A DNA stretch of 64,000 nucleotides from Pedobacter nototheniae (GTDB lineage: Bacteria; Bacteroidota; Bacteroidia; Sphingobacteriales; Sphingobacteriaceae): NCBI RefSeq assembly GCF_004335085.1, contig NZ_RQRS01000027.1, forward strand, positions 1 through 64,000. Reading direction: 5' to 3'. The notes beneath the pieces are model-generated. The model was not told the origin of the DNA and did no database searches. It saw only the letters and a list, made by a program, of their open reading frames with translations. Below, piece after piece: positions 1 to 64,000 of this stretch (its first letter is position 1; each line of letters begins with the position of its first letter). Made by a program: the position numbers and the translations under genes.

Positions 1-680
1 TAAGATTAAACACCAAAAAGTGGGAAATACCAAGGTCAATTATAACTATTTAATTCTGTAATAACACACAAAACCAATAATTATATTGCGCAGCCAGTAT
101 TTAAAAAACTACATCTTTCATTTTCAATCTTGCAAAGGCCTTGTATATTAAAAAACTGTTTAAATTTCAGTAAGCATTTTACTCCGTCACCCTGAATTTT
201 TCAGTAGCAGTTATTGTTGCTTTTGTCTTCAAGAGGACTACGTCGTTTAGTTCAGGGTCTTTCAAGAGAGATTCTGAAACAGGTTCAGAAGGACAATCAT
301 TTTTTGACAAAATTTAAACCGTTTCTAAAAAGTATTTATAACCTGAGTTAGTATTTTGTATAAAAAATACTTTTGGGCTTTAGAATAACCACCCAATCCT
401 TTGAAGGCATGAAGCCGCCTGACGGAGACAGGCAATCTTTATCGCTAGTAGACATGGCAAGACAATTCTTTTTCAGCTGCAGCGGGGCTTCTTTCTTTTT
501 GGCATCAAAAGTGCCAGCTCGCAATTTTTCTTTTTAAGGCAGTAGGTGGGCTTGGGTTTTGCTTCCCGAATAATTGACCATGCCAGATTAAGCGGTAAAC
601 GAAGAAACAGTGGTTTGGATTTGTTAATGGGTTAGGCGAATCGTTAAATTTTAATTAAAACCAAGACTCAGATAATTATA
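1..680. other. Gene-free stretch with degenerate repeat-like sequence
   Basis: I see no supportable gene here. At 185-199 and 246-261 lie the two halves of a 28-bp element that occurs uninterrupted at 57968-57995 (opposite orientation), separated here by about 46 extra bases. A minus-strand open window of about 60 codons around 365-545 has no start codon or recognisable domain, so it is not called. The region ends in the terminator behind the SusD gene. Confidence 0.5.
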
Positions 681-713
681 AAAAAAGAGCGGCAAGTATG
701 CCGCTCTTTTTTT
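681..713. terminator. Bidirectional hairpin terminator downstream of susD-like gene
   Basis: The stem AGAGCGGCA/TGCCGCTCT closes on a 4-base loop and is flanked by an A-run on one side and a T-run on the other. It can therefore terminate on both strands. It lies directly behind the stop codon of the minus-strand SusD-like gene. Confidence 0.85.
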
Positions 714-719
714 CGTTTC

Positions 720-2024
720 CTAAAAAGTAGGATCTGCTGGTGTATTCGTATTGTTATCTCTTTCTGGAAATGGATATGGAAAGAAGTTTCTTTTACGGTC
801 TGCCAATGGCTGATTAAACCTTCTCATATCTTCAATTTTTAAACCCGAAGCATAAAGTTCTATACAACGGTGTTTATAAATTAAATCTAAAAGTTGTTGT
901 TGTGTAAATGTTCCTGTTAATGGAGGTAAATCTGCACCTAATCCATAAATAAAATCTGATGCTGGCGCTTTAGTAATAACTTTATTTAATTCAATTAAAG
1001 CATTTGGCAAATCCGGCTGTCTAGCCAACACTTCAGCTTTAATTAAGGTAATTTCTCCAGGTAAATAAATTGGAAAAGGACTCGTAGTAAGCGCAGCAAA
1101 TCCTTTCATTCTTAGCGTTGCTATGGGCGAACCAAGCATTGTAGTATAAAAGGCAAGCCTTTTATCTGCAGCATCGGGTGCATAAATACCGTTTAAACCT
1201 AAATTTGCATTTAAAGGCTGAAAAACGTTATTAGAAGAAATTACGGTTGCTAAAGCATTTGGAGAAGTGGCATCAAACTTTAAAAATGAGGCTTTTGTTA
1301 AATCAACTAGGTTTGCTTCTGACAGCGCAAGTGTATAATTGCCCGAAAATAAGGCATAACGAGCTTTTAAAGCATGAATGGTATTTATGATATTTACATC
1401 AAGTGGTATATTATTTAAAAATGCCGCTGAAATTGGATTTGCTGATATTGTTGCTAGGGCATTATCCAATACTGCAATAGCTTTAGCAAAGGCTTCATTT
1501 CTGGTAATAAAAGGAACATTTGCACCCGTACCACTTGGTACTTTTTCCCAATACTGAGCCATATTTCCAATAGCAAGCGCTTTAAAGATACTGGAGTACG
1601 CAATTAAACCAGAGGCATAACCTTTATCGCCAAGTTTAGCCGCATTAGTGATTACCAGATCTGCATCATAAACGATCTTATTAGCACTAGTCCACAGGTT
1701 TAACAAAATGGTGTTTGTTCCATCAACTGCGGCGCCACCTGTACTCAATTGCAACTCTGGAACATTACCTGCATTTAATAACAATAATTCGTTTGTTACA
1801 AATCCATTTGCCGCAACAGAATTGTACATAATTCCAGTTCTGTTTAAAGAGTACACTCTTTGCAATCCAATTGAAATAGCTGTTAATCCTTGCTGTGAAC
1901 TTAACGCCACATCTGTTTTCGCCCTTGATGGGTCAAGATATTCTTTTGTACAAGATGATACTAAAAGCATCATTGAAAAAGCAATACCTGATATATATTT
2001 TGAAGTTGTTCTTAAACTTTTCAT
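720..2024 (-). CDS. SusD/RagB-like outer-membrane nutrient-binding lipoprotein
   Basis: Surface lipoprotein that binds glycan or peptide ligand and hands it to the partner TonB-dependent channel. The N-terminus is a lipoprotein signal ending LLVSSC, giving a lipidated Cys25. The C-terminal part carries the SusD-family segment with a KHRCIELYASGLKIEDMRR stretch, and GEITLIKAEVLAR fits the family helix preceding it. At 434 residues it is shorter than many SusD proteins (often 500-600). It starts 17 bp after the SusC stop and is co-transcribed with it. The ligand cannot be read from sequence; the neighbouring anmK and nagB genes suggest amino sugars or peptidoglycan fragments, which is inference. 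Confidence 0.9.
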   Translation of the reverse strand: MKSLRTTSKYISGIAFSMMLLVSSCTKEYLDPSRAKTDVALSSQQGLTAISIGLQRVYSLNRTGIMYNSVAANGFVTNELLLLNAGNVPELQLSTGGAAVDGTNTILLNLWTSANKIVYDADLVITNAAKLGDKGYASGLIAYSSIFKALAIGNMAQYWEKVPSGTGANVPFITRNEAFAKAIAVLDNALATISANPISAAFLNNIPLDVNIINTIHALKARYALFSGNYTLALSEANLVDLTKASFLKFDATSPNALATVISSNNVFQPLNANLGLNGIYAPDAADKRLAFYTTMLGSPIATLRMKGFAALTTSPFPIYLPGEITLIKAEVLARQPDLPNALIELNKVITKAPASDFIYGLGADLPPLTGTFTQQQLLDLIYKHRCIELYASGLKIEDMRRFNQPLADRKRNFFPYPFPERDNNTNTPADPTF

Positions 2025-2041
2025 GTTATTTTCTTTATCAA

Positions 2042-5000
2042 TTAAAATTTAACCTGTAATCCCAAACTAAAAGTTCTTGGAATCGGAACCGAACCAAAAT
2101 CAATGTTTCTAAGTAAAGTAGATTGTCCTCCTGAGTTTACTTCTGGATCATATCCTTTGTAATTATCCCAAGAAACCAAGTTTCTACCACTCAGTGTAAC
2201 TGTTAAATCTCTAAGATATTTTACTTTACCAATATTATAGCTTAAAGAAACTTCTCTTAACTTAACGAAAGAGCCGTTATCAATTCTCCATTCTTCTACA
2301 GCATAAACGCCAGCAATATAACCTCTTGGTAGCTGACCTAAATCTTCTGCTTCGGCAACTTTACCATTACCAACCCCTTGTCTTGTTCTCCAATCGGCAT
2401 TCCAAACATCACCACCTTGCACGGCGTCAAGCTGAACATGCAGATTAAACTTTTTATATGTAAAATCATTCACAAATGAGGCCGTATATTTTGGATTAGG
2501 ATCGCCTAATACTTTACGTAAAGGTGTACCCGTTGGCATTCCATTTGCATCACGCAACGGCTTATATTCTAAAGTTGAGGTTTGAGTTCCTCTTTCAATT
2601 TGAGGAATACCTGCTGCATTAGTTAACAAACTTCCGTCAGCATTTCTAGCAAAAAAAGTTCCGTAGAAAACACCAATTGCTTCTCCATCAATTATGGCAA
2701 CTGGCGCACCAGGATTAGTGGTAAATAATCTTAAACCGCCAACATTAAGGGCCTTATTTCTGTTTCTGTTAAATACTAATGAAGTATTCCAAGCGAAATT
2801 TTTGGCAGCAACAGGTTTACCTGATAAAACCAACTCAATACCTTTATTTCTTAGTGAACCAATGTTATCCAACAAACCTGAAAAACCTGTTGATGGCGCC
2901 GTAACACTTGCGATTAACAAATCACTAACTTTTTTATTATACCAGTTAAACTGAAGTCCTAGTCTATTATTAAAAAAAGACATGTCTGTTCCCAATTCTA
3001 ATTCTCGTTGGCGCTCCGGCTTAACATTTTCATTAGCTAAAGTAGCACTCGAAAATAAAGAAGCTCTACCTAAAAAAGATTGGGTAGAATAACCATTAAT
3101 ACGATCATAAGCGCCAATTCCAGTTAAATTGCCAGATTCTCCATAGGCAGCTCTTAATTTAAAAGCGTTCCACCATGAAGATACACCAAGGTTTTTCCAG
3201 TAGTCAGCTGATGATAAAACATAACTGGCACTTCCTTTCAGGTATTCTTGTGTACGATTACTTGGACCAAATACAGAAGATTGATCTACTCTTAATGCTC
3301 CTGTTACGAACAAATGATCTTTATACTTAAAGTTTTGCTGAATGTAACCACCATTAACAGAAAGCTCTGTACGTCCATCAATACTTGGCAACTGTGTTGC
3401 TGCACCATTTACCGTTTCAATATAAGGAGCCAGACCTTTTCCGTTGATTAAGCCATACCTTGTTTTTTCATATTGAAATGAATAACCAACTTGCGTAGTG
3501 GATGAAATCAAATCAGATAGTTTTGCTTGATAGGTTGCATTAAACTCATTATTAAACATAAACGCATTGTTGGTTGCAGCACCTGCATAACCGTTTAAAG
3601 TTCCATCTAAACTGGCTCCGCCGCCATAAAAATCAGGGTTAACATTGTAAGCAAAAGGAGGAATATAAGTGGTACCATTCTGACTAGAATTATCAACACC
3701 CATTGTAAAATCTAAGGTTAAGTTTTTAACTGGAAATAACTTTAAATTGGCGTTAGCAATAATTCTATTGGTTTCTTGTTTTTGTTTAATATCTTCAATA
3801 ACAGAAACTGGGTTAACTCTTCCACGTTCGCCGATGGCTAAAAGATTTCCATCAACATCTCTTGCAAAAATGTCGTGAAAGTTACCTATAATGGTTACTG
3901 AGTTCATCGGAGAAAAGAATGAGTTTCCATCCGGCTTTTCATTTGCCGCACTCCTCACATAATTTAGTCCTGCACTAAGCTTCGCCCATTCAGTAATTTT
4001 CTGATCTACATTTGCTCTGAAATTATATCTTGTAAAATCTGTGTTTTTTATAATCCCTTGATTACTGAAATAACCAGCTGAAGTATAAAACTTGGTGTTA
4101 TCATTACCACCTGCAACTGAAATGGTATTATCAGTACCTACACCTGTTTGAAAAATATAATCCTGATAATTATATCTCGTTACGGCTGTGGTATTGGTCA
4201 ACGTTGGCGTTAAAATATCTTGTGTTTGGGTATTTACCGAGCCGCCAAATTTTATGGGTGCCTGGTTTACTTCAATTTGTTTTCTTAATTCACTAATTGT
4301 TAAGCTAGTGCTTAAACTAACTTGAGGGACACCGCTTGAACCACGTTTTGTAAAAATTTGAATTACTCCAGAGTTGGCTCTCGAACCATAAATAGCCGCA
4401 GCAGCTGCGCCATTTAACACCTCAATGCGTTCAATATCTGCAGGATTAATATCAACCATTCTATTTTGTCCAATAGAACCCACTACGTTAGTACCATCAT
4501 AATTACCTGAGGTATTTGTTACGCGTGTAGTTGAGTTATTTACAATTACGCCGTCAATGATATACAATGGTTCTGATGATGAATTAACAGAACTTATACC
4601 CCTTAATCTTACTGATAATCCTCCTGCAGGATCACCAGAGTTTTGGCTAATTTGAGCTCCGGCCGTTTTACCTTGTAAAGAAGACAACACATTTCCACTT
4701 GGTGCTTTATTTAAATCATCACCCTTTACAGTACTTACATAACTACCTAACTCTTTTCTGGTTGTTCCTTGTGAAGTACCCGTTACAATTACCTCATCCA
4801 AACCAACTGCGTCGCTTGTTAAATTTGCATTAAGCTTTACATCTGTACTCGCTCCTAAATCAACACTCTGCGTTACTGATTTATATCCTATAAAAGAAAA
4901 TTGCAATTGATATTTACCTGGTGCCAAATCAACAGCAAAGGAATATGCTCCGTTTGTATTTGTACTGGTTGCCAGTGTTGTATTAAGAATTTTAACAACT

Positions 5001-5161
5001 ACTCCAGGAATTGGAGCTCCTCCAGGAGATTCTACCGCTTTTCCACTAATGGTATAGCGTTTATTTTGTGCTTGCGCCTCTCCTGTAAATAAGAGCAACA
5101 GAAGTGGAATCATCAAAATTAGAAAAAAATTTGATGACCGTTTTAGGTAACATTTTTCCAT
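2042..5161 (-). CDS. SusC/RagA-family TonB-linked outer-membrane receptor
   Basis: TonB-dependent outer-membrane transporter, partner of the SusD-like lipoprotein. Residues 1-32 form a signal peptide ending EAQAQ. About 36-115 is the carboxypeptidase-regulatory-like beta-sandwich typical of SusC (ISGKAVESPGGAPIPGV). The plug domain begins near DEVIVTGTS (about 123), and the SusC signature SEPLYIIDGV follows near residue 196. The rest is a beta-barrel ending in a terminal Phe, as expected for BAM recognition. The length of 1039 residues is normal. No FecI/FecR pair stands next to it, and a good Bacteroidota promoter sits just upstream, so control is probably through that promoter. Substrate unknown. 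Confidence 0.95.
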   Translation of the reverse strand: MEKCYLKRSSNFFLILMIPLLLLLFTGEAQAQNKRYTISGKAVESPGGAPIPGVVVKILNTTLATSTNTNGAYSFAVDLAPGKYQLQFSFIGYKSVTQSVDLGASTDVKLNANLTSDAVGLDEVIVTGTSQGTTRKELGSYVSTVKGDDLNKAPSGNVLSSLQGKTAGAQISQNSGDPAGGLSVRLRGISSVNSSSEPLYIIDGVIVNNSTTRVTNTSGNYDGTNVVGSIGQNRMVDINPADIERIEVLNGAAAAAIYGSRANSGVIQIFTKRGSSGVPQVSLSTSLTISELRKQIEVNQAPIKFGGSVNTQTQDILTPTLTNTTAVTRYNYQDYIFQTGVGTDNTISVAGGNDNTKFYTSAGYFSNQGIIKNTDFTRYNFRANVDQKITEWAKLSAGLNYVRSAANEKPDGNSFFSPMNSVTIIGNFHDIFARDVDGNLLAIGERGRVNPVSVIEDIKQKQETNRIIANANLKLFPVKNLTLDFTMGVDNSSQNGTTYIPPFAYNVNPDFYGGGASLDGTLNGYAGAATNNAFMFNNEFNATYQAKLSDLISSTTQVGYSFQYEKTRYGLINGKGLAPYIETVNGAATQLPSIDGRTELSVNGGYIQQNFKYKDHLFVTGALRVDQSSVFGPSNRTQEYLKGSASYVLSSADYWKNLGVSSWWNAFKLRAAYGESGNLTGIGAYDRINGYSTQSFLGRASLFSSATLANENVKPERQRELELGTDMSFFNNRLGLQFNWYNKKVSDLLIASVTAPSTGFSGLLDNIGSLRNKGIELVLSGKPVAAKNFAWNTSLVFNRNRNKALNVGGLRLFTTNPGAPVAIIDGEAIGVFYGTFFARNADGSLLTNAAGIPQIERGTQTSTLEYKPLRDANGMPTGTPLRKVLGDPNPKYTASFVNDFTYKKFNLHVQLDAVQGGDVWNADWRTRQGVGNGKVAEAEDLGQLPRGYIAGVYAVEEWRIDNGSFVKLREVSLSYNIGKVKYLRDLTVTLSGRNLVSWDNYKGYDPEVNSGGQSTLLRNIDFGSVPIPRTFSLGLQVKF

Positions 5162-5195
5162 AAAATTTAGGTTATATTAGTGATTAGGAATTAAG

Positions 5196-5225
5196 CAAAT
5201 TTAATAAAATACAACACAAAGCAAA
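5196..5225 (-). promoter_or_regulatory. Bacteroidota-type promoter of the susC/susD operon
   Basis: On the minus strand TTTG (5225-5222) is followed after 18 bases by TAAATTTG (5203-5196), a full match to the TAnnTTTG -7 element. It lies about 35 bp upstream of the SusC start codon and just beyond the end of anmK. Confidence 0.7.
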
Positions 5226-5229
5226 TATT

Positions 5230-6426
5230 TTATTCGGGCAAACTTATTTTTCCCATACAAATTGAAGGTATTCCCCTTCGATTGCCAAAATTTATTGGGC
5301 TTCCACACAATGTTTCATTTGCTAAAACAGCAAATAAAACAGCTTCCTTTGCATCTGGGTTAATATTTAAATCGTTTGTATCTTTAAATTCAGATTGAGG
5401 CAACTGCTCCTGCAACAATTTAACAAGTAAAGGATTATGCATGCCACCACCACTCATATAAATTTTAAGTGCAGGCTTATTTCCAAAACAAGTTTGAAAT
5501 TGTTTTACCATCGTTCTAGCAGAAAAATGGCATAAGGTTGCCATTACATCTTCGCCACTTAAATTTTCGGTTGATGATTTTTTTTGTGCTTCGGTTAAAT
5601 AATCAAGGTTAAATAATTCTGGCCCCGTCGTTTTTGGAACCTCTAAATCAAAAAATGGATTTTGAATCAAGGCTGATAAAAGTTCTTTATTAAGTTTTCC
5701 CGCAAGTGCGATTTCAGCATTTTTATCGTAAAAACGATCAAAATATTTTTGAACATATTGATCCATTAATGTATTTCCTGGACCAACATCTGTAGAAAAT
5801 ATTTCACTCGCCTTTAAATTGCCTGGCAAATAAGTAAAATTAGAAATGCCTCCGATATTCAGCATAATTCGGTCTTCACCACTTTTAGAGAACATCAAAT
5901 AATCTCCATAAACAGCCAGTGGAGCGCCATCACCGCCTGCAGCAATGTGCTTCTGTCTGAAATCAGACAGTGTTATAATTCCAGTTTTGACAGCTATATG
6001 ATCCCCATCTCCAATTTGTAACGTACCATTTGGATAATCATTTAGCTGGTGTAAAGATTTTGGTGCATGAAAAATCGTCTGCCCATGACTGGCAATAAAG
6101 TCAATATCCGAATTTTTATAACCCCACTCCTTTAAAGCTTCATTAATTAGTGATGCATGAGTAATGGCAACCAGTTCATTCATTAAACAAACCAGCTGTA
6201 AATCGACCTCTTTTTTTGAAAAAACTGCTTTCACTTTTGCCCTAAAATCATCAGTATAATTTCCAGTTTTAAAGTTCAGCACCTTAATATCGGTATCTAA
6301 ACCATTATTTTTTACAGAGCAAAGCGCAATGTCAAGGCCATCCATTGAGGTACCAGACATTAATCCAATAATCAACCTTTCTTCTTTTTTTACTTTTTCG
6401 TATAGATTTTGTATTTGGTTGTTCAT
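5230..6426 (-). CDS. anmK: Anhydro-N-acetylmuramic acid kinase
   Basis: Cytoplasmic enzyme of peptidoglycan recycling: 1,6-anhydro-MurNAc plus ATP gives MurNAc-6-phosphate. The ATP-binding motif GLMSGTSMDGLDIALC is at residues 21-36, followed by DVGPGNTLMDQ and the C-terminal MSGGGMHNPLL motif, all typical of AnmK in the ASKHA fold. I use the ATG at 6426 (398 residues). An in-frame TTG lies three codons upstream and is less likely. The gene is divergent from the nagB-like gene, and a LacI-type dyad lies 27 bp before its start. No murQ etherase is visible in the window, so the next step must be encoded elsewhere. Confidence 0.95.
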   Translation of the reverse strand: MNNQIQNLYEKVKKEERLIIGLMSGTSMDGLDIALCSVKNNGLDTDIKVLNFKTGNYTDDFRAKVKAVFSKKEVDLQLVCLMNELVAITHASLINEALKEWGYKNSDIDFIASHGQTIFHAPKSLHQLNDYPNGTLQIGDGDHIAVKTGIITLSDFRQKHIAAGGDGAPLAVYGDYLMFSKSGEDRIMLNIGGISNFTYLPGNLKASEIFSTDVGPGNTLMDQYVQKYFDRFYDKNAEIALAGKLNKELLSALIQNPFFDLEVPKTTGPELFNLDYLTEAQKKSSTENLSGEDVMATLCHFSARTMVKQFQTCFGNKPALKIYMSGGGMHNPLLVKLLQEQLPQSEFKDTNDLNINPDAKEAVLFAVLANETLCGSPINFGNRRGIPSICMGKISLPE

Positions 6427-6452
6427 AGGAGTCAAGTTTTTTGGAAAACGAT

Positions 6453-6480
6453 CAAACGTTTGTTTATTATGGCAAATTGA
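6453..6480. promoter_or_regulatory. Putative LacI-type operator and -7 element between anmK and nagB
   Basis: CAAACGTTTG at 6453-6462 is a perfect 10-bp dyad with a central CG, the typical form of LacI-family operators. On the minus strand TCAATTTG (6480-6473) is a one-mismatch -7 element for anmK, which would place the transcript start almost at the dyad. A LacI-family regulator is encoded at 9872. The pairing of regulator and site is inferred. Confidence 0.5.
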
Positions 6481-6581
6481 TTTTTATAGGATTACCGCAA
6501 TAAAAGTAAAAAACCTTTATTAAAAACGGCACATAACTACTATATTTACTGCTCCGTACATCAAAAACCATATAAAATAAA

Positions 6582-8507
6582 ATGGCTAGATTAAATCTAC
6601 TGGAGGAAACGCGCTTCGAGAAATTGCCCGTTAGCGTATTCGAAAATCCAAAAATTGCTTCTGTTAATGTGGCTCATCGCATAGCGAACCTCATTAAAAC
6701 TAAACAAGCAAACAACGCACCTGCCGTACTGGGCTTAGCAACAGGTGTTACCCCAATTGCAGTTTATGCTGAATTAGTAAGATTGCACAAAGAAGAGGGT
6801 TTAAGTTTTAAAAACGTAATTACTTTCAATTTGGATGAGTATTATCCAATGCAGCCTAATGCGGCGCAGAGTTACGTTACATTTATGAACGAAAATCTTT
6901 TCGATCATATCGATATTGATAAAAACAATGTTCATATTCCTGATGGCACACTAGCCCTTGAGGATATTCCGGCATTCTGCTTGGATTATGAGAAGAAAAT
7001 TGGTGATTTAGGTGGCCTTGATATTCAAATTTTAGGTATCGGTCGTACTGGTCACATCGGTTTTAACGAGCCGGGATCTGCTCCAAACTCAGGTACACGC
7101 TTAGTTACTTTAGATGATTTAACCCGTCGTGATGCCGCTCGGGATTTTGGTGGGAAATCTTTTGTACCTACAAAAGCAATTACCATGGGTATTGGAACAA
7201 TTTTCAAAGCCCGCGAAATTATTTTAATGGCTTGGAGCAGAAAGAAAGCTTCGATCATTAAAAAAGCGGTTGAAGGTGAAATATCAGGCGAAGTTCCTGC
7301 TACTTATCTTCAGCTTTCTGACAATGTTGAATTTATTTTAGATCAGCCTGCTGCAACAGATCTTACCCGTTTTAATACGCCTTGGTTGGTTAAAGATTGT
7401 GTTTGGACGGATGCCTTAATTCGTAAAGCGGTAATTTGGTTGGCAAATACATTAAAAAAACCAATCTTAAAATTAACTGAAGACGATTATAATAACAATG
7501 GCATGGCGCAACTGGCTACCGAAAAAGGACCAGTTTACAACATAAACATTCATATTTTTAACAAATTACAGCATACAATCACAGGTTGGCCAGGTGGTAA
7601 ACCTAATGCTGATGATTCTCAAAGACCTGAAAGGGCTGAGCCAGCAAAAAAACGTGTTATCATTTTCTCTCCACATCCTGATGATGATGTAATTTCAATG
7701 GGTGGAACATTTATCCGTTTGGTTGATCAGAAACATGATGTTCATGTAGCTTATCAAACTTCAGGAAATACAGCCGTTTGGGATGATGATGCTTTACGTT
7801 TTGTTGAGTTTAACGTAGATTTTACTGAGAAAATGGGTATGGATAACAGCAAATTAAAAGAGCTTTATCAAAACATGCGTACTTTTATTGAGCATAAAAA
7901 ACCAAACCAGGTTGATACTCCAGAAATTCAAACTGTTAAAGGCTTGATTAGAAAAGGCGAGGCAATTGCAGGCGCACGTTATTGCGGATTGGAAGATGAC
8001 CACATCCATTTTCAAGCGCTTCCTTTTTATGAAAGTGGAAAAAATCAAAAAAATCCGGTTACTGATGCCGATATCGAATTAACAATTGATCTTTTACAGA
8101 AAGTAAAACCACAACAGGTTTTTGCGGCAGGAGATTTTGAAGATCCACATGGAACACATATCGTTTGTTTCAACATTATTTTAGCTGCCTTAACTCGTTT
8201 ACGTAAAACCGAAGATTGGGCTAAAGATTGCTGGTTATGGATGTACCGTGGCGCATGGCATGAGTTTGAAACACACGAAATTGAAATGGCTGTTCCAATT
8301 AGTCCGCAAGAATTAGAGCGCAAAAAATATGCAATCTTTAAACACCAAAGTCAAAAAGATAGAGCGGTTTTCCCTGGGGATGACGCCCGTGAATTTTGGC
8401 AACGCGCTGAAGATCGTAATAGAGATACCGCAAAAGCTTATGACGATTTAGGCCTAGCTGAGTATGAAGCAATGGAAGCTTTTGTTCGCTGGAAATTTCA
8501 GGACTAA
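6582..8507 (+). CDS. Glucosamine-6-phosphate deaminase-like protein fused to a PIG-L/LmbE deacetylase domain
   Basis: Residues 1-290 are a NagB-type sugar-phosphate isomerase/deaminase (GLATGVTP at 51-58, NLDEYYPM with Asp85, GHIGFNEPGS with His158). Residues about 355-600 are a PIG-L/LmbE-like domain with SPHPDDD and DPHGTH metal-binding motifs, as in N-acetyl-sugar deacetylases. The expected reaction is GlcN-6-P to fructose-6-P plus ammonia, perhaps with deacetylation by the second domain. Single-domain NagB is about 266 residues; this 641-residue form is a known Bacteroidota architecture. The position of E. coli Asp141 (VDGH) is Thr156 (RTGH), so activity should not be assumed from homology. 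It is divergent from anmK and ends at a strong terminator. Confidence 0.88.
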   Translation: MARLNLLEETRFEKLPVSVFENPKIASVNVAHRIANLIKTKQANNAPAVLGLATGVTPIAVYAELVRLHKEEGLSFKNVITFNLDEYYPMQPNAAQSYVTFMNENLFDHIDIDKNNVHIPDGTLALEDIPAFCLDYEKKIGDLGGLDIQILGIGRTGHIGFNEPGSAPNSGTRLVTLDDLTRRDAARDFGGKSFVPTKAITMGIGTIFKAREIILMAWSRKKASIIKKAVEGEISGEVPATYLQLSDNVEFILDQPAATDLTRFNTPWLVKDCVWTDALIRKAVIWLANTLKKPILKLTEDDYNNNGMAQLATEKGPVYNINIHIFNKLQHTITGWPGGKPNADDSQRPERAEPAKKRVIIFSPHPDDDVISMGGTFIRLVDQKHDVHVAYQTSGNTAVWDDDALRFVEFNVDFTEKMGMDNSKLKELYQNMRTFIEHKKPNQVDTPEIQTVKGLIRKGEAIAGARYCGLEDDHIHFQALPFYESGKNQKNPVTDADIELTIDLLQKVKPQQVFAAGDFEDPHGTHIVCFNIILAALTRLRKTEDWAKDCWLWMYRGAWHEFETHEIEMAVPISPQELERKKYAIFKHQSQKDRAVFPGDDAREFWQRAEDRNRDTAKAYDDLGLAEYEAMEAFVRWKFQD

Positions 8508-8527
8508 AATTCATTAGCAATATTATT

Positions 8528-8566
8528 AAAGCCTGTTTTGTTTAAACAAAACAGGCTTTTTCTTTT
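8528..8566 (+). terminator. Rho-independent terminator after nagB-like gene
   Basis: A perfect 16-bp inverted repeat, AAAGCCTGTTTTGTTT and its complement with no spare loop bases, is followed by a T-rich tail. It lies 20 bp after the stop codon. Confidence 0.85.
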
Positions 8567-8697
8567 AAATCCCTCCTCTATTAATATTTAAACCCTCAAA
8601 AAACTTACACAGACTATTAGATATGGAGGGCTATTTATTTCAGTTTATAAGAACAATATTCTAATTTAGTTCACCAATAACCAAAACATCCCTCAAA

Positions 8698-9840
8698 ATG
8701 ACCGAACCAAAACAACGTTTGCTTTCTCTGGATTTTTTTAGAGGACTAACTGTCGCTGCCATGATTTTAGTGAATAATCCGGGCAGTTGGGGCCATATTT
8801 ATGCCCCTTTGGAACATGCAGAATGGAATGGCTGTACGCCAACTGATTTAATTTTTCCCTTTTTCCTCTGGATTGTTGGGGTATCTATCGCTTTTGCCAT
8901 GAGCGGTAGTAAAGCTAATCCTGAAACGCATAAAAAAACAATTTTAAAAGCAATAAAAAGAGGCCTCACTCTTTATTTTCTAGGGTTTTTCCTCGCCATA
9001 TTTGGCAAATTGGTAACCGATTATTCTACTGCCTTTCAAACCGTTAGATTACTAGGCGTATTGCAACGCATCGGGATTGTATTTATCATTAGCAGCATTA
9101 TTTTTATCAAAGCATCTCCTAAAGTAATCTTCAAAACCTTAATTGTAATATTAGCAGTTTATTGGGCATTAATGACTTTTGTTCCTGTACCGGGAATAGG
9201 TTATGCAAACCTTGAAAAGGAAACCAGTTTAGCAGCATGGGTTGATAGAGGTATTTTAACTGAAGCACACACTTGGGCATCATCAAAAACCTGGGATCCT
9301 GAGGGAATTCTAAGTACAATACCTGCAATAGGTACTTGCCTATTCGGAATTTTGGTTGGCATATGGATGCGACGAAAAGATATAGATAACCCTACAAAAG
9401 TGGCTTGGTTATTTACAGTGGGCATATTAACAATCGTGGCTGGCTTATTATGGGATTTACAATTCCCGATAAATAAATCGTTATGGACCAGTTCTTATGT
9501 GCTCTACGCTGGTGGATTAGCATCAGTTGCGCTTGCATTATGCTACTGGATTATAGATGTACAGGGCTTTAAAAAATTTACAACGCCATTTGTAATTTAT
9601 GGGGTAAATGCCATAACTGTATTCTTCCTTTCAGGCTTTATACCACGCCTACTCAACTTTATTTTAATTACTAAACCAGATGGCAAGAAAATTGGTCTGT
9701 TGGCTTACGCTTACAACACTTACTATGCGCCTCATTTTTCCCCAATAAATGCTTCGTTAATGTGGGCAATTAGTTTTGTGCTTGTTTTTTATGTTCTCCT
9801 TTGGTTTATGTACAAAAAGAACATTATTATTAAAGTATAA
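8698..9840 (+). CDS. HGSNAT/NagX-like multi-pass membrane acyltransferase family protein
   Basis: Polytopic inner-membrane protein of the DUF5009/heparan-alpha-glucosaminide N-acetyltransferase-like family. It opens with LLSLDFFRGLTVAAMILVNN, then HAEWNGCTPTDLIFPFFLW. The His of HAEW matches the conserved acyl-accepting His region of HGSNAT. About ten hydrophobic segments cover the 380 residues. Relatives called NagX occur in bacterial GlcNAc-utilisation clusters and are thought to act on or move amino sugars across the membrane, though direct biochemistry is limited. It is followed after 31 bp by the LacI regulator, probably as one transcript. The role in amino-sugar handling is inferred from family and context. 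Confidence 0.82.
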   Translation: MTEPKQRLLSLDFFRGLTVAAMILVNNPGSWGHIYAPLEHAEWNGCTPTDLIFPFFLWIVGVSIAFAMSGSKANPETHKKTILKAIKRGLTLYFLGFFLAIFGKLVTDYSTAFQTVRLLGVLQRIGIVFIISSIIFIKASPKVIFKTLIVILAVYWALMTFVPVPGIGYANLEKETSLAAWVDRGILTEAHTWASSKTWDPEGILSTIPAIGTCLFGILVGIWMRRKDIDNPTKVAWLFTVGILTIVAGLLWDLQFPINKSLWTSSYVLYAGGLASVALALCYWIIDVQGFKKFTTPFVIYGVNAITVFFLSGFIPRLLNFILITKPDGKKIGLLAYAYNTYYAPHFSPINASLMWAISFVLVFYVLLWFMYKKNIIIKV

Positions 9841-9871
9841 GTTCTAAATTGTCAGCTGAATTAAGGAAAGA

Positions 9872-10891
9872 GTGAGAAAAAAAACGACTATATACGACAT
9901 TGCCCAAGAACTTAATGTAACGGTTTCTACAGTTTCAAGAGCATTAAGCGGTTTCCCTGCTATAAGCGATGCCACAAGAAAAGCAGTATTAGAAGTTGCT
10001 AAAAAGCTAAACTACAGTCCAAACAAGTTAGCCTCGGCATTAAAATCAGGTAAAACGTATATTATTGGCGTTATTGTACCCAGCGTACAGGCGCATTTCT
10101 TTGCTTCTGTTATTCACAGTATAGAAGAAGGCTTAAAAAACAGTGGTTACCGCATTATTCTGTATCAATCTAACGAATCAGTTGATAATGAAATTAATGG
10201 AGTAAAAACCTTACTCGAAGCTCAAGTTGATGGAATAATCGCCTCACTATCTTTGGAAACAAGTACTTTCGGCCATTTTAATGAGGTTATTGAACAAAAC
10301 AAACCTTTAATTTTATTTGATCGGGTGCACCAAAGTTTAAATGTGCCCACAGTTACGCTTAATGATTTTGAAGCTGGCTATATGGCTACAGAGCATTTGA
10401 TAAACCAAGGCTATAAAAAAATTGGTTTTATAACGACTCAACATCAAATTAAGATTTTCGACGATCGTTTTAAAGGATATAAAAGCGCATTATTAAAGCA
10501 TAAATTAACTTTTTTAGAAGACCATGTAATTTATGGTGACTTATCAATTTTTGGCGGACAAAAAGGTGCGGAAAAGTTAATGTCAAACAAGAAAAAGCCT
10601 GATGCCATTATCGCTGGAGATGATTTCACGGCTTTAGGCGTGGTAAAAAAATTAAAGGAATTAGGCAAAACTCCGCCACAAGTTGGTGTAATTGGTTTTG
10701 CCAACGAAACCTTTTCAGATTATATCAGCCCTTCTCTTTCCACAATAGATCAGCATCCTAATAAAATGGGATCAGCCTGTGCTGAAATGTTCTTAAAGAT
10801 GATTAAGCATGAAAATCCTTACCAAAATACAGATCACGTTGTATTAAGTCCAACATTGGTGGCCAGAGAATCGACTTTAAACTTAAAATAA
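9872..10891 (+). CDS. LacI-family transcriptional regulator
   Basis: DNA-binding repressor of the LacI/GalR family. The N-terminal helix-turn-helix is clear (TIYDIAQELNVTVSTVSRALSG, residues about 5-26, plus hinge helix NKLASALKSG near 50), followed by a periplasmic-binding-protein-like effector domain to residue 339. The start is GTG at 9872, 31 bp after the acyltransferase stop; the usual KKTTIYDIA family start supports it. A LacI-type dyad at 6453-6462 in the anmK/nagB gap is a plausible target. Its stop codon abuts the stop of the convergent GHL10 gene with no base between. The effector is unknown; an amino-sugar phosphate would fit the locus. Confidence 0.93.
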   Translation: MRKKTTIYDIAQELNVTVSTVSRALSGFPAISDATRKAVLEVAKKLNYSPNKLASALKSGKTYIIGVIVPSVQAHFFASVIHSIEEGLKNSGYRIILYQSNESVDNEINGVKTLLEAQVDGIIASLSLETSTFGHFNEVIEQNKPLILFDRVHQSLNVPTVTLNDFEAGYMATEHLINQGYKKIGFITTQHQIKIFDDRFKGYKSALLKHKLTFLEDHVIYGDLSIFGGQKGAEKLMSNKKKPDAIIAGDDFTALGVVKKLKELGKTPPQVGVIGFANETFSDYISPSLSTIDQHPNKMGSACAEMFLKMIKHENPYQNTDHVVLSPTLVARESTLNLK

Positions 10892-12433
10892 TTATTTAGC
10901 TAGCGGCACTTCTATACCAACGGGGCCGCTCGGTTCGCTCTCATTTTTCAATCTATCAAGTGCAGTAACCAGATAGCTATATCTTTTTCCAGCCTCAACA
11001 CTAGTATCAATAAAAGAAGTATAATCTTCGAAACTGATTTTTAAGATATTTTTAGGGTCAATTATCGAGATTTTTTCGCCTTCGCTAAACCTATAAATCA
11101 CAAAGCCAGAAGATGTTTCACCATCGCTAGCTTTAGCAGGATTTTGCCACTTTAGATGTACACCATCCTTTAGTGCCTCAACAATTAGTGCCTGTGGCGA
11201 GTTGGGTGGCACTTCATCCAGCCAAGGCATTTGTGGTGGTAAAGCCGGATATTTGTAAAAGTCATTTCTTAAAGAATCACCTAAAGCTTTTGCAACGGTA
11301 CTCAATGATTTGGAAGAAAAGAAAACACTTCCTTGCAGCCGATTATTTTCTCTGATATACCTAATTTGATTCGGAATTTCGGATGGATTTCTCCATGCAA
11401 GTTCTGCCCTTGAATTTACAAGATAAGCGCCCTGCCCAACATAAACATGCCTGCCATAACTGTTGTTGCTCCACCAATCTGCTAAAACTCCAAATGGGGC
11501 AACTTTACGTGTAAACGTAAAATATATTTGCGGATTAATATAATCAACCCAACCTTCTTTAATCCATTTTCTACTATCAGCAAAAAGTTCAGCATAATTA
11601 GAAAGTCCACTACTAGCAGATCCTTCCGGATCTTCATATTTGTTTCTCCAAATGCCAAAAGGACTAATTCCAAATTTTACATATTTTTTATAGTGGTGAA
11701 TGCTATCGTCAAGCATCTTAATTAGTAAATCGACATTATTTCTTCGCCAATCCTTAATATTCGAAAACCCATTAGGATATTTGTAAAAAGTGTTTCCGTC
11801 ATTTATTGTTTGTCCTTCGATTTTATAGGGATAGAAATAATCATCAAAATGAATTCCATCCACATCATATTCTTTCACTACATCTAAAATAACCTGTACA
11901 ATGTATTCTCTAACTTCTGGAATGCCGGGATCAAATTGCTTTTTACCACCGTATATAAAAAACCAATCAGGGTGCTTTTTTGCGGCATGCATTTCACTTA
12001 AAACAGTTGTGCTGCTCATACTACCGCGGTATGGATTAAACCATGCATGTAGTTCCATCCCTCTAAAATGAGCCTCTTTAATTGCAAAAGCTAATGGATC
12101 ATAGCCAGGTGCAGGCGCAAGCCCCTGCTTGCCCATTAACCATTGGCTCCATGGCTCTCTTGATTTTGCATACAAAGCATCTCCGGCCGGACGTATTTGT
12201 AAAATAATAGCATTAAAGCCCTGGCTCTTATGTTTTTCGAGTATGCCAATCAATTCTTGTTTTTGCTGATCTACAGTTAAACCCGGCTTAGATGGCCAAT
12301 CGATATTTGTAACGGTGGCTACCCAAACCCCTCTAAATTCTCTTTTTGGTGCAATTTTTGTTAGTGGTTGTGCATTTAGTATATAAGGTGCTATAATTAA
12401 AGTTAAAATTGCGTATAGAAAGTTTTTAAGCAT
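10892..12433 (-). CDS. Secreted GHL10-type glycoside-hydrolase-like protein (DUF187/YngK family)
   Basis: Exported protein with a signal peptide (residues 1-21, ending LNAQ). The body (about 30-400) matches the GHL10 family: FRGVWVATVTNIDWPSKPG near the start, a TIM-barrel pattern, and acidic residues such as DVDGIHFDDYFYPY near 195. The C-terminal 100 residues resemble a fibronectin type III domain (VHLKWQNPAKASDGE ... FVIYRFSEGE). Family members are linked to polysaccharide or peptidoglycan cleavage, but few are characterised. Convergent with the LacI gene. Its place beside anmK and nagB suggests action on cell-wall or amino-sugar polymer; that is inference. Confidence 0.85.
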   Translation of the reverse strand: MLKNFLYAILTLIIAPYILNAQPLTKIAPKREFRGVWVATVTNIDWPSKPGLTVDQQKQELIGILEKHKSQGFNAIILQIRPAGDALYAKSREPWSQWLMGKQGLAPAPGYDPLAFAIKEAHFRGMELHAWFNPYRGSMSSTTVLSEMHAAKKHPDWFFIYGGKKQFDPGIPEVREYIVQVILDVVKEYDVDGIHFDDYFYPYKIEGQTINDGNTFYKYPNGFSNIKDWRRNNVDLLIKMLDDSIHHYKKYVKFGISPFGIWRNKYEDPEGSASSGLSNYAELFADSRKWIKEGWVDYINPQIYFTFTRKVAPFGVLADWWSNNSYGRHVYVGQGAYLVNSRAELAWRNPSEIPNQIRYIRENNRLQGSVFFSSKSLSTVAKALGDSLRNDFYKYPALPPQMPWLDEVPPNSPQALIVEALKDGVHLKWQNPAKASDGETSSGFVIYRFSEGEKISIIDPKNILKISFEDYTSFIDTSVEAGKRYSYLVTALDRLKNESEPSGPVGIEVPLAK

Positions 12434-12641
12434 TATTTTTCTCTGTTTTTTTTATTGAGGGCGCAGGTTTGTGTTATTTACCATACAATAGGAACATCAG
12501 CAAGTAAACGATTTTTTTTAAAAACTCATATAATTATTAGTAAAAATTTTAATTTACGCTCTATTATAGCTCTACGTGTGTTGCCATTTACCTATGAAGA
12601 TACAAAGTATATTAAATTAGAAATACAGAGCACAATTAAAA

Positions 12642-13544
12642 ATGGACCCAAAAATTGTTAATAAAGGTGATAGAAATAAAATTTACCTCCTTATTATTGT
12701 TATCGCAGCCTTAATTGGCACAAACGCTTATTTGTTTTTTAAGGATAAACAACAAAGCAAAAGATTTGTAACTGTTAGCACCGAAAAGGATAAACTTCGC
12801 CTAGAGGTTGAAAAAATAGAGGTTGAACTAGACAAAGTAAATGCTTTAAATCTTAATTTGAATGAAAAGCTAGTTGAAAGTGAAAAGGCTGCTCGAGAGA
12901 AAATTGCCGCGTTAAAGGTAGCTTTACAAAAAGGCGAAATGACACAAGTACAACTTGATAAAGCTTACGCCCAAATTAATGAGCTTAAAGGCTTCGTAAA
13001 AACCTACAACGAACAAATTATTCAGCTTCAAAAAGATAATATCTTTTTAAAGAATAGTCGAGATAGCCTTGCAAATGCAGTAAAAACTATAAGAAATAAG
13101 GCTTCAAATCTTGAAAATGAGAACTCTAATCTAAACGCCAAGGTAAAAACTGCTTCTGCATTGAAGCTTCAAAATGCAGAGGTGATTGCTTTTAGAACAA
13201 AATCCAGTGGTAAAAAAGTTGACGTTACCAAATCTTCAAGTGCAGAAAAGCTGAGTGTTCGTTTTAATATTATCCCTAATGAACTGGCAGAAAAAGGCCA
13301 TCATAATATTTACATTAGAGTATTTGACCCTGCCGGAAATCTTATAGCAAACGAGGGTAATCGTTTTGAAGCTGATGGACAGGAAATGCAATTCAGCCAC
13401 TCCATTTTTATAAACTACAATAATGATGACAGCACTTATGTAGTTGATTGGAAAAACCCAAATCCTTTTATTAAAGGTATCTATACCGTTATTTTATATG
13501 CTGATGGCAGCACAATGGGCAAAGCTCAAATAGATTTAAGATAA
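12642..13544 (+). CDS. Membrane-anchored coiled-coil protein of unknown function
   Basis: I do not recognise a named family. Residues 15-33 form one transmembrane helix (IYLLIIVIAALIGTNAYLFF). Residues 40-185 are a long charged coiled coil rich in Glu, Lys and Leu heptads. The last 110 residues, from about 190, look like a compact beta-domain (SVRFNIIPNELAEKGHHNIYIRVFDPAG) placed outside the cytoplasm. No enzyme motif is seen. It faces the NtrY-like kinase gene convergently. Similar anchored coiled-coil proteins are common in Sphingobacteriales; a structural envelope role is only a guess. Confidence 0.75.
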   Translation: MDPKIVNKGDRNKIYLLIIVIAALIGTNAYLFFKDKQQSKRFVTVSTEKDKLRLEVEKIEVELDKVNALNLNLNEKLVESEKAAREKIAALKVALQKGEMTQVQLDKAYAQINELKGFVKTYNEQIIQLQKDNIFLKNSRDSLANAVKTIRNKASNLENENSNLNAKVKTASALKLQNAEVIAFRTKSSGKKVDVTKSSSAEKLSVRFNIIPNELAEKGHHNIYIRVFDPAGNLIANEGNRFEADGQEMQFSHSIFINYNNDDSTYVVDWKNPNPFIKGIYTVILYADGSTMGKAQIDLR

Positions 13545-13657
13545 TCTTCCCACTTTCCTTTTCATCCCAAATCTCCAATTCCCAAAACCCTTTATATCCT
13601 GGTTTAACCATTAAAGAATTTTTCTTGAAGCATATGGCTATGCAATAATATTAAAGC

Positions 13658-16600
13658 TTACTTAGCCAAAGGGAAGCTTAAATAAAATGTTGTACCCACT
13701 TCTGATATTGAAGTAAAACTAATTGTACCGCCTGCGTTTCCAACTGCCTGTTTTACAAAAGCTAATCCCAATCCAGTACCTGATGTTTTGGTTGTAAAAT
13801 TAGGCACAAATATTTTATCATGTAAAGAGGCAGGGATTCCTTTGCCATCATCCTTTATTTCAATATAAGCATTGCTTTCATCGTTATATAAAACTGTGGT
13901 TATGCAACAAGATCCGTCGCCATCAATAGCTTCAATAGCATTTTTAAATAAGTTGTTAAACGTACGCAGAAGCTGATCTCTATCTGCCATAATCTGCACA
14001 TTAAGATCCGCTTTATTCAATACATTGATCTCAATATTTTCCGTGCTTTTAAATACTTCCCGGGTTTGCTCTATTATAGGCAAAATAGAAAGTTTCTCCA
14101 GATTTGTATCAGGCATTTTAGCAAAATTTGAAAATTCTGAAGCAATTTTTGAAAGGCTATCTATTTGTTCAATAAAGGACTTGCTGAACTTATTAAATTT
14201 AATCTCAAAATTAGGATCCTTTTCTCTCCATGATTTTTCTAACAGCTGCACTCCAAGTTTTAAAGGTGTTAAAGGGTTTTTAATCTCATGTGCAACCTGC
14301 TTTGCCATTTCACGCCATGCACTTTCCCGCTCAGATCGTGCAAGCTTAATTGCACTAGCCTCCAGTGCAGCAATCATACTGTTATACTCTTTTATCAACG
14401 ATCCAATCTCATCGTGCCTGCGCCAAACGATAGGTTCATTTCGTTGCCCTATTTTTGTTCTGCTAATACTTTCCTGTATAAACGTTAGCGGATTTGTTAT
14501 TTGATTGGCTAAAAACACCGCTAATACCCCAATAGCCACAAATACCAGTGCATAAATATTAATCAGGTTACTTACAAAAAGCGCAATTTTATCTTTGTAC
14601 TCTTCCTCATTCGAATAATTTGGTAATCCAATATAGGCAATCGTTTTACTCTGTGCGTTTCGTATTGGCGCATAAGCAGCTGCATAAATTAAGGAACCAA
14701 TTTTTTCTTCTCCATTAATAAACTCTGATCGCTGCAATTCTTTTAAATAAATGTATGCTAATGGCGCAATTTTTCTGCTTATTATTTTGCTTGAAAAAAG
14801 CTTTGGATACGTTGTCATAATCAGATTTCCGTCCAAGTCATAAAGATTTAAATCTGCATTATTGATGTCAGCAAAATTATTAAAATCAGCTATTGCATTT
14901 TCATCATTATTAATAACGCCATGGTTAAAAACCTGCTTTTCATAATTTTGCTGCACCTTTCTAATCTTATCTTTAATTAGGAGATCTTGTTGACTTCTAT
15001 ATTCCTTATCCATATAGAAATAGGTTGTCCACCCAACAATAAGCAAAGTAGCCACAACTGAAAGCACAATAGATAACTGAATACGTGTTTTATAAAGGAT
15101 TTTATTGGCATTAATCATCAGTGATCTATTAATACTAAACCACCCAACTTTATCGTCATCCAGGTTTTTGATTAACCAAATTAAGCCATATAAAACAATA
15201 GAGAATACAATAAACGTTAGAAAAAAGAAAGATAAAGCGGCTAGGCGTTCCACATAAGTTATCTTTTCTTTACTGATGATAACCATTTTAGTTGGCGTTG
15301 GCATATAGATCATATGGCTATACCTTAAAATTTTATCATCATTAGTTACAAAATCATCCAATCTACCTTTAAAAATGCGTCCATCCAACGGGTAAGTAAA
15401 GTTTCCGGTTTGGTTGATTAACTTGTTGTTATTGTACAGGGCGAACGAATAATCTTTAAAGTTTTCTTCACGCATTAATCGTTGATCGCCTAAAAGATCG
15501 GGTAAGCGGTTATTATAGTTATATGGTTTTGAACGAAGTTCGATTATAAAAGTTCCTAATAAATTGCCTTTATCCAGTACTGGTATAATTCCAAAATAAT
15601 CCTGATAGCCGAAAGTGTTATTAACTTGATAGAAATAATTTGAACGTTCAATTTTAACCGAACCAAATTCTACAAGCGTTTTATATTTGGAAATAAGTGG
15701 TTGTGCTTCGGGATTATTAAGTGATTTTTCGCCTTCATCATACGGATAAATTTGGTAATCATACTTTGCTAAATAGCCATCTAAATAATTTTTAAAATGG
15801 TTTTTTAATACCGCGTAATTATTGCCCTCCGCTTTGGTAAAATATTTAACTAAATATGGATCACTAATAATCTGTTGCTCCAAATTACCCAAGGCAATTA
15901 TCGCGTTTGGATCTTCTGATGATTGTACTTTACGTGCAAAGGTTTCGCGAAAGCTACGCTCCTTAATGTCTTTGTATTTAATATATTTTATGGAAGTATT
16001 AAAGGCCAGACAGAAAAAAACAACAGCAAAAAGACCAGTCGAAAAGTAAACCTTTTTCACGTAAACACTTCTGGTTACGATAAAAAGTACGAGTGCAAAA
16101 ATGATAAAGAAAGCGGTAAAATCTGTGATGCATTTGTAAAGAAACATCAGCAAAAAACCTGTTAAAAAGATGATTAGCCGCTCTTTGTTCGTTACATTTA
16201 ATTGTAAACTTACCGTACACGAAATAATAGTGACCAAATAAATGTGAAACCAAACGAGGCACAAAATCACAATACTAACCCAACTGGTACCACTTAGTTT
16301 TAAAATATTAATGATTTCAAAGTTGATTTTCGAATTGTAAATCAAGCCAAAGAAAACATCATCAACAACGAGGGCCATGTAGCCAATTAGAAGCAAAAAC
16401 ACTACATGAATAACAATACCCGCTACTTTACTTCTCCTTAACCAACCACTAAACTTATACTCAGCCCTATGGTTGTACATAAATAATAGCACCCACGTTA
16501 ATGAAAGTACATTTAATAAAAAGTCTCCTAAAGAAGGCATTAACCAACTTTCAGAATAAATTCTTGGATCAAAAAGTTCAAGCGCAAACCGATGGTTAAA

Positions 16601-17395
16601 CCATCCATAATATAAATCGCTCAAACGGGTTGCAAAGAAAAAAAACGAAAGTAGAAATGTTGCTAAAAGAAGGTAACCGCGTTTGGCAATTAACGAGCAA
16701 AGCGAATTAAAAAACATGCAGATGCACAACAGCCCAAGTAGAAAAAACCAAAGTTGTACCCCCGAGTAGTATTTTTCTGCATAGCCAGGCTTAATTTTTA
16801 ATCCAAAAAGAAACTTATTGTCAATACTTTTTATTGCATAAATATCTTTATCATTAAAGCTTGCCAGCGTAAGTTTATTAGATCCTGATAGTAACGGATC
16901 TATATCGTTTTTAAAATATTGATTTTCTTTTACCTGAAATTGGGATTGAACGGTAATTAAAAAGATTAAGTCAAACTCGCCACTTGTACTTTTTATAACA
17001 TCGTACCAGCCATTTGATAAAAATAAAACTGAATGACCTTCTTTTACGGCTGACGGATCAAGATCAGAAACCTTATTTGTACTCCAAAACTTAAGCTGAT
17101 TATTTTGATAGGTTAATAGGTTAATCCCTAATTTCTTTCTGTAAACTTCTATAAAGTTGAGTGCCTTGGCCGGATCGAAATGAAATTTTTTGGCGTTTTC
17201 TATATTGGTTTTATTAGCCAAAAAATTTTGAACGGTTTTTTCACTAATCAATAACTTTTCTTGAATTTCTTTTGAATCTCGTTCTAAAATTTCCGATTTG
17301 GTTGTAAACCTGCTTAATGATATAGATGTTGCTATCAGGCAAAAGCCTAAAACAAGCAGTAGAAATCTGATTTTTACGCCAAAGGTTAATTTCAT
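13658..17395 (-). CDS. Very large membrane sensor histidine kinase, NtrY-like core
   Basis: Inner-membrane sensor kinase of 1245 residues, roughly three times a typical one. The N-terminal 750 residues contain a helix at 8-27, a long periplasmic part, then a cluster of about ten hydrophobic segments around 215-480, another extracytoplasmic part and further helices near 735 and 795. A HAMP linker lies near 960-1015. The H-box is EMAKQVAHEIKNPLTPLKL with the phospho-His near 1033, the NtrY/AtoS-type variant. The ATPase domain shows KDDGKGIP and GTGLGLAFVKQ near the end. No receiver or response regulator gene adjoins it. The sigma-54 activator at 51241 lacks a receiver and so is not an obvious partner. 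The signal is unknown. Confidence 0.88.
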   Translation of the reverse strand: MKLTFGVKIRFLLLVLGFCLIATSISLSRFTTKSEILERDSKEIQEKLLISEKTVQNFLANKTNIENAKKFHFDPAKALNFIEVYRKKLGINLLTYQNNQLKFWSTNKVSDLDPSAVKEGHSVLFLSNGWYDVIKSTSGEFDLIFLITVQSQFQVKENQYFKNDIDPLLSGSNKLTLASFNDKDIYAIKSIDNKFLFGLKIKPGYAEKYYSGVQLWFFLLGLLCICMFFNSLCSLIAKRGYLLLATFLLSFFFFATRLSDLYYGWFNHRFALELFDPRIYSESWLMPSLGDFLLNVLSLTWVLLFMYNHRAEYKFSGWLRRSKVAGIVIHVVFLLLIGYMALVVDDVFFGLIYNSKINFEIINILKLSGTSWVSIVILCLVWFHIYLVTIISCTVSLQLNVTNKERLIIFLTGFLLMFLYKCITDFTAFFIIFALVLFIVTRSVYVKKVYFSTGLFAVVFFCLAFNTSIKYIKYKDIKERSFRETFARKVQSSEDPNAIIALGNLEQQIISDPYLVKYFTKAEGNNYAVLKNHFKNYLDGYLAKYDYQIYPYDEGEKSLNNPEAQPLISKYKTLVEFGSVKIERSNYFYQVNNTFGYQDYFGIIPVLDKGNLLGTFIIELRSKPYNYNNRLPDLLGDQRLMREENFKDYSFALYNNNKLINQTGNFTYPLDGRIFKGRLDDFVTNDDKILRYSHMIYMPTPTKMVIISKEKITYVERLAALSFFFLTFIVFSIVLYGLIWLIKNLDDDKVGWFSINRSLMINANKILYKTRIQLSIVLSVVATLLIVGWTTYFYMDKEYRSQQDLLIKDKIRKVQQNYEKQVFNHGVINNDENAIADFNNFADINNADLNLYDLDGNLIMTTYPKLFSSKIISRKIAPLAYIYLKELQRSEFINGEEKIGSLIYAAAYAPIRNAQSKTIAYIGLPNYSNEEEYKDKIALFVSNLINIYALVFVAIGVLAVFLANQITNPLTFIQESISRTKIGQRNEPIVWRRHDEIGSLIKEYNSMIAALEASAIKLARSERESAWREMAKQVAHEIKNPLTPLKLGVQLLEKSWREKDPNFEIKFNKFSKSFIEQIDSLSKIASEFSNFAKMPDTNLEKLSILPIIEQTREVFKSTENIEINVLNKADLNVQIMADRDQLLRTFNNLFKNAIEAIDGDGSCCITTVLYNDESNAYIEIKDDGKGIPASLHDKIFVPNFTTKTSGTGLGLAFVKQAVGNAGGTISFTSISEVGTTFYLSFPLAK

Positions 17396-17430
17396 CTATG
17401 CGGATAAAGGTATTAATTATTGATAAAAAA

Positions 17431-17545
17431 AGGGTGTTTAAAAGTATAACTATCTGACCAAATTATATCTCATTTTCCATGTGCAAAAACTATGCTACAT
17501 AATCAAAATAGAAATATGTTTGGAGAGTTTACTTTTAAACACCCT
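17431..17545. repeat. Perfect 16-bp inverted repeat with 83-bp interior between fabD and the kinase gene
   Basis: AGGGTGTTTAAAAGTA at 17431-17446 is exactly complementary to 17530-17545. On the minus strand the second arm runs directly into seven T residues, so it could end the fabD transcript as a large-looped terminator. The size (115 bp) and terminal repeats also resemble a small non-autonomous mobile element, but no target duplication is seen. Confidence 0.5.
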
Positions 17546-17565
17546 CTGTTAAGTAGTATTTGTGC

Positions 17566-18447
17566 TTAAGCTATAGTTGCGCTGCTCGTTTGAACCTCGC
17601 GACTCACTTTTTTCACTAATCCTTGTAAAACATTACCTGGCCCAACCTCTACAAATTCTGTAGCGCCATCTGCAATCATGTTTTCTGATGTTTGAGTCCA
17701 CCTTACAGCACCAGTTAACTGTTTAATTAAATTTTCTTTAATCTGAGCTGGATCAGTATAAGGCTTAGCATCAACATTTTGATAAACAGGACATACCGGA
17801 GTATTTACTATTGTATTTTCAATAGCGGCTTGCAATTCAATTTTTGCGGGTTCCATTAAAGGAGAGTGGAAAGCACCACCAACATTTAATTTTAATGCTC
17901 TTTTTGCTCCTGCCTCGGTTAATTTAGCACAAGCCAAATCAATGCCTTCTATACTTCCTGAAATAACAAGCTGCCCTGGGCAATTGTAGTTTGCAGGAAC
18001 AACAACAGCATCAATTTCTGAACAAATTTTCTCTACAACATCATCGGCTAAGCCTAAAATTGCAGCCATAGTTGATGGTTGTGCTTCGCAAGCTTTTTGC
18101 ATTGCATTTGCACGTGCAATTACCAACTTTAATCCATCCTCAAATGTTAATGCATTTGCTGCTACCAAAGCAGAAAACTCACCCAAAGAGTGACCAGCAA
18201 CCATATCAGGCTTAAAGTTATCACCTAAAACTTTAGCTAAAATAACTGAATGCAAGAAAATTGCAGGTTGAGTTACATTTGTTTGCTTAAGCTCTTCATC
18301 GGTACCGCCAAACATAATGTCGCTGATGCGGAAACCAATAATTTCATTTGCTTTTTCAAAAAGTTCTGCAGCTTTTGGATTTTCATAAAGGTCTTTCCCC
18401 ATGCCAACAAACTGCGCTCCCTGTCCGGGAAAAATATATGCTTTCAT
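17566..18447 (-). CDS. fabD: ACP S-malonyltransferase
   Basis: Transfers malonyl from malonyl-CoA to acyl carrier protein, the entry step of fatty-acid elongation in the cytoplasm. The start FPGQGAQFVGMG is diagnostic, the nucleophile elbow GHSLGEF places the active Ser at residue 87, and GAFHSPLMEPA supplies the catalytic His in the second half. The C-terminal VEVGPGNVLQGLVKK is standard. Length 293 is normal. It lies 66 bp downstream of folE on the same strand and may be the last gene of the pterin transcript. No other fab genes are adjacent. Confidence 0.97.
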   Translation of the reverse strand: MKAYIFPGQGAQFVGMGKDLYENPKAAELFEKANEIIGFRISDIMFGGTDEELKQTNVTQPAIFLHSVILAKVLGDNFKPDMVAGHSLGEFSALVAANALTFEDGLKLVIARANAMQKACEAQPSTMAAILGLADDVVEKICSEIDAVVVPANYNCPGQLVISGSIEGIDLACAKLTEAGAKRALKLNVGGAFHSPLMEPAKIELQAAIENTIVNTPVCPVYQNVDAKPYTDPAQIKENLIKQLTGAVRWTQTSENMIADGATEFVEVGPGNVLQGLVKKVSREVQTSSATIA

Positions 18448-18513
18448 ACGCTCAAATCCCTAAAAGGGAAATTTATACTTAGTTAAAATATCTTAAATAA
18501 TGGTTTATCTGCT

Positions 18514-19146
18514 TTAATCCAAGCTTGCAGTGATCAACCTTAAAAATTCCGCTCTTGTTTTATCGTTGCTTAAAAAGCTTCCGGTAAAAGCAGAGGTTGT
18601 AGTTACAGAGTTTTGTTTTTGTACGCCACGCATAGCCATGCATAAGTGCTTACATTCCATTACAACTGCTACACCTTGTGGGTTTAATGTGTTTTGAATA
18701 CAATCTCTGATTTCGTTCGTTAAACGCTCCTGTACCTGTAAACGGCGTGCGAAAGCATCAACAACACGAGGAATTTTACTTAAACCTACAATGTGTCCAT
18801 TGGGGATATATGCAATATGAGCTTTACCAAAAAAGGGTAACATATGGTGCTCGCACATGGAGTAAACTTCAATATCTTTAACTACAACCATTTGGCTATA
18901 ATCTTCTTCAAACATTGCTGATTTTAAAATTTCATCAGGTTTTAAATCATAACCATGTGTTAAATACTGAAGCGCTTTTGCAACACGTTCAGGTGTTTTT
19001 AACAAACCTTCTCTTTCAGGATTTTCGCCAAGCTGCCCCAAAATGTCTTTGTAATGTGTAGCAACAGCTGAAATTTTTAAATCATTATATCGGTCTACTT
19101 TTACGTATCCCATTGATTCTTCTTGTAATAAGTCTTTATCTTCCAT
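18514..19146 (-). CDS. folE: GTP cyclohydrolase I
   Basis: Converts GTP to 7,8-dihydroneopterin triphosphate and formate, the first step to folate and other pterins. Zinc and active-site residues are present: [20 protein letters not shown] with Cys and His ligands, [20 protein letters not shown], and the second zinc Cys in [11 protein letters not shown]. Length 210 is usual. It follows the pterin synthase gene by 6 bp on the same strand, so the two are translated from one message. The product of FolE is the substrate of that neighbour. Confidence 0.97.
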
Positions 19147-19152
19147 TATGGA

Positions 19153-19563
19153 TTAGCCAAAGTATTCAACGTAGTTATTTTCGGTTTCGTAAATTTTAAC
19201 TGAGTGCAAAATTGCTCCGCTTTCTGCTATAGGTGCTAAAAGCTGCTCCCAAATTGCAATTGCAAGGTTTTCTGTTGATGCAAGTTTACCTTTCATAAAA
19301 TCTACATCAAGGTTTAAATTTTTATGATCAACTTTATCTACAACATAGATATTCATCACATCTTTAAGCCATTTCAAATCTACAAGGAAACCTGTTTCCG
19401 GATTTATTTCTCCCTTAACGGTTACGTATAACCAATAATTATGACCATGCCAGTTTGGGTTAGCACACTTGCCATAAACCTCATTATTTTTGTCTTCATC
19501 CCAATCTGTTCGAGCCAGCTTATGGGCTGCGTTAAATGATGCTTTTCTCGTTATATAAATCAT
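19153..19563 (-). CDS. 6-pyruvoyl/6-carboxy-tetrahydropterin synthase family protein (QueD/PTPS)
   Basis: Small zinc enzyme acting on dihydroneopterin triphosphate. The zinc His ligands appear in FNAAHKL and in HGHNYW; the catalytic Cys precedes in CANPNWHGHNY, with STENLA and a late Glu. The spacing C-x5-HGH and the PN pair resemble eukaryotic-type PTPS more than the C-x3-HGH form of E. coli QueD. So either 6-pyruvoyl-tetrahydropterin or the queuosine precursor carboxy-tetrahydropterin could be the product. Length 136 fits. First gene of a queD-folE(-fabD) run. Confidence 0.88.
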   Translation of the reverse strand: MIYITRKASFNAAHKLARTDWDEDKNNEVYGKCANPNWHGHNYWLYVTVKGEINPETGFLVDLKWLKDVMNIYVVDKVDHKNLNLDVDFMKGKLASTENLAIAIWEQLLAPIAESGAILHSVKIYETENNYVEYFG

Positions 19564-19717
19564 TATAAAAAAATAAAATACAAATATACGGATTAACGGC
19601 GAACGCCGAATATGCTAAAATAGAAGATGGAAATAGAATGATAGAAATTGATAATCTAATTTTGCTTTAGAGCTTAATTTGATTATCAATTTCAATCCAC
19701 TTTACTACCTTTACTTT

Positions 19718-20341
19718 ATGAAAACATTAGTTGTAGCCGCAACCAAAGCAGAACTCACCTTCATTTATCAGCATTTCAGTTTGCTTGAAGAAGATTTTGT
19801 TGAAACCAAAAATTTTGATGTATTAGTAACTGGTGTGGGCATGGTGGCTACCGCTTTTGCATTAGGTAAACATTTAAACACTAAATATAATCTGGTTCTA
19901 AATTTAGGTATTGCTGGGTGTTTCGATCGTAAAATTGATTTAGGCAGCCTTTTAAACATTACCCAGGATACTTTTGCTGAGCTTGGCGCAGAAAACGGAG
20001 AAGATTTTTTAACCATAAATGAATTGGGTTTTGGAGAAAGTATTTACAATAACAAAAGTACTTTAACAATAGATTTACCTACAGCTAAAGCCATCACAGT
20101 AAACCGAGTTAGTGGCAATGAAAAAAGTATTGCTAGTGTGGTTAAAAGGCTAAACCCAACAACTGAAGGCATGGAAGGTGCTGCTGTTTTTTTTGCTTGT
20201 AATCAAGAAAATATAGATTGCCTGCAAATCAGAAGTATTTCAAATTATGTTGAGCCAAGAAATAAAGATAACTGGAAAATAGGGCTTGCTATAAAAAACC
20301 TGAATGATTGGGCAATTACTTTTCTTTCAGAAATGAACTGA
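19718..20341 (+). CDS. mqnB: Futalosine hydrolase
   Basis: Cleaves futalosine to dehypoxanthine futalosine and hypoxanthine in the futalosine route to menaquinone. The fold is that of nucleoside phosphorylases such as MTA/SAH nucleosidase: TKAELTFI near the start, LVTGVGMVATAFALG, NLGIAGCFD, and the substrate motif EGMEGAAVFFACNQ with RSISNYVEPRNKDNW. I choose the ATG at 19718 (207 residues); an upstream TTG would add residues not expected in the family. The next gene, mqnD, acts later in the same pathway, 40 bp downstream. Confidence 0.93.
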   Translation: MKTLVVAATKAELTFIYQHFSLLEEDFVETKNFDVLVTGVGMVATAFALGKHLNTKYNLVLNLGIAGCFDRKIDLGSLLNITQDTFAELGAENGEDFLTINELGFGESIYNNKSTLTIDLPTAKAITVNRVSGNEKSIASVVKRLNPTTEGMEGAAVFFACNQENIDCLQIRSISNYVEPRNKDNWKIGLAIKNLNDWAITFLSEMN

Positions 20342-20381
20342 TTATGACCAATAAATATATTGCAGTCGCTAATTTTGATTT

Positions 20382-21215
20382 ATGACACTTACACTTGGTT
20401 TTTCACCCTGCCCTAACGATACTTTTATTTTTGACGCACTTATTCACCATAAAATTGATACTGAAGGTTTAGAATTTCAAGTATCTTTTGATGATGTAGA
20501 AACGCTGAATCAAAAAGCTTTAAAGGGGCAGTTAGATATCACTAAATTAAGTTTTCACGCTTTTGCGTACGTTGCAAATCAATATGCTTTGCTGGATGCT
20601 GGTAGCGCATTAGGTTTTGGTGTTGGACCACTTTTAATTAGTAAAAACAAATTTTCTGAAGCTGATCTTTTAAACCCCGATTTAAAGGTAGGTATCCCCG
20701 GCAAATACACTACAGCTAATTTTTTATTAGGTATTGCTTATCCGCATTTGCAGAATAAACAAGAAATGGTTTTTTCAGATATTGAATCTGCTTTGCTGGA
20801 AGATAAAATTGATCTTGGTCTAATTATTCACGAAAATAGATTTACCTATCAGGATAAAGGCTTAAATAAAATTGTTGACCTTGGTGATTATTGGGAAAAA
20901 TTAACGGGTTGTGCCATTCCGCTTGGTGGAATTGTAATTAACAGAAATTTAGATAGAGATGTTCAATTAAAGGTAAACCGATTAATTCGCCAATCTGTTG
21001 AATATGCCTTTGCACATCCAAAATCTTGCATCGATTTTATTAAGCAACATGCGCAGGCCATGGATGAAGCCGTGATGTATAAGCACATTGAACTTTACGT
21101 AAATAAATACAGTATTAATTTGGGTGATGAAGGTAGAAAAGCGGTTGATACCTTATTTACACTGGCGCAAGAAAGAAATTTAATTCCTTCGGTGGAGGCT
21201 AATCTTTACATATAA
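20382..21215 (+). CDS. mqnD: 1,4-dihydroxy-6-naphthoate synthase
   Basis: Converts cyclic dehypoxanthine futalosine to 1,4-dihydroxy-6-naphthoate in futalosine-dependent menaquinone synthesis. Family signature LGFSPCPNDTFIFDAL opens the protein, DITKLSFHAFAYV follows near residue 50, and GVGPLLISK, GIPGKYTTANFLL and LIIHENRFTY are typical of this periplasmic-binding-like fold. Length 277 is normal. It forms an operon with mqnB and ends at a hairpin shared with the convergent response regulator gene. Confidence 0.95.
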   Translation: MTLTLGFSPCPNDTFIFDALIHHKIDTEGLEFQVSFDDVETLNQKALKGQLDITKLSFHAFAYVANQYALLDAGSALGFGVGPLLISKNKFSEADLLNPDLKVGIPGKYTTANFLLGIAYPHLQNKQEMVFSDIESALLEDKIDLGLIIHENRFTYQDKGLNKIVDLGDYWEKLTGCAIPLGGIVINRNLDRDVQLKVNRLIRQSVEYAFAHPKSCIDFIKQHAQAMDEAVMYKHIELYVNKYSINLGDEGRKAVDTLFTLAQERNLIPSVEANLYI

Positions 21216-21243
21216 AGTCATTCTGAATAAATCCAGAATGACT
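21216..21243. terminator. Hairpin between convergent mqnD and response regulator genes
   Basis: AGTCATTCTG and CAGAATGACT form a perfect 10-bp stem with an 8-base loop starting immediately after the mqnD stop. The T-run is weak on both sides, so termination strength is uncertain. The sequence resembles the small CCTGAA-type repeats seen elsewhere in the window. Confidence 0.6.
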
Positions 21244-21251
21244 ATTAATTT

Positions 21252-21947
21252 TTAGTTTACAAGCAATTTATATCCTTTGCCGTGTACATTAATAATTTCT
21301 ACCGTTGGATCTTCTCTAAGGTATTTACGTAATTTACTTAAAAATACGTCCATACTACGGCCGTTAAAATAATTATCATCGTGCCAAATGCTTAATAAAG
21401 CTTCTTCACGGGTTAAAACAGTGTTTTTCTTTAAGCAAAGCAAACGCAAAAGTTCAGCTTCTTTTGTAGATAGCTTTTGATGCTGATCTCCAGCGGTAAT
21501 AATCTGCGTGGTATAATCGAAATTATATTTCCCTACAGAAAATTGCGTTTCAACGGCCTCATCAGTTGCGCCAGTTTTATTAGCAACCCTTTTAAACATG
21601 GCATTTATACGCAATAAAAGTTCCTCAATACGGAAAGGTTTGGTAATATAATCATCACCACCTAAATCATACGCAGCAGATTTATCTTCCAACATGGTTT
21701 TAGCTGTAGCAAAAATAATGGGCACCTGTGCGTTGGTTTTTCTAATATCTTTTCCTAATGTAAAGCCATCCTTTTTGGGCATCATCACATCAAGAATACA
21801 AAGATCAAATGCGTGTTTAGTAAACGCCTTTAAGCCTTCCTCACCATCAGTGCATAAAACAACATCAAATTTGCCTTTCAATTGCAGATAGTCCTGCAAC
21901 AATAAACCTAAATTGGGATCATCCTCTACCAGAAGTATTTTTTTCAT
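21252..21947 (-). CDS. OmpR/PhoB-family response regulator
   Basis: Two-component response regulator. The receiver (residues 1-120) shows LLVEDDP, phospho-Asp in LCILDVMMPKKDG, and the conserved Thr/Lys (ATAK, DDYITKPF). The C-terminal winged helix (about 135-231) has KLSTKEAELLRLLCLKK and DVFLSKLRKYLREDP, binding direct-repeat DNA as in OmpR/PhoB proteins. I use the ATG at 21947 (231 residues), where the receiver begins; an upstream ATG at 22010 would add 21 residues of no domain. It sits downstream of its kinase on the same strand. The pair resembles RprX/RprY of Bacteroides, a loose similarity. Confidence 0.92.
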   Translation of the reverse strand: MKKILLVEDDPNLGLLLQDYLQLKGKFDVVLCTDGEEGLKAFTKHAFDLCILDVMMPKKDGFTLGKDIRKTNAQVPIIFATAKTMLEDKSAAYDLGGDDYITKPFRIEELLLRINAMFKRVANKTGATDEAVETQFSVGKYNFDYTTQIITAGDQHQKLSTKEAELLRLLCLKKNTVLTREEALLSIWHDDNYFNGRSMDVFLSKLRKYLREDPTVEIINVHGKGYKLLVN

Positions 21948-22115
21948 TTTCTTTAGTTTATTCTCGTAAGCCTTGTAGCCTACACTTAAAGTTTGATTAT
22001 GATTATGCATAACGGTTTAATTTCCTCATATAATAATAATCTACTATACTATAAAAATTACGTTTGCAAAACCTTAGTGTATCGATAAAGCAAGCTTATG
22101 TACCGATAGTTAATC

Positions 22116-23957
22116 CTATTTTATGTAAGGTAAAGATATTTCGAACGTAGTTCCTCTATCTTTTTCGCTACTTACCTTAATATTGCCATTTAAACGCTTA
22201 ATAATATCCTGAACATAATTTAAACCTAATCCAAAACCTTTTACATCGTGCAGGTTTCCTGTAGGTACGCGGTAAAACTGATCAAAAATTCTTTTCGATT
22301 GCTCCTTAGTCATTCCAATCCCTTTATCAGAAATTTCGATGATTAAGAACTTACTATTATTTTTTGTTGTAATACTTATTTCAGGAATATCTGTACTGTA
22401 TTTATTGGCATTATCAATTAGATTATAAATTACACTGGATAAATGCATTTCATCTCCTAAAACAAGTGCATGCTCAGCATCGGTGTTTAAATTTATAATG
22501 GCATTTCTTTTTTGAAGCTGTAAACTCATGCTATCTAAAACTATAGCAATCAAATCGTTCATATCAACTTCTGTATTATCTAATTCCAGTTCATTTTTTT
22601 CCAATCGGGCAATACTTAAAACCCGTTCAATATGATTTCCCAAACGCACATTTTCGTCGTAAATAATTCCTGCAAGGCGTTTTATCCTTGATTTATCCTC
22701 TGTAACCTCAGGATCCTTCAAAGCCTCACTAGCAATCATGATGGTTGCAACAGGCGTTTTAAACTCGTGCGTCATATTGTTTATAAAGTCTGTTTTCATC
22801 TCTGATACCTTTTTCTGCTTTAAAATGGCATAAAGTGTATATGAAAAAATAAAAACCAATACTAACAATAGACCCACTGATGAAGCTAATGTTGCACTAA
22901 GGTTTGAAATAATAGCTGAATTTTTATTCGGAAAACTCAGCATAAGTAAGCCAGGATCCCGAAATAAATCGCTACCAAATAATGGAATTTTATAGGTGTT
23001 TTTTGGCAAAAAGATATTGGCAGAATTAGATGCCTGTAAATATAAAACTGAATCTTTTTGGGCCAGCTTAACCTGCATATCATACCGTTGATCTATTCCG
23101 TGATTAAGCAATTCTTGCTTTAAAATAGCATCCAGATCAGTAAATTTAACTCTTTTATAAATCGGTATATCTCTCTCCTGCAATTCTTTAGATACATCTT
23201 CTACAATACTTGAACGTGAATAAGAGAAAGTATCTTTACCTAGTGCCGCAATTTTAAGCTCAAGCTTCTTTTTTGCAATATCATCCTCACGCTTAAACTT
23301 TTTTTCCAAATCATCAGAAATTTTAGGCAAGCCAACCAATAATGGATTACCCGTCATTGGGTCAGCAACAAGGTAACGAATCGTATCTGGTAAATTTTGA
23401 GGCGTTCTAAAGTTAAAAGTTTTGGTATCGCCAGAGCCAACTAACTTTGTACGCATGCTATAGCCTTTTAAATTAAGGCTATTTAAATCAACAACTGCAT
23501 CCATATTTACCTCCAGGTGAGTACCTGAAATGGATGATTTTCTTGTTGATAAGGTTTTAAAATCGCTCTCAGAAATAAACTTCGGTCCACGGTACGAAAC
23601 CCTGATTAAACTATCTTGTTGGTTTAAGTAGTTTTCAATTTGATTTTCTCGCTCTGCTTGTCTTAATTCAGATTCCTGCACAAATTTTTGCCTTAAATCT
23701 TTGATATCTAAAGCTCTTTGTCGCGAATCCTGCAACTGCCTTAAGCGGTTTTCGGCATCTTTTCTAGTAAGGTGATCAGCAACATTTAGGCGCTCAACCT
23801 TTTTTACTACATCACTTAAAGTTTGATTTACTTGTTCATCAAAAAGCTGTGATTTTAGGCTATACGCCTCCCTGATGTAATACAATTGCATTACAAAAAC
23901 ACCGAGCAGTGCAACCGTCATTAAAACGGTAATAAACCAAAAACTTTTTTTCTTCAT
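22116..23957 (-). CDS. Two-transmembrane sensor histidine kinase
   Basis: Inner-membrane kinase, probable partner of the OmpR-type regulator encoded 168 bp downstream. Residues 7-29 form the first helix and about 362-383 the second, enclosing a large periplasmic domain of 330 residues with a coiled-coil start (70-115). The H-box is MTHEFKTPVATIM near 400, the N-box YNLIDNANKYS near 520, and the ATP lid has EISDKGIGM, FDQFYRVP and VKGFGLGLNYV. Length 613 is typical for this Bacteroidota subgroup. A direct repeat and a perfect -7 box lie upstream. The signal is unknown. Confidence 0.9.
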   Translation of the reverse strand: MKKKSFWFITVLMTVALLGVFVMQLYYIREAYSLKSQLFDEQVNQTLSDVVKKVERLNVADHLTRKDAENRLRQLQDSRQRALDIKDLRQKFVQESELRQAERENQIENYLNQQDSLIRVSYRGPKFISESDFKTLSTRKSSISGTHLEVNMDAVVDLNSLNLKGYSMRTKLVGSGDTKTFNFRTPQNLPDTIRYLVADPMTGNPLLVGLPKISDDLEKKFKREDDIAKKKLELKIAALGKDTFSYSRSSIVEDVSKELQERDIPIYKRVKFTDLDAILKQELLNHGIDQRYDMQVKLAQKDSVLYLQASNSANIFLPKNTYKIPLFGSDLFRDPGLLMLSFPNKNSAIISNLSATLASSVGLLLVLVFIFSYTLYAILKQKKVSEMKTDFINNMTHEFKTPVATIMIASEALKDPEVTEDKSRIKRLAGIIYDENVRLGNHIERVLSIARLEKNELELDNTEVDMNDLIAIVLDSMSLQLQKRNAIINLNTDAEHALVLGDEMHLSSVIYNLIDNANKYSTDIPEISITTKNNSKFLIIEISDKGIGMTKEQSKRIFDQFYRVPTGNLHDVKGFGLGLNYVQDIIKRLNGNIKVSSEKDRGTTFEISLPYIK

Positions 23958-23995
23958 TAAATGGAATGCTCCTTAAGATTAAATCTACCAGAGAT

Positions 23996-24047
23996 CAAAA
24001 ATACTCAATAACGTGTTTACCCATAGGTTTTTAACATATTTTAACAT
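23996..24047 (-). promoter_or_regulatory. Promoter with TTAACAT direct repeats upstream of kinase/regulator operon
   Basis: Minus strand TATTTTTG (24003-23996) matches the TAnnTTTG -7 element. No TTTG is found at the -33 distance. Instead two copies of TTAACAT (plus-strand reading, starting 24031 and 24041, 10 bp apart) lie just upstream. This is the layout of an activator-dependent promoter; autoregulation by the OmpR-type regulator is a guess. Confidence 0.4.
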
Positions 24048-24100
24048 GCATTATCATCCTGTAAATGAAGCATTAATACATTGCTAAAAAAATTAAGAAA

Positions 24101-24128
24101 CAAAAAATGCCGGAATAAATCCCGGCAT
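24101..24128 (-). terminator. Terminator of the DUF3127 gene
   Basis: On the minus strand ATGCCGG and CCGGCAT pair around an 8-base loop and are followed by TTTTTT. It lies 36 bp beyond the stop codon of the DUF3127 gene. Confidence 0.8.
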
Positions 24129-24163
24129 CATTCAAAATTGTTTGCTTAAAAAAGAGTCTTTAT

Positions 24164-24532
24164 TTAGAAAGGTAAATCATCATCTTCACCTGGTGCATTG
24201 CTCACATCAACTGGAGCTGCATATTCTGGAGTACCTGCCGGAGCAGCACCTGCTGCAATTGCATTAATACGCCAAATAACCAAACTGTTAAAATATGATG
24301 TTTTCCCTGCTTTATCTGTCCAAGGGCGACCACGTAAATTAAAGAAAACCTCAACCTCATCGCCTGCTTTAAAGCTATCTAATAATGCAGTTTTATCTTG
24401 TAATGCCTCAAAACGAATATATTCTGGGTATGTTGGGTTTTCTGCGTATTCTACTATTAAATCACGTTTTTTAAACGTTTCACTTACTTGCTGTGTGGCA
24501 CCTACTTCGTGTACTTTTCCTTTAATTTCCAT
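24164..24532 (-). CDS. DUF3127 protein with SSB-like acidic C-terminal tip
   Basis: Small protein (122 residues) of the DUF3127 family, seen mainly in Bacteroidota. Residues 1-95 look like one OB-fold-like beta-barrel (MEIKGKVHEVG, DEVEVFFNLRGRPW, SYFNSLVIWRINAI). An Ala/Pro-rich linker leads to the last six residues DDDLPF, which match the acidic tip by which bacterial single-stranded DNA-binding proteins recruit repair and replication enzymes. This suggests a nucleic-acid or SSB-interactome role, which is inference. Monocistronic with its own terminator, divergent from the RNA methyltransferase gene. Confidence 0.85.
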   Translation of the reverse strand: MEIKGKVHEVGATQQVSETFKKRDLIVEYAENPTYPEYIRFEALQDKTALLDSFKAGDEVEVFFNLRGRPWTDKAGKTSYFNSLVIWRINAIAAGAAPAGTPEYAAPVDVSNAPGEDDDLPF

Positions 24533-24600
24533 ATCTAATACTACTTAATGTACTATAAACATCAAATCTCTATAATTTTATTGATAACTTCGCATATATT

Positions 24601-25782
24601 ATGATGCAAGTTTTCCACAATAAAAGCAAGGTAATTATTACCTGCAACAAGCGACTTTCTCCTTACTTACAAGATGAAGTTACCGCTTTGGGTTACACAA
24701 TAGAAAGAGCCTTTGCTACAGGCGTTGAGCTTAACATAACCCTAACAGAGTGCATTAAACTCAATTTAAACCTGCGTTGTGCAAGTCAGATTTTATACGC
24801 GATAAAAAGTTTTAAAGCCATCACTCCTGATGATTTATATAAAGAAGTTGCCGAAATAGAATGGGAAGAATTAATTGATTTTTCGGGCTATTTTTCGGTA
24901 ACCTCAAATGTTGATAATCCAAATATTACAACCCCTCTTTTTGCAAACTTAAAAGTTAAAGATGCCATTGTTGATCGTATAAAAGAAAAAAAGGGAATCC
25001 GTCCAAATTCTGGATCTGATGCAAATAAAACTGTAGTGCATTTATATTGGAAAGATGCCGATGCCGATATGTTTTTGGATACTTCGGGCGAAACCTTAGC
25101 CAAACATGGTTATCGCAAAATTCCTGGAAAAGCACCAATGCTGGAGGCACTTGCATCAGGCGTAATTTATGCCACCCAGTGGGATAAAAAATCTCCTTTT
25201 ATAAACCCAATGTGCGGATCGGGAACACTTGCTATTGAAGCTGCTTTAATTGCGACTAATAGAGCGCCAGGTTTATACCGAATGAATTATGGCTTTATGC
25301 ACATTTTGGGCTACAACGAAGAGGAGTTTTTTGCTGAGCGAAGAATTTTAAAAGATCAGGTAATTAAAAATATCGATTTAAAAATTATAGCTTCTGATAT
25401 TTCGGAAGATGCTGTAGAGGTTACCCGTAGAAATGCAAAAACCGCTGGAGTGGATACTTTGATTGATTTTGAAGTTTGCGATTTTGAACTAACACCAGTA
25501 CCTGAAGGCGGTAAAGGCGTTGTGGTTTTTAATCCAGAATATGGTGAACGCCTTGGCGTGCACAGCAAACTTGAATTAACGTATAAACGAATGGGCGATT
25601 ACATGAAAAAAGAATGCAAAGGTTATTCTGGATATATATTTACCGGAAATCCAGATTTAGCAAAGAAAATAGGCCTTAAAGCTTCAAAAAAGGTAGAATT
25701 TTACAACGGAAAGTTAGATTGTCGCTTACTTGAATATGAATTATACGACGGAAGTAGACGAACTACGCAGGCAGAAGTATAA
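24601..25782 (+). CDS. THUMP-domain class I SAM-dependent RNA methyltransferase (RlmL/TrmN-like)
   Basis: Probable guanine-N2 methyltransferase acting on rRNA or tRNA. Residues 10-160 contain the ferredoxin-like and THUMP region (KRLSPYLQDEVTALGY, RGVEL-like FATGVEL, and a stretch ending HLYWKDADADMFLDTSG). The Rossmann domain has NPMCGSGTLAIEAAL (about 203) for SAM binding and motif IV NPEYGERLG (about 311). In most N2-guanine methyltransferases this motif is NPPYGxR; the Glu in place of the second Pro appears to be a lineage variant. Length 393 matches E. coli RlmL's N-terminal half. Start ATGATG; no operon partner is certain. Confidence 0.9.
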   Translation: MMQVFHNKSKVIITCNKRLSPYLQDEVTALGYTIERAFATGVELNITLTECIKLNLNLRCASQILYAIKSFKAITPDDLYKEVAEIEWEELIDFSGYFSVTSNVDNPNITTPLFANLKVKDAIVDRIKEKKGIRPNSGSDANKTVVHLYWKDADADMFLDTSGETLAKHGYRKIPGKAPMLEALASGVIYATQWDKKSPFINPMCGSGTLAIEAALIATNRAPGLYRMNYGFMHILGYNEEEFFAERRILKDQVIKNIDLKIIASDISEDAVEVTRRNAKTAGVDTLIDFEVCDFELTPVPEGGKGVVVFNPEYGERLGVHSKLELTYKRMGDYMKKECKGYSGYIFTGNPDLAKKIGLKASKKVEFYNGKLDCRLLEYELYDGSRRTTQAEV

Positions 25783-25850
25783 GATTTTCCTGAAAAATTA
25801 ATATATTACGCTCTTCTGCGCCCCATAACGCAGCTTCAAATTGAAAAAAT

Positions 25851-26333
25851 ATGGATTTTGACGACATGAACCACATGCCCGAATGGGAACAACTTAGTAG
25901 CTTAGGTGAAGATGATAGATTACCACATCAGGAAACTGAAAAAAGCAAACTAAAAGCACTTAGGGCTAAAACATTATACGATCAGGCAAGGGCAGTTTAT
26001 AAATATGCTGCCCTGTTCTGCGAAACGCTAAAAGGCGAAATGGCAGAATTAACAGCTAATCTGATTATGCAAAATGTTTTAATAATTTGCCCTAAAATTG
26101 TTGGAGCTGAAGGTGCCGATATTTATGTTTTACGCATGGAAAATGCATCTATAATAAGAGCAAATTGTCGCGAACTCGAAATACAGATAGAAGCTGCAGA
26201 TATGCTTGAAATTTGTGCTCCAGAGTATAAAAACATAGTATTTAATGAGCTTGAGAAATTTCGTATCATCTTTATAGAATGGGTTAAACATTTTGAAAAA
26301 GATGAGATCAAAGATGATTGGGGATTATACTAA
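25851..26333 (+). CDS. Hypothetical acidic protein
   Basis: I do not recognise a family. The 160-residue product is soluble and acidic, with no signal peptide or transmembrane helix. Predicted mostly helical: residues 30-75 (KSKLKALRAKTLYDQARAVYKYAALFCETL) and 125-160 (a run ending HFEKDEIKDDWGLY). Codon use and low GC match the neighbours, so it appears to be a resident gene. It follows the methyltransferase gene by 68 bp on the same strand. No function is offered. Confidence 0.7.
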   Translation: MDFDDMNHMPEWEQLSSLGEDDRLPHQETEKSKLKALRAKTLYDQARAVYKYAALFCETLKGEMAELTANLIMQNVLIICPKIVGAEGADIYVLRMENASIIRANCRELEIQIEAADMLEICAPEYKNIVFNELEKFRIIFIEWVKHFEKDEIKDDWGLY

Positions 26334-26541
26334 ATTTAATTCTCCCATACATTAATATCCCTCAAATAACACATTCTAGTTAACTAGCCGCTACACAAAG
26401 AGTATTTAAAAAGATATTTTTTAATATTTCTATCTTAATTTTCTTTTCCACATAATTTTTGGCAAAAAATCCAAGTCAGAAAAATCCAGAATTGAGGGAA
26501 CTTCGTTTATATAATTTTTAAATTAAAACTATCCCTATTTT

Positions 26542-26820
26542 ATGGAAGATCTATTGGCTTTGAAGACGAAGAATGTTGCTGCGAATATTAGAAAAATTAG
26601 AGAATATAGAGATTACACCCAGGATTATTTAGCAGCGAAGTTAAAAATATCGCAAAACGCATATAGTAAAATCGAGTTGGGCTACAGCAAATTAACCGTT
26701 GAAAGATTATTTCAGATTGCTGAAATTTTAGAAGTTGAAATTCTGCATGTATTAACCATCCAATCTAATGAAATTATTAAATTAATAGATGTAGACCAAG
26801 AACCTGCACATATTTCCTGA
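26542..26820 (+). CDS. XRE-family helix-turn-helix protein
   Basis: Small DNA-binding protein of 92 residues. The Cro/C1-type helix-turn-helix spans about 12-70: IRKIREYRDYTQDYLAAKLKI, then SQNAYSKIELGYSKLTVERLFQIAEIL, with recognition helix around QNAYSKIE. There is no second domain, toxin or antitoxin neighbour, or phage context. It is the nearest DNA-binding regulator to the repair module at 27624, with an HD-domain gene in between, so it is one candidate for binding the dyad there. That link is speculative. Confidence 0.88.
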   Translation: MEDLLALKTKNVAANIRKIREYRDYTQDYLAAKLKISQNAYSKIELGYSKLTVERLFQIAEILEVEILHVLTIQSNEIIKLIDVDQEPAHIS

Positions 26821-26894
26821 TCATTATTTAAATTTCATTCCACTTATCTGCCCTGTGCATAATTTCAATACCTTTGTTTTTTTAAATTTAGGTT

Positions 26895-27539
26895 ATGCAG
26901 GATACGATAGATAGCACCATTACTTTTGTAAAAAAAACGCTCGAAAATGCAGAGGCTGGGCACGATTGGTTTCATATAGAGCGTGTTTATAAAACCGCTT
27001 TAAACATCAATAAAAAAGAAAATGGTGATGAGCTTGTCATTGCTTTTGCTGCTTTACTACATGATATTGCCGATCCAAAATTTAATAATGGGGATGAAGA
27101 ATTAGGTCCTAAAATTGCCCAAGACTTTCTAAAATCTATCAACGTTAAGGCAGAAACCATTACACATGTAAAATTGATTATTCAAAACATGTCATTCAAA
27201 AACAGTTTTGATGATGGAGGTTTTACATCTAAAGAAATGCAAATTGTACAAGATGCAGATCGCCTGGATGCAATTGGTGCTATTGGCATTGCACGGGCCT
27301 TTACCTATGGCGGTTTTAAGAATCGTGTTTTGTATGATCCAGCTATTAAGCCTGAGCAACATCTATCAAAAGAAAGCTATAAAAACACCAACGCTCCCAC
27401 TATAAATCACTTTTACGAAAAACTCCTTTTACTTAAAGATATGATGAATACTGAAGCAGGTAAAACAATTGCTGAAGAAAGACATCTTTTTATGCTTCAA
27501 TACTTAGAGCAATTTTATAAAGAGTGGGAAGGAAATTAA
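26895..27539 (+). CDS. HD-domain phosphohydrolase
   Basis: Metal-dependent phosphohydrolase of the YedJ/YpgQ-like HD group, probably acting on nucleotides. Metal ligands: His in AGHDWFHIERVYK (about 23-27), HD pair in AALLHDIADPKF (about 57), and the later Asp in QDADRLDAIGAIGIARAF (about 117), followed by the GG(F/Y)KNR segment. Length 214 is normal. It lies 75 bp after the XRE gene and 84 bp before the radical SAM repair gene on the same strand; a TACCTTTG -7-like box lies about 24 bp upstream of its start. Confidence 0.9.
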   Translation: MQDTIDSTITFVKKTLENAEAGHDWFHIERVYKTALNINKKENGDELVIAFAALLHDIADPKFNNGDEELGPKIAQDFLKSINVKAETITHVKLIIQNMSFKNSFDDGGFTSKEMQIVQDADRLDAIGAIGIARAFTYGGFKNRVLYDPAIKPEQHLSKESYKNTNAPTINHFYEKLLLLKDMMNTEAGKTIAEERHLFMLQYLEQFYKEWEGN

Positions 27540-27583
27540 ACATTCCTAAATAGAGTACAATCAAGTATAAATACTAATATTAT

Positions 27584-27624
27584 TAGCTTTTTATTTGCTA
27601 TTTTTGTTAGCAAATAAAAAGCTA
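27584..27624 (+). promoter_or_regulatory. 17-bp perfect dyad centred on a -7 box and ending on the radical SAM start codon
   Basis: TAGCTTTTTATTTGCTA (27584-27600) is repeated in exact inverse at 27608-27624 around a 7-base centre. The A of the ATG is the last base of the second arm. TATTTTTG (27599-27606), a full -7 match, occupies the centre. Each arm itself begins TAGC and ends GCTA. The hairpin is not followed by T residues, so a repressor operator or a start-codon-masking hairpin is more likely than a terminator. Confidence 0.65.
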
Positions 27625-28880
27625 TGTATGATCGTATTCGAGAAAAACTAAATATTCTTGCTGATGCTGCAAAGTATGATGTTTCATGTTCATCTAGTGG
27701 CGGCACACGTAAAAATGATAATAAAGGCATAGGCGACAGTCATTCTTCTGGCATTTGCCACACCTATACAGAAGATGGTCGATGTGTTTCTTTACTCAAA
27801 ATTCTTTTAACCAACCATTGCATTTTTGATTGTGCTTTCTGCGTTTCCAGAAAAAGTAACGATGTAAAACGAGCTGCATTTACTGTAGATGAGGTTGTGG
27901 AGTTAACCATGAATTTTTACCGGCGTAATTATATAGAGGGCTTATTTTTAAGTTCAGGGATATTTAAAAATGCTGATTTTACAATGGAAAGGCTTTTGCT
28001 TGTGGTAAAAAAATTAAGATTAGAGCAGCGCTACAACGGATACATCCACCTAAAAACTATCCCTGGGGCTAGTGATGAGCTTATTAAGGAAGCTGGATTG
28101 TATGCTGATAGAATGAGTATTAATTTAGAAATGCCTACAGAAGCTGGTTTAAAATTATTAGCTCCAGAAAAAAGCCACGCGGAAGTGATTAAACCATTAA
28201 GTTTTGTGCAGGAAAATATTGCTCAATTTGCTGCTGATAAAAAATTAATTAAGCACATTCCAAAATTTGTTCCAGCAGGGCAAAGCACACAAATGGTTAT
28301 TGGTGCAACACCAGAAACCGATAAAGATGTAATGTATATGGCAAATGCGTTTTATAAAAACTTCTCCTTAAAAAGAGTTTATTATTCTGGCTACGTACCC
28401 ATTAGCAATGATAGCAGAATGCCCATATTAGGCACTCAACCGCCCCTTTTAAGAGAAAATAGGCTTTATCAAACCGATTGGCTAATGCGCTTTTACGGCT
28501 TTAAAGTTCAGGAGATTTTAAATGATGCCAATCCCAATCTTGATGTAGATATTGATCCAAAATTAAGTTGGGCCATTAGAAATATGCAGCATTTTCCTGT
28601 TGATATTAATAAAGCAGATTATGCAATGATTCTTCGCATCCCTGGAATTGGAGTAATGTCCGCTAAAAAAATTGTTCAGGCCAGAAAATTTGGAAAACTA
28701 AGAATTGACCAGTTAAAAAAAATTGGTGTTTCTTATAATCGAGCGCAATATTTTATCACGTGTGCTGATAGTCCATATCAATTAAAAGATTATCAGGGCA
28801 CACAAATTAAAGCCTTTATTTTAGCAGAAAGTCAGAGCAAGTATTTAAAAACAGATAGCAACCAATTGATTTTATTTTAG
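27624..28880 (+). CDS. Putative DNA modification/repair radical SAM protein (TIGR03916-like)
   Basis: Radical SAM enzyme of a family predicted to act in DNA metabolism. The cluster motif is CIFDCAFC, Cys66, Cys70 and Cys73 (CxxxCxxC). Extra cysteines at 22, 45 and 54 in a conserved-looking N-terminus (DVSCSSSGG, GICHTY, GRCVSL) could bind a second metal centre. After the TIM-barrel-like part, residues about 328-380 form helix-hairpin-helix DNA-binding repeats (ILRIPGIGVMSAKKIV). Length 418 is typical. The next gene is the standard partner of this family, 41 bp downstream. In other bacteria the partner region includes a uracil-DNA glycosylase-like domain. Substrate and reaction are unknown. 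Confidence 0.9.
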   Translation: MYDRIREKLNILADAAKYDVSCSSSGGTRKNDNKGIGDSHSSGICHTYTEDGRCVSLLKILLTNHCIFDCAFCVSRKSNDVKRAAFTVDEVVELTMNFYRRNYIEGLFLSSGIFKNADFTMERLLLVVKKLRLEQRYNGYIHLKTIPGASDELIKEAGLYADRMSINLEMPTEAGLKLLAPEKSHAEVIKPLSFVQENIAQFAADKKLIKHIPKFVPAGQSTQMVIGATPETDKDVMYMANAFYKNFSLKRVYYSGYVPISNDSRMPILGTQPPLLRENRLYQTDWLMRFYGFKVQEILNDANPNLDVDIDPKLSWAIRNMQHFPVDINKADYAMILRIPGIGVMSAKKIVQARKFGKLRIDQLKKIGVSYNRAQYFITCADSPYQLKDYQGTQIKAFILAESQSKYLKTDSNQLILF

Positions 28881-28921
28881 TTGTATTATTTTTTTCTGCA
28901 AATAGAATAATAAAAATTACC

Positions 28922-29686
28922 ATGACTTACATTTTTGATGGCTCTATGCCTGGACTTTTTACAGCAGTTTTTGAATGGTTTGATCGCAAGCCGGGAAAAG
29001 TTGTGCTAAAATCTGTAAGCGTTTTTCAACCAGAAGCTTTTGCAGAATCATTTACCGTGATAACCGATCATCAAAAGGCAGATCGAGTTTGGGCTGGACT
29101 ACAAAAAAAACTAAAAAAGGAATGGTTGCGCAAGTTTTATTGTTCTTACTTATCAGAAATTCAGGAAGCCTACAACCATCTTTTTCAATTTGCGCTTTAC
29201 ATGTTTAAAAGTGTTAATGGCGCTGAAAATAATTATGGAAATGAGTATGTAATAGCGCTTTCAAAATATGCTAAAAGTGTTGAAAGAGAGAAACATCGGA
29301 TGGAGGCTTTCATCCGTTTCCAAAAAACTGGCGATGGCATGTTCTATGCCGCCATTGATCCAGATTTTAATGTTTTGCCCTTAATATCAAATCACTTTAA
29401 AAATAGATACGCCGATCAGCAATGGATTATTTATGATTTAAAACGAAAATTTGGGCTTTATTATGATTTAAATACTGTTGAAGAAATTACAATGAGTTTT
29501 ACAGATCAGCTTAATAAGAAAAAACCAGATGCCGTTTTTATGGACGAAAAGGAAGAACTGTATTCTATTTTATGGAAAGATTATTTTAAAAGTGCAAATA
29601 TTGTAGCTCGTAAAAACACTAAGCTCCACTTACAGCATGTACCTAAACGGTACTGGAAATATTTGACGGAAAAGCAGCTTAGTTAA
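28922..29686 (+). CDS. TIGR03915/DUF4130-family putative DNA metabolism protein
   Basis: Partner of the radical SAM repair protein. The start TYIFDGSMPGLFTAVFEWFDRK and the later FIRFQKTGDGMFYAAIDPDFNVLPLISNHF with DQQWIIYDLKRKFGLYYD are characteristic of the family. Length 254 is normal; some homologues carry a C-terminal uracil-DNA glycosylase domain, which is absent here (the protein ends RYWKYLTEKQLS). Family annotations describe it only as probable DNA metabolism. It shares the radical SAM promoter and overlaps a TTAACA repeat at its stop codon that precedes the next gene. Confidence 0.87.
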   Translation: MTYIFDGSMPGLFTAVFEWFDRKPGKVVLKSVSVFQPEAFAESFTVITDHQKADRVWAGLQKKLKKEWLRKFYCSYLSEIQEAYNHLFQFALYMFKSVNGAENNYGNEYVIALSKYAKSVEREKHRMEAFIRFQKTGDGMFYAAIDPDFNVLPLISNHFKNRYADQQWIIYDLKRKFGLYYDLNTVEEITMSFTDQLNKKKPDAVFMDEKEELYSILWKDYFKSANIVARKNTKLHLQHVPKRYWKYLTEKQLS

Positions 29687-29719
29687 CATTGCATTAATAT
29701 AAAACTCTTAAATTGCAGC

Positions 29720-30745
29720 ATGAAATTAAGTGTGCTGGTTTTATTTACCGCTTTGGCGGTTGGTCTTTCAATCGGGCTGGTTAATTATCACTTTCAGGGA
29801 AGCTGGTACTATTTGCTAATTTCTTTCGGGATTTCCTTTATAACCAGTTTCATAGTTTTCTATTACCTGATTGAAAAGTACATTTACACCAAAATTAAGC
29901 TCATTTACAAGCTAATTCATAATCTTAAACTCGGAAAAGATTTAAAAGAAGCACTGGGTGAATATGTAAGTTCTGACCCCATTAATGATGTAGAAAATGA
30001 AGTAAAAGAATGGGCGGGTGCAAAGAAAAAAGAAATTGATTTATTAAAAAAACAGGAACAATTTCGGAGAGAATTTCTTTCAAATGTATCTCACGAATTT
30101 AAAACTCCCCTTTTTGCTATCCAAGGTTATATTGAAACTTTACAGGATTGTGTAGTTGATGACCCAGAACAAGCGGTTATTTTTCTTAAAAAAGCAGGAA
30201 ATAATGTAGAAAGATTAAGCTATTTAATTAGCGACCTTGATGTAATTTCTAAACTTGAAACAGGAGAATCTCCAATACACTATCAGAAATTTGATTTTGT
30301 ACATCTTGCCAAAGAAGTAATGGAATATCTGGAAGATCGTGCACACTCAAAAAATATTAAACTTTTCTTTAAGGATAAATATACAGCACCTACAATGGTT
30401 ACTGCCGATCGAGAGAAAATCCGACAGGTATTAATCAACTTAATTGTAAATAGTATTAAGTATGGTGTAGAAAATGGCGAAACCGCTATTAAGATCTTCG
30501 AATTACACGATCAATTTTTAATTGAAGTAACAGATAATGGAATGGGCATTGAAGAAAAACATTTGCCTCGCTTATTTGAACGCTTTTACCGTATAGATAC
30601 TCATCGAGCCAGAGAAGTTGGGGGCACCGGACTTGGTTTAGCCATTGTAAAGCATATTTTAGAAGCACACCAACAAACCATCTCCGTTCGTAGTACACCT
30701 GGCATAGGTACCACATTTGCTTTTACCCTACAAAAAGGCAGTTAA
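29720..30745 (+). CDS. PhoR-like sensor histidine kinase
   Basis: Inner-membrane kinase of 341 residues with two helices (4-22 and 31-52) separated by only a few residues, so almost no periplasmic sensor. The H-box is [21 protein letters not shown] near residue 122, as in PhoR. N-box [10 protein letters not shown]1 VTDNGMGI, F-box LFERFYRID and G2 [12 protein letters not shown] complete the kinase core. No response regulator adjoins it. The PhoU-like and Pit genes follow 200 bp downstream, and a protein with so little sensor domain may read transporter or PhoU state, as PhoR does. That functional link is inference. Confidence 0.88.
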
Positions 30746-30892
30746 ATTCATTTTTCTGCATTTTGGGCATTCAAATACTTCAACAAAAGTTAACACTAAT
30801 TTTTTAAACCGTTATTGTCGCTCCTCAAAACGCTATAAATCAGCGCATAAAGCACTATGTATTAAGGAGAATTACTTAATATAATTTATAAC

Positions 30893-30926
30893 TTAACATT
30901 AACTTAACATTGAGCGTGTAGCTTTG
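30893..30926 (+). promoter_or_regulatory. Pho-box-like direct repeat with -7 element before the phosphate operon
   Basis: TTAACA occurs at 30893-30898 and 30904-30909, 11 bp start to start with 5-bp spacer, the pattern of the Bacillus PhoP box. Nine bases later TAGCTTTG (30919-30926) is a full -7 match. The -33 position is occupied by the repeats rather than TTTG. The start codon is 20 bp after the -7 box. Together this suggests activator-dependent, phosphate-responsive transcription. Confidence 0.5.
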
Positions 30927-30945
30927 CAAAATATTATAAATTAAG

Positions 30946-31587
30946 ATGAACAATATTTTCAAGTTCTTTACCCCACAAGATAGAAAGTTCCATCCGCTTT
31001 TTGAACAGGCTGGTAGCAATGCACTTAAAATAGCAGAAGCCCTTTTAGAAATGGTAAGCACTGCAGATGCAGAGAGCAGAAAAACAATTTTTAAAGAGAT
31101 TGAGCGCTTAGAGCATGTTGGTGATGACATTACCCATTCTATCTTTCTTGAATTAAGTAAGAACTTTATTACTCCATTTGATAGGGAAGATATCCACCAG
31201 CTGGCAACCGCCGTTGATGATGTAGCTGACTATATTTATGGGACTGCAAACCGCATGCAAATGTACAACATGAACACGATTAGCGAGCCAATTGTAAAAA
31301 TTGCTGAGCTTTTAGTAGAAATGTGTACAGATATTGATAAAGCGATTAAAGAATTACGTAGTTTCAAAAACATCCGCGTTATTGCCGATGCTTGTATCCG
31401 TATTAATAGTGGCGAAAACCAAGCTGATTATGTATTTACTTTAGCGGTAGCCCGTTTATTTGAATACGAAACCAACGCGATTGAATTAATTAAACATAAA
31501 GAGGTTTTACAAACGATAGAGAAAGCGACTGATAAATGTGAAGATGTTGCGAATGTGCTTGAAACTATCCTTGTTAAAAACGCTTAA
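30946..31587 (+). CDS. DUF47/PhoU-like phosphate transport regulator
   Basis: Cytoplasmic all-helical protein of the DUF47 family (TIGR00153-like), related to PhoU, 213 residues. It begins with FKFFTPQDRKFHPLFEQAGSN and has the metal-binding acidic pattern EIERLEHVGDDITHSIF and AVDDVADYIYGTANR, then EKATDKCEDVANVLE near the end. Such proteins are found next to Pit transporters and modulate them. The pit gene starts 12 bp downstream in the same operon, under the Pho-box-like promoter. Confidence 0.93.
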   Translation: MNNIFKFFTPQDRKFHPLFEQAGSNALKIAEALLEMVSTADAESRKTIFKEIERLEHVGDDITHSIFLELSKNFITPFDREDIHQLATAVDDVADYIYGTANRMQMYNMNTISEPIVKIAELLVEMCTDIDKAIKELRSFKNIRVIADACIRINSGENQADYVFTLAVARLFEYETNAIELIKHKEVLQTIEKATDKCEDVANVLETILVKNA

Positions 31588-31599
31588 TAAAAAATAAAC

Positions 31600-32610
31600 A
31601 TGGTAACTACCTTATTGGTTGTTGTTGTAATACTGGCTATTGCTTTCGATTACATTAATGGCTTTCACGATGCCGCAAACTCGATTGCAACAGTTGTTTC
31701 TACAAAAGTACTTACGCCTTTTCAGGCGGTGTTATGGGCTGCTGTTTTCAACTTTGCAGCTTATTTCTATTTCACAGATCATAAAGTGGCAAATACGGTT
31801 GCCAAAACCGTAATTGAAAATTATATTACCTTAGAAGTTATTCTTGCCGGGTTAATTGCTGCAATCATCTGGAATTTATTAACCTGGTGGTATGGTATTC
31901 CTTCAAGTTCATCCCACACTTTAATTGGCGGTTTTGCTGGGGCCGGGATGACACATGCATTGCTAACAGGCGCTAGTCCGCTGGATGCTGTTAACATGGG
32001 TTATGTGGTTAAAATTGTTTCCTTTATTGTGCTAGCACCGGTTATAGGTATGGTTATTTCCGTTGTTATTACTTTGATAATCATTAATATTTGTCGCAAT
32101 GCGAAACCTGCTACTGCAGAAAAATGGTTTAAACGTCTTCAGCTTTTATCATCTGCGGCTTTAAGTTTCTTTCACGGTGGTAACGATGCTCAAAAGGTAA
32201 TGGGTATTATTGCTACAGCTTTAATTGCATCTAAAGTTATTCCAAATTTTGAATCTATGCCAGGTTGGGTACCAGTGGCATGTTATTCTGCAATTTCATT
32301 AGGTACCATGAGTGGTGGCTGGAAAATTGTAAAAACAATGGGTTCAAAAATCACTAAGGTAACAGCTTTAGAAGGTGTAGCAGCAGAAACGGCTGGTGCA
32401 GTAACATTAGGTATTACAGAGCATTTCGCTATCCCTGTTTCTACAACTCACACCATCACAGGTTCAATTGTGGGTGTAGGTTTAGTAAAAAGCGTGTCAG
32501 CAGTACGTTGGGGGGTAACTATTAACTTAATATGGGCTTGGATTTTAACCATTCCTGTATCAGCAACGTTAGCCGCAATTATTTACGGCTTAATTTACTA
32601 CTTCAAATAA
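31600..32610 (+). CDS. pit: Inorganic phosphate transporter, PiT family
   Basis: Low-affinity phosphate (metal-phosphate) symporter in the inner membrane. The two PiT signatures are clear: FDYINGFHDAANSIAT near the start and FFHGGNDAQKVMGIIATAL in the second half, each in an inverted repeat of membrane helices. About ten hydrophobic segments cover 336 residues, a compact form of the family. SSSSHTLIGG and STTHTITGSIVG are the paired re-entrant serine-rich motifs. Second gene of the DUF47-pit operon and closed by a strong terminator. Confidence 0.96.
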   Translation: MVTTLLVVVVILAIAFDYINGFHDAANSIATVVSTKVLTPFQAVLWAAVFNFAAYFYFTDHKVANTVAKTVIENYITLEVILAGLIAAIIWNLLTWWYGIPSSSSHTLIGGFAGAGMTHALLTGASPLDAVNMGYVVKIVSFIVLAPVIGMVISVVITLIIINICRNAKPATAEKWFKRLQLLSSAALSFFHGGNDAQKVMGIIATALIASKVIPNFESMPGWVPVACYSAISLGTMSGGWKIVKTMGSKITKVTALEGVAAETAGAVTLGITEHFAIPVSTTHTITGSIVGVGLVKSVSAVRWGVTINLIWAWILTIPVSATLAAIIYGLIYYFK

Positions 32611-32630
32611 TACAATATTAATAATATTTT

Positions 32631-32668
32631 AAAAGGGCCAAAGTTTTAAAAAACTTTGGCCCTTTTTA
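32631..32668 (+). terminator. Terminator after pit, usable on both strands
   Basis: A 17-bp perfect stem built on AAAAGGGCCAAAGTTTT with a 2-base loop, ending in a T-run. It also serves as the likely end of the convergent PaiB-like gene. Confidence 0.9.
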
Positions 32669-32686
32669 TTTTCATTCCACTCAGAA

Positions 32687-33304
32687 TTAAACTTTTCCTT
32701 TCCTCATTTCTTTAGCCATTTCCTGCGCTAAAAAATCATCACTATTTTTTAAATTTTCAATAATGGCTTCCTGATTTTTGGGAGAATGATTTTGGCTCAT
32801 TTTAAAAACGTGATCCAAGCTATTCACCAAAATTTCAAAACCAGTAATTGCTTTTAAATGTTTTTGAATATAAGCTTCGTCCATTTTGTTAAACGCCGCG
32901 GGGCTTGTTCCTGGATTTTCGTAATGGTTTGTTAAATCTTTAATAACCTGATAAGTTTCCTCAGACGACATTAATCTGATTACACCTTTTGCTTGCACCG
33001 TTTTATAATTCCATGTAGATGCTACAGCTGGGCTTTCGTAAACGGATGCACTGATATAAGCGTGTGCACCACTAAAAACGGCAAGTACATTAGGGTTTTG
33101 CTCAAAAGCTTTACAGTGATCTGTTTTTGTCATAATATGACCAACCAGTTTAATTTTGTCGCCATCGATTATAGTTTTAACAGGAACCTGTGTGGCGACA
33201 GGAAATTCGCCATCAAATCCAATTAAAGTGATGAATGAATTTTTATGCATAAAATCAAGAACAGCATCTTGGTTTTCGGCTGTAAAATAGGGTAACTTGT
33301 ACAT
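32687..33304 (-). CDS. PaiB-like FMN-binding split-barrel protein
   Basis: Member of the FMN_bind_2/PaiB family (205 residues), related to pyridoxamine-phosphate-oxidase-like flavin proteins. The family start MYKLPYFTAENQDAVLDFMHKNSF is clear, then FPVATQVPV, GHIMTKTDHCKAF, VFSGAHAYISASVYES and WNYKTVQAKG, which form the dimeric barrel. Bacillus PaiB is described as a negative regulator of sporulation and protease genes, but no DNA-binding domain is obvious in the sequence. An 18-bp perfect palindrome sits just upstream of its start, perhaps its own control site. Convergent with pit. Confidence 0.9.
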   Translation of the reverse strand: MYKLPYFTAENQDAVLDFMHKNSFITLIGFDGEFPVATQVPVKTIIDGDKIKLVGHIMTKTDHCKAFEQNPNVLAVFSGAHAYISASVYESPAVASTWNYKTVQAKGVIRLMSSEETYQVIKDLTNHYENPGTSPAAFNKMDEAYIQKHLKAITGFEILVNSLDHVFKMSQNHSPKNQEAIIENLKNSDDFLAQEMAKEMRKGKV

Positions 33305-33318
33305 GAGAAATATGATTT

Positions 33319-33336
33319 ACCAAAATTAATTTTGGT
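33319..33336. promoter_or_regulatory. 18-bp perfect palindrome upstream of PaiB-like gene
   Basis: ACCAAAATTAATTTTGGT reads the same on both strands. It is 14 bp from the start codon, and its minus-strand half includes TAATTTTG, a -7 match. No T-run follows, so an operator covering the promoter is more likely than a terminator. The binding protein is unknown. Confidence 0.5.
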
Positions 33337-33378
33337 GCTGGTATTTGATAAATAGAATTAGTGAATTTGATGCAACTA

Positions 33379-34650
33379 TTAGAATTTAATCTTTAATTCC
33401 ACGTTGTCGTTTCCATTTTTTGGTAGAACCCAATCCGGCCCGCTTTCAACAAGCCGCTTTGCTTCTGCATCAGCTTCTTTGTTTAAACCTTTTATAACTT
33501 TAATTGAGGTTGGTCGTCCAGATTTCCGCACCTTAAAGCTTAAAGTGACATACTGTTCAGGTCCTTTTGGGTTATATAATTTGTTATTATTTTCTAAATA
33601 TGCTTCGTAATCAACCGTAGGAACTGGTACAGGCACAGTAATTTCCTTTGAAGATTTAGCGTCCAAGGATGGATTCCCTTTCAAAACAATTTTTCCAGCA
33701 GGGATTGTCTTTCTTTCTCTCCCGTTAGATCCTGTCATGGCGGCAATTTGATTTAAAGATAAATCGCCTCTTAAAGCAACTCTTATTGTATTTGGATCAT
33801 TTGCTTTTGGCACTTCTGCATCTTTATAACCCTCTGCCCTAACCAAAAGTTCTCGGTTTTTTAAACTGCTATCAACAGGTAAATAAAAATTACCATTAGC
33901 ATCTGTTTTTGTTTCGCTTTTAGTGCCCGCCACTTTAACTATTGCACCAGATACGGGCAAGCCATTACCCTCTGCATTAACGGTACCGCTATAAACAGCT
34001 CCATTAGAAACCATAGCGGGCGCAGCCATTACTTTAGCTTTTTGAGTAGATAAAATTTCGGACTTATCTGCGGCAGCTTCGGCTTCTATTCTATTTCTAT
34101 TTATGCTAACTGGAGCAGCAGAAACAACTATAGGTTTACTTAAAGGTTTGGTATTTTTAGCCAAATCTCCGGTTTTTGCTTGCTTAATGGCATTATCAAT
34201 AATTAAAGATTTTACCTTTTCATTTGTATCCGTACTTGTCTCGGCAGCTTTTGGTTGGGTACTTGCAATTGCAGTGTTGGTATCTAAATTAACAACAACT
34301 CCATTTGCTTTATGTAGAGCAACTTCATTACGATGGTTAATCTCTCGCATAAAAAACAAAATACTAACCGTAATAAACGCTACTGTAGCTGTTGCTGCTA
34401 TACTTAACCTTTGAGTGGTAATACCCCACAGCCTACGCTTAATGGGCTTTGTTGCAATACGATCATGCAATTGCTTTTGAAGAATAGAGTAGCTTTGTTT
34501 CCTTTTTGGAGATTGGCGCAAGCCTTCGAGTGCTTCGGCAATAAAAGGATCTTCCAACTCCTGCCTTTCTACAAAGTGCATAGCTTTAGCATCAAGTTTA
34601 CCATCAAGGTAATCTTCCAGAACATCAATATCTAACCAATCGTTATTCAC
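33379..34650 (-). CDS. Anti-sigma-like membrane protein with carboxypeptidase-regulatory and TonB-C domains
   Basis: Probable regulator of the sigma factor encoded just before it, with which it overlaps by 8 nt. Residues 1-80 are cytoplasmic and helical (LEDYLDGKLDAKAMHFVE), resembling anti-sigma N-termini. One transmembrane helix spans about 82-101. After a low-complexity linker, about 215-290 is a carboxypeptidase-regulatory-like beta-sandwich (NGLPVSGAIVKVAGTKSET). Residues about 340-423 end in a TonB C-terminal-like fold (KGPEQYVTLSFKVRKSGRP ... PDWVLPKNG ... VELKIKF). TonB-C on an anti-sigma protein would place it to touch TonB-dependent receptors; this is inferred from domain order. Confidence 0.82.
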   Translation of the reverse strand: MNNDWLDIDVLEDYLDGKLDAKAMHFVERQELEDPFIAEALEGLRQSPKRKQSYSILQKQLHDRIATKPIKRRLWGITTQRLSIAATATVAFITVSILFFMREINHRNEVALHKANGVVVNLDTNTAIASTQPKAAETSTDTNEKVKSLIIDNAIKQAKTGDLAKNTKPLSKPIVVSAAPVSINRNRIEAEAAADKSEILSTQKAKVMAAPAMVSNGAVYSGTVNAEGNGLPVSGAIVKVAGTKSETKTDANGNFYLPVDSSLKNRELLVRAEGYKDAEVPKANDPNTIRVALRGDLSLNQIAAMTGSNGRERKTIPAGKIVLKGNPSLDAKSSKEITVPVPVPTVDYEAYLENNNKLYNPKGPEQYVTLSFKVRKSGRPTSIKVIKGLNKEADAEAKRLVESGPDWVLPKNGNDNVELKIKF

Positions 34651-35221
34651 TACTATTTTTCTCTATACAAATCTTCAAATTTCGCTTTCCATTTTGGATA
34701 TAACTCTTTACCTTAAGCATATCATAACCTGTGAAATCGGCTACTTCCTTATAGCATTTCTCTTGTAGATAAAATAAATCTACGCTTTTTCGCTGTTCTT
34801 CAGGCAAAGTTTCCATACACTTTTCCATTGTGGTAAGCTGTGTTTCTTTTGTGTTGTCGATATCAAGATGCACAAACTCACTGTTTTCCACAAAAGTATC
34901 ATCTAAAGAAACGTTATTTTGCCTTGCAGATTTTCTAAGGGCCATTAAACAGTGGTTACGTGTTAAAACGTGTAACCAACTTTTAAAATTTTGCACTTCA
35001 TGATTTTTGAGTTTAGAAACCAGTTCTTCAAAAATCTGCATTACCGCATCTTTGCTTTGCTCTTCATCCTTAAAATAATTGAAACAAACTCCAAAAACCA
35101 AGTGCATATATTTATTGTAAAGTTTACCCAATGAATTTAAATTGTCGGTATTTTTATACTCGGCAATTAATTTTGCATCATCTTGCTGGTTATTTCCAGC
35201 TGTATTTTTTATAAACTTCAA
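34643..35221 (-). CDS. ECF-type RNA polymerase sigma factor
   Basis: Sigma-70 family protein of 192 residues with region 2 at about 15-90 (LGKLYNKYMHLVFGVCFNYFKDEEQSKDAVMQIFEELVSKL, DEEQ core; LHVLTRNHCLMALRK) and region 4 near 130-180 (LPEEQRKSVDLFYLQEKCYKEVADFTGYDMLKVKSYI). No regions 1 or 3, as in ECF factors. Its stop overlaps the start of the downstream anti-sigma-like membrane protein, indicating coupled translation. Target promoters cannot be named. Confidence 0.92.
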   Translation of the reverse strand: MKFIKNTAGNNQQDDAKLIAEYKNTDNLNSLGKLYNKYMHLVFGVCFNYFKDEEQSKDAVMQIFEELVSKLKNHEVQNFKSWLHVLTRNHCLMALRKSARQNNVSLDDTFVENSEFVHLDIDNTKETQLTTMEKCMETLPEEQRKSVDLFYLQEKCYKEVADFTGYDMLKVKSYIQNGKRNLKICIEKNSSE

Positions 35222-35432
35222 AAATCTGAGTAGCTAAAGCGAATTATCCTCAAGTATAAAAAATATTTTTGAGTGATGAGACATAAACTAAATTATTACG
35301 CGAATTAAACCCTTAGATATAGATGTGCTCTAATTATCTTTAATCACAAAACTTAAAGCAAAGTATATTTAATTGCTGCATGTAAATAGTATTTATGGCA
35401 GTGGTTTTGCTAAGAATAACTAAACAAACAAA

Positions 35433-36206
35433 ATGAAGAGTACTGCAATTTTAGCATCATTGGCATTAACATTATTTGGAAGCCTGAATGCACAAAGTCA
35501 AACCAAATTAGGCGATTTGCTTAAAAAGGTAACGAATAAACAAACTACAACCACAAATAGCACATCTACATCAAGCCTTGGTACGCCATCTACTTTAGAA
35601 ATTGGGCAGGGAATAAAGCAAGCTTTAGAACTTGGTGTTTCGGCAGGTGCCGATAGATTATCAGCTAAGGATGGTTTTTTAGGCAACCTTGCCGTTAAAA
35701 TATTAATGCCACCCGAGGCGCAAAAGGTTGAGAAAACATTACGAGGACTTGGTTTAAATTCGCTCTGCGATAACGTAATTACCAGCCTAAACCGTGCCGC
35801 TGAGGATGCTGCAAAAGAAGCAAAACCCATTTTCGTTTCGGCAATTAAACAAATGACCTTAACGGATGCTACCAATATTTTATTGGGCAATAATGATGCT
35901 GCTACTGAATACTTTAAAAGAGTTACCACATCGCAGTTAATGCAAAAATTTAGCCCTATTGTAACCAACAGCCTAAATAAGGTTAATGCAACAAAATATT
36001 ATGGTGATTTAACTTCACAGTATAATCGCTTGCCTTTAGTAAAACCTGTTAACACTAATTTAAGCGAATACGTGACACAAAAAGCTATTGATGGCTTGTT
36101 TATAGAGGTTGCGCAAGAAGAACTTAAGATAAGAGGAAATTTAGGCTCACGTAGTACTAACCTGCTTCAAAAAGTATTTGGTTACGCAGATAAGAAAAAG
36201 GGTTAA
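35433..36206 (+). CDS. DUF4197-family exported protein
   Basis: Secreted or periplasmic protein of 257 residues with a signal peptide at 1-22 (ILASLALTLFGSLNAQSQ). The mature part is a helical DUF4197 domain: SSLGTPSTLEIGQGIKQALELGVSAGADRLS, ILMPPEAQKVEKTLRGLGL, then AAKEAKPIFVSAIKQMTLTDATNILLGNNDAATEYFK and YGDLTSQYNRLPLVKPV, all typical of the family. Function is unknown. It is divergent from the sigma factor gene and followed by its own terminator. Confidence 0.9.
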   Translation: MKSTAILASLALTLFGSLNAQSQTKLGDLLKKVTNKQTTTTNSTSTSSLGTPSTLEIGQGIKQALELGVSAGADRLSAKDGFLGNLAVKILMPPEAQKVEKTLRGLGLNSLCDNVITSLNRAAEDAAKEAKPIFVSAIKQMTLTDATNILLGNNDAATEYFKRVTTSQLMQKFSPIVTNSLNKVNATKYYGDLTSQYNRLPLVKPVNTNLSEYVTQKAIDGLFIEVAQEELKIRGNLGSRSTNLLQKVFGYADKKKG

Positions 36207-36232
36207 GTCCATATTTTATCATAAAACAGCTG

Positions 36233-36266
36233 AGATCCGGATTCTATTGAGTTCGGATCTTTTTTG
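36233..36266 (+). terminator. Terminator after DUF4197 gene
   Basis: AGATCCG and CGGATCT pair across a 14-base loop and are followed by a run of T residues, 27 bp after the stop codon. Confidence 0.7.
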
Positions 36267-36314
36267 TTTAAAAGTATTTTGTAAAATTGCAGTAGATCAA
36301 AAAAATTCTGTTTT

Positions 36315-37226
36315 ATGCGTTTAATTAACCTTTTAATACCTTGTATTGCTCTTTTTGCTTCATGCACCGCTAATAATGATAAAGAAAATACTAAAGCAAT
36401 TTTAGATACGGTTTCTTTAAGCACAAAGCGTTATGCTATTGCTTACCAAAATGGAGATAAAATTGTTGCAAGCAGTGCTGATACCATTAATCAGGTTTCT
36501 TTTGGTGGCGCTAATAATCCAGCAATTTCGCCTGATGGCAATAAATTGGCCTATACCGTTAAAGATCCAGCTGGGCATATAACTATTTGGGTTGCCGATA
36601 TGGAAAATAAAAGTCAGGGCCAATTAATAGTCAATAGTGATAATTATTATCAGGCAGTTTGGTCTGCAGATGGGAATGTAATTGCTTTTAGTGTTTTAAA
36701 CAAAAATGGCAATTGGAAAGTTGGGGTTATTAAAACCGATAATTCAGGGTATGTAATGTTGGATAGTGCTTCAAATTTAAGCGTTCATTCTCCAACCTGG
36801 AAAAACGCAAACGAGTTGGTGGCTCATGATTTGATTAACTTATATACTTTTGATATTAAGGGCAAACTAATAGATACTAAACCAATTGGAAACTTAATAG
36901 GAAATGATTTTACCTTTGCCAGCGATAACCGTTTCTTCTACACAAAGGATGGCAAAAAATTGATTTTTAACGCGGGGAAATTGGAAGATAAAACTTCTAA
37001 AATTCCTACTGAAGGCGTTTATATATTAGATTTAGCTACAAAAAAGATTACCAGGATTTCTCCTTCTCAAATTAATACACCTTATGTTTTTGTAACGGCT
37101 GATGACCGAATATTTTTCAATAGCATTGATAAATCTTCAGCCTCTAAAATTTATGTTTCAGATTTAACCGGAAATGTAAAAGTAGTAGTAGATAAAGGAA
37201 CTAATCCAACGGGAGCGCTTAAATAA
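36315..37226 (+). CDS. Lipoprotein with TolB/WD40-like beta-propeller repeats
   Basis: Exported lipoprotein of 303 residues: signal ending LFASC, with lipidated Cys17. The mature part has repeated PD40-type blades, for example NPAISPDGNKLAYTVKD, NYYQAVWSADGNVIAFSV and HSPTWKNANELVAHD, pointing to a small propeller as in TolB or DPP-IV-like proteins. No peptidase or Tol partner genes are adjacent, so a specific role is not assigned. It is transcribed alone between the DUF4197 terminator and a gene-free stretch. Confidence 0.8.
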   Translation: MRLINLLIPCIALFASCTANNDKENTKAILDTVSLSTKRYAIAYQNGDKIVASSADTINQVSFGGANNPAISPDGNKLAYTVKDPAGHITIWVADMENKSQGQLIVNSDNYYQAVWSADGNVIAFSVLNKNGNWKVGVIKTDNSGYVMLDSASNLSVHSPTWKNANELVAHDLINLYTFDIKGKLIDTKPIGNLIGNDFTFASDNRFFYTKDGKKLIFNAGKLEDKTSKIPTEGVYILDLATKKITRISPSQINTPYVFVTADDRIFFNSIDKSSASKIYVSDLTGNVKVVVDKGTNPTGALK

Positions 37227-37535
37227 GTTTAAGTGCTTAAATTTACTTACGGCTAAAATAGCAATAATTACCTTTGCTATAGTTAATTGTGCTAGCTGCT
37301 GATTTATTTCTTTTGCTGCTTTTATTTCTTTAAACCTGATTGCAGTGTAAAGCCCGCAAGCGAGGTACGAGTGCGGACTTGTAATGTAAAGCAGGGCTGC
37401 CGCTACCCGAAAACCACTTTCTTACGTTTACCAAAGCCTAAAAAAATACCTGCTCTAAAGTTTTCCAAAAAAAGTAAAGAAAATTTAAAGTAATATTGAG
37501 TTTCGTCCGTTTACTGATTTATAAAACAATAAATA
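37227..37535. other. Gene-free stretch of 309 bp before a sigma factor gene
   Basis: No gene or RNA is recognised. Around 37350-37385 the sequence is more GC-rich (CCGCAAGCGAGGTACGAG) and can fold weakly on itself, resembling the scattered intergenic repeats of this window. The last 40 bases must hold the promoter of the sigma factor at 37536, but no clear TAnnTTTG element is seen, which would fit autoregulation by an alternative sigma factor. Confidence 0.4.
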
Positions 37536-38087
37536 GTGCCAACAAACGAATCTCAAAATATCATTTCCACGGTTGCCAATTACGGTAAGCGCTTGTTCAG
37601 TTTCATCCGCGGGCGGGTGAATACGGATGAGGATGCGGAAGATATTTTGCAGGATGTTTGGTACCAGTTGAGTAACCAGCCCGAAGCAAGCGCAATTGAG
37701 CAGATTAGTGGTTGGCTTTATCGGGTGGCGAGAAATAAAATTACCGACAAGTACAGAAAACAAAAAGACGAATTGCTGGATGATTTGAGCTATGAGGATG
37801 AGGATGGCGAAATAAATTTTAGGGAGATTTTAATGGCTGAAGCCAGTACGGAAGAAGCCGAAGAATTAAAAAAGTTATTTTGGGATCAGTTATTTGTTGC
37901 ACTTGAGGAATTACCAGAAAACCAACGCTATATTTTTATTCAGAACGAGCTTGAAGAAAGAACGTTTCAGGAAATTGCGGATGAAACCGGTGAAAATATT
38001 AAAACTTTAATCTCAAGAAAAGGTTATGCAGTGAAGCATCTGCGCAACCGTTTACAAAATTTATATCAGGAATTTATTAACTATTAA
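37536..38087 (+). CDS. RNA polymerase sigma factor, sigma-70 family
   Basis: ECF-like sigma factor of 183 residues. Region 2 is near 10-80 (FIRGRVNTDEDAEDILQDVWYQLS, with DAEDILQ core, then GWLYRVARNKITDKYRKQ), and region 4 near 120-170 (ALEELPENQRYIFIQNELEERTFQEIADETGENIKTLISRKGYAVKHL). The start is GTG at 37536; the next ATG would cut region 2. Ten bases after its stop begins a small membrane protein gene; this sigma plus membrane-protein pairing is common in Bacteroidota, and the partner may act as its regulator. Confidence 0.92.
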   Translation: MPTNESQNIISTVANYGKRLFSFIRGRVNTDEDAEDILQDVWYQLSNQPEASAIEQISGWLYRVARNKITDKYRKQKDELLDDLSYEDEDGEINFREILMAEASTEEAEELKKLFWDQLFVALEELPENQRYIFIQNELEERTFQEIADETGENIKTLISRKGYAVKHLRNRLQNLYQEFINY

Positions 38088-38097
38088 ATTTGCAGGC

Positions 38098-38454
38098 ATG
38101 ATGAATAGAAATTTTAATCGAAAAAAGAAATTCTTTTTCTTTTTCCCCGTAGCATTGCTCATTGCAGTGGTACTGGGCTATGTGGTTATGTTTTTATGGA
38201 ACTGGATTTTGCCCGAAGTGGCACATACAGGAAAGCTTAATTATTGGCAGGCACTTGGACTACTTGTACTTTGCCGGATTTTATTTGGAAATTTTGGGCG
38301 TGGCGGTGGCTTTAAAAATAAACCAGGAGGCTTTGGTCGTGATGGTAGAATATTAAGAGAAAAATGGCATAGTATGAACGAAGAGGAACGGGCAAAGTTT
38401 AGAACAGAATGGAGAGCCCGTTGTGGAAACAGAGATCATAGAAATCGCAGATAA
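38098..38454 (+). CDS. Small conserved membrane protein paired with sigma factor
   Basis: Product of 118 residues with two hydrophobic segments (14-36 FFFFPVALLIAVVLGYVVMF and 47-64, in NYWQALGLLVLCRILFG), a Gly/Phe-rich linker and a basic tail with EEERAKFRTEWRARCG. I know this type only as a conserved companion of sigma factors in Sphingobacteriales. The charged C-terminus faces the cytoplasm or the periplasm depending on topology, and could bind the sigma factor, which is inference. It starts 10 bp after the sigma gene and ends at a terminator. Confidence 0.8.
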   Translation: MMNRNFNRKKKFFFFFPVALLIAVVLGYVVMFLWNWILPEVAHTGKLNYWQALGLLVLCRILFGNFGRGGGFKNKPGGFGRDGRILREKWHSMNEEERAKFRTEWRARCGNRDHRNRR

Positions 38455-38456
38455 TT

Positions 38457-38482
38457 AAAAGCCGGCAAATGCCGGCTTTTTT
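38457..38482 (+). terminator. Terminator after sigma factor/membrane protein pair
   Basis: AGCCGGCA/TGCCGGCT stem with a 2-base loop, flanked by A-run and T-run, immediately after the stop codon of the preceding gene. Confidence 0.88.
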
Positions 38483-38594
38483 ATTGATTAATATTATAAA
38501 AATCTATCAGTCAACCAACTGCGTAAAAAATTATTAAAATATTTTAAAGTAAAATCTAAAATCATTCGTCTTCCTAATTAAAATAAGAAGAAAA

Positions 38595-38861
38595 ATGAAA
38601 AAGATATTTAAAGCCATAGGATTTGGAATTGTACTTGGTGCAGCCCTTTTCTTTATACCATTTGTATTTAAGTTTATTTTGATTGCTGCCGTAATCGGTG
38701 TGGTTTTCAAAATGATGTTCAGAGGCAGAAGATCCCACTTCGCACAGCGATTTGAAGGTTATTACCCAAGCCATTTCCAAAAAATTACTCCTATTGATGG
38801 GCAATGGTACAAACCAGAAGTTCAAAGCAATGGAATAACCAATCACGTAAACATTAATTAA
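38595..38861 (+). CDS. Small membrane protein, unknown
   Basis: Product of 88 residues. Residues 6-42 are two closely spaced or one long hydrophobic hairpin (AIGFGIVLGAALFFIPFVFKFILIAAVIGVVFKMMF cannot be cleanly split), then a basic and aromatic tail with RRSHFAQRFEGYYPSHF. No known family. It begins a tight run with the next two genes (7-bp and 8-bp gaps), so it is read as real despite its size. Confidence 0.65.
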   Translation: MKKIFKAIGFGIVLGAALFFIPFVFKFILIAAVIGVVFKMMFRGRRSHFAQRFEGYYPSHFQKITPIDGQWYKPEVQSNGITNHVNIN

Positions 38862-38868
38862 TTGAGCC

Positions 38869-39105
38869 ATGAGAATATTTAGAGGAATATTAGCACTTGT
38901 TGCTGCAGCAGCAACTTTTTACAGCTTAAATGTACTGGCAGTTCAAAACGGCTATCGCGATAGGCTTGATTTTAAAAACAGACATTATAACGAAGGCGAT
39001 TGCTGCAATGAGCATTATAGATCGCATAGTTTTAATCACCACAACAATAAAATGCAGGATACTACCACGCCAGATAGCGCCCGCAAAAACAATAACATTC
39101 AATAA
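38869..39105 (+). CDS. Small exported His/Asn-rich protein, unknown
   Basis: Product of 78 residues with a hydrophobic N-terminus (residues 3-24, ending LNVLAVQNG), likely signal or anchor, followed by a hydrophilic part rich in His, Asn and Arg (EGDCCNEHYRSHSFNHHNN) that could bind metal ions. It has no known family. Tight spacing (7 bp before, 8 bp after) in a same-strand run supports it as a gene. Confidence 0.6.
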   Translation: MRIFRGILALVAAAATFYSLNVLAVQNGYRDRLDFKNRHYNEGDCCNEHYRSHSFNHHNNKMQDTTTPDSARKNNNIQ

Positions 39106-39113
39106 AAATCAAA

Positions 39114-40334
39114 ATGTCAAATATACTTTTTTTATGTATTCCTTCCCACGGTCACGTTAACCCAGTATTAGGTTTAGCGAGCGAATTAATTAACCAAGGA
39201 GAAAAGATAACTTTTTTTAGCTCTGATGAATTTAAAAAATCTATTGAGGGAATTGGCGCAGATTTCAAATGCTACAAGGATGATTTAAATATTTTCCAAA
39301 AGAAGAATAATGTAGATGAAAAACCAACTTCTGGTTTGGTAAGCGCACTGTTAGAGCCGATGAAATTTATTGATGATATTTTGGCTCAAATTAAAGATTT
39401 AACTTTTGATTACATCGTTTTTTCTGCCGCTTACCCATATGCAAATGTAATTGCTCAGGTATTGCAAATTCCTACAATTTCTTCTTTCGCTGTTTTTATG
39501 ACTATGAAAGATTTAATGGCTAAAAAAACCGAAGAACCTCAATCTTTTGGTAAACAGGGTGGTTTTATGGGCATGAATCCTGAGGTTATTGAAGCTTTTA
39601 AGAAAGTGCGTCAAGATTTAATTCAAAAATATCAGGTGGATGTTCCAGAGAATATGATGAATCTCTTTTTTAATAAAGGCGATTTAAATATCATTTACAC
39701 TTCCAAATATTTTGCTCCAAACCCAGATCAATATGATGAGAATTTCATTTTTATTGGTCCGCCAGTTTACAATAAGAAATACGAAGTATATTTTCCTTTT
39801 GAAAAGCTTCAAGGTAAAAAAGTAATATATATTTCATTAGGAACAGTATTCAGCAATTATTCTGATGAAATTAATAAGCTGTTTTTTAAAGCCTTTGCTA
39901 ATTTGGATGCCGTTGTAGTAATGGCGGCCTTTAATATTGATGTTTCAAAATTTGATATTCCTGAAAATTTCATCGTAAGAAATTATGTGCCACAAATGGA
40001 TATTTTAAAGCATGCTACCGTAGCAATAACACACGCAGGGATGAACAGCATTGGTGATATTCTTTATAGCAATGTGCCTTTTGTATCTATTCCATTAGGT
40101 GCAGATCAGTTTTTTATGGCAAACAGAGCACAAGAATTGGGGGCAACTATAGTTCTTGATGCAAAAAACTTAAATGCAGAAACATTAAAAAAATCAATTG
40201 AAACGGTATTAGAAAACCCAGATTATCTTAAAAACATTAAGAAAATTAACAACTCCTTTATTGAAGCCGGCGGATATAAAAGGGCAGTTGAAGAGATTTT
40301 CAAGCTCAAAAAAAGAAAAGGAATTTCCAATTAA
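39114..40334 (+). CDS. GT1-family (UGT/MGT-like) glycosyltransferase
   Basis: Cytoplasmic GT-B glycosyltransferase of 406 residues. The N-terminal acceptor domain begins ILFLCIPSHGHVNPVLGLA, with catalytic His14 in the GHxxP motif. The donor domain shows VIYISLGTVFSNY, then the UDP-sugar signature region RNYVPQMDILKHATVAITHAGMNSIGDILYSNVPFVSIPLGADQ split over residues 285-330. Relatives glycosylate macrolides, flavonoids or lipids. No biosynthetic cluster is present; the neighbours are small membrane proteins and Hsp20, so a membrane-lipid acceptor is one possibility. Acceptor unknown. Confidence 0.9.
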   Translation: MSNILFLCIPSHGHVNPVLGLASELINQGEKITFFSSDEFKKSIEGIGADFKCYKDDLNIFQKKNNVDEKPTSGLVSALLEPMKFIDDILAQIKDLTFDYIVFSAAYPYANVIAQVLQIPTISSFAVFMTMKDLMAKKTEEPQSFGKQGGFMGMNPEVIEAFKKVRQDLIQKYQVDVPENMMNLFFNKGDLNIIYTSKYFAPNPDQYDENFIFIGPPVYNKKYEVYFPFEKLQGKKVIYISLGTVFSNYSDEINKLFFKAFANLDAVVVMAAFNIDVSKFDIPENFIVRNYVPQMDILKHATVAITHAGMNSIGDILYSNVPFVSIPLGADQFFMANRAQELGATIVLDAKNLNAETLKKSIETVLENPDYLKNIKKINNSFIEAGGYKRAVEEIFKLKKRKGISN

Positions 40335-40402
40335 AAGAATTTCCATAATATAAAACAAAAGGCAAACGAGCCTTAAAAATTTAAAGATTAAAATTTAAGA
40401 AC

Positions 40403-40852
40403 ATGTATAACGAACAATTTAGAACAGATAGAATGAACAGAGGTTGTGGCCGTGGTGGGCACAAATTTGGTGGTCGTTTTGGCCATGGTTACGGGAAACA
40501 CTTTGAAGCCAGATTTGGCGAGGCTTTTCGCCGTGTACCTGTAAATATTGAAGAAAGTGATGATAATTTCATCATTAATTTATATGCACCAGCTTTAGTA
40601 AAGGAAAATTTAAAAGTGGTTACCAAAAATGATATTTTAACCATTAGCTATAAACCTGCCGAAGAAACTAACGATGCAAATAATTTTAGCCGCAGAGAAT
40701 ATGCCAATGGTGCATTTGAAAGAGGTTTCGCATTAAACGGTAAAGTTTTAACCGAAAATATTTCAGCAGCATACACGGAGGGCGTTTTGAAAGTAACATT
40801 ACCTAAAAACCCAGAAACCAATACACCTGCAAAAGATATATTGGTAGATTAA
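40403..40852 (+). CDS. Small heat-shock protein, Hsp20/alpha-crystallin family
   Basis: ATP-independent holdase chaperone of 149 residues. A Gly/His/Arg-rich N-terminus (RGCGRGGHKFGGRFGHGYG) is followed by the alpha-crystallin domain (about 45-140) with VNIEESDDNFIINLYAPALVKENL, FERGFALNGKV and the conserved AAYTEGVLKVTLPK motif (A-x-x-x-G-V-L). The N-terminus is unusual for its glycine and histidine content and lacks the usual phenylalanine-rich pattern. It lies 68 bp after the glycosyltransferase gene and has its own terminator. Confidence 0.93.
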   Translation: MYNEQFRTDRMNRGCGRGGHKFGGRFGHGYGKHFEARFGEAFRRVPVNIEESDDNFIINLYAPALVKENLKVVTKNDILTISYKPAEETNDANNFSRREYANGAFERGFALNGKVLTENISAAYTEGVLKVTLPKNPETNTPAKDILVD

Positions 40853-40870
40853 TCATCGTATAATGGTCAG

Positions 40871-40905
40871 ATCCCAGCATTGTTAAGCCATGGCTGGGAT
40901 TTTTA
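40871..40905 (+). terminator. Terminator after Hsp20 gene
   Basis: ATCCCAGC and GCTGGGAT pair across a 14-base loop and are followed by TTTT, 18 bp after the stop codon. Confidence 0.75.
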
Positions 40906-40966
40906 CGTTTACAAGGAATCTTAGACGTATTATTTGCGTTAAATTGAATACCAGAAGATTTACGAC

Positions 40967-40997
40967 TTGCTATTGGCGACAATTTGAGGTACTTTTG
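40967..40997 (+). promoter_or_regulatory. Promoter of the DEAD-box helicase gene
   Basis: TTG (40967-40969), 20 bases, then TACTTTTG (40990-40997), a full TAnnTTTG match. The TTG start codon of the helicase is 23 bp downstream. Confidence 0.65.
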
Positions 40998-41020
40998 TTT
41001 AAATAAAAAAATACAACATA

Positions 41021-42253
41021 TTGAATTTTAACGACTTTAACTTCAACCCCGACTTATACGAAGGCTTAATGGCTATGGGGTATAAAAGCGCTACTCCTAT
41101 ACAAGAACAAGCTATTCCTGTCATTTTAGATAACCACGATATTATTGCTTGTGCACAAACTGGAACTGGAAAAACAGCCAGTTATCTTTTGCCAGTGATG
41201 GATAAAATCAGTCGTGCAGAAAACAGACACAACAATACCCTAATTTTAGCACCAACGCGTGAACTTGCCCAACAAATAGATTTGCAGGTTGAAGCCTTAG
41301 CATATTTTACCAATATTAGCTCTTTAGCTGTATATGGAGGGGGTGATGGAATTGCTTATGAACAGCAAAAACGTTCCATGCGTGAAGGTGTTGATATTAT
41401 TATTGCTACTCCCGGAAGACTAATGGCTCACCTATCATCTGGTGTATTAAAGCTGGAACATTTGCAGCATTTAATTTTAGATGAGGCAGATAGAATGCTC
41501 GATATGGGGTTTTATGATGATATAATCCGTATTATTAGTTATTTACCAAAGAAAAGACAAACACTCTTATTCTCAGCCACCATGGCACCGAAAATAAGAA
41601 CAATGGCTGGCCGCATTCTGCACGAACCTAAACAAATTACAATATCTATTGCTAAACCAGCAGAAGGAATTGACCAGCAGGCTTATAACATTCATGATCA
41701 GCAAAAACAAGCTTTATTGACTGATATTTTTAAAAGCGAGCAGTACAAAAGCAGTATTATTTTTGCATCAACAAAAGAAAAGGTAAAAGCCCTTTATAAA
41801 GCATTTAAAGGCCTTGGCATTAAAGCCGAAGCTTTCCATTCAGATTTAGGTCAAAAAGAGCGTGAAGATATTTTACTTGCCTTTAAAAATAGAAGATTAC
41901 CTATTTTAATCGGTACCGATGTTTTATCTCGTGGAATTGATGTTGAAGGAATTGATTTGGTTGTCAATTATGATGTTCCAGGTGATCCAGCTGATTATGT
42001 ACACAGAATCGGACGTACTGCTAGGGCAGCTACAAAAGGAACTGCAATAACGCTGGTAAACGGGCGTGATAAACGTAAGTTTGAAAACATTGAAAAACTG
42101 ATCGAAAAACAGGTCCCAAGAATGCCTTTGCCAGAAAGTGTGGCCGCCATAGAAATTACTCATGTTGAAGAAAAACGCCCTCAACACAGTAATAACGGCA
42201 AGAAAAAAGTTTGGAATAAAAAGAAAAAACCTAAACCATCGCCAGGAGTTTAA
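41021..42253 (+). CDS. DEAD-box ATP-dependent RNA helicase
   Basis: RNA helicase of 410 residues. Motifs in order: upstream Phe and Q motif (FNFNPDLYEGLMAMGYKSATPIQEQAI), Walker A AQTGTGKT (about 46), PTRELAQQ, TPGR, DEAD (about 151), SAT, then ARGVD-type SRGIDVEGIDLVVNYDVP and HRIGRTAR. The tail is basic (KKKVWNKKKKPKPSPG), as in RhlE-type proteins. The start is TTG at 41021; the first ATG lies after the conserved upstream Phe and would remove part of the Q-motif region. Cold shock or ribosome assembly roles are usual for the family. A good promoter lies upstream. Confidence 0.95.
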   Translation: MNFNDFNFNPDLYEGLMAMGYKSATPIQEQAIPVILDNHDIIACAQTGTGKTASYLLPVMDKISRAENRHNNTLILAPTRELAQQIDLQVEALAYFTNISSLAVYGGGDGIAYEQQKRSMREGVDIIIATPGRLMAHLSSGVLKLEHLQHLILDEADRMLDMGFYDDIIRIISYLPKKRQTLLFSATMAPKIRTMAGRILHEPKQITISIAKPAEGIDQQAYNIHDQQKQALLTDIFKSEQYKSSIIFASTKEKVKALYKAFKGLGIKAEAFHSDLGQKEREDILLAFKNRRLPILIGTDVLSRGIDVEGIDLVVNYDVPGDPADYVHRIGRTARAATKGTAITLVNGRDKRKFENIEKLIEKQVPRMPLPESVAAIEITHVEEKRPQHSNNGKKKVWNKKKKPKPSPGV

Positions 42254-42362
42254 GCTTATTTTTATTCATAATTCTTTGCTAATTATTTAACAAAAGGGTG
42301 ATACACGAATTCTTTTTTTACAACGATTAAGAGTAAATTGTACTATCAAATTACATATTAAT

Positions 42363-42836
42363 ATGGAAGCAAAAATTGGAATATCAGTAGAGAACAGACA
42401 ACACGTATCTGAACAATTAGCTAAATTATTAGCTGATGAATACGTTTTATACACCAAAACCCGTAATGCACACTGGAATGTTGAAGGCGCAGATTTCTTA
42501 GCAAAACACAAGTTTTTTGAAGATCAGTATAATCAGTTAGATGAATTTATTGATAGCGTTGCAGAACGTATCCGTAAAATTGGACATTATGCGCCCGCTA
42601 CTTTAAAAAATTTTTTGGCCCTTACTCACTTAACAGAATATAGCGAAAGAAAAAATGACAGCTTAGGCTTTATTAAAGATTTATTAGCCGACCATGAAAC
42701 GGTTATCGAATTTATAAGAGGTAACATTACGCCCATTGCTGAGGAATATGGTGATGCCGGAACAAGCGATTTTATTACCGGATTAATGGAAACGCACGAA
42801 GAAATGGCTTGGTTTTTAAGAGCTCACTTAAAATAA
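42363..42836 (+). CDS. dps: Dps/starvation DNA-binding ferritin-like protein
   Basis: Mini-ferritin that oxidises and stores iron using peroxide, protecting DNA under stress. Ferroxidase residues are in KTRNAHWNVEGADFLAKHKFFEDQYNQLDEFIDSVAERIR (about 38-76), with His, Asp and Glu at the usual dimer-interface positions. The rest is a helical bundle ending ETHEEMAWFLRAHLK, the typical Dps C-terminus. Length 157 is normal. Ends at a strong shared terminator. Confidence 0.95.
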   Translation: MEAKIGISVENRQHVSEQLAKLLADEYVLYTKTRNAHWNVEGADFLAKHKFFEDQYNQLDEFIDSVAERIRKIGHYAPATLKNFLALTHLTEYSERKNDSLGFIKDLLADHETVIEFIRGNITPIAEEYGDAGTSDFITGLMETHEEMAWFLRAHLK

Positions 42837-42849
42837 CTAATAGTTACAA

Positions 42850-42890
42850 AACAAAAAAGGGCTGTACGCAATGTACAGCCCTTTTTTGTT
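42850..42890. terminator. Bidirectional terminator between dps and C1 peptidase genes
   Basis: AACAAAAAAGGGCTGTAC pairs perfectly with its complement across a 5-base loop, giving T-runs on both strands. It serves the two convergent genes. Confidence 0.92.
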
Positions 42891-42904
42891 GAACTAAATT
42901 TAAA

Positions 42905-44098
42905 TTATAGTCCTAATTTTTTAGAGATTGCCGAAGGAATACCTGCTTTGTTTAATAAGATAGCGGTAGATTTATACTTAACAAAGTTCTTAGTTACGTA
43001 TAAATATCCTTTGTAATCGTTGGTTACACCCCAAGAGTTTTTAACGATATAATATTCTTTACCGTTTTGATCTTTAGCTAAACCAACAATGTGCATACCG
43101 TGGTCATCAGTAGTTTGGTAGTTATCAAAAGCCAACTGACGGTTTTCTTGTGTAATTGTCATTTCTGGTTTAGGACCATCAAACATTTCTGCTTTTTGTT
43201 TAGCTGTCATTTCATTGAATGGAATTTCAGGAACATAAGCCACGCCATTTTTATAGCTGAAAGATTTTTCACTCACATCAGTTGCCCATGCAACAGTATA
43301 ACCTGCTTTTAAAGCATTATCAATAATATCAGTTAACTCATTAACTTGTACGTTATAAACTTGATCGAAAGACCAGTTATCTGGCACCAACAAAGTAAAT
43401 TTTGTGTAAAATGGGTGATCGTTAAATGAAGATAATTCTACGTAGTTATCAGGATTGATGCCTACAACTTCATTAGCGAATGTTTTTGGAGTATATTTTT
43501 TACCTTTAAAAGTAAAATTTTCAGGTACAGCACCTAAATAAGCATCAATAACGCCAGTATAAGCTTTTAACCAGTTTGGAGTTAATTCTCCGTTTGAGTT
43601 TTTAACAACCGCATCTAAAACACCTTTTTCAAGATCGCCAAGCTCAGCAGTTTTATTAATTTTTGTACCATAATTTAAACCAGTATAAACTTCTTGAGGC
43701 ACAGCACCATATTTTCTATACATGTTAATTACATCATGTAAAGCACCGCCATCACCTAAAGTAACCGCACCATGCATACGTACATAATTTTTACCTTTTT
43801 CAACATAAGCATTACGTGCGGTAAAAAGTTGAGATAATTCTACAGGCTGTTTTCCAGCTTTAATCATTTCAGACTCTAAAAATGAATTAGTAGAATAGCT
43901 CCAGCAAGTACCTGAAGATCCCTGATTTTTAACCGGCGTATTTGCAAGGTTAATTACATCCGTAAACTTGAATGCATCCTTACTGTTTTCACTTTGATTA
44001 TTTTTTAAAGAATTTACAAGATTGTCCTGGGCATAAATTGTCATTGTAGATAACGACAATGCTAAACCAAGTACGGTTAGTTTTGTGTATTTAGTCAT
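42905..44098 (-). CDS. Exported C1-family cysteine peptidase, bleomycin-hydrolase-like
   Basis: Papain-fold aminopeptidase of 397 residues with a signal peptide (1-24, ending IYAQ), so it acts outside the cytoplasm, unlike classical bleomycin hydrolase. The catalytic triad is readable: Cys65 in NQGSSGTCWSYST, His in TTDDHGMHIVGLA (about 340) and Asn in VKNSWGVTND (about 359). The middle insert and the YNVQVNELTDIIDNALKAGYTVAWATDVSE segment fit the C1B group. Related secreted enzymes are common in Bacteroidota and trim peptides. Convergent with dps. Confidence 0.93.
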   Translation of the reverse strand: MTKYTKLTVLGLALSLSTMTIYAQDNLVNSLKNNQSENSKDAFKFTDVINLANTPVKNQGSSGTCWSYSTNSFLESEMIKAGKQPVELSQLFTARNAYVEKGKNYVRMHGAVTLGDGGALHDVINMYRKYGAVPQEVYTGLNYGTKINKTAELGDLEKGVLDAVVKNSNGELTPNWLKAYTGVIDAYLGAVPENFTFKGKKYTPKTFANEVVGINPDNYVELSSFNDHPFYTKFTLLVPDNWSFDQVYNVQVNELTDIIDNALKAGYTVAWATDVSEKSFSYKNGVAYVPEIPFNEMTAKQKAEMFDGPKPEMTITQENRQLAFDNYQTTDDHGMHIVGLAKDQNGKEYYIVKNSWGVTNDYKGYLYVTKNFVKYKSTAILLNKAGIPSAISKKLGL

Positions 44099-44213
44099 TT
44101 TTATGAATTTATTAAAGTCGGGCTAAGTTATAAAATTGTTAATATTTTGAGCGAAAATCAGCCATAATAATTCAACTAAAACCTCTCTTATCACAACAAT
44201 GTTGCGTTTAAAG

Positions 44214-45641
44214 TTAGCATTCTGGCAAACTTATTGGAATATTGGTTGCCAAACCGCCATCAGAAGTTTCTTTATACTTGGCATTCATGTCCAGGGCAGT
44301 TTCCCACATCGTATTTACAACGGCATCTAAACTCACTTTTGCCTTATCAGGATTACTTTGTAAAGCCAATTGACTAGCTGTAATAGCCTTAATAGCGCCC
44401 ATGGTATTTCTTTCAATGCATGGAATTTGAACAAGCCCACCAATTGGATCGCATGTTAAGCCAAGGTGATGTTCCATTGCGATTTCTGCAGCCATTAAAA
44501 CCTGTCTTTGGGAGCCTCCTAAACATTCTGTTAATGCGGCAGCTGCCATAGCTGATGATACGCCAATTTCTGCCTGGCAACCACCCATTGCTGCTGAAAT
44601 GGTTGCGCCTTTTTTGAAAATACTACCTATTTCTGATGCACAGGCTATAAACTGAATAATTTTGTCCTCGGTGTAACCGTCGCAAAAAGTAATAAAATAT
44701 TGTAGTACTGCAGGAATTACCCCTGCTGCACCGTTTGTTGGGGCTGTTACCACACGCCCGAATGATGCATTTTCTTCATTAACCGCCAAGGCAAAACAAC
44801 TTACCCAGTCTAAAGTATAATTAAAACCATTTCCACCCTGTCTAATAGCGGTTATCCAGCTGTTATAATCACTATATTCACTTTTACCAGTTAATCGTTT
44901 ATTTAAAGGAAAGGCTCTTCTGGCAACATTTAAGCCGCCGGGTAAAAAGCCAGTGGTATGGCAACCGCGATAAATGCAATCTCGCATGACATAAAAATGC
45001 TGCAAGATTCCTTTTTTTGTTTCTGCTTCAGTTCTCCAAGCCAATTCATTTTCCATTACCACTTCACTAACTTTTAAGCCAGTTGATAAGCACCAATGCA
45101 ATAAATCCTTTGCTTTTTCAACAGGAAATGGCAAATCCACTTGTAATTTTTTACTATTATCTTCCCCCTCCTTTACTACAAAACCACCTCCGATAGAGTA
45201 ATACGTTTCGGAAACCGCCTTGCCATTTTTTAAGAAGGCTTGAAAAGTTACTGCATTTGGATGATAGGGTAAACTTTCTGCAAAGAGGAAAAGCAGGTCA
45301 TTATCGTAATCAAAATCGATTATTAAATTTCTGGCGAGATTAAGCTTTTTATCCCTTTGGATACCTTCAAATGTTGGCGTTACTGCATCAACATCAAATG
45401 TAACCGGATCAGCACCAGTTAAGCCCAACAAAATGGCAACATCTGTACCATGACCTTTACCTGTTTTGGCTAATGAGCCGTAAAGCAGAATTTTAATCCC
45501 CTCTACTTCTTCAAGTTGATTGCTTTGAAGCAATGAGGAAGTAAATTGTTGTGCGGCTCTCCATGGGCCTAAAGTATGCGAGCTGGAAGGCCCAATACCG
45601 ATTTTAAAAATATCAAAAACTGAAATCTGTTCCTTAATCAT
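44214..45641 (-). CDS. sdaA: L-serine ammonia-lyase, iron-sulfur-dependent, single chain
   Basis: Deaminates L-serine to pyruvate with a [4Fe-4S] cluster. The beta domain lies at 1-150 ([25 protein letters not shown]), the alpha domain follows with [17 protein letters not shown], and the cluster cysteines are in [17 protein letters not shown] and VQIPCIERN. The protein ends in Cys475; in the studied Legionella enzyme a C-terminal Cys reaches the cluster in a tail-in-mouth form, so the same may hold here. Length 475 is usual. A TAGCTTTG -7-like box lies about 50 bp upstream. Confidence 0.95.
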
Positions 45642-45765
45642 TTAACTAAATTTTTCTGCCGGGATCTGCAAAAAATCCTTGCACAAATACAAAGCTACTA
45701 TAGTTTTTCAGGAATTACAGCTTTATGGTTGATGATAATTAACAAATTATGCTAATTCATATATT

Positions 45766-46422
45766 TTAAAAATCAAATTCAATAATATCTTTATCCTTTA
45801 GCATATCATTAACAAAATTTTGATGATTTGCAGGTTTTCCAACCGCTGTCCAATTGCCGGTAATTATTCCATTAGCAAGCTCTTGTTTTCCGCGTTGAGC
45901 TTTCAGTTTATATTGGGTAAAAACCTCTTCATAAGTATTTACGGTATGCGCTTCGTGCTTTTTTACAATTCGGTAATTACGTTTTGTAAATCGCCTATCT
46001 CCTATTTCTTCTATAAATGGAAAGGTAAATAAGGCAAGTAAAACAACTCCAGTTACACCAATTGATTGTTCGTAAAACCCTGAGCCAACAGCCATCCCTA
46101 TGGCTGCAACAATCCATATTACGCAAGCTGTTGTTAATCCTTTAACTCTATTTTCTTCTTTAAAAATTACGCCAGCACCTAAAAAACCTATTCCGGTTAC
46201 AATATTAGATGCAATGCGATCGTGGCTCGTTAAGCCGATTTTTATTGATAATATGGTAAAGAGCGTAGATCCTAAACCAATCATAATCATGGTTTTTAAT
46301 CCAGCCGATTTACTTCTATATTCTCGCTCAGCGCCAATTAAACCGCAAAGTAAGGTGGCTAATAGAAATTTATAAACTTCTGTTTGTGTTAAAAAATGAT
46401 TGCTCTCGAAAAAACTTTCCAT
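45766..46422 (-). CDS. MgtC/SapB-family membrane protein
   Basis: Inner-membrane protein of 218 residues with five hydrophobic segments in the first 130. Family signature: FLLATLLCGLIGAEREYRSKSAGLKTMIMIGLGSTLF near 18-55 and NIVTGIGFLGAGVIFKE near 78-95. The soluble C-terminus (about 140-218) is basic. Salmonella MgtC supports growth under low magnesium and inhibits the F-type ATPase; other members have unclear roles, so function here is not assigned. Its promoter overlaps the groEL terminator. Confidence 0.92.
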   Translation of the reverse strand: MESFFESNHFLTQTEVYKFLLATLLCGLIGAEREYRSKSAGLKTMIMIGLGSTLFTILSIKIGLTSHDRIASNIVTGIGFLGAGVIFKEENRVKGLTTACVIWIVAAIGMAVGSGFYEQSIGVTGVVLLALFTFPFIEEIGDRRFTKRNYRIVKKHEAHTVNTYEEVFTQYKLKAQRGKQELANGIITGNWTAVGKPANHQNFVNDMLKDKDIIEFDF

Positions 46423-46450
46423 GGTTTGATGTATCTGATTCGAAAATTAA

Positions 46451-46482
46451 CAAAAATATTTGAGAGAAAGTCGTAAAACAAA
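46451..46482 (-). promoter_or_regulatory. Promoter of the mgtC-like gene
   Basis: Minus strand TTTG (46482-46479), 20 bases, then TATTTTTG (46458-46451). Both elements match the Bacteroidota consensus. The TTTG lies in the T-run of the groEL terminator. Confidence 0.7.
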
Positions 46483-46513
46483 AATTCCCCTAAAACCGAA
46501 GTCTTAGGGGAAT
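46474..46513 (-). terminator. groEL terminator with a TTCG loop
   Basis: On the minus strand CCCCTAAGAC and GTTTTAGGGG pair (one wobble) around a TTCG tetraloop, followed by TTTTTGTTTT. It is 32 bp after the groEL stop codon. Confidence 0.9.
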
Positions 46514-46544
46514 AATTTATATTGAACCGTTATGGTTGCATGAA

Positions 46545-48182
46545 TTACATCATACCGCCCATACCGCCGCCGCCCATTGGAGGCATTGATGAAGCACCAC
46601 CTTCTTCTGGCTCATCAGCTAAAACAACCTCAGTTGTTAATAACATTGCAGCGATTGAAGCAGCGTTTTCTAATGCTACACGGCTTACTTTAGTTGGATC
46701 GATAACACCAGCACCAATTAAGTTTTCGTAAACATCAGTACGTGCGTTATAACCGAAATCTGCTTTACCTTCTTTAACTTTTTGCACTACGATAGAACCT
46801 TCAATACCTGCGTTTTCGCAAATTTGACGTAATGGTTCTTCAATCGCACGACGAATGATTTGAATACCTGTGTTTTCATCTTCATTAGCACCTTTTAGGT
46901 TAGCTAAAGCTTCAACTGCACGAATGAAAGCCACACCACCACCAGCAACAATACCTTCTTCTACAGCTGCACGAGTTGCATGTAAAGCATCATCAACACG
47001 GTCTTTTTTCTCTTTCATTTCAACCTCACTAGCTGCACCAACGTAAAGAACTGCAACACCACCAGCTAATTTAGCTAAACGCTCTTGTAATTTTTCTTTA
47101 TCGTAATCTGATGTAGTAGTTTCGATTTGAGATTTAATTTGGCTTACACGAGATTTAATATCTTCAGTGTTACCAGCACCATTAATTACAGTTGTATTGT
47201 CTTTATCAACAACAACTTTCTCAGCAGAACCTAAATAAGTTAAATCAGCATTTTCTAATTTATAACCTCTTTCTTCTGATACAACAATACCGCCAGTTAA
47301 AATAGCGATGTCTTCTAACATTGCTTTTCTTCTATCGCCGAAACCTGGAGCTTTAACAGCAACCACTTTCAATGAACCACGGATTTTGTTAACTACTAAA
47401 GTAGCTAATGCTTCGCCATCTAAATCTTCAGAAATAATTACTAAAGGTTTACCAGTTTGAACAGTTTTTTCTAAAACAGGCAACAATTCTTTCATGTTGC
47501 TGATTTTTTTGTCGTAGATTAAAATGTAAGGATTTTCTAATTCAGCTTCCATTTTATCAGCATTGGTAACAAAATATGGAGATAAATAACCTCTATCAAA
47601 TTGCATACCTTCAACTGTTTTCACTTCAGTTTCAGTACCTTTTGCTTCTTCAACAGTAATTACACCATCTTTACCAACTTTGCTCATTGCTTCTGCAATT
47701 AGCGATCCGATAACCTCATCATTGTTAGCTGAGATAGATGCAACTTGTTTAATTTTATTATTGTCATCACCAACAGCTTGTGATTGAGATTTTAAGTTCT
47801 CTACAACTGCGGCAACAGCTTTATCAATACCACGTTTTAAATCCATTGGGTTAGCACCAGCGGCAACGTTTTTAATACCTGTTGTAATAATAGCCTGCGC
47901 TAAAACAGTAGCAGTAGTTGTTCCATCACCAGCAATATCAGCTGTTTTTGAAGCTACTTCTTTAACCATTTGAGCACCCATGTTTTCAACTGCATCTTTC
48001 AATTCGATTTCTTTAGCTACAGTAACACCATCTTTAGTGATTGCTGGAGAACCGAATTTTTTATCGATAATTACGTTACGTCCTTTTGGACCTAATGTTA
48101 CTTTTACTGCATTTGCAAGAATATCAACACCTCTTTTCAGGGCGTCACGAGCTTCTACGTTATATTTTACTTGTTTTGACAT
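46545..48182 (-). CDS. groEL: Chaperonin GroEL
   Basis: 60-kDa chaperonin subunit forming the 14-mer folding cage. Diagnostic segments: [36 protein letters not shown] at the start, ATP-binding [13 protein letters not shown] (about 86), the apical region near 190-375, and [26 protein letters not shown] near the end. The tail carries the GGM-rich repeat ([13 protein letters not shown]). Length 545 is exact for the family. Co-transcribed with groES, 98 bp upstream, and closed by a strong terminator. Confidence 0.99.
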
Positions 48183-48280
48183 TTTGTTTTAAAATTTTGA
48201 ATGATTGTATGATAGAATGATTGAATATGAATTGTGACTGAATCTATCATTCAAGCCTTCAATCCTTCACTCATTTATTT

Positions 48281-48571
48281 TTAACCTACGATAGCGTAAA
48301 TATCAGTTTCACGCATGATTAAGTAATCTTTACCTTCGATTGGAAGTTCTGTACCACCATATTTACCATATAAAACTACGTCACCAACTTTAACACTTGG
48401 TTTTTTTCCTTCAGAATCTTCTTCAGAAACAGAAACTACAGTTCCTTTAGATGGTTTTTCTTTAGCAGTATCAGGGATATACAAACCTGATGCAGTTTTT
48501 TCTTCTGCCGCAGCCGGTTCCACTATTACTCTGTTCGAACTGCCAGCAATTGGTTTAAGGTTTAACGCCAT
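48281..48571 (-). CDS. groES: Co-chaperonin GroES
   Basis: 10-kDa lid of the GroEL chamber, 96 residues. Typical elements: [39 protein letters not shown] with the mobile loop near 25-38, [35 protein letters not shown] at the end. First gene of the groESL operon. A TAAATTTG -7-like box lies about 85 bp upstream on the minus strand, with no TTTG at normal distance. No CIRCE (HrcA) inverted repeat is seen upstream, so heat control must be by another route. Confidence 0.98.
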
Positions 48572-48776
48572 AACTTTTATTATTTTTTATTTTGATTTGA
48601 GTTTTTTTACTAACCTTATAATTAACACATTTTATGCCAAGTGCTTTTCAGGGACAAATTTACACCACTACTGTCAATTTTATAAACAAAGCAAGAATGT
48701 TCTTCAGAAATAGGTGTCAGCTTGGCAGGCTGGTTGGTATTGTTAATGACTAAAAGGTTTATTAAAGAATTAGGCT

Positions 48777-48992
48777 TTATTCGATAACTAATTGTTGATC
48801 AAAAAATCTTTTAAACACTTTTAAGGATTCATCGTGTATGTCTTCGCAGGTATCCAGTAGAAAAGTATAGAATATTTTCCCCTTGAATCTGGTTGTGTTA
48901 TTTTTCGCTGCATAATAATTTATGCCTGCAACTGCATTTTCATTAATAGTATAGATTGGATTTTCTAATAATAGTCCGGGGTATTTTGGCAT
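48777..48992 (-). CDS. Small hypothetical protein
   Basis: A 71-residue open frame with ordinary protein-like composition (ENAVAGINYYAAKNNTTRF, FYTFLLDTCEDIHDESL) and no signal or helix anchor. No family is recognised. It lies between groES and the secG terminator, on the same strand, without a clear promoter. It may be a short resident gene or the remains of one. Confidence 0.4.
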   Translation of the reverse strand: MPKYPGLLLENPIYTINENAVAGINYYAAKNNTTRFKGKIFYTFLLDTCEDIHDESLKVFKRFFDQQLVIE

Positions 48993-49143
48993 ATCGCGTT
49001 AAACAGCTACCATATACATGTGCCCTCCACTCATATGCTGATAAATTTCAGAAAGGAGTTCAGTTTTATTTTATCGTATTTCTATTCTGGAGACCAATGA
49101 AAAATTCGATAAACATTTAATTGCGCTTGAAAATTTCTTGTCA

Positions 49144-49177
49144 CAAAAAAAGCTTTCCCTTTTGAGGAAAGCTTTTA
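49144..49177 (-). terminator. Terminator of the lptE-secG gene block
   Basis: Minus strand AAAAGCTTTCC and GGAAAGCTTTT pair across a 7-base loop and are followed by TTTT with one break. It is 20 bp beyond the secG stop codon. Confidence 0.85.
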
Positions 49178-49196
49178 AACACCACTAAAGGTATAA

Positions 49197-49559
49197 TTAT
49201 TTTTTAGTTGTATCTGTTGTTGCTGGAGCAGGTGCTGCTGGTTTAGTATCGTTTAAAGAACCGCCACCAATTGGAGAAGGTGTAGGTGTTTTATTTAAAC
49301 GCTCCTGAATTTCGGTGTTACCCACAGCAGATGCACCGCCTGTTTTAGCGATTGTAGTAATTGATAATGTTAATACAACGATTGCAGCTAACAATACCCA
49401 CGATCCTTTTTCTAAAACATCGCCTGTACGTTGCACACCAAACATATTGCTACCGCTACCACCTGTTGCCAAACCACCACCTTTAGGGTTTTGGATTAAC
49501 ACAAATAAGCCTAAGGCTACACATACAATAATTAATAAAATGATTAAAAACGTTATCAT
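49197..49559 (-). CDS. secG: Preprotein translocase subunit SecG
   Basis: Small inner-membrane subunit of the SecYEG channel, 120 residues. Two membrane helices (2-22 and 54-72) bracket the conserved cytoplasmic loop LIQNPKGGGLATGGSGSNMFGVQRTGDVLEK. The C-terminal tail after residue 80 is Thr/Pro/Ala-rich, as in other Bacteroidota SecG proteins. It follows the TPR protein by 13 bp and ends the run miaB, sigma-54 activator, lptE, TPR gene, secG. Confidence 0.95.
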   Translation of the reverse strand: MITFLIILLIIVCVALGLFVLIQNPKGGGLATGGSGSNMFGVQRTGDVLEKGSWVLLAAIVVLTLSITTIAKTGGASAVGNTEIQERLNKTPTPSPIGGGSLNDTKPAAPAPATTDTTKK

Positions 49560-49572
49560 GGTTAAATATATT

Positions 49573-50595
49573 TTAAAATTTCTTTTCTATAGATTGGATA
49601 AGGTCGGCAAAGTAACGGCTTTTTTCTGGATATTTCAAACTTAATTTTTTATAAGTATCTATGGCTTTGTGGTAAAGCATTTGCTCGATATAAATTTTAG
49701 CTAAAGTTTCTGAAACAAGGTCGTAATGATCTTCTGCACTCTTTTTAGCTTTATTTTCGTTGTCTATTTGCTCAGGCTTTGGCGGTTTAATTGTTGGGTC
49801 TTCTTTCAAAAACTTGTCAATAATCTCCGCTCCTTTTGCGTCCTTAAGTACGCCAGCAGGGTATTCTGCCAAATGATCGGCAACTTCAAACGGCGTTTGA
49901 ATATGAAAAATATGCTCTACGTATTGCTGTTGAAATTCTGCCCTTTCCTGCTGTTTCTGTAAAGGTTGTTGTTTTTCTAAACCAGGTTTAGGCTGCGCAT
50001 AAGGTTGAAAAATTTGCTCGTGTTCTTTTCTAGTTTTAGCTAACCACCATAAAAAGGTATAAGGCAATTGGTCATCATCATATTTTGAAACGAAACTTAT
50101 TTCAGGATCATCTGGCACAACGGTTTCAATTTCTGGAGCTTCGGCAACTACATCAGTACTTAACTTTTGTTCAAAGGCAAAGAAATCAGTTGCTACAACA
50201 CTTTCTACAAATGAATCTTCCAAAGCTGGCGTATCCATTAGGTGCTGATCTATACCCGGTAAGTTTTTTGGTGTTTCTATAGTAATGCTTTCCAATAAAT
50301 CATTCTGCGCCTCTGTTGGCTGAATAACATCTTGATCCAGTTCTCTTATTTCTTCAAAAACGTCATCTTCATTATCTTCATCCACTGGTGCTGCCTGCAA
50401 AATATTATACAAAACATTTCTATTATTGTACAAGGCGGCCTTTGGCACAAACTGAGCATCTGCTTTAGCTAGCAATACATGTATTACCTGTGCATAAGGA
50501 TATTGCTGCAACATTTCCTGTAACATCGGTACATGCTCCGGCCTTACCTTTTCAGGTTTTGCTATTAAATTTGCCAGTAGCTGTTTGTTATCCAT
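49573..50595 (-). CDS. Conserved Bacteroidota protein with a C-terminal TPR
   Basis: Soluble acidic protein of 340 residues, no signal peptide. The N-terminus (1-60) is helical (PEKVRPEHVPMLQEMLQQYPYAQVIHVLLAKA), the middle is a long acidic low-complexity region with few hydrophobics (60-175), then a Gln-rich segment (205-230), and the C-terminal 45 residues form one TPR-like unit (VSETLAKIYIEQMLYHKAIDTYKKLSLKYPEKS). It stands between lptE and secG, a conserved order in this phylum, which hints at a link to envelope export. Molecular role unknown. Confidence 0.8.
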   Translation of the reverse strand: MDNKQLLANLIAKPEKVRPEHVPMLQEMLQQYPYAQVIHVLLAKADAQFVPKAALYNNRNVLYNILQAAPVDEDNEDDVFEEIRELDQDVIQPTEAQNDLLESITIETPKNLPGIDQHLMDTPALEDSFVESVVATDFFAFEQKLSTDVVAEAPEIETVVPDDPEISFVSKYDDDQLPYTFLWWLAKTRKEHEQIFQPYAQPKPGLEKQQPLQKQQERAEFQQQYVEHIFHIQTPFEVADHLAEYPAGVLKDAKGAEIIDKFLKEDPTIKPPKPEQIDNENKAKKSAEDHYDLVSETLAKIYIEQMLYHKAIDTYKKLSLKYPEKSRYFADLIQSIEKKF

Positions 50596-50700
50596 TGTTA
50601 AGGTTTGTTGCTAAGTTAGAAATGTAAGTGGTTTTTTCCAAAAGTTTCTGCCGTGTTGCTTATGCTGCCCTATGCATCAGGCATTAAAAAATTGTGCAAA

Positions 50701-51207
50701 TTACCATTGCGCAAAGGCACGGTTAAATACATCATCTGTTAGCTGCCTGTTAATGGTTTCAATTGCTGCAGGCAATAAAGATTGTATTGCTGCACCGTTA
50801 AGAAAATCGTAGTAACGGGTAAAACTTTCTTCAAAGCTTTCTTTTTCGTGCCCCTTAACTGTATTGGTGTATTTAACAGAAACGGTAATGGTTAACCTAT
50901 TGGCCGCGGCAGTTGGTGTACTGTTTGATTGTAATGCAACTGGTTTGATATCATAGCCAGTAATTCGACCTTCAAAAGTGGCATCCGCATCATTTGGCGT
51001 AATACTTAAGCGGGTTTGATTACGGATTTTGGTTTTGATTGCTTCTGTAATCTGATTGTTTAATCCTGGAATAACCAGTGGTGCATTATTTTCAAAAATT
51101 CGCACATTTACTGTTTTTAATCCTGTTGTTGATGCTCCGCTAAATTTATAAGAGCAAGAATAACTCAGAACAGCGATAATCAGTAATCCAAATAATTTAA
51201 TCTTCAT
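50701..51207 (-). CDS. lptE: LptE-family lipoprotein
   Basis: Outer-membrane lipoprotein of the LPS-export complex (LptD partner), 168 residues. The lipobox gives lipidated Cys18 (VLSYSCSY), followed by YKFSGASTTGLKTVNVRIFEN, the usual Bacteroidota LptE start, and PGLNNQITEAIKTKIRNQTRLSITPNDADATFEGRITGY. It assists LPS insertion through LptD at the outer leaflet. Located 33 bp after the sigma-54 activator gene on the same strand. Confidence 0.88.
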   Translation of the reverse strand: MKIKLFGLLIIAVLSYSCSYKFSGASTTGLKTVNVRIFENNAPLVIPGLNNQITEAIKTKIRNQTRLSITPNDADATFEGRITGYDIKPVALQSNSTPTAAANRLTITVSVKYTNTVKGHEKESFEESFTRYYDFLNGAAIQSLLPAAIETINRQLTDDVFNRAFAQW

Positions 51208-51240
51208 GATTATAAAGGAATATTTCGTTGTTAAACGACC

Positions 51241-52482
51241 TTATAAATTTAATTCTTTAATTTTTCTGTAGAGGGTACGTTCGGAAATGCCCAATTCTTG
51301 AGCAGCAAATTTGCGTTTTCCTTTATGCTTTTTCAATGCTTTTTTAATCAGATCAGATTCCTTATCAACTAGCGATAAAGACTCTTCTACTTCTTCTGCA
51401 TCATGAGCATAATTATAATCTGCATTATTATTGCCGTTGTTGCTTGGTGTAGGCTGTTGAATGGTAAAGGCGTGCTCTTGTCCTGCTGGCAACTCCACAT
51501 CTCTATAAAGTTGATTAATATATTGTGGATTATCAGCCAAAACGGTAGCGGTATTGCCACCATGCTGAATAATTTCTGCAACCAGCTTTTTCAACTCCAC
51601 CATATCCTTTTTCATATCAAATAAAACTTTGTACAAAATATCTCTTTCTGTAAAGTCTTCTTTTGATGATGCATTAATGGCCATGGGTAAATTACTACCA
51701 GCCTCGTTGGGGATATAATTTAAAATGGCTTGCCCTGTTACATTACGGTCTTTTTCAAGAACGCAAATTTGTTCGGCAATATTTTTTAACTGACGAACAT
51801 TTCCAGGCCAGCTATAATTTGTTAAAATCTGTATCGCATCTGGCTCCAAATTTAATCCTGGGCTACGATATTTATCGCTAAAATCGGCAGAGAATTTTCT
51901 AAACAACAGATAAATATCTTCTTTACGCTCTTGCAAAGCAGGAATCCGTAATGGAACGGTATTTAATCTATAATATAAATCTTCGCGAAATTTGCCGCTT
52001 TTTACACGGTTATAAACATCAACATTGGTTGCTGCAATAATGCGTACATCAGTTTTTTGAACTTTAGATGAACCTACACGAAGATATTCGCCACTTTCTA
52101 AAATCCTTAATAAACGTGCCTGCGTTCCAAGTGGAAGTTCAGCAACTTCATCTAAAAATATTGTGCCGCCATTGGCTACTTCAAAATAACCTTTACGGGC
52201 TTCATGCGCACCTGTAAACGAGCCTTTTTCGTGCCCGAATAATTCTGAATCTATTGTTCCCTCTGGAATGGCACCACAGTTTACAGCAATAAATGCACCG
52301 TGTTTACGGGCGCTTAACTGGTGAATAATTTGTGAGAAAACTTCTTTACCACTACCGCTCTCACCAGTAATTAACACCGACATATCTGTTGGCGCAACCT
52401 GCCCGGCAATATCTATAGCCCGATTGAGCAATGGCGAATTGCCTATAATACCGAATCGTTGTTTAATCGTTTGTGTATCCAT
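51241..52482 (-). CDS. Sigma-54-dependent Fis-family transcriptional activator without receiver
   Basis: AAA+ enhancer-binding protein of 413 residues. It opens almost directly with the AAA+ domain (Walker A ITGESGSGKEVF near 40, sigma-54 contact loop ELFGHEKGSFTGAHE near 80, with Ser in place of the usual Ala of GAFTGA, and Walker B GGTIFLDEVAELP near 108). The C-terminal Fis-type helix-turn-helix is KFAAQELGISERTLYRKIKEL. No receiver or other sensor domain is present, so activity must be set by expression or by a partner protein. It lies in the miaB to secG gene block. Confidence 0.94.
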   Translation of the reverse strand: MDTQTIKQRFGIIGNSPLLNRAIDIAGQVAPTDMSVLITGESGSGKEVFSQIIHQLSARKHGAFIAVNCGAIPEGTIDSELFGHEKGSFTGAHEARKGYFEVANGGTIFLDEVAELPLGTQARLLRILESGEYLRVGSSKVQKTDVRIIAATNVDVYNRVKSGKFREDLYYRLNTVPLRIPALQERKEDIYLLFRKFSADFSDKYRSPGLNLEPDAIQILTNYSWPGNVRQLKNIAEQICVLEKDRNVTGQAILNYIPNEAGSNLPMAINASSKEDFTERDILYKVLFDMKKDMVELKKLVAEIIQHGGNTATVLADNPQYINQLYRDVELPAGQEHAFTIQQPTPSNNGNNNADYNYAHDAEEVEESLSLVDKESDLIKKALKKHKGKRKFAAQELGISERTLYRKIKELNL

Positions 52483-52512
52483 TCTTTAGATTTCAATTTT
52501 TTAGACCAACTC

Positions 52513-52593
52513 CGTCGTTGCGAGGCACGAAGCAATCTTACAACTTTAGGTTAAAGTAATCGCATTAGGATTGCTTCGTGCCTCGCAATGACG
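52513..52593. repeat. Large hairpin repeat between miaB and sigma-54 activator genes
   Basis: Arms 52513-52537 and 52569-52593 (25 bp, one G/T mismatch) surround 31 bases. The core GCGAGGCACGAAGCAATC is a sequence I associate with dispersed intergenic repeats of Pedobacter-type genomes. No T-run follows. It interrupts the otherwise co-directional run of genes. Confidence 0.7.
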
Positions 52594-52598
52594 AAACA

Positions 52599-54014
52599 CT
52601 ATACAATCTTCCCAATTAATGTGGCCGATGTACATTTTTCTATTAGTACATTAGCATACTCACCAGGTTTTACACCTTCAATTACAGGAAAAATTGCCAT
52701 GGCACCGCTATCTCCACGTCCGCAATAATCTTTATCTGATTTTTTTGATGTCCCTTCAATCAAAACCCTAACAGTTTTACCAACCCACTCTTGCAAACGC
52801 ATTAATGAGTGCGCTTGTTGTTTCGCTAAAATTTCTGCTAAACGGCGTTTTTTTACTTCTTCAGGAATATCATCTTCCAATTTTCTGGCGGCTAAAGTTC
52901 CTGGTCTTTCTGAGTAAGTGAAATTATAAGCAAAATCGTATTGTACGTAATCCATCATGCTTAATGTTTCTTCATGCTCTTCTTCCGTTTCGGTACAAAA
53001 ACCTGCAATAATATCGGTAGAAATTGCGCAGCCTGGAATTATATTGCGGATGGCATCTATACGGTTAATATACCACTCACGGGTGTAAGTACGGTTCATT
53101 AATTCCAATACGCGGGTATTACCAGATTGAACTGGCAAGTGAATGTAATTGCAAATGTTATCGTATTTTGCAATGGTATATAAAACTTCGTCGGTAATAT
53201 CTTTGGGGTGCGAAGTAGAGAAACGAACGCGTAAATCAGCACTTACTAAAGCAGTTTGCTCTAATAATTGTGCAAAGTTTACCGTTTCTGTTCCATCTTC
53301 TGAAGTCCAGGTATATGAATCTACGTTTTGGCCCAAAAGGGTAACTTCTCTATAACCTGCTTCGAATAAACTTTGAGCTTCTGCAATAATTGAATGTGCA
53401 TCTCGGCTGCGCTCTCTACCACGTGTAAATGGTACTACGCAGAAAGAACACATGTTATTACAACCACGGGTGATCGAAATAAATGCGGTTATACCGTTGC
53501 TGTTTAAACGAACAGGGCTAATATCTGCATAAGTTTCCTCACGGGATAAAAGTACATTTACCGCTTTGTGACCTGTTTCTACTTGCTCAATTAAGTTTGG
53601 TAAATCACGGTATGCATCAGGGCCTACCACGACATCTACTAAACGTTCTTCTTCTAAAAATTTAGATTTTAAACGTTCTGCCATGCAACCTAAAACTCCA
53701 ACAATTAATTTAGGATTACGACGTTTTTCTACTCCGAATTGCGATAGACGATTTCTAACTCTTGTTTCTGCGTTTTCACGAATGGAGCAGGTATTTATAA
53801 AAATCACATCTGCCTGATGATAATCATTAGTTGTTTCAAATCCGGTTTCTGATAGAATGGAAGCTACAATTTCGCTATCTGCAAAGTTCATGGCGCAACC
53901 ATAACTTTCAATATATAATTTACGTCCGTCGGCCTTTTCTGGTGCTTCTAAAACTAAAGCTTCACCCTGGCGTGCCTCATCGTGTGTTTTATCCTGTACT
54001 TGTAAATCAATCAT
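52599..54014 (-). CDS. miaB: tRNA-2-methylthio-N6-isopentenyladenosine synthase MiaB
   Basis: Radical SAM methylthiotransferase that adds 2-methylthio to i6A37 in tRNA. Three domains are clear: UPF0004 N-terminus with cluster cysteines in [23 protein letters not shown] and VLGCMAER; radical SAM core with [21 protein letters not shown] (CxxxCxxC near 190); and the C-terminal TRAM domain ([22 protein letters not shown] ... [13 protein letters not shown]). Length 471 is normal. First gene of the block down to secG, with a promoter directly upstream. Confidence 0.97.
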
Positions 54015-54037
54015 TATTTAAAAAGATTTTGGGATTG

Positions 54038-54069
54038 CAAAAATACATAAATAAAATTAAAAATGACAA
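54038..54069 (-). promoter_or_regulatory. Promoter of miaB
   Basis: Minus strand TTG (54069-54067), 21 bases, then TATTTTTG (54045-54038), a full -7 match, 24 bp before the miaB start codon. Confidence 0.6.
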
Positions 54070-54190
54070 TTTGACATGTTTCCATATGATGATTACTTAA
54101 AACTGACGATTATTAAATCATCTGCTGTTATAAATGGCTAGCAAACCTTTTGCACATCAATCTGTTTTATAGCCACAAACCAATGGAACA

Positions 54191-55975
54191 ATGACCAATA
54201 AGAGGAAAAAATTATGGTTCTGGCTTGCTGGAATATTAGGGGGGCTAATTTTAATTATCTCTGCCGCAGCTATTATTTTATCGGCAACATGGAAACCTTT
54301 ACTTACTGAAAAAATTAAGGCTGGCGTTTACAATGGTTCGCATCATCTTTATAAAATTGACTTTAAAAGCATTAACCTCAACATTATAACTGGAAGTTTG
54401 GCTTTGCATGAGGTTACGCTTACTCCGGATTCTGCCGTATTTGATAGCTTAAAAGTTAAGGGATTGGCGCCCCCAAATATTTTTCAGCTTAAACTTAAAA
54501 AGTTGCAAATTTCTAGGGTAGGGATTTTAACTGCTTATTTTAAAAAGCGTGCCGATGTAGGTTCAATTGTATTGGAAAAGCCCTCTATTAATATGATTTT
54601 TAATAAAGTACCTAAAAAACCTGATACAGCAAAGGTTGAAAAGACACTTTATGAACAAATATCAAAAACCTTAAAAGCGATACATGTTAAAAGTATAAAA
54701 ATTGTGGATGCTGATTTTGATTACATCAATAAAAGCACCACTAAAACCACTATTAACTCCATTAAACACCTTAATATTAACGTTAACGATTTCCTGCTGG
54801 ATTCTCTTTCGCAAAATGATACCACAAGATTTTTTTATACTAAAGATATTTCCTTCGAAATTGCTGGTTATAAATCTTTAACCAAAGATAAAATGTACAC
54901 CATGAAGGTGGATACCATTAGTGGATCTGCTAGATCAAAAAAAGTGGTGATTAAAGGTTTTAAATTAATTCCAATGTACCCTGAGTTAGCTTTTGCCCGA
55001 AAGTATAACGTACAAAAAGACCGCTATAATTTAAATTTTGATAAAATTGAATTTGCAGGCGTAGATTTTATTGGCCTTAGCACCGATCAAAAAATATACG
55101 CTAAATCTTTAAAAATTGGCCCAGCGAAAGTAGAGGTTTTCATGAGCAGGGAATCTCCACCGCCTCCAGGTTTGGATAAAGGAAAAAACTTTCCACACAT
55201 GGCGCTAAAAAGGTTAAACATTCAAACATTAATTGATACGGTTAAAATTAGAAATATCGATCTTAAATATTCTGAATACAACCCGGCTAGTAAAAAAATT
55301 GGTTCAGTAGATTTTAAAGATCTTACCGGAAACATTTTAAATGTAACCAACGATAGTACGCAGCTTGCGAAAAACAATCATGCAGTTGCAGATTTAAACT
55401 CTTCGCTTATGGGATCGGGAAAGTTAAATGTAAAAATAGACTTTAATTTAACCGCAAAAGACGGCGCTTTTAGTTATAGCGGGAGTTTGGGGTCTTTTAA
55501 CTTTAAGCAACTAAATCCATTAGCGGTTGCATTAGGCTTGGTAGAAATAGAAAGTGGGCAGGTACAGCATATCGATTTTAAAGCCAACGGAAATTTACGT
55601 ACCGCAAGCGGCTCAATGAATATGCTTTACACCAATTTAAAGGTTAAGCTTTTATCTGATAATATTGATGGGGAAGGTACTAAAGAAAAAGGCTTATTGT
55701 CCTTTTTGGCAAACTCTATCTTGGTAAAGGATCAAAACCCAACCAAAGGCGAAGCACCGAGAACCGCAACCATGACCAATACCAGAATAAATTCGGCATC
55801 TTTCTTTAATTTAATGTGGAAAACGGTTTTTATAGGTATTAGAGATATTGTTGGTGTAGGCATTGTTCCTGTTAAAGATCCGGTGAAGCAGCAAAAGGTA
55901 ATCGCTAAAAAAATAAGACAACAGAAAAGGGCAGATAGGAAAGCAGCCAGGCAAGCTAAAAGAGATAAAAATTAG
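54191..55975 (+). CDS. AsmA-like inner-membrane-anchored protein (paralogue 1)
   Basis: 594 residues. One N-terminal anchor helix (9-31, LWFWLAGILGGLILIISAAAI) precedes a very long extracytoplasmic part rich in beta-strands, as in AsmA/DUF748-type proteins implicated in lipid transfer and outer-membrane assembly. Features shared with the next gene include DLKYSEYNPASKKIGSVDF, SYSGSLGSFNFKQLNPLA and a late SFFNLMWKTVFIGIRDIVG. The tail is highly basic (KKIRQQKRADRKAARQAKRDK). Strand is opposite to miaB. The two paralogues are 62 bp apart and likely one transcript. A role in envelope lipid handling is inferred from fold type only. Confidence 0.75.
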   Translation: MTNKRKKLWFWLAGILGGLILIISAAAIILSATWKPLLTEKIKAGVYNGSHHLYKIDFKSINLNIITGSLALHEVTLTPDSAVFDSLKVKGLAPPNIFQLKLKKLQISRVGILTAYFKKRADVGSIVLEKPSINMIFNKVPKKPDTAKVEKTLYEQISKTLKAIHVKSIKIVDADFDYINKSTTKTTINSIKHLNINVNDFLLDSLSQNDTTRFFYTKDISFEIAGYKSLTKDKMYTMKVDTISGSARSKKVVIKGFKLIPMYPELAFARKYNVQKDRYNLNFDKIEFAGVDFIGLSTDQKIYAKSLKIGPAKVEVFMSRESPPPPGLDKGKNFPHMALKRLNIQTLIDTVKIRNIDLKYSEYNPASKKIGSVDFKDLTGNILNVTNDSTQLAKNNHAVADLNSSLMGSGKLNVKIDFNLTAKDGAFSYSGSLGSFNFKQLNPLAVALGLVEIESGQVQHIDFKANGNLRTASGSMNMLYTNLKVKLLSDNIDGEGTKEKGLLSFLANSILVKDQNPTKGEAPRTATMTNTRINSASFFNLMWKTVFIGIRDIVGVGIVPVKDPVKQQKVIAKKIRQQKRADRKAARQAKRDKN

Positions 55976-56037
55976 CATTACAGCTTTAACAAATACGTTT
56001 ATAAATGTATATTGCTAATTAAATCCCATAATTTTAA

Positions 56038-57855
56038 ATGCCTGAGAGAAAAAGATACCGATATAAAGTAGTAAAGTGGCTTGCTGGTATATTCCTGTCT
56101 CTTTTTTTAGTGCTTGCAGGGATTGCCTGGTATTTAAATTATAAATGTAAACCTGTTATTACGGAGCAAATTAAATCCTTGATTTATAAATCAACGGATG
56201 GCTTGTACTCCATTACTTTTACAAATGTTACCACCAATATTTTAACAGGTCATGCATCCTTAAGAAATGTAAAAATAATACCTGATACAAATCGGTTTAA
56301 AGAGTTGGTTGGTTTAAAAAGAGCACCAAATAATCTTTACGAAGTTTCTTTAAAGAAACTGGTTATTAAAAATTTTCATCCATTTACTATATACAGGCAG
56401 CGTAAACTACAAATTGAAGAAGTTCTTTTTGATAAACCCGAAGTTTTGATGGTAAATAAACAGTTTGATTTTAATGAGAACAGACCGCCACGCCCCATAA
56501 AATCTCCTTACGCCTTTATTAGCAAATTATTAAAAGAGTTTAGCATTCAAACCATCTTATTTAAAGATGCCAGCTTCAAATACGTTAATAAAAATTTGCC
56601 CACTGCAGAAATATTTTCCATTAACAATCTTAATATTACCTTAAAGGATTTATTGCTTGATTCTACCTCGTCGCAAGATCCTAAACGCTTGTATCTTTTA
56701 AAGGATGTGGTTATAAATTTGAATGATTACACCTATCCTACTCCTGATAAGATGTACGAAATAAAGTTAAATCAACTTGATTTCAGGGCTTCAACAGGGA
56801 AACTACGCATTAAGAAATTTGCTTTGGTGCCACTTTACGATGAAATGAAATTTGGCGTAGTTGCAGGCTATGCTAAAGATCGCTTCAATATTCAAATGAG
56901 TGATATGCTTTTAAATGGAATTGATTTGCCGCTTTATATCAGAAAGCAGGAGTTACGCGCTAAAGATATGACTATTGCGAACGGTTCAGTTTCTGTGTTT
57001 AACAGTCAAGCTCTTCCTAAGCGTGAAAGAGAAAATAGAATTGGGCGTTTTCCTCATCAACTATTGCAAAAACTAGAAGCACCAATTTTAATAGAGAAGA
57101 TTTTATTAAAGGAAATAAACATTAACTACTCCGTTTATGATGATGAGAGCAAACAGAAAGGAAGAATTTCATTCGATCATACTGCAGGAACAATTACCAA
57201 CGTTACAAATATTGATAAGGTTAAAGCTGCAAAGCCAATGATGGAGGCCAAGCTAAACTCTTATTTAATGGGACAAGGCAAACTTGATGTAGATTTTAAA
57301 TTTGATTTATTAGCCAAAAATGGTGCTTTTTCTTACGGCGGTGTGCTACATAGCACCAATGCACGCATACTTAATCAAATTACCCGACCACTGGGATTGG
57401 TAAGGATTAACCGTGGCAATGTGGATAAATTTGAATTTAATTTTAACGCAAATGATTCTATAGCAAAGGGAAAAGTAAATTTTTCATACTATGATCTTTC
57501 TGTTGCCTTAATGAAAAATGATCCCGAAAAAGGACATCTGGTAAAGCGTGGCTTTCTTTCTTTTTTAGCAAATGCATTAATTATAAATCCAGAAAACCCT
57601 GATAGAAACGGCAAATTTACCTCTGCCGATGTGGTTTACATCCGACCAGCTAATACTTCTTTTTTTAATTTAATATGGCGAAGTCTTTTTGTAGGCATTA
57701 AACATAGTATTGGCCTAACGGAAGAAAAACAGAACGAGGTGCGAAAACACATTGCTAATTTTAAAGCCATGAGGGCGAGTCATGAGCAAAGAAAACAGAA
57801 ACGACTTGAAAGACGTAGACTAAGGGAACGGCAAGAAAGAGAAGAAAAGCGTTAA
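56038..57855 (+). CDS. AsmA-like inner-membrane-anchored protein (paralogue 2)
   Basis: 605 residues with the same plan as its upstream neighbour: anchor helix at 12-34, beta-rich periplasmic body (FTNVTTNILTGHASLRNVKI near the start), a repeated NINYSVYDDESKQKGRISFDH segment, GAFSYGGVLHSTNARILNQI and a C-terminal SFFNLIWRSLFVGIKHSIGL. The tail is again Arg/Lys-rich (EQRKQKRLERRRLRERQERE). Aligning by eye, the two proteins share motifs throughout but clearly differ, so the duplication is old. It ends beside a repeat-rich gene-free stretch. Confidence 0.75.
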   Translation: MPERKRYRYKVVKWLAGIFLSLFLVLAGIAWYLNYKCKPVITEQIKSLIYKSTDGLYSITFTNVTTNILTGHASLRNVKIIPDTNRFKELVGLKRAPNNLYEVSLKKLVIKNFHPFTIYRQRKLQIEEVLFDKPEVLMVNKQFDFNENRPPRPIKSPYAFISKLLKEFSIQTILFKDASFKYVNKNLPTAEIFSINNLNITLKDLLLDSTSSQDPKRLYLLKDVVINLNDYTYPTPDKMYEIKLNQLDFRASTGKLRIKKFALVPLYDEMKFGVVAGYAKDRFNIQMSDMLLNGIDLPLYIRKQELRAKDMTIANGSVSVFNSQALPKRERENRIGRFPHQLLQKLEAPILIEKILLKEININYSVYDDESKQKGRISFDHTAGTITNVTNIDKVKAAKPMMEAKLNSYLMGQGKLDVDFKFDLLAKNGAFSYGGVLHSTNARILNQITRPLGLVRINRGNVDKFEFNFNANDSIAKGKVNFSYYDLSVALMKNDPEKGHLVKRGFLSFLANALIINPENPDRNGKFTSADVVYIRPANTSFFNLIWRSLFVGIKHSIGLTEEKQNEVRKHIANFKAMRASHEQRKQKRLERRRLRERQEREEKR

Positions 57856-58056
57856 CTTAAATTTCCAAATTTACCCTTGCGGTTGGTGTTATTCACCAAG
57901 CGCATATAATCACATCATAACACATTACCTGGATCTCATTTAGATGGTATGGTGAAAACGGTTATAAAAGACCCTGAACTAAATTCAGGGTGACGATTAT
58001 AGCTTAAAATGTTTACAGGAGATCTTTTAAAAGCATATTATAATCGATTTCATGCT
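57856..58056. other. Gene-free stretch with a short inverted repeat element
   Basis: At 57968-57995 stands a 28-bp element with arms ACCCTGAA and TTCAGGGT; the same element, split, occurs at 185-261. The rest shows no gene. Confidence 0.5.
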
Positions 58057-58510
58057 ATTAAACTAATCCAATGTGGTTAAATACATAGCTCTTCTTTTAA
58101 TTTACTCCTCGGTTGAGGTTCTGGGATATATAATTTGGAGTATTAAACTAATCCAACGCTGTTAATACATATCGCTCCTTTTAATTTACTACTCGGTTGA
58201 GGCTCTGGATATATATTTTGGGGTGTTAAACTAATCCAATTTGGTTAAATACATATCGCTCCTTTTAATTTAATACTCGGTTAAGGTTCTGGATATATAA
58301 TTTGGGGTTACACAAGCATAATGCTAAGGTTCGGAACGTATAATTCGCGGTATACAACCCCAAGTTCGGGGTTCTAAACGTATATTTTTGGGTTACACAA
58401 CCCTATCGTTTGTATCCTGAACGTATAATTATCATTTAGGAACCGCAAGACATATATCTGGAACGTATAATTTGGGGGTATATAACCCTAATGTTGGGGT
58501 TATTAATAAA
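58057..58510. repeat. Degenerate tandem array with about 42-bp period
   Basis: Three units of 83-85 bp (starting near 58058, 58143 and 58226, each with TTAAACTAATCCAA and a late GGTTCTGGATATATA) are followed by four or five units of about 42 bp marked by AACGTATA at 58335, 58377, 58420 and 58462. The marker register carries back into the third long unit (58293), so the long units are probably paired 42-bp units. Most units contain GGTT or GGGGTT, and several AACCCCAA/GGGGTT stretches could fold. No reading frame runs through it. Confidence 0.8.
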
Positions 58511-58973
58511 TTTCATTTTGAATTTCTATTCCCAATGGGATCGTTAATTTAACAGCCACTTTTTTTCCGTTGCATTTACCCGGCTTCCATTTAGGCATCT
58601 GTTTTGCCCATCGCAAGGCTTCTTTATCTAGGGGTGTATAATAAAGTATTGGTTTATTATCGATTGCGGCATTTTTTGGATTACCAAGTGTATCTATTAT
58701 AAGCGTTAACTTTATGCTAGTTTGCGAATCATTTTGTTCTGGTGGATATTTAAATTTTTCATGAAAATATAAAGCTAAAGCCCGCAATCCTCCTGGATAT
58801 TCTGGTCTTTCATCTAAATAGGCCTCATTATAAACATAAGCACAAAATGACTTATCATAATATCTTTCAGGGGTTATTTGCTGATTTTCAATTTTTACTG
58901 ATTGATTTTTAGTTGTAGTATTATTCCGAGTGCAGGAGCAAATTAAAAGAAAGAGAAAAATGCAGTATTTCAT
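58503..58973 (-). CDS. Lipoprotein with TonB C-terminal-like domain (paralogue A)
   Basis: 156 residues with a lipoprotein signal (LLICSC; lipidated Cys12 or 14). The mature part is a TonB C-terminal-like domain: ERPEYPGGLRALALYFHEKFKYP, then TSIKLTLIIDTLGNPKNA, and MPKWKPGKCNGKKVAVKLTIPLGIEI. True TonB proteins have a cytoplasmic start and inner-membrane helix, absent here; lipid anchoring would hold the domain at a membrane surface. Six bp after its sister gene, so co-transcribed. Function unknown. Confidence 0.82.
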   Translation of the reverse strand: MKYCIFLFLLICSCTRNNTTTKNQSVKIENQQITPERYYDKSFCAYVYNEAYLDERPEYPGGLRALALYFHEKFKYPPEQNDSQTSIKLTLIIDTLGNPKNAAIDNKPILYYTPLDKEALRWAKQMPKWKPGKCNGKKVAVKLTIPLGIEIQNEIY

Positions 58974-58979
58974 AGTGAA

Positions 58980-59411
58980 TTACTGTGGAGTTAAATTAAT
59001 AGTACTCATGTATCTTACATTTACGTTTTTTCCGTTGCATTTACCAGGCTTCCATCTTGGTGTTTTTGTTAATAAATTTAGATAGCGCAGCTCTAATTTT
59101 GAATAATCTTTTGGATCTTTTTTATCAATACCAGCATTCTTTATAGTACCCGCCGTGTCAATTATAAACACAATTGTAACTTTAGTTTGATAATTTTCTG
59201 CGCTATAGCCATCGTATACAATGTTTTTGGCAAGAAATGAGTAAAATTTACCTATACCACCCGGATATTCAGGCATCTTATCAACATAGGTATAAATAAA
59301 CGAATGTATAGCCTTATCATAATATCCCGTACAAGAATTTTGTTGATTTTTAAAATCATTTCTTGTACAAAGAAATCCAGAGACATACAATAAGAAAACT
59401 AAGTATTTCAT
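58980..59411 (-). CDS. Lipoprotein with TonB C-terminal-like domain (paralogue B)
   Basis: 143 residues, similar plan to the next gene: signal ending VSGFLC (lipidated Cys15), a shared YYDKAIHSFIYTYVDKMPEYPGG segment, TKVTIVFIIDTAGTIKNAGID and TPRWKPGKCNGKNVNVRY. The identical WKPGKCNGK core shows recent common origin with paralogue A. It follows the membrane protein gene by 82 bp on the same strand. Role unknown; the neighbourhood suggests an accessory, fast-evolving locus. Confidence 0.82.
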   Translation of the reverse strand: MKYLVFLLYVSGFLCTRNDFKNQQNSCTGYYDKAIHSFIYTYVDKMPEYPGGIGKFYSFLAKNIVYDGYSAENYQTKVTIVFIIDTAGTIKNAGIDKKDPKDYSKLELRYLNLLTKTPRWKPGKCNGKNVNVRYMSTINLTPQ

Positions 59412-59493
59412 AGTGAATTAAATCATATTTTAGGTTATCTCTCACGAATAATTTTTACAAAGGCCTAATTAGCAAATTCATAAAATTGTATTT

Positions 59494-59910
59494 TCAAATA
59501 GTATGTGTTAAAATACCGTATACTATAGCAAAAACAAAAGCCCCTCCAGTACTTACCATTGAATAAATAAGAGCATATTTTATTCTCTGTGGCCCGTATT
59601 TCATTATTAAGCGTTCATATCTATTACGATAAAAGATTAAAAAATAATTAAAGACACCAAATGGTAAAGCAAATTCAATTACAAAATTGATAAAGTCATC
59701 TATTAAATGTCCGGGAAATATATTTAACTCTATCAGTGGAATATGGAATAGTTTAAAGTATTTTATCACCATAAATATAATCCACCAATTCAAAGCATTC
59801 ATCCAGGTATTAATGATGAAAACCATTATTTTCCAATTTTTATTTTTTGGATTATGCTTTTTAAACCTTAAAATGGAATCAACCCATATCAAATTATATA
59901 TATTCTTCAT
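59494..59910 (-). CDS. Small polytopic membrane protein, possibly an immunity-type protein
   Basis: 138 residues with a basic N-terminal stretch (RFKKHNPKNKNWK) and about three hydrophobic segments: 28-50 (MVFIINTWMNALNWWIIFMV), 70-92 and 112-135. No catalytic motif. It starts 12 bp after a broken reading frame that looks like the C-terminal end of a larger protein. In Bacteroidota such small membrane proteins behind long polymorphic proteins are often immunity genes; that reading is inference from position only. Confidence 0.7.
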   Translation of the reverse strand: MKNIYNLIWVDSILRFKKHNPKNKNWKIMVFIINTWMNALNWWIIFMVIKYFKLFHIPLIELNIFPGHLIDDFINFVIEFALPFGVFNYFLIFYRNRYERLIMKYGPQRIKYALIYSMVSTGGAFVFAIVYGILTHTI

Positions 59911-59922
59911 TGAAGACGAGAT

Positions 59923-60178
59923 TTATTTAAAATAGGATTTATTATCACTTCCATACCACTTGGTAGGGTCATATTGAGATCCCAAACCCGAAAAGACATC
60001 CCATCCTAATCTGAGAGCACCATATAATGCAACAGCTTCTTCAACATAAGGTATTTCGACACCAGAATAATAAGTAGCAATTGATAAACTTGTAATATCT
60101 CCAAGCCATACTTATACTCCTGGCAGCAAGCCCAGCAGAACTTAAAATTGAAGATAATTTATCTTCAATTTTTGTTTG
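59923..60178 (-). pseudogene. Frameshifted remnant of a larger protein's C-terminus
   Basis: Translated by hand on the minus strand, one frame reads KIEDKLSSILSSAGLAARS..SMAW and the adjacent frame continues as DITSLSIATYYSGVEIPY, VEEAVALYGALRLGWDVFSG and LGSQYDPTKWYGSDNKSYFK to a stop at 59925-59923. No start codon exists and a stop lies just upstream, so this is a relic with a frameshift near 60107. The composition suggests the tail of a secreted or polymorphic-type protein. No family is identified. Confidence 0.6.
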
Positions 60179-60213
60179 TCAGCTAATAGATACAGATTAA
60201 ATTACATACACCG

Positions 60214-60241
60214 AAAAACTCAATTAAAATTTAATCGAGTT
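60214..60241 (-). terminator. Terminator of the cheB/cheR-type operon
   Basis: On the minus strand a 12-bp stem (AACTCGATTAAA with TTTAATTGAGTT, one mismatch) is followed by TTTTT. It lies 140 bp beyond the stop codon of the last response regulator gene. Confidence 0.65.
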
Positions 60242-60380
60242 CTGATCAAGGATGTTTAAAAAGATGTAATTAGCTTTTCTAAAGATGTAAAAAAGTATTG
60301 ATAATTTTATTTATCTAAAATTTATTCTCACCTAATTGTTTTGAACTAAGTAGAATTAAGCTTTGGTTAGTATACAACGC

Positions 60381-60743
60381 TTAACTCAAATGTTTTTTAA
60401 CAATTTCTTCCAGTGCTGAAATATCAAATGGTTTAGATAAATAACTATCTGCACCAGCTTCATCTGCAAGGGCCGAAATATCGTTATTGGCAGAGAAATA
60501 AATCACAGGTATATGTTTCAAGTCTGGGTGACTTTTTAGGGCTTTTGTAGCCTGAATACCGCCCAAATCAGGAAGCCAATTGTCCATAAAAATAATATCG
60601 GGCATATAATCTGCAACCTGTTGCTCAATATCATTTGCGCTTTCGGAAGTTTTAATTTCATAGCCCGCATCTTCCAAAATGAAAGTGCATAGGTCTAAAA
60701 TATCCTTATTATCATCAAAAACAAATATCCTCTTTGTAACCAT
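60381..60743 (-). CDS. Stand-alone receiver-domain response regulator
   Basis: Single receiver domain of 120 residues, no output domain: acidic pair in FVFDDNKDI, phospho-Asp in IIFMDNWLPDLGG (about 53), then HIPVIYFSAN and SKPFDI with the conserved Lys. Last gene of a same-strand run with hybrid kinase, receiver, CheR and CheB, 33 bp after cheB. It probably passes or drains phosphate in that pathway. Confidence 0.92.
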   Translation of the reverse strand: MVTKRIFVFDDNKDILDLCTFILEDAGYEIKTSESANDIEQQVADYMPDIIFMDNWLPDLGGIQATKALKSHPDLKHIPVIYFSANNDISALADEAGADSYLSKPFDISALEEIVKKHLS

Positions 60744-60776
60744 ATTACTTATTTTCTGAAGGCAAGCTAACCCTAA

Positions 60777-61358
60777 TTAATTTAATTTATTTATGTAATC
60801 CGCCATTTCAGCCGAGTCTAAAATAACACCATCCTTAACGTTTAAAACCGCTTGTGCTGGCATAAAAGGCATCATTGCTGTATCTGGGTTCTGTATAACC
60901 ACTGTACCCCCAAAATTGTTTACAACTTTTAAACCTTCTACTCCATCTGCATTTGAGCCAGAGAGCAAAACACATACTAATTTACTCTTAAAAACCTCTG
61001 CAGCAGACTGAAAGGTTACATCGATTGATGGGCGTGAATAATTTATTTTTTCAGAATAATCTAAAGAAAAAGTTTTGTCTTCTTCAATTAACAGATGATA
61101 ATCTGCAGGTGCTATATAAACCTTTCCAGGTAGTATTGGTTCTTTTTCTTCTACTTCGGCTACTTTTAGTTTTGTTCTACTTTGGAGCAAATCACTTAGT
61201 AAAGATTCATTTCCTGATTTACGGTGAGTAACCAAAATAATTGGAAAATTCAATTCAGCATCAAGTGCAGGAAAAATTTCGAGCAAAACATCTAAACTAC
61301 CAGCAGAACCACCAATAATTAATGCACTACATTTATCTGACGTTAAAGTTTCCGCCAT
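60777..61358 (-). CDS. CheB-type methylesterase domain protein
   Basis: 193 residues consisting of the CheB methylesterase domain only, without receiver. Catalytic residues: Ser18 in IIGGSAGSLD, His45 in LVTHRKSGN, Asp near 139 in SGSNADGVEGL. The start overlaps the end of the CheR gene by 16 nt, so translation is coupled. In an organism type without flagella or methyl-accepting proteins, such pairs act in alternative, stress-type signalling; no MCP gene is visible here. Confidence 0.9.
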   Translation of the reverse strand: MAETLTSDKCSALIIGGSAGSLDVLLEIFPALDAELNFPIILVTHRKSGNESLLSDLLQSRTKLKVAEVEEKEPILPGKVYIAPADYHLLIEEDKTFSLDYSEKINYSRPSIDVTFQSAAEVFKSKLVCVLLSGSNADGVEGLKVVNNFGGTVVIQNPDTAMMPFMPAQAVLNVKDGVILDSAEMADYINKLN

Positions 61359-62161
61359 ATTTTTTCCGTTTTAATTCGCTTATATTCTTTTGCTTTTGCC
61401 CAAAAATCTAAACTTTCTTTGCTGCCAAGGGCCAGGTAGCCTAGTTTTTCTATACTATTATCAAAAAGATTAAATACTTTGTGTTGTAAATCTTTATCGA
61501 AGTAAATAAGCACGTTTCTACACAATATAAGCTGAAATTCATTAAAAGAATGATCTGAAACTAAATTATGGGTAGAAAAAATCATTTTTCCACTTAAAGA
61601 TTCGTCAAACTTTGCCAAAGAGTAATTAGCTGCATAATAAGTTGAAAACTCTTTTGTTCCTCCAGATTGTAAATAGTTTTCAGAGTATTGCTTTAAATAA
61701 TTTAAAGGGAACATTCCTTTTTTTGCCTTTTCTAAAACCGAAGGATTAATATCTGTTGCGTAAATTAACGATTTATGCAATAAATTAAGTTCTTTTAAAA
61801 CAATCGCTAATGAATAGGCTTCTTCTCCGGTAGAGCATCCTGCAACCCAAATTCTGATAAAGGGATAGGTACCCAAAACCGGCAAAACATCGTTCCGTAA
61901 TGCCCTGTAAAAAGAAGGATCACGGAACATTTCAGTCACATTAACTGTAATTTCTTCCAAAAAGCGTTTAAAATACTGCTTATCGGATTTTATTGTATAT
62001 CTAAATTCGGCAAAGCTTACGAAATTGTCAAGGGCATAAAGTCTGGATATTCTTCGTTTAATGGAGGCATGAGAATATTCAAGAAAATCGTATCCATGAG
62101 TTTCCAAAACATCGTTAAGCAGTATTTCTACCTGTTCATTATCTATTGCATCACTAATCAC
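61343..62161 (-). CDS. CheR-type methyltransferase
   Basis: SAM-dependent glutamate methyltransferase, 272 residues. N-terminal helical domain (1-70, RRISRLYALDNFVSFAEF), TVNVTEMFRDPSFYRAL, SAM-binding VAGCSTGEEAYSLAIVL (about 107-124), YATDINPSVLEKAKKGMF and CRNVLIYFDKDLQHKVF near 215. It starts 3 bp after the preceding receiver stop and overlaps cheB. The substrate protein to be methylated is not encoded in view. Confidence 0.94.
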   Translation of the reverse strand: MISDAIDNEQVEILLNDVLETHGYDFLEYSHASIKRRISRLYALDNFVSFAEFRYTIKSDKQYFKRFLEEITVNVTEMFRDPSFYRALRNDVLPVLGTYPFIRIWVAGCSTGEEAYSLAIVLKELNLLHKSLIYATDINPSVLEKAKKGMFPLNYLKQYSENYLQSGGTKEFSTYYAANYSLAKFDESLSGKMIFSTHNLVSDHSFNEFQLILCRNVLIYFDKDLQHKVFNLFDNSIEKLGYLALGSKESLDFWAKAKEYKRIKTEKIWRKL

Positions 62162-62164
62162 TTT

Positions 62165-62536
62165 CTATTTTGTAACTTTTTCTATTTGTACTAATAATTC
62201 ATCCACGTTAATGGGTTTTGATACATAGCCAGATGCACCAGCACTCAGGCATCTTTCTTTATCGCCCACCATAGCTTGAGCGGTAACGGCAAGCACGGGG
62301 ATATTCTGCATTTTTTCGGATTTTTTCATAACGGAAATCGCTTGATAGCCATCCATATCTGGCATCATCATATCCATTAAAACAACAGCTACCGCTTCAT
62401 TTTCTTCCATGATGGCAAATCCATCCTTTGCACTTGTTGAAGATAAACACTCGAAACCCTTGGCTTTTAAAACAGCTTTAAGCGCAAAAATGTTTCGGTT
62501 ATCATCATCGATAATGAGTATTACTTTTTTTGACAT
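62165..62536 (-). CDS. Stand-alone receiver-domain response regulator
   Basis: 123-residue receiver only: VILIIDDDNRNIFALKAVLKAKGF, phospho-Asp in [13 protein letters not shown] (about 57), VLAVTAQAM, and SKPINVDEL with the conserved Lys. Closely similar to the third receiver of the neighbouring hybrid kinase ([21 protein letters not shown]), so probably derived from it. Gap 15 bp from the kinase gene and 3 bp to cheR. Confidence 0.93.
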   Translation of the reverse strand: MSKKVILIIDDDNRNIFALKAVLKAKGFECLSSTSAKDGFAIMEENEAVAVVLMDMMMPDMDGYQAISVMKKSEKMQNIPVLAVTAQAMVGDKERCLSAGASGYVSKPINVDELLVQIEKVTK

Positions 62537-62551
62537 TTTAATTTAAGGGCA

Positions 62552-64000
62552 TTAAGATTTATGATGATTTTCGTATAACCAAACGCGTAAAAGAGAAATC
62601 AGCTGATCCATATCTACCGGTTTGCTAATATAATCTGACGCTCCGGCTGCAATACATTTTTCACGATCGCCCATCATGGCTTTAGCAGTTACTGCTAAAA
62701 TTGGCAGGTTTCGGTATTTTATATCTTGTCGTATTGCCGTTGTGGTTTCATAACCATCCAACTCAGGCATCATCATATCCATCAGCACTACATCAACCTC
62801 TTTATTTTCATTTAATAATTTAAGGGCTTCTTTACCATCTGTAGCTGCTAAAACTTTCATTTGATGTTGCTCCAGCACTTTAGTTAAAGAGAAAATATTG
62901 CGCACATCATCATCTGCCACCAATACCGTTTTACCTTTTAAAACATCCTGCAGCTCAGAAAATTTCTTCGGAGCTTTGTTTGCATCTTTATTTTTTTCTT
63001 CAACAAGGTGAAGAAATAGGCCAGCTTCATCCAAAATTCTTTGGTAAGAATGAGCAGTTTTTACAACGATAGAATCCGCGTATTGCTTAATTCTATTCTC
63101 TTCTCCTTTAGATAAGCTTTTGCCCGTAAAAATAATGATCGGTAAGTTTTCTAGTCCTGGGGTTTTCTTAACTACTTCTAGGGTTTCGTAAGCGTGCTTA
63201 TCTGGAATACCCATATCCAATATCACACAGTTAACCTCTGGTTTATGCAAGGCAGAAACGCCTTCACTTACCTGGTTTACAACTTCTGTTTGGATATTAA
63301 AGTAACTTAAAAAATAACTTAAAGCTTTAGCGTGTTGCTCGTTTTCTTCTACAATAAGCACCTTTTTAGGATGACGGCTTAAAGCGTGCTCTAGCTTAGA
63401 GAAAATTTCTTGCATGTGCTCAAAAGCAAATGGTTTATTTATAAAATCAACCGCTCCTTTTAGCAAACTCTCCTTTTTAACCTGTAGCGATGACATAATA
63501 TGTACAGGAATTGGGCGTGTTTCAGGATCTGATTTTAATTCTTCCATCACTTGCCATCCATCTTTTATCGGCAACTGAATATCCAATAAAATTGCGAGTG
63601 GTTTAAAGGCTTTTGCCATTTCAATCCCCACATCTCCTCGCACGGCAACTAAACCTTTATAATTGCGTTTACGGGTAAAATCAAGCAATGTTTTTGCAAA
63701 AGGTGTATCATCCTCAACAATTAAAATTACTTTATCATCTGGTTGAATATTTTCCCGGTCATCTTCAATTTCTTGCGGAATATTAGAAACGGTTAAATCT
63801 TTAACTTTCTTAGGTAAATGTTCAATTGCATCGAAAGATTTTTCAATTTTCAGCTCCTCAAAACCTTTGTTTTTATCAATTGGAAGCGTCAAAGTGAAAA
63901 CACTTCCTTTTCCTTCTTCACTTTTTAAATCTATATAACCGCCTAACAATTTGGCTAATTCTCTACTAATGGAAAGACCGAGGCCCGTGCCACCAAATTT
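62552..64000 (-). CDS. Hybrid histidine kinase, C-terminal part with three receivers (partial)
   Basis: Cut by the window end; the 483 residues seen start inside the kinase ATP-binding domain ([21 protein letters not shown]). Receiver 1 follows ([25 protein letters not shown]), then receiver 2 ([30 protein letters not shown]), then receiver 3 ([31 protein letters not shown]). Receiver 2 has Glu-Glu-Asn instead of the usual Asp pair, so its metal site may be altered. First gene of the run down to 60381; sensor domains lie beyond the window. Confidence 0.92.

Follow-up and report, generated by a model that had tools for sequence, protein, structure and literature searches.

The closest described counterparts of this promoter are operators of LexA-type SOS repressors in Bacteroidetes. 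A non-canonical LexA of this group recognizes CTAA-N5-TTAG, and for several species COG1573-COG4277 belongs to its predicted regulon (Sanchez-Osuna et al. 2021, PMC8565304). EMSA with the P. actiniarum regulator revealed that both half-sites and the length of the spacer are needed; half-site substitutions abolished binding by the protein of the relative studied there, and dyad-adjacent substitutions were without effect on binding by the relatives' proteins (PMC8565304). A sister LexA group, mainly from Flavobacteriaceae, uses the operator GGA-N5-TCC (PMC8565304). Literature searches on Pedobacter SOS, on hairpin locks on read-through SOS mRNA and on COG4277 with COG1573 and LexA, judged by titles and the first parts of abstracts, gave nothing nearer than this study, and they yielded no binding or expression data for the present species.

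We analysed a 64,000-nucleotide stretch of Pedobacter nototheniae DNA (the window) and focused on the region upstream of a putative DNA-repair radical SAM gene. We propose that this region is the SOS-controlled promoter of a pair of DNA-repair genes, and that its two sites, A and B, are bound by the non-canonical LexA of this genome; we put the probability of this reading at roughly 0.92. Four observations support it: site A matches the published motif exactly, A and B occur genus-wide, a candidate repressor gene carries the same box and other SOS genes in the genome are boxed. The features of the locus are as follows.

26895..27539, plus strand: gene for an HD-domain phosphohydrolase, 214 aa (Pfam HD; NF007515 E 3.6e-29, below the model cut-off)
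27574..27586, no strand: site A, CTAATATTATTAG, an exact match to the published SOS operator motif CTAA-N5-TTAG
27584..27624, no strand: perfect 17-bp dyad, made up of the end of A, the spacer, site B and a lineage-specific mirrored arm up to the start codon
27597..27611, no strand: site B, a second, degenerate dyad, GCTAT-TTTTG-TTAGC, merged with the -7 box (pattern CTA-NN-TTTG-N-TAG)
27599..27606, plus strand: -7 promoter element TATTTTTG, of the TAnnTTTG type (from the sequence and the consensus in PMC6847099)
27624..28880, plus strand: gene for a TIGR03916 putative DNA modification/repair radical SAM protein with a helix-hairpin-helix motif, 418 aa (NCBIfam E 1.1e-204)
28922..29686, plus strand: gene for a TIGR03915 family putative DNA repair protein, 254 aa (NCBIfam E 2.9e-78; Pfam DUF4130)

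The radical SAM protein scored 680 bits against the TIGR03916 cut-off of 343.5 and matched Pfam Radical_SAM and HHH_3. Its gene probably shares an operon with the TIGR03915 gene, which follows after a 41-nt gap. TIGR03916 probably corresponds to COG4277; on that mapping, the target gene would be of a type found in the predicted regulon of the Bacteroidetes non-canonical LexA. Assignment of the second gene to COG1573 is doubtful because a Pfam scan found no uracil-glycosylase domain in the 254-aa protein. The match of this gene pair to the published COG1573-COG4277 is therefore certain for neither gene and weaker for the second. Our odds for an SOS-controlled promoter are unchanged by this, as they rest on site A, on its conservation and on the repressor. 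Upstream, the HD gene is co-directional with the TIGR03916 gene and ends 84 nt before its ATG, making it a possible source of read-through RNA.

The two sites are placed where a repressor would be expected to act. The -7 consensus TAnnTTTG sits at -12 to -5 (PMC6847099), so that for a box at 27599-27606 transcription is predicted to start near 27611, with a leader about 13 nt long. Relative to this predicted start, site A (ACTAATATTATTAGC in its 15-mer version, 27573-27587) spans about -38 to -24, over the -33 region, and site B spans about -14 to +1. Because both overlap promoter positions, one would expect polymerase to be blocked by repressor bound at A or at B. In the mechanism that we envisage, a LexA made of a CI-type HTH and an S24 peptidase would occupy the tandem dyads, of which A covers the -33 region and B both the -7 box and the start, and would keep RNA polymerase off the promoter; DNA damage would lead to RecA-stimulated self-cleavage of the repressor and so to induction of the gene pair. 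For this species we infer the binding to A and B, the cleavage and the induction. A reading made from the sequence alone had already suggested a damage-responsive operator overlapping the promoter, and it was very probably right, given that the conserved part matches CTAA-N5-TTAG.

Site B is not a canonical box. It reads CTAT-NTTTG-TTAG, with T in place of A at position 4 of the left half, and of the 116 same-genus orthologues with the site, 110 have T at this position and 6 have C. Considering that half-site substitutions abolished binding by the relative's protein, the repressor may bind B weakly, only cooperatively or not at all. The promoter resembles the published non-canonical LexA operators (PMC8565304) in the exact motif at site A, in the HTH and S24 protein with a box before its own gene, and in having two sites, at least two boxes being reported there for several promoters. 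It appears to differ from the operators described there in having a second site that is degenerate and fused with the -7 box, and a long perfect mirrored extension that reaches the start codon.

Conservation across the genus supports the two sites rather than the long dyad. A TIGR03916 protein search matched 124 of 145 same-genus genomes, and the upstream region was taken from each, the present genome included; the nearest named orthologues of the radical SAM gene are from Pedobacter species. Common to these regions are two tandem short dyads, rather than one long one. Site A has the consensus RCTAA-N5-TTAGY, and CTAA-N5-TTAG was present in 113/124 regions; most of the 11 without a perfect site had a near match by eye. 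Site B has the consensus RCTAT-N-TTTG-TTAGY, and CTA-NN-TTTG-N-TAG was found in 116/124, leaving 8 without it. Both patterns occurred in 105 of the 124 regions, with centres 20-23 bp apart in 102 and 24 bp apart in two; in the remaining one, both patterns fell on the same site. In a control stretch from -390 to -294, neither the site A pattern (0/123) nor the site B pattern (0/123) was found. These results very probably place a poorly understood radical SAM repair gene under SOS control across one genus, with the exact box in 113/124 regions, and the near-fixed two-site architecture provides exact sites to mutate.

We also searched for both published boxes within 200 nt upstream of the best 80 of 586 named orthologues. 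CTAA-N5-TTAG preceded 29 of these 80, against 0.6 expected from mononucleotide shuffles, and nine of the 29 were named Pedobacter. The sister-group operator GGA-N5-TCC, a different motif that is absent at the present promoter, preceded 18 of the same best 80 (1.1 expected from mononucleotide shuffles). Neither box was found within 200 nt in 33 of the best 80; these include seven Acinetobacter, five Flavobacterium and three Chryseobacterium loci. As a separate observation, the radical SAM gene was unmatched in 21/145 genomes of the genus (16/132 among good assemblies), and two genomes (G031 and G166) each gave a pair of matches, one of which was reported to contain a stop; loss or decay of the gene seems to be frequent in the genus.

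A candidate for the repressor is encoded elsewhere in the genome. A Peptidase_S24 search of the genome returned three places, one of which, on contig C10, encodes a 258-aa protein with matches to HTH_3 (4e-14) and Peptidase_S24 (2.3e-6). The CTAA-N5-TTAG box CTAAAATAGTTAG lies 31 nt before the ATG of this gene, and no such box was found in the fetched regions of the other two places. The segments ASAGYL, GDSM and YKR, seen by eye in the 258-aa protein, may correspond to the Ala-Gly cleavage bond and the Ser-Lys pair expected of such a repressor. A second S24 protein, of 270 aa (contig C18, L068 892-1704), contains AYAGYL and GDSM and had no CTAA-N5-TTAG box in its fetched region; it is perhaps a diverged paralogue of the SOS repressor.

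To find possible further members of the regulon, we searched the genome with a sequence-only promoter profile and obtained 49 matches at E up to 10. This promoter itself scored best (8.5e-9); all others, starting at 0.006, were individually weak. ORFs were inspected at 12 profile loci, where 5/12 boxes precede a gene for DinB, RuvB, RecA, the S24 repressor or another radical SAM protein, each supported by Pfam. Of the other boxes, one lies ahead of a gene of the 2'-5' RNA ligase family and one ahead of an HD gene. The scan covered the ORFs at ten of the 12 loci; for three more of the proteins it gave no Pfam match, one of them a 245-aa protein that is only tentatively named ImuA. A search of the genome for the tandem arrangement of A and B returned this promoter only. 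Separately, at about 125760 of contig C11 (L034 1497-1533), a perfect dyad with 16-bp arms is centred on CTAA-N5-TTAG and abuts the ATG of a gene in the 2'-5' RNA ligase family that has a co-directional upstream neighbour: the same design in another sequence.

The most conspicuous feature of the locus, and the one on which the sequence-only reading had centred, is the perfect dyad. Its arms, 27584-27600 (TAGCTTTTTATTTGCTA) and 27608-27624 (TAGCAAATAAAAAGCTA), are complementary at 17/17 positions around a 7-base loop, and the final base of the right arm is the A of the ATG (27624), as had been described. Its rarity is borne out by 40 first-order-Markov resamplings of the window (loops of 3-10), in which the longest perfect arm was 15 and arms of at least 17 occurred in 0/40. 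The RNA of 27575-27660 has a folding energy of -23.5 kcal/mol (z -5.4), and none of 200 dinucleotide shuffles folded as well. The dyad as a whole was found at a single place in the 5.26-Mb genome with up to three mismatches allowed. The window holds five other perfect dyads with arms of 13-18, so that long perfect dyads are not unique to this promoter; a perfect dyad at 42850-42890 has 18-bp arms (AACAAAAAAGGGCTGTAC and its complement) and a 5-base loop, and looks like a bidirectional terminator. Two simple explanations of the promoter dyad were rejected. An intrinsic terminator is ruled out by the sequence after the right arm, TGTATGATCG, which indeed lacks a T-run as noted before, and a repeated element is ruled out by the single genomic place at up to three mismatches and by an arm frequency in the window that is not above chance.

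The dyad is composite. Its left arm runs from the last bases of A through the spacer to the first bases of B, and its right arm joins the end of B to a mirrored copy that reaches the ATG. A -7 element does lie at the centre, but the full octamer TATTTTTG reaches back over the final two left-arm bases; the TAGC and GCTA tetramers that had been likened to half-sites include the half-sites of the Bacteroidetes SOS repressor operator. The proposal that the 17-bp dyad is itself the functional unit is not supported, since it spans from the end of A into B plus a lineage-specific copy that is not found genus-wide. When conservation before orthologues was checked, the operator was conserved and the dyad largely was not (10/116 regions at least 90% paired; perfect arms of at least 11 in 14/116). 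A start-masking hairpin in the gene's own mRNA is also argued against, because the predicted start near 27611 lies within the right arm and would leave the left arm out of the transcript; on that prediction, only read-through RNA could fold. The perfect mirrored extension from site B to the ATG is a lineage-specific addition, and because most orthologues lack it, the switch probably does not need it. The promoter adds to the published operator family.

To describe the distribution of such arms, we left the 8/124 regions without site B out of the counts of pairing, arm length and orientation. Over positions 8-17 from the site B centre, the 10/116 orthologues with at least 90% pairing compare with 0 to 2/116 at 24 other centres. 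Mean flank pairing over the 116 was 0.449 at the true centre and 0.453 at the best off-centre position; because the true-centre mean is no higher, the excess is limited to a tail of very long dyads. On a FastTree tree of 121 genes (L251-L253, broken or partial, were left out), long dyads occupy at least four places by eye, with arm sequences that differ between them: L230; L199/L208/L212; a clade from L234 to L213; and this genome beside the near-perfect L159. Long perfect arms, of up to 21 bp, also surround single boxes before orthologues outside the genus and in one divergent genome within it; at L250, L363/L116, L350 and L125, perfect arms of 16-21 bp flank single SOS boxes.

Of the explanations for the long arms, the one that survives best is possible, if short of probable: a mutational by-product, in which a short palindromic operator seeds template-switch (quasipalindrome) correction, one arm is copied onto the other and the dyad lengthens without selection. 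Such a process would account for differing perfect arms in several lineages, and L159 is set apart from this genome by a concerted one-base change, in the T-run on one side and in the A-run on the other side of the dyad (T4/A4 against T5/A5). The template-switch mechanism is known in E. coli (PMC7202029), and, as at those sites, a near-palindrome would have been made perfect; unlike the sites described there, the core here is probably a functional operator, and the process is inferred. By itself it does not explain maintenance of the dyad in the 11-tip clade (L234 to L213), within which L026 differs from L210 at both partners of two base pairs, nor would it explain the weak orientation bias described below.

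That bias bears on a second explanation, which we consider unlikely: that the operator is also a hairpin lock. The arms would fold against the start codon in mRNA reading through from the HD gene, and only mRNA from the gene's own promoter would be translated, giving tighter control. The 17-bp stem adjoining the ATG (z -5.4), the co-directional gene ending 84 nt upstream, the predicted start inside the right arm and the recurrence of long dyads with different arm sequences all fit this explanation, and in Flavobacterium johnsoniae structure close to the start codon accompanies weaker translation (PMC6847099). To compare arm length with the orientation of the upstream ORF, we examined 134 loci, in 83 of which there were 86 boxes. 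The comparison used 68 loci (25 co-directional only, 39 divergent and 4 neither), from which duplicate contexts, second boxes and nine loci bearing the name Pedobacter had been removed; a few from the same genus (L121/L362, L247-L250) were retained. Perfect arms of at least 12, core half-site included, were found in 5/25 co-directional-only loci and 0/39 loci with a divergent upstream ORF (p 0.007). This contrast disappeared for arms of at least 10 with one mismatch allowed (11/25 against 12/39, p 0.21), and a rank test of arm length against orientation over the 68 loci was not significant (p 0.15). Within the genus, 114 regions have site B together with a co-directional ORF. Perfect arms of at least 11 occurred in 9/27 of them with the upstream stop up to 60 nt from the ATG and in 5/87 others, most of the nine belonging to one clade; such arms were absent from 100 of the 114. 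The arm-length cut-offs were chosen after seeing the data, the species are related and ORF orientation was called mechanically, so the association of long arms with co-directional upstream genes is weak, exploratory and confounded by clade.

Base pairing gave a similarly divided picture of the hairpin lock. Mismatches in 20 long same-genus dyads comprised 10 that are G-U pairs on the sense strand, 4 that would be G-U on the antisense strand and 11 others, which counts in favour of the lock, but the R/Y pair of site B showed no strand bias over all 116 regions (27 against 24). Also against the lock, recA and ruvB in this genome have co-directional neighbours, and their boxes lack long arms. A broader proposition is a little less likely still: some Sphingobacteriaceae would use SOS operators as RNA locks as well, with the repressor site inside a long perfect dyad next to the start codon, so that mRNA arriving from an upstream gene would fold and stay untranslated and SOS-induced mRNA, started inside the dyad, would be free. 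The recurring long dyads pose the question of whether an SOS operator also controls translation of read-through mRNA or whether palindromes grow by template switching.

We are more doubtful of an extended operator, in which one or two repressor dimers would touch the outer half-site of the mirrored arm, where a further GCTA lies at 27621-27624. The additional half-sites within the mirrored arm, and flanks that appear symmetric by eye at several boxes in this genome, would agree with such contacts. The arm sequences nevertheless vary by species and are absent from most orthologues, and dyad-adjacent substitutions left binding by the relatives' proteins unaffected (PMC8565304). It is very improbable that the box is instead the operator of the neighbouring XRE protein (26542), which the sequence-only reading had suggested as a possible regulator: proximity is the one point in its favour, the box is a known SOS motif that also precedes SOS genes elsewhere in the genome, and this protein has 92 aa, Pfam matches restricted to HTH families and no S24 domain found, whereas the HTH and S24 protein with its own box is encoded elsewhere.

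A second lineage-specific type of dyad was seen at six loci of the set (L016, L020, L025, L027, L231 and L235). It is centred about 4 bp to the right of site B and also ends at the start codon; it is perfect in L016 (AATACTATATTTG/CAAATATAGTATT) and L025, and perfect or nearly so by eye in the other four.
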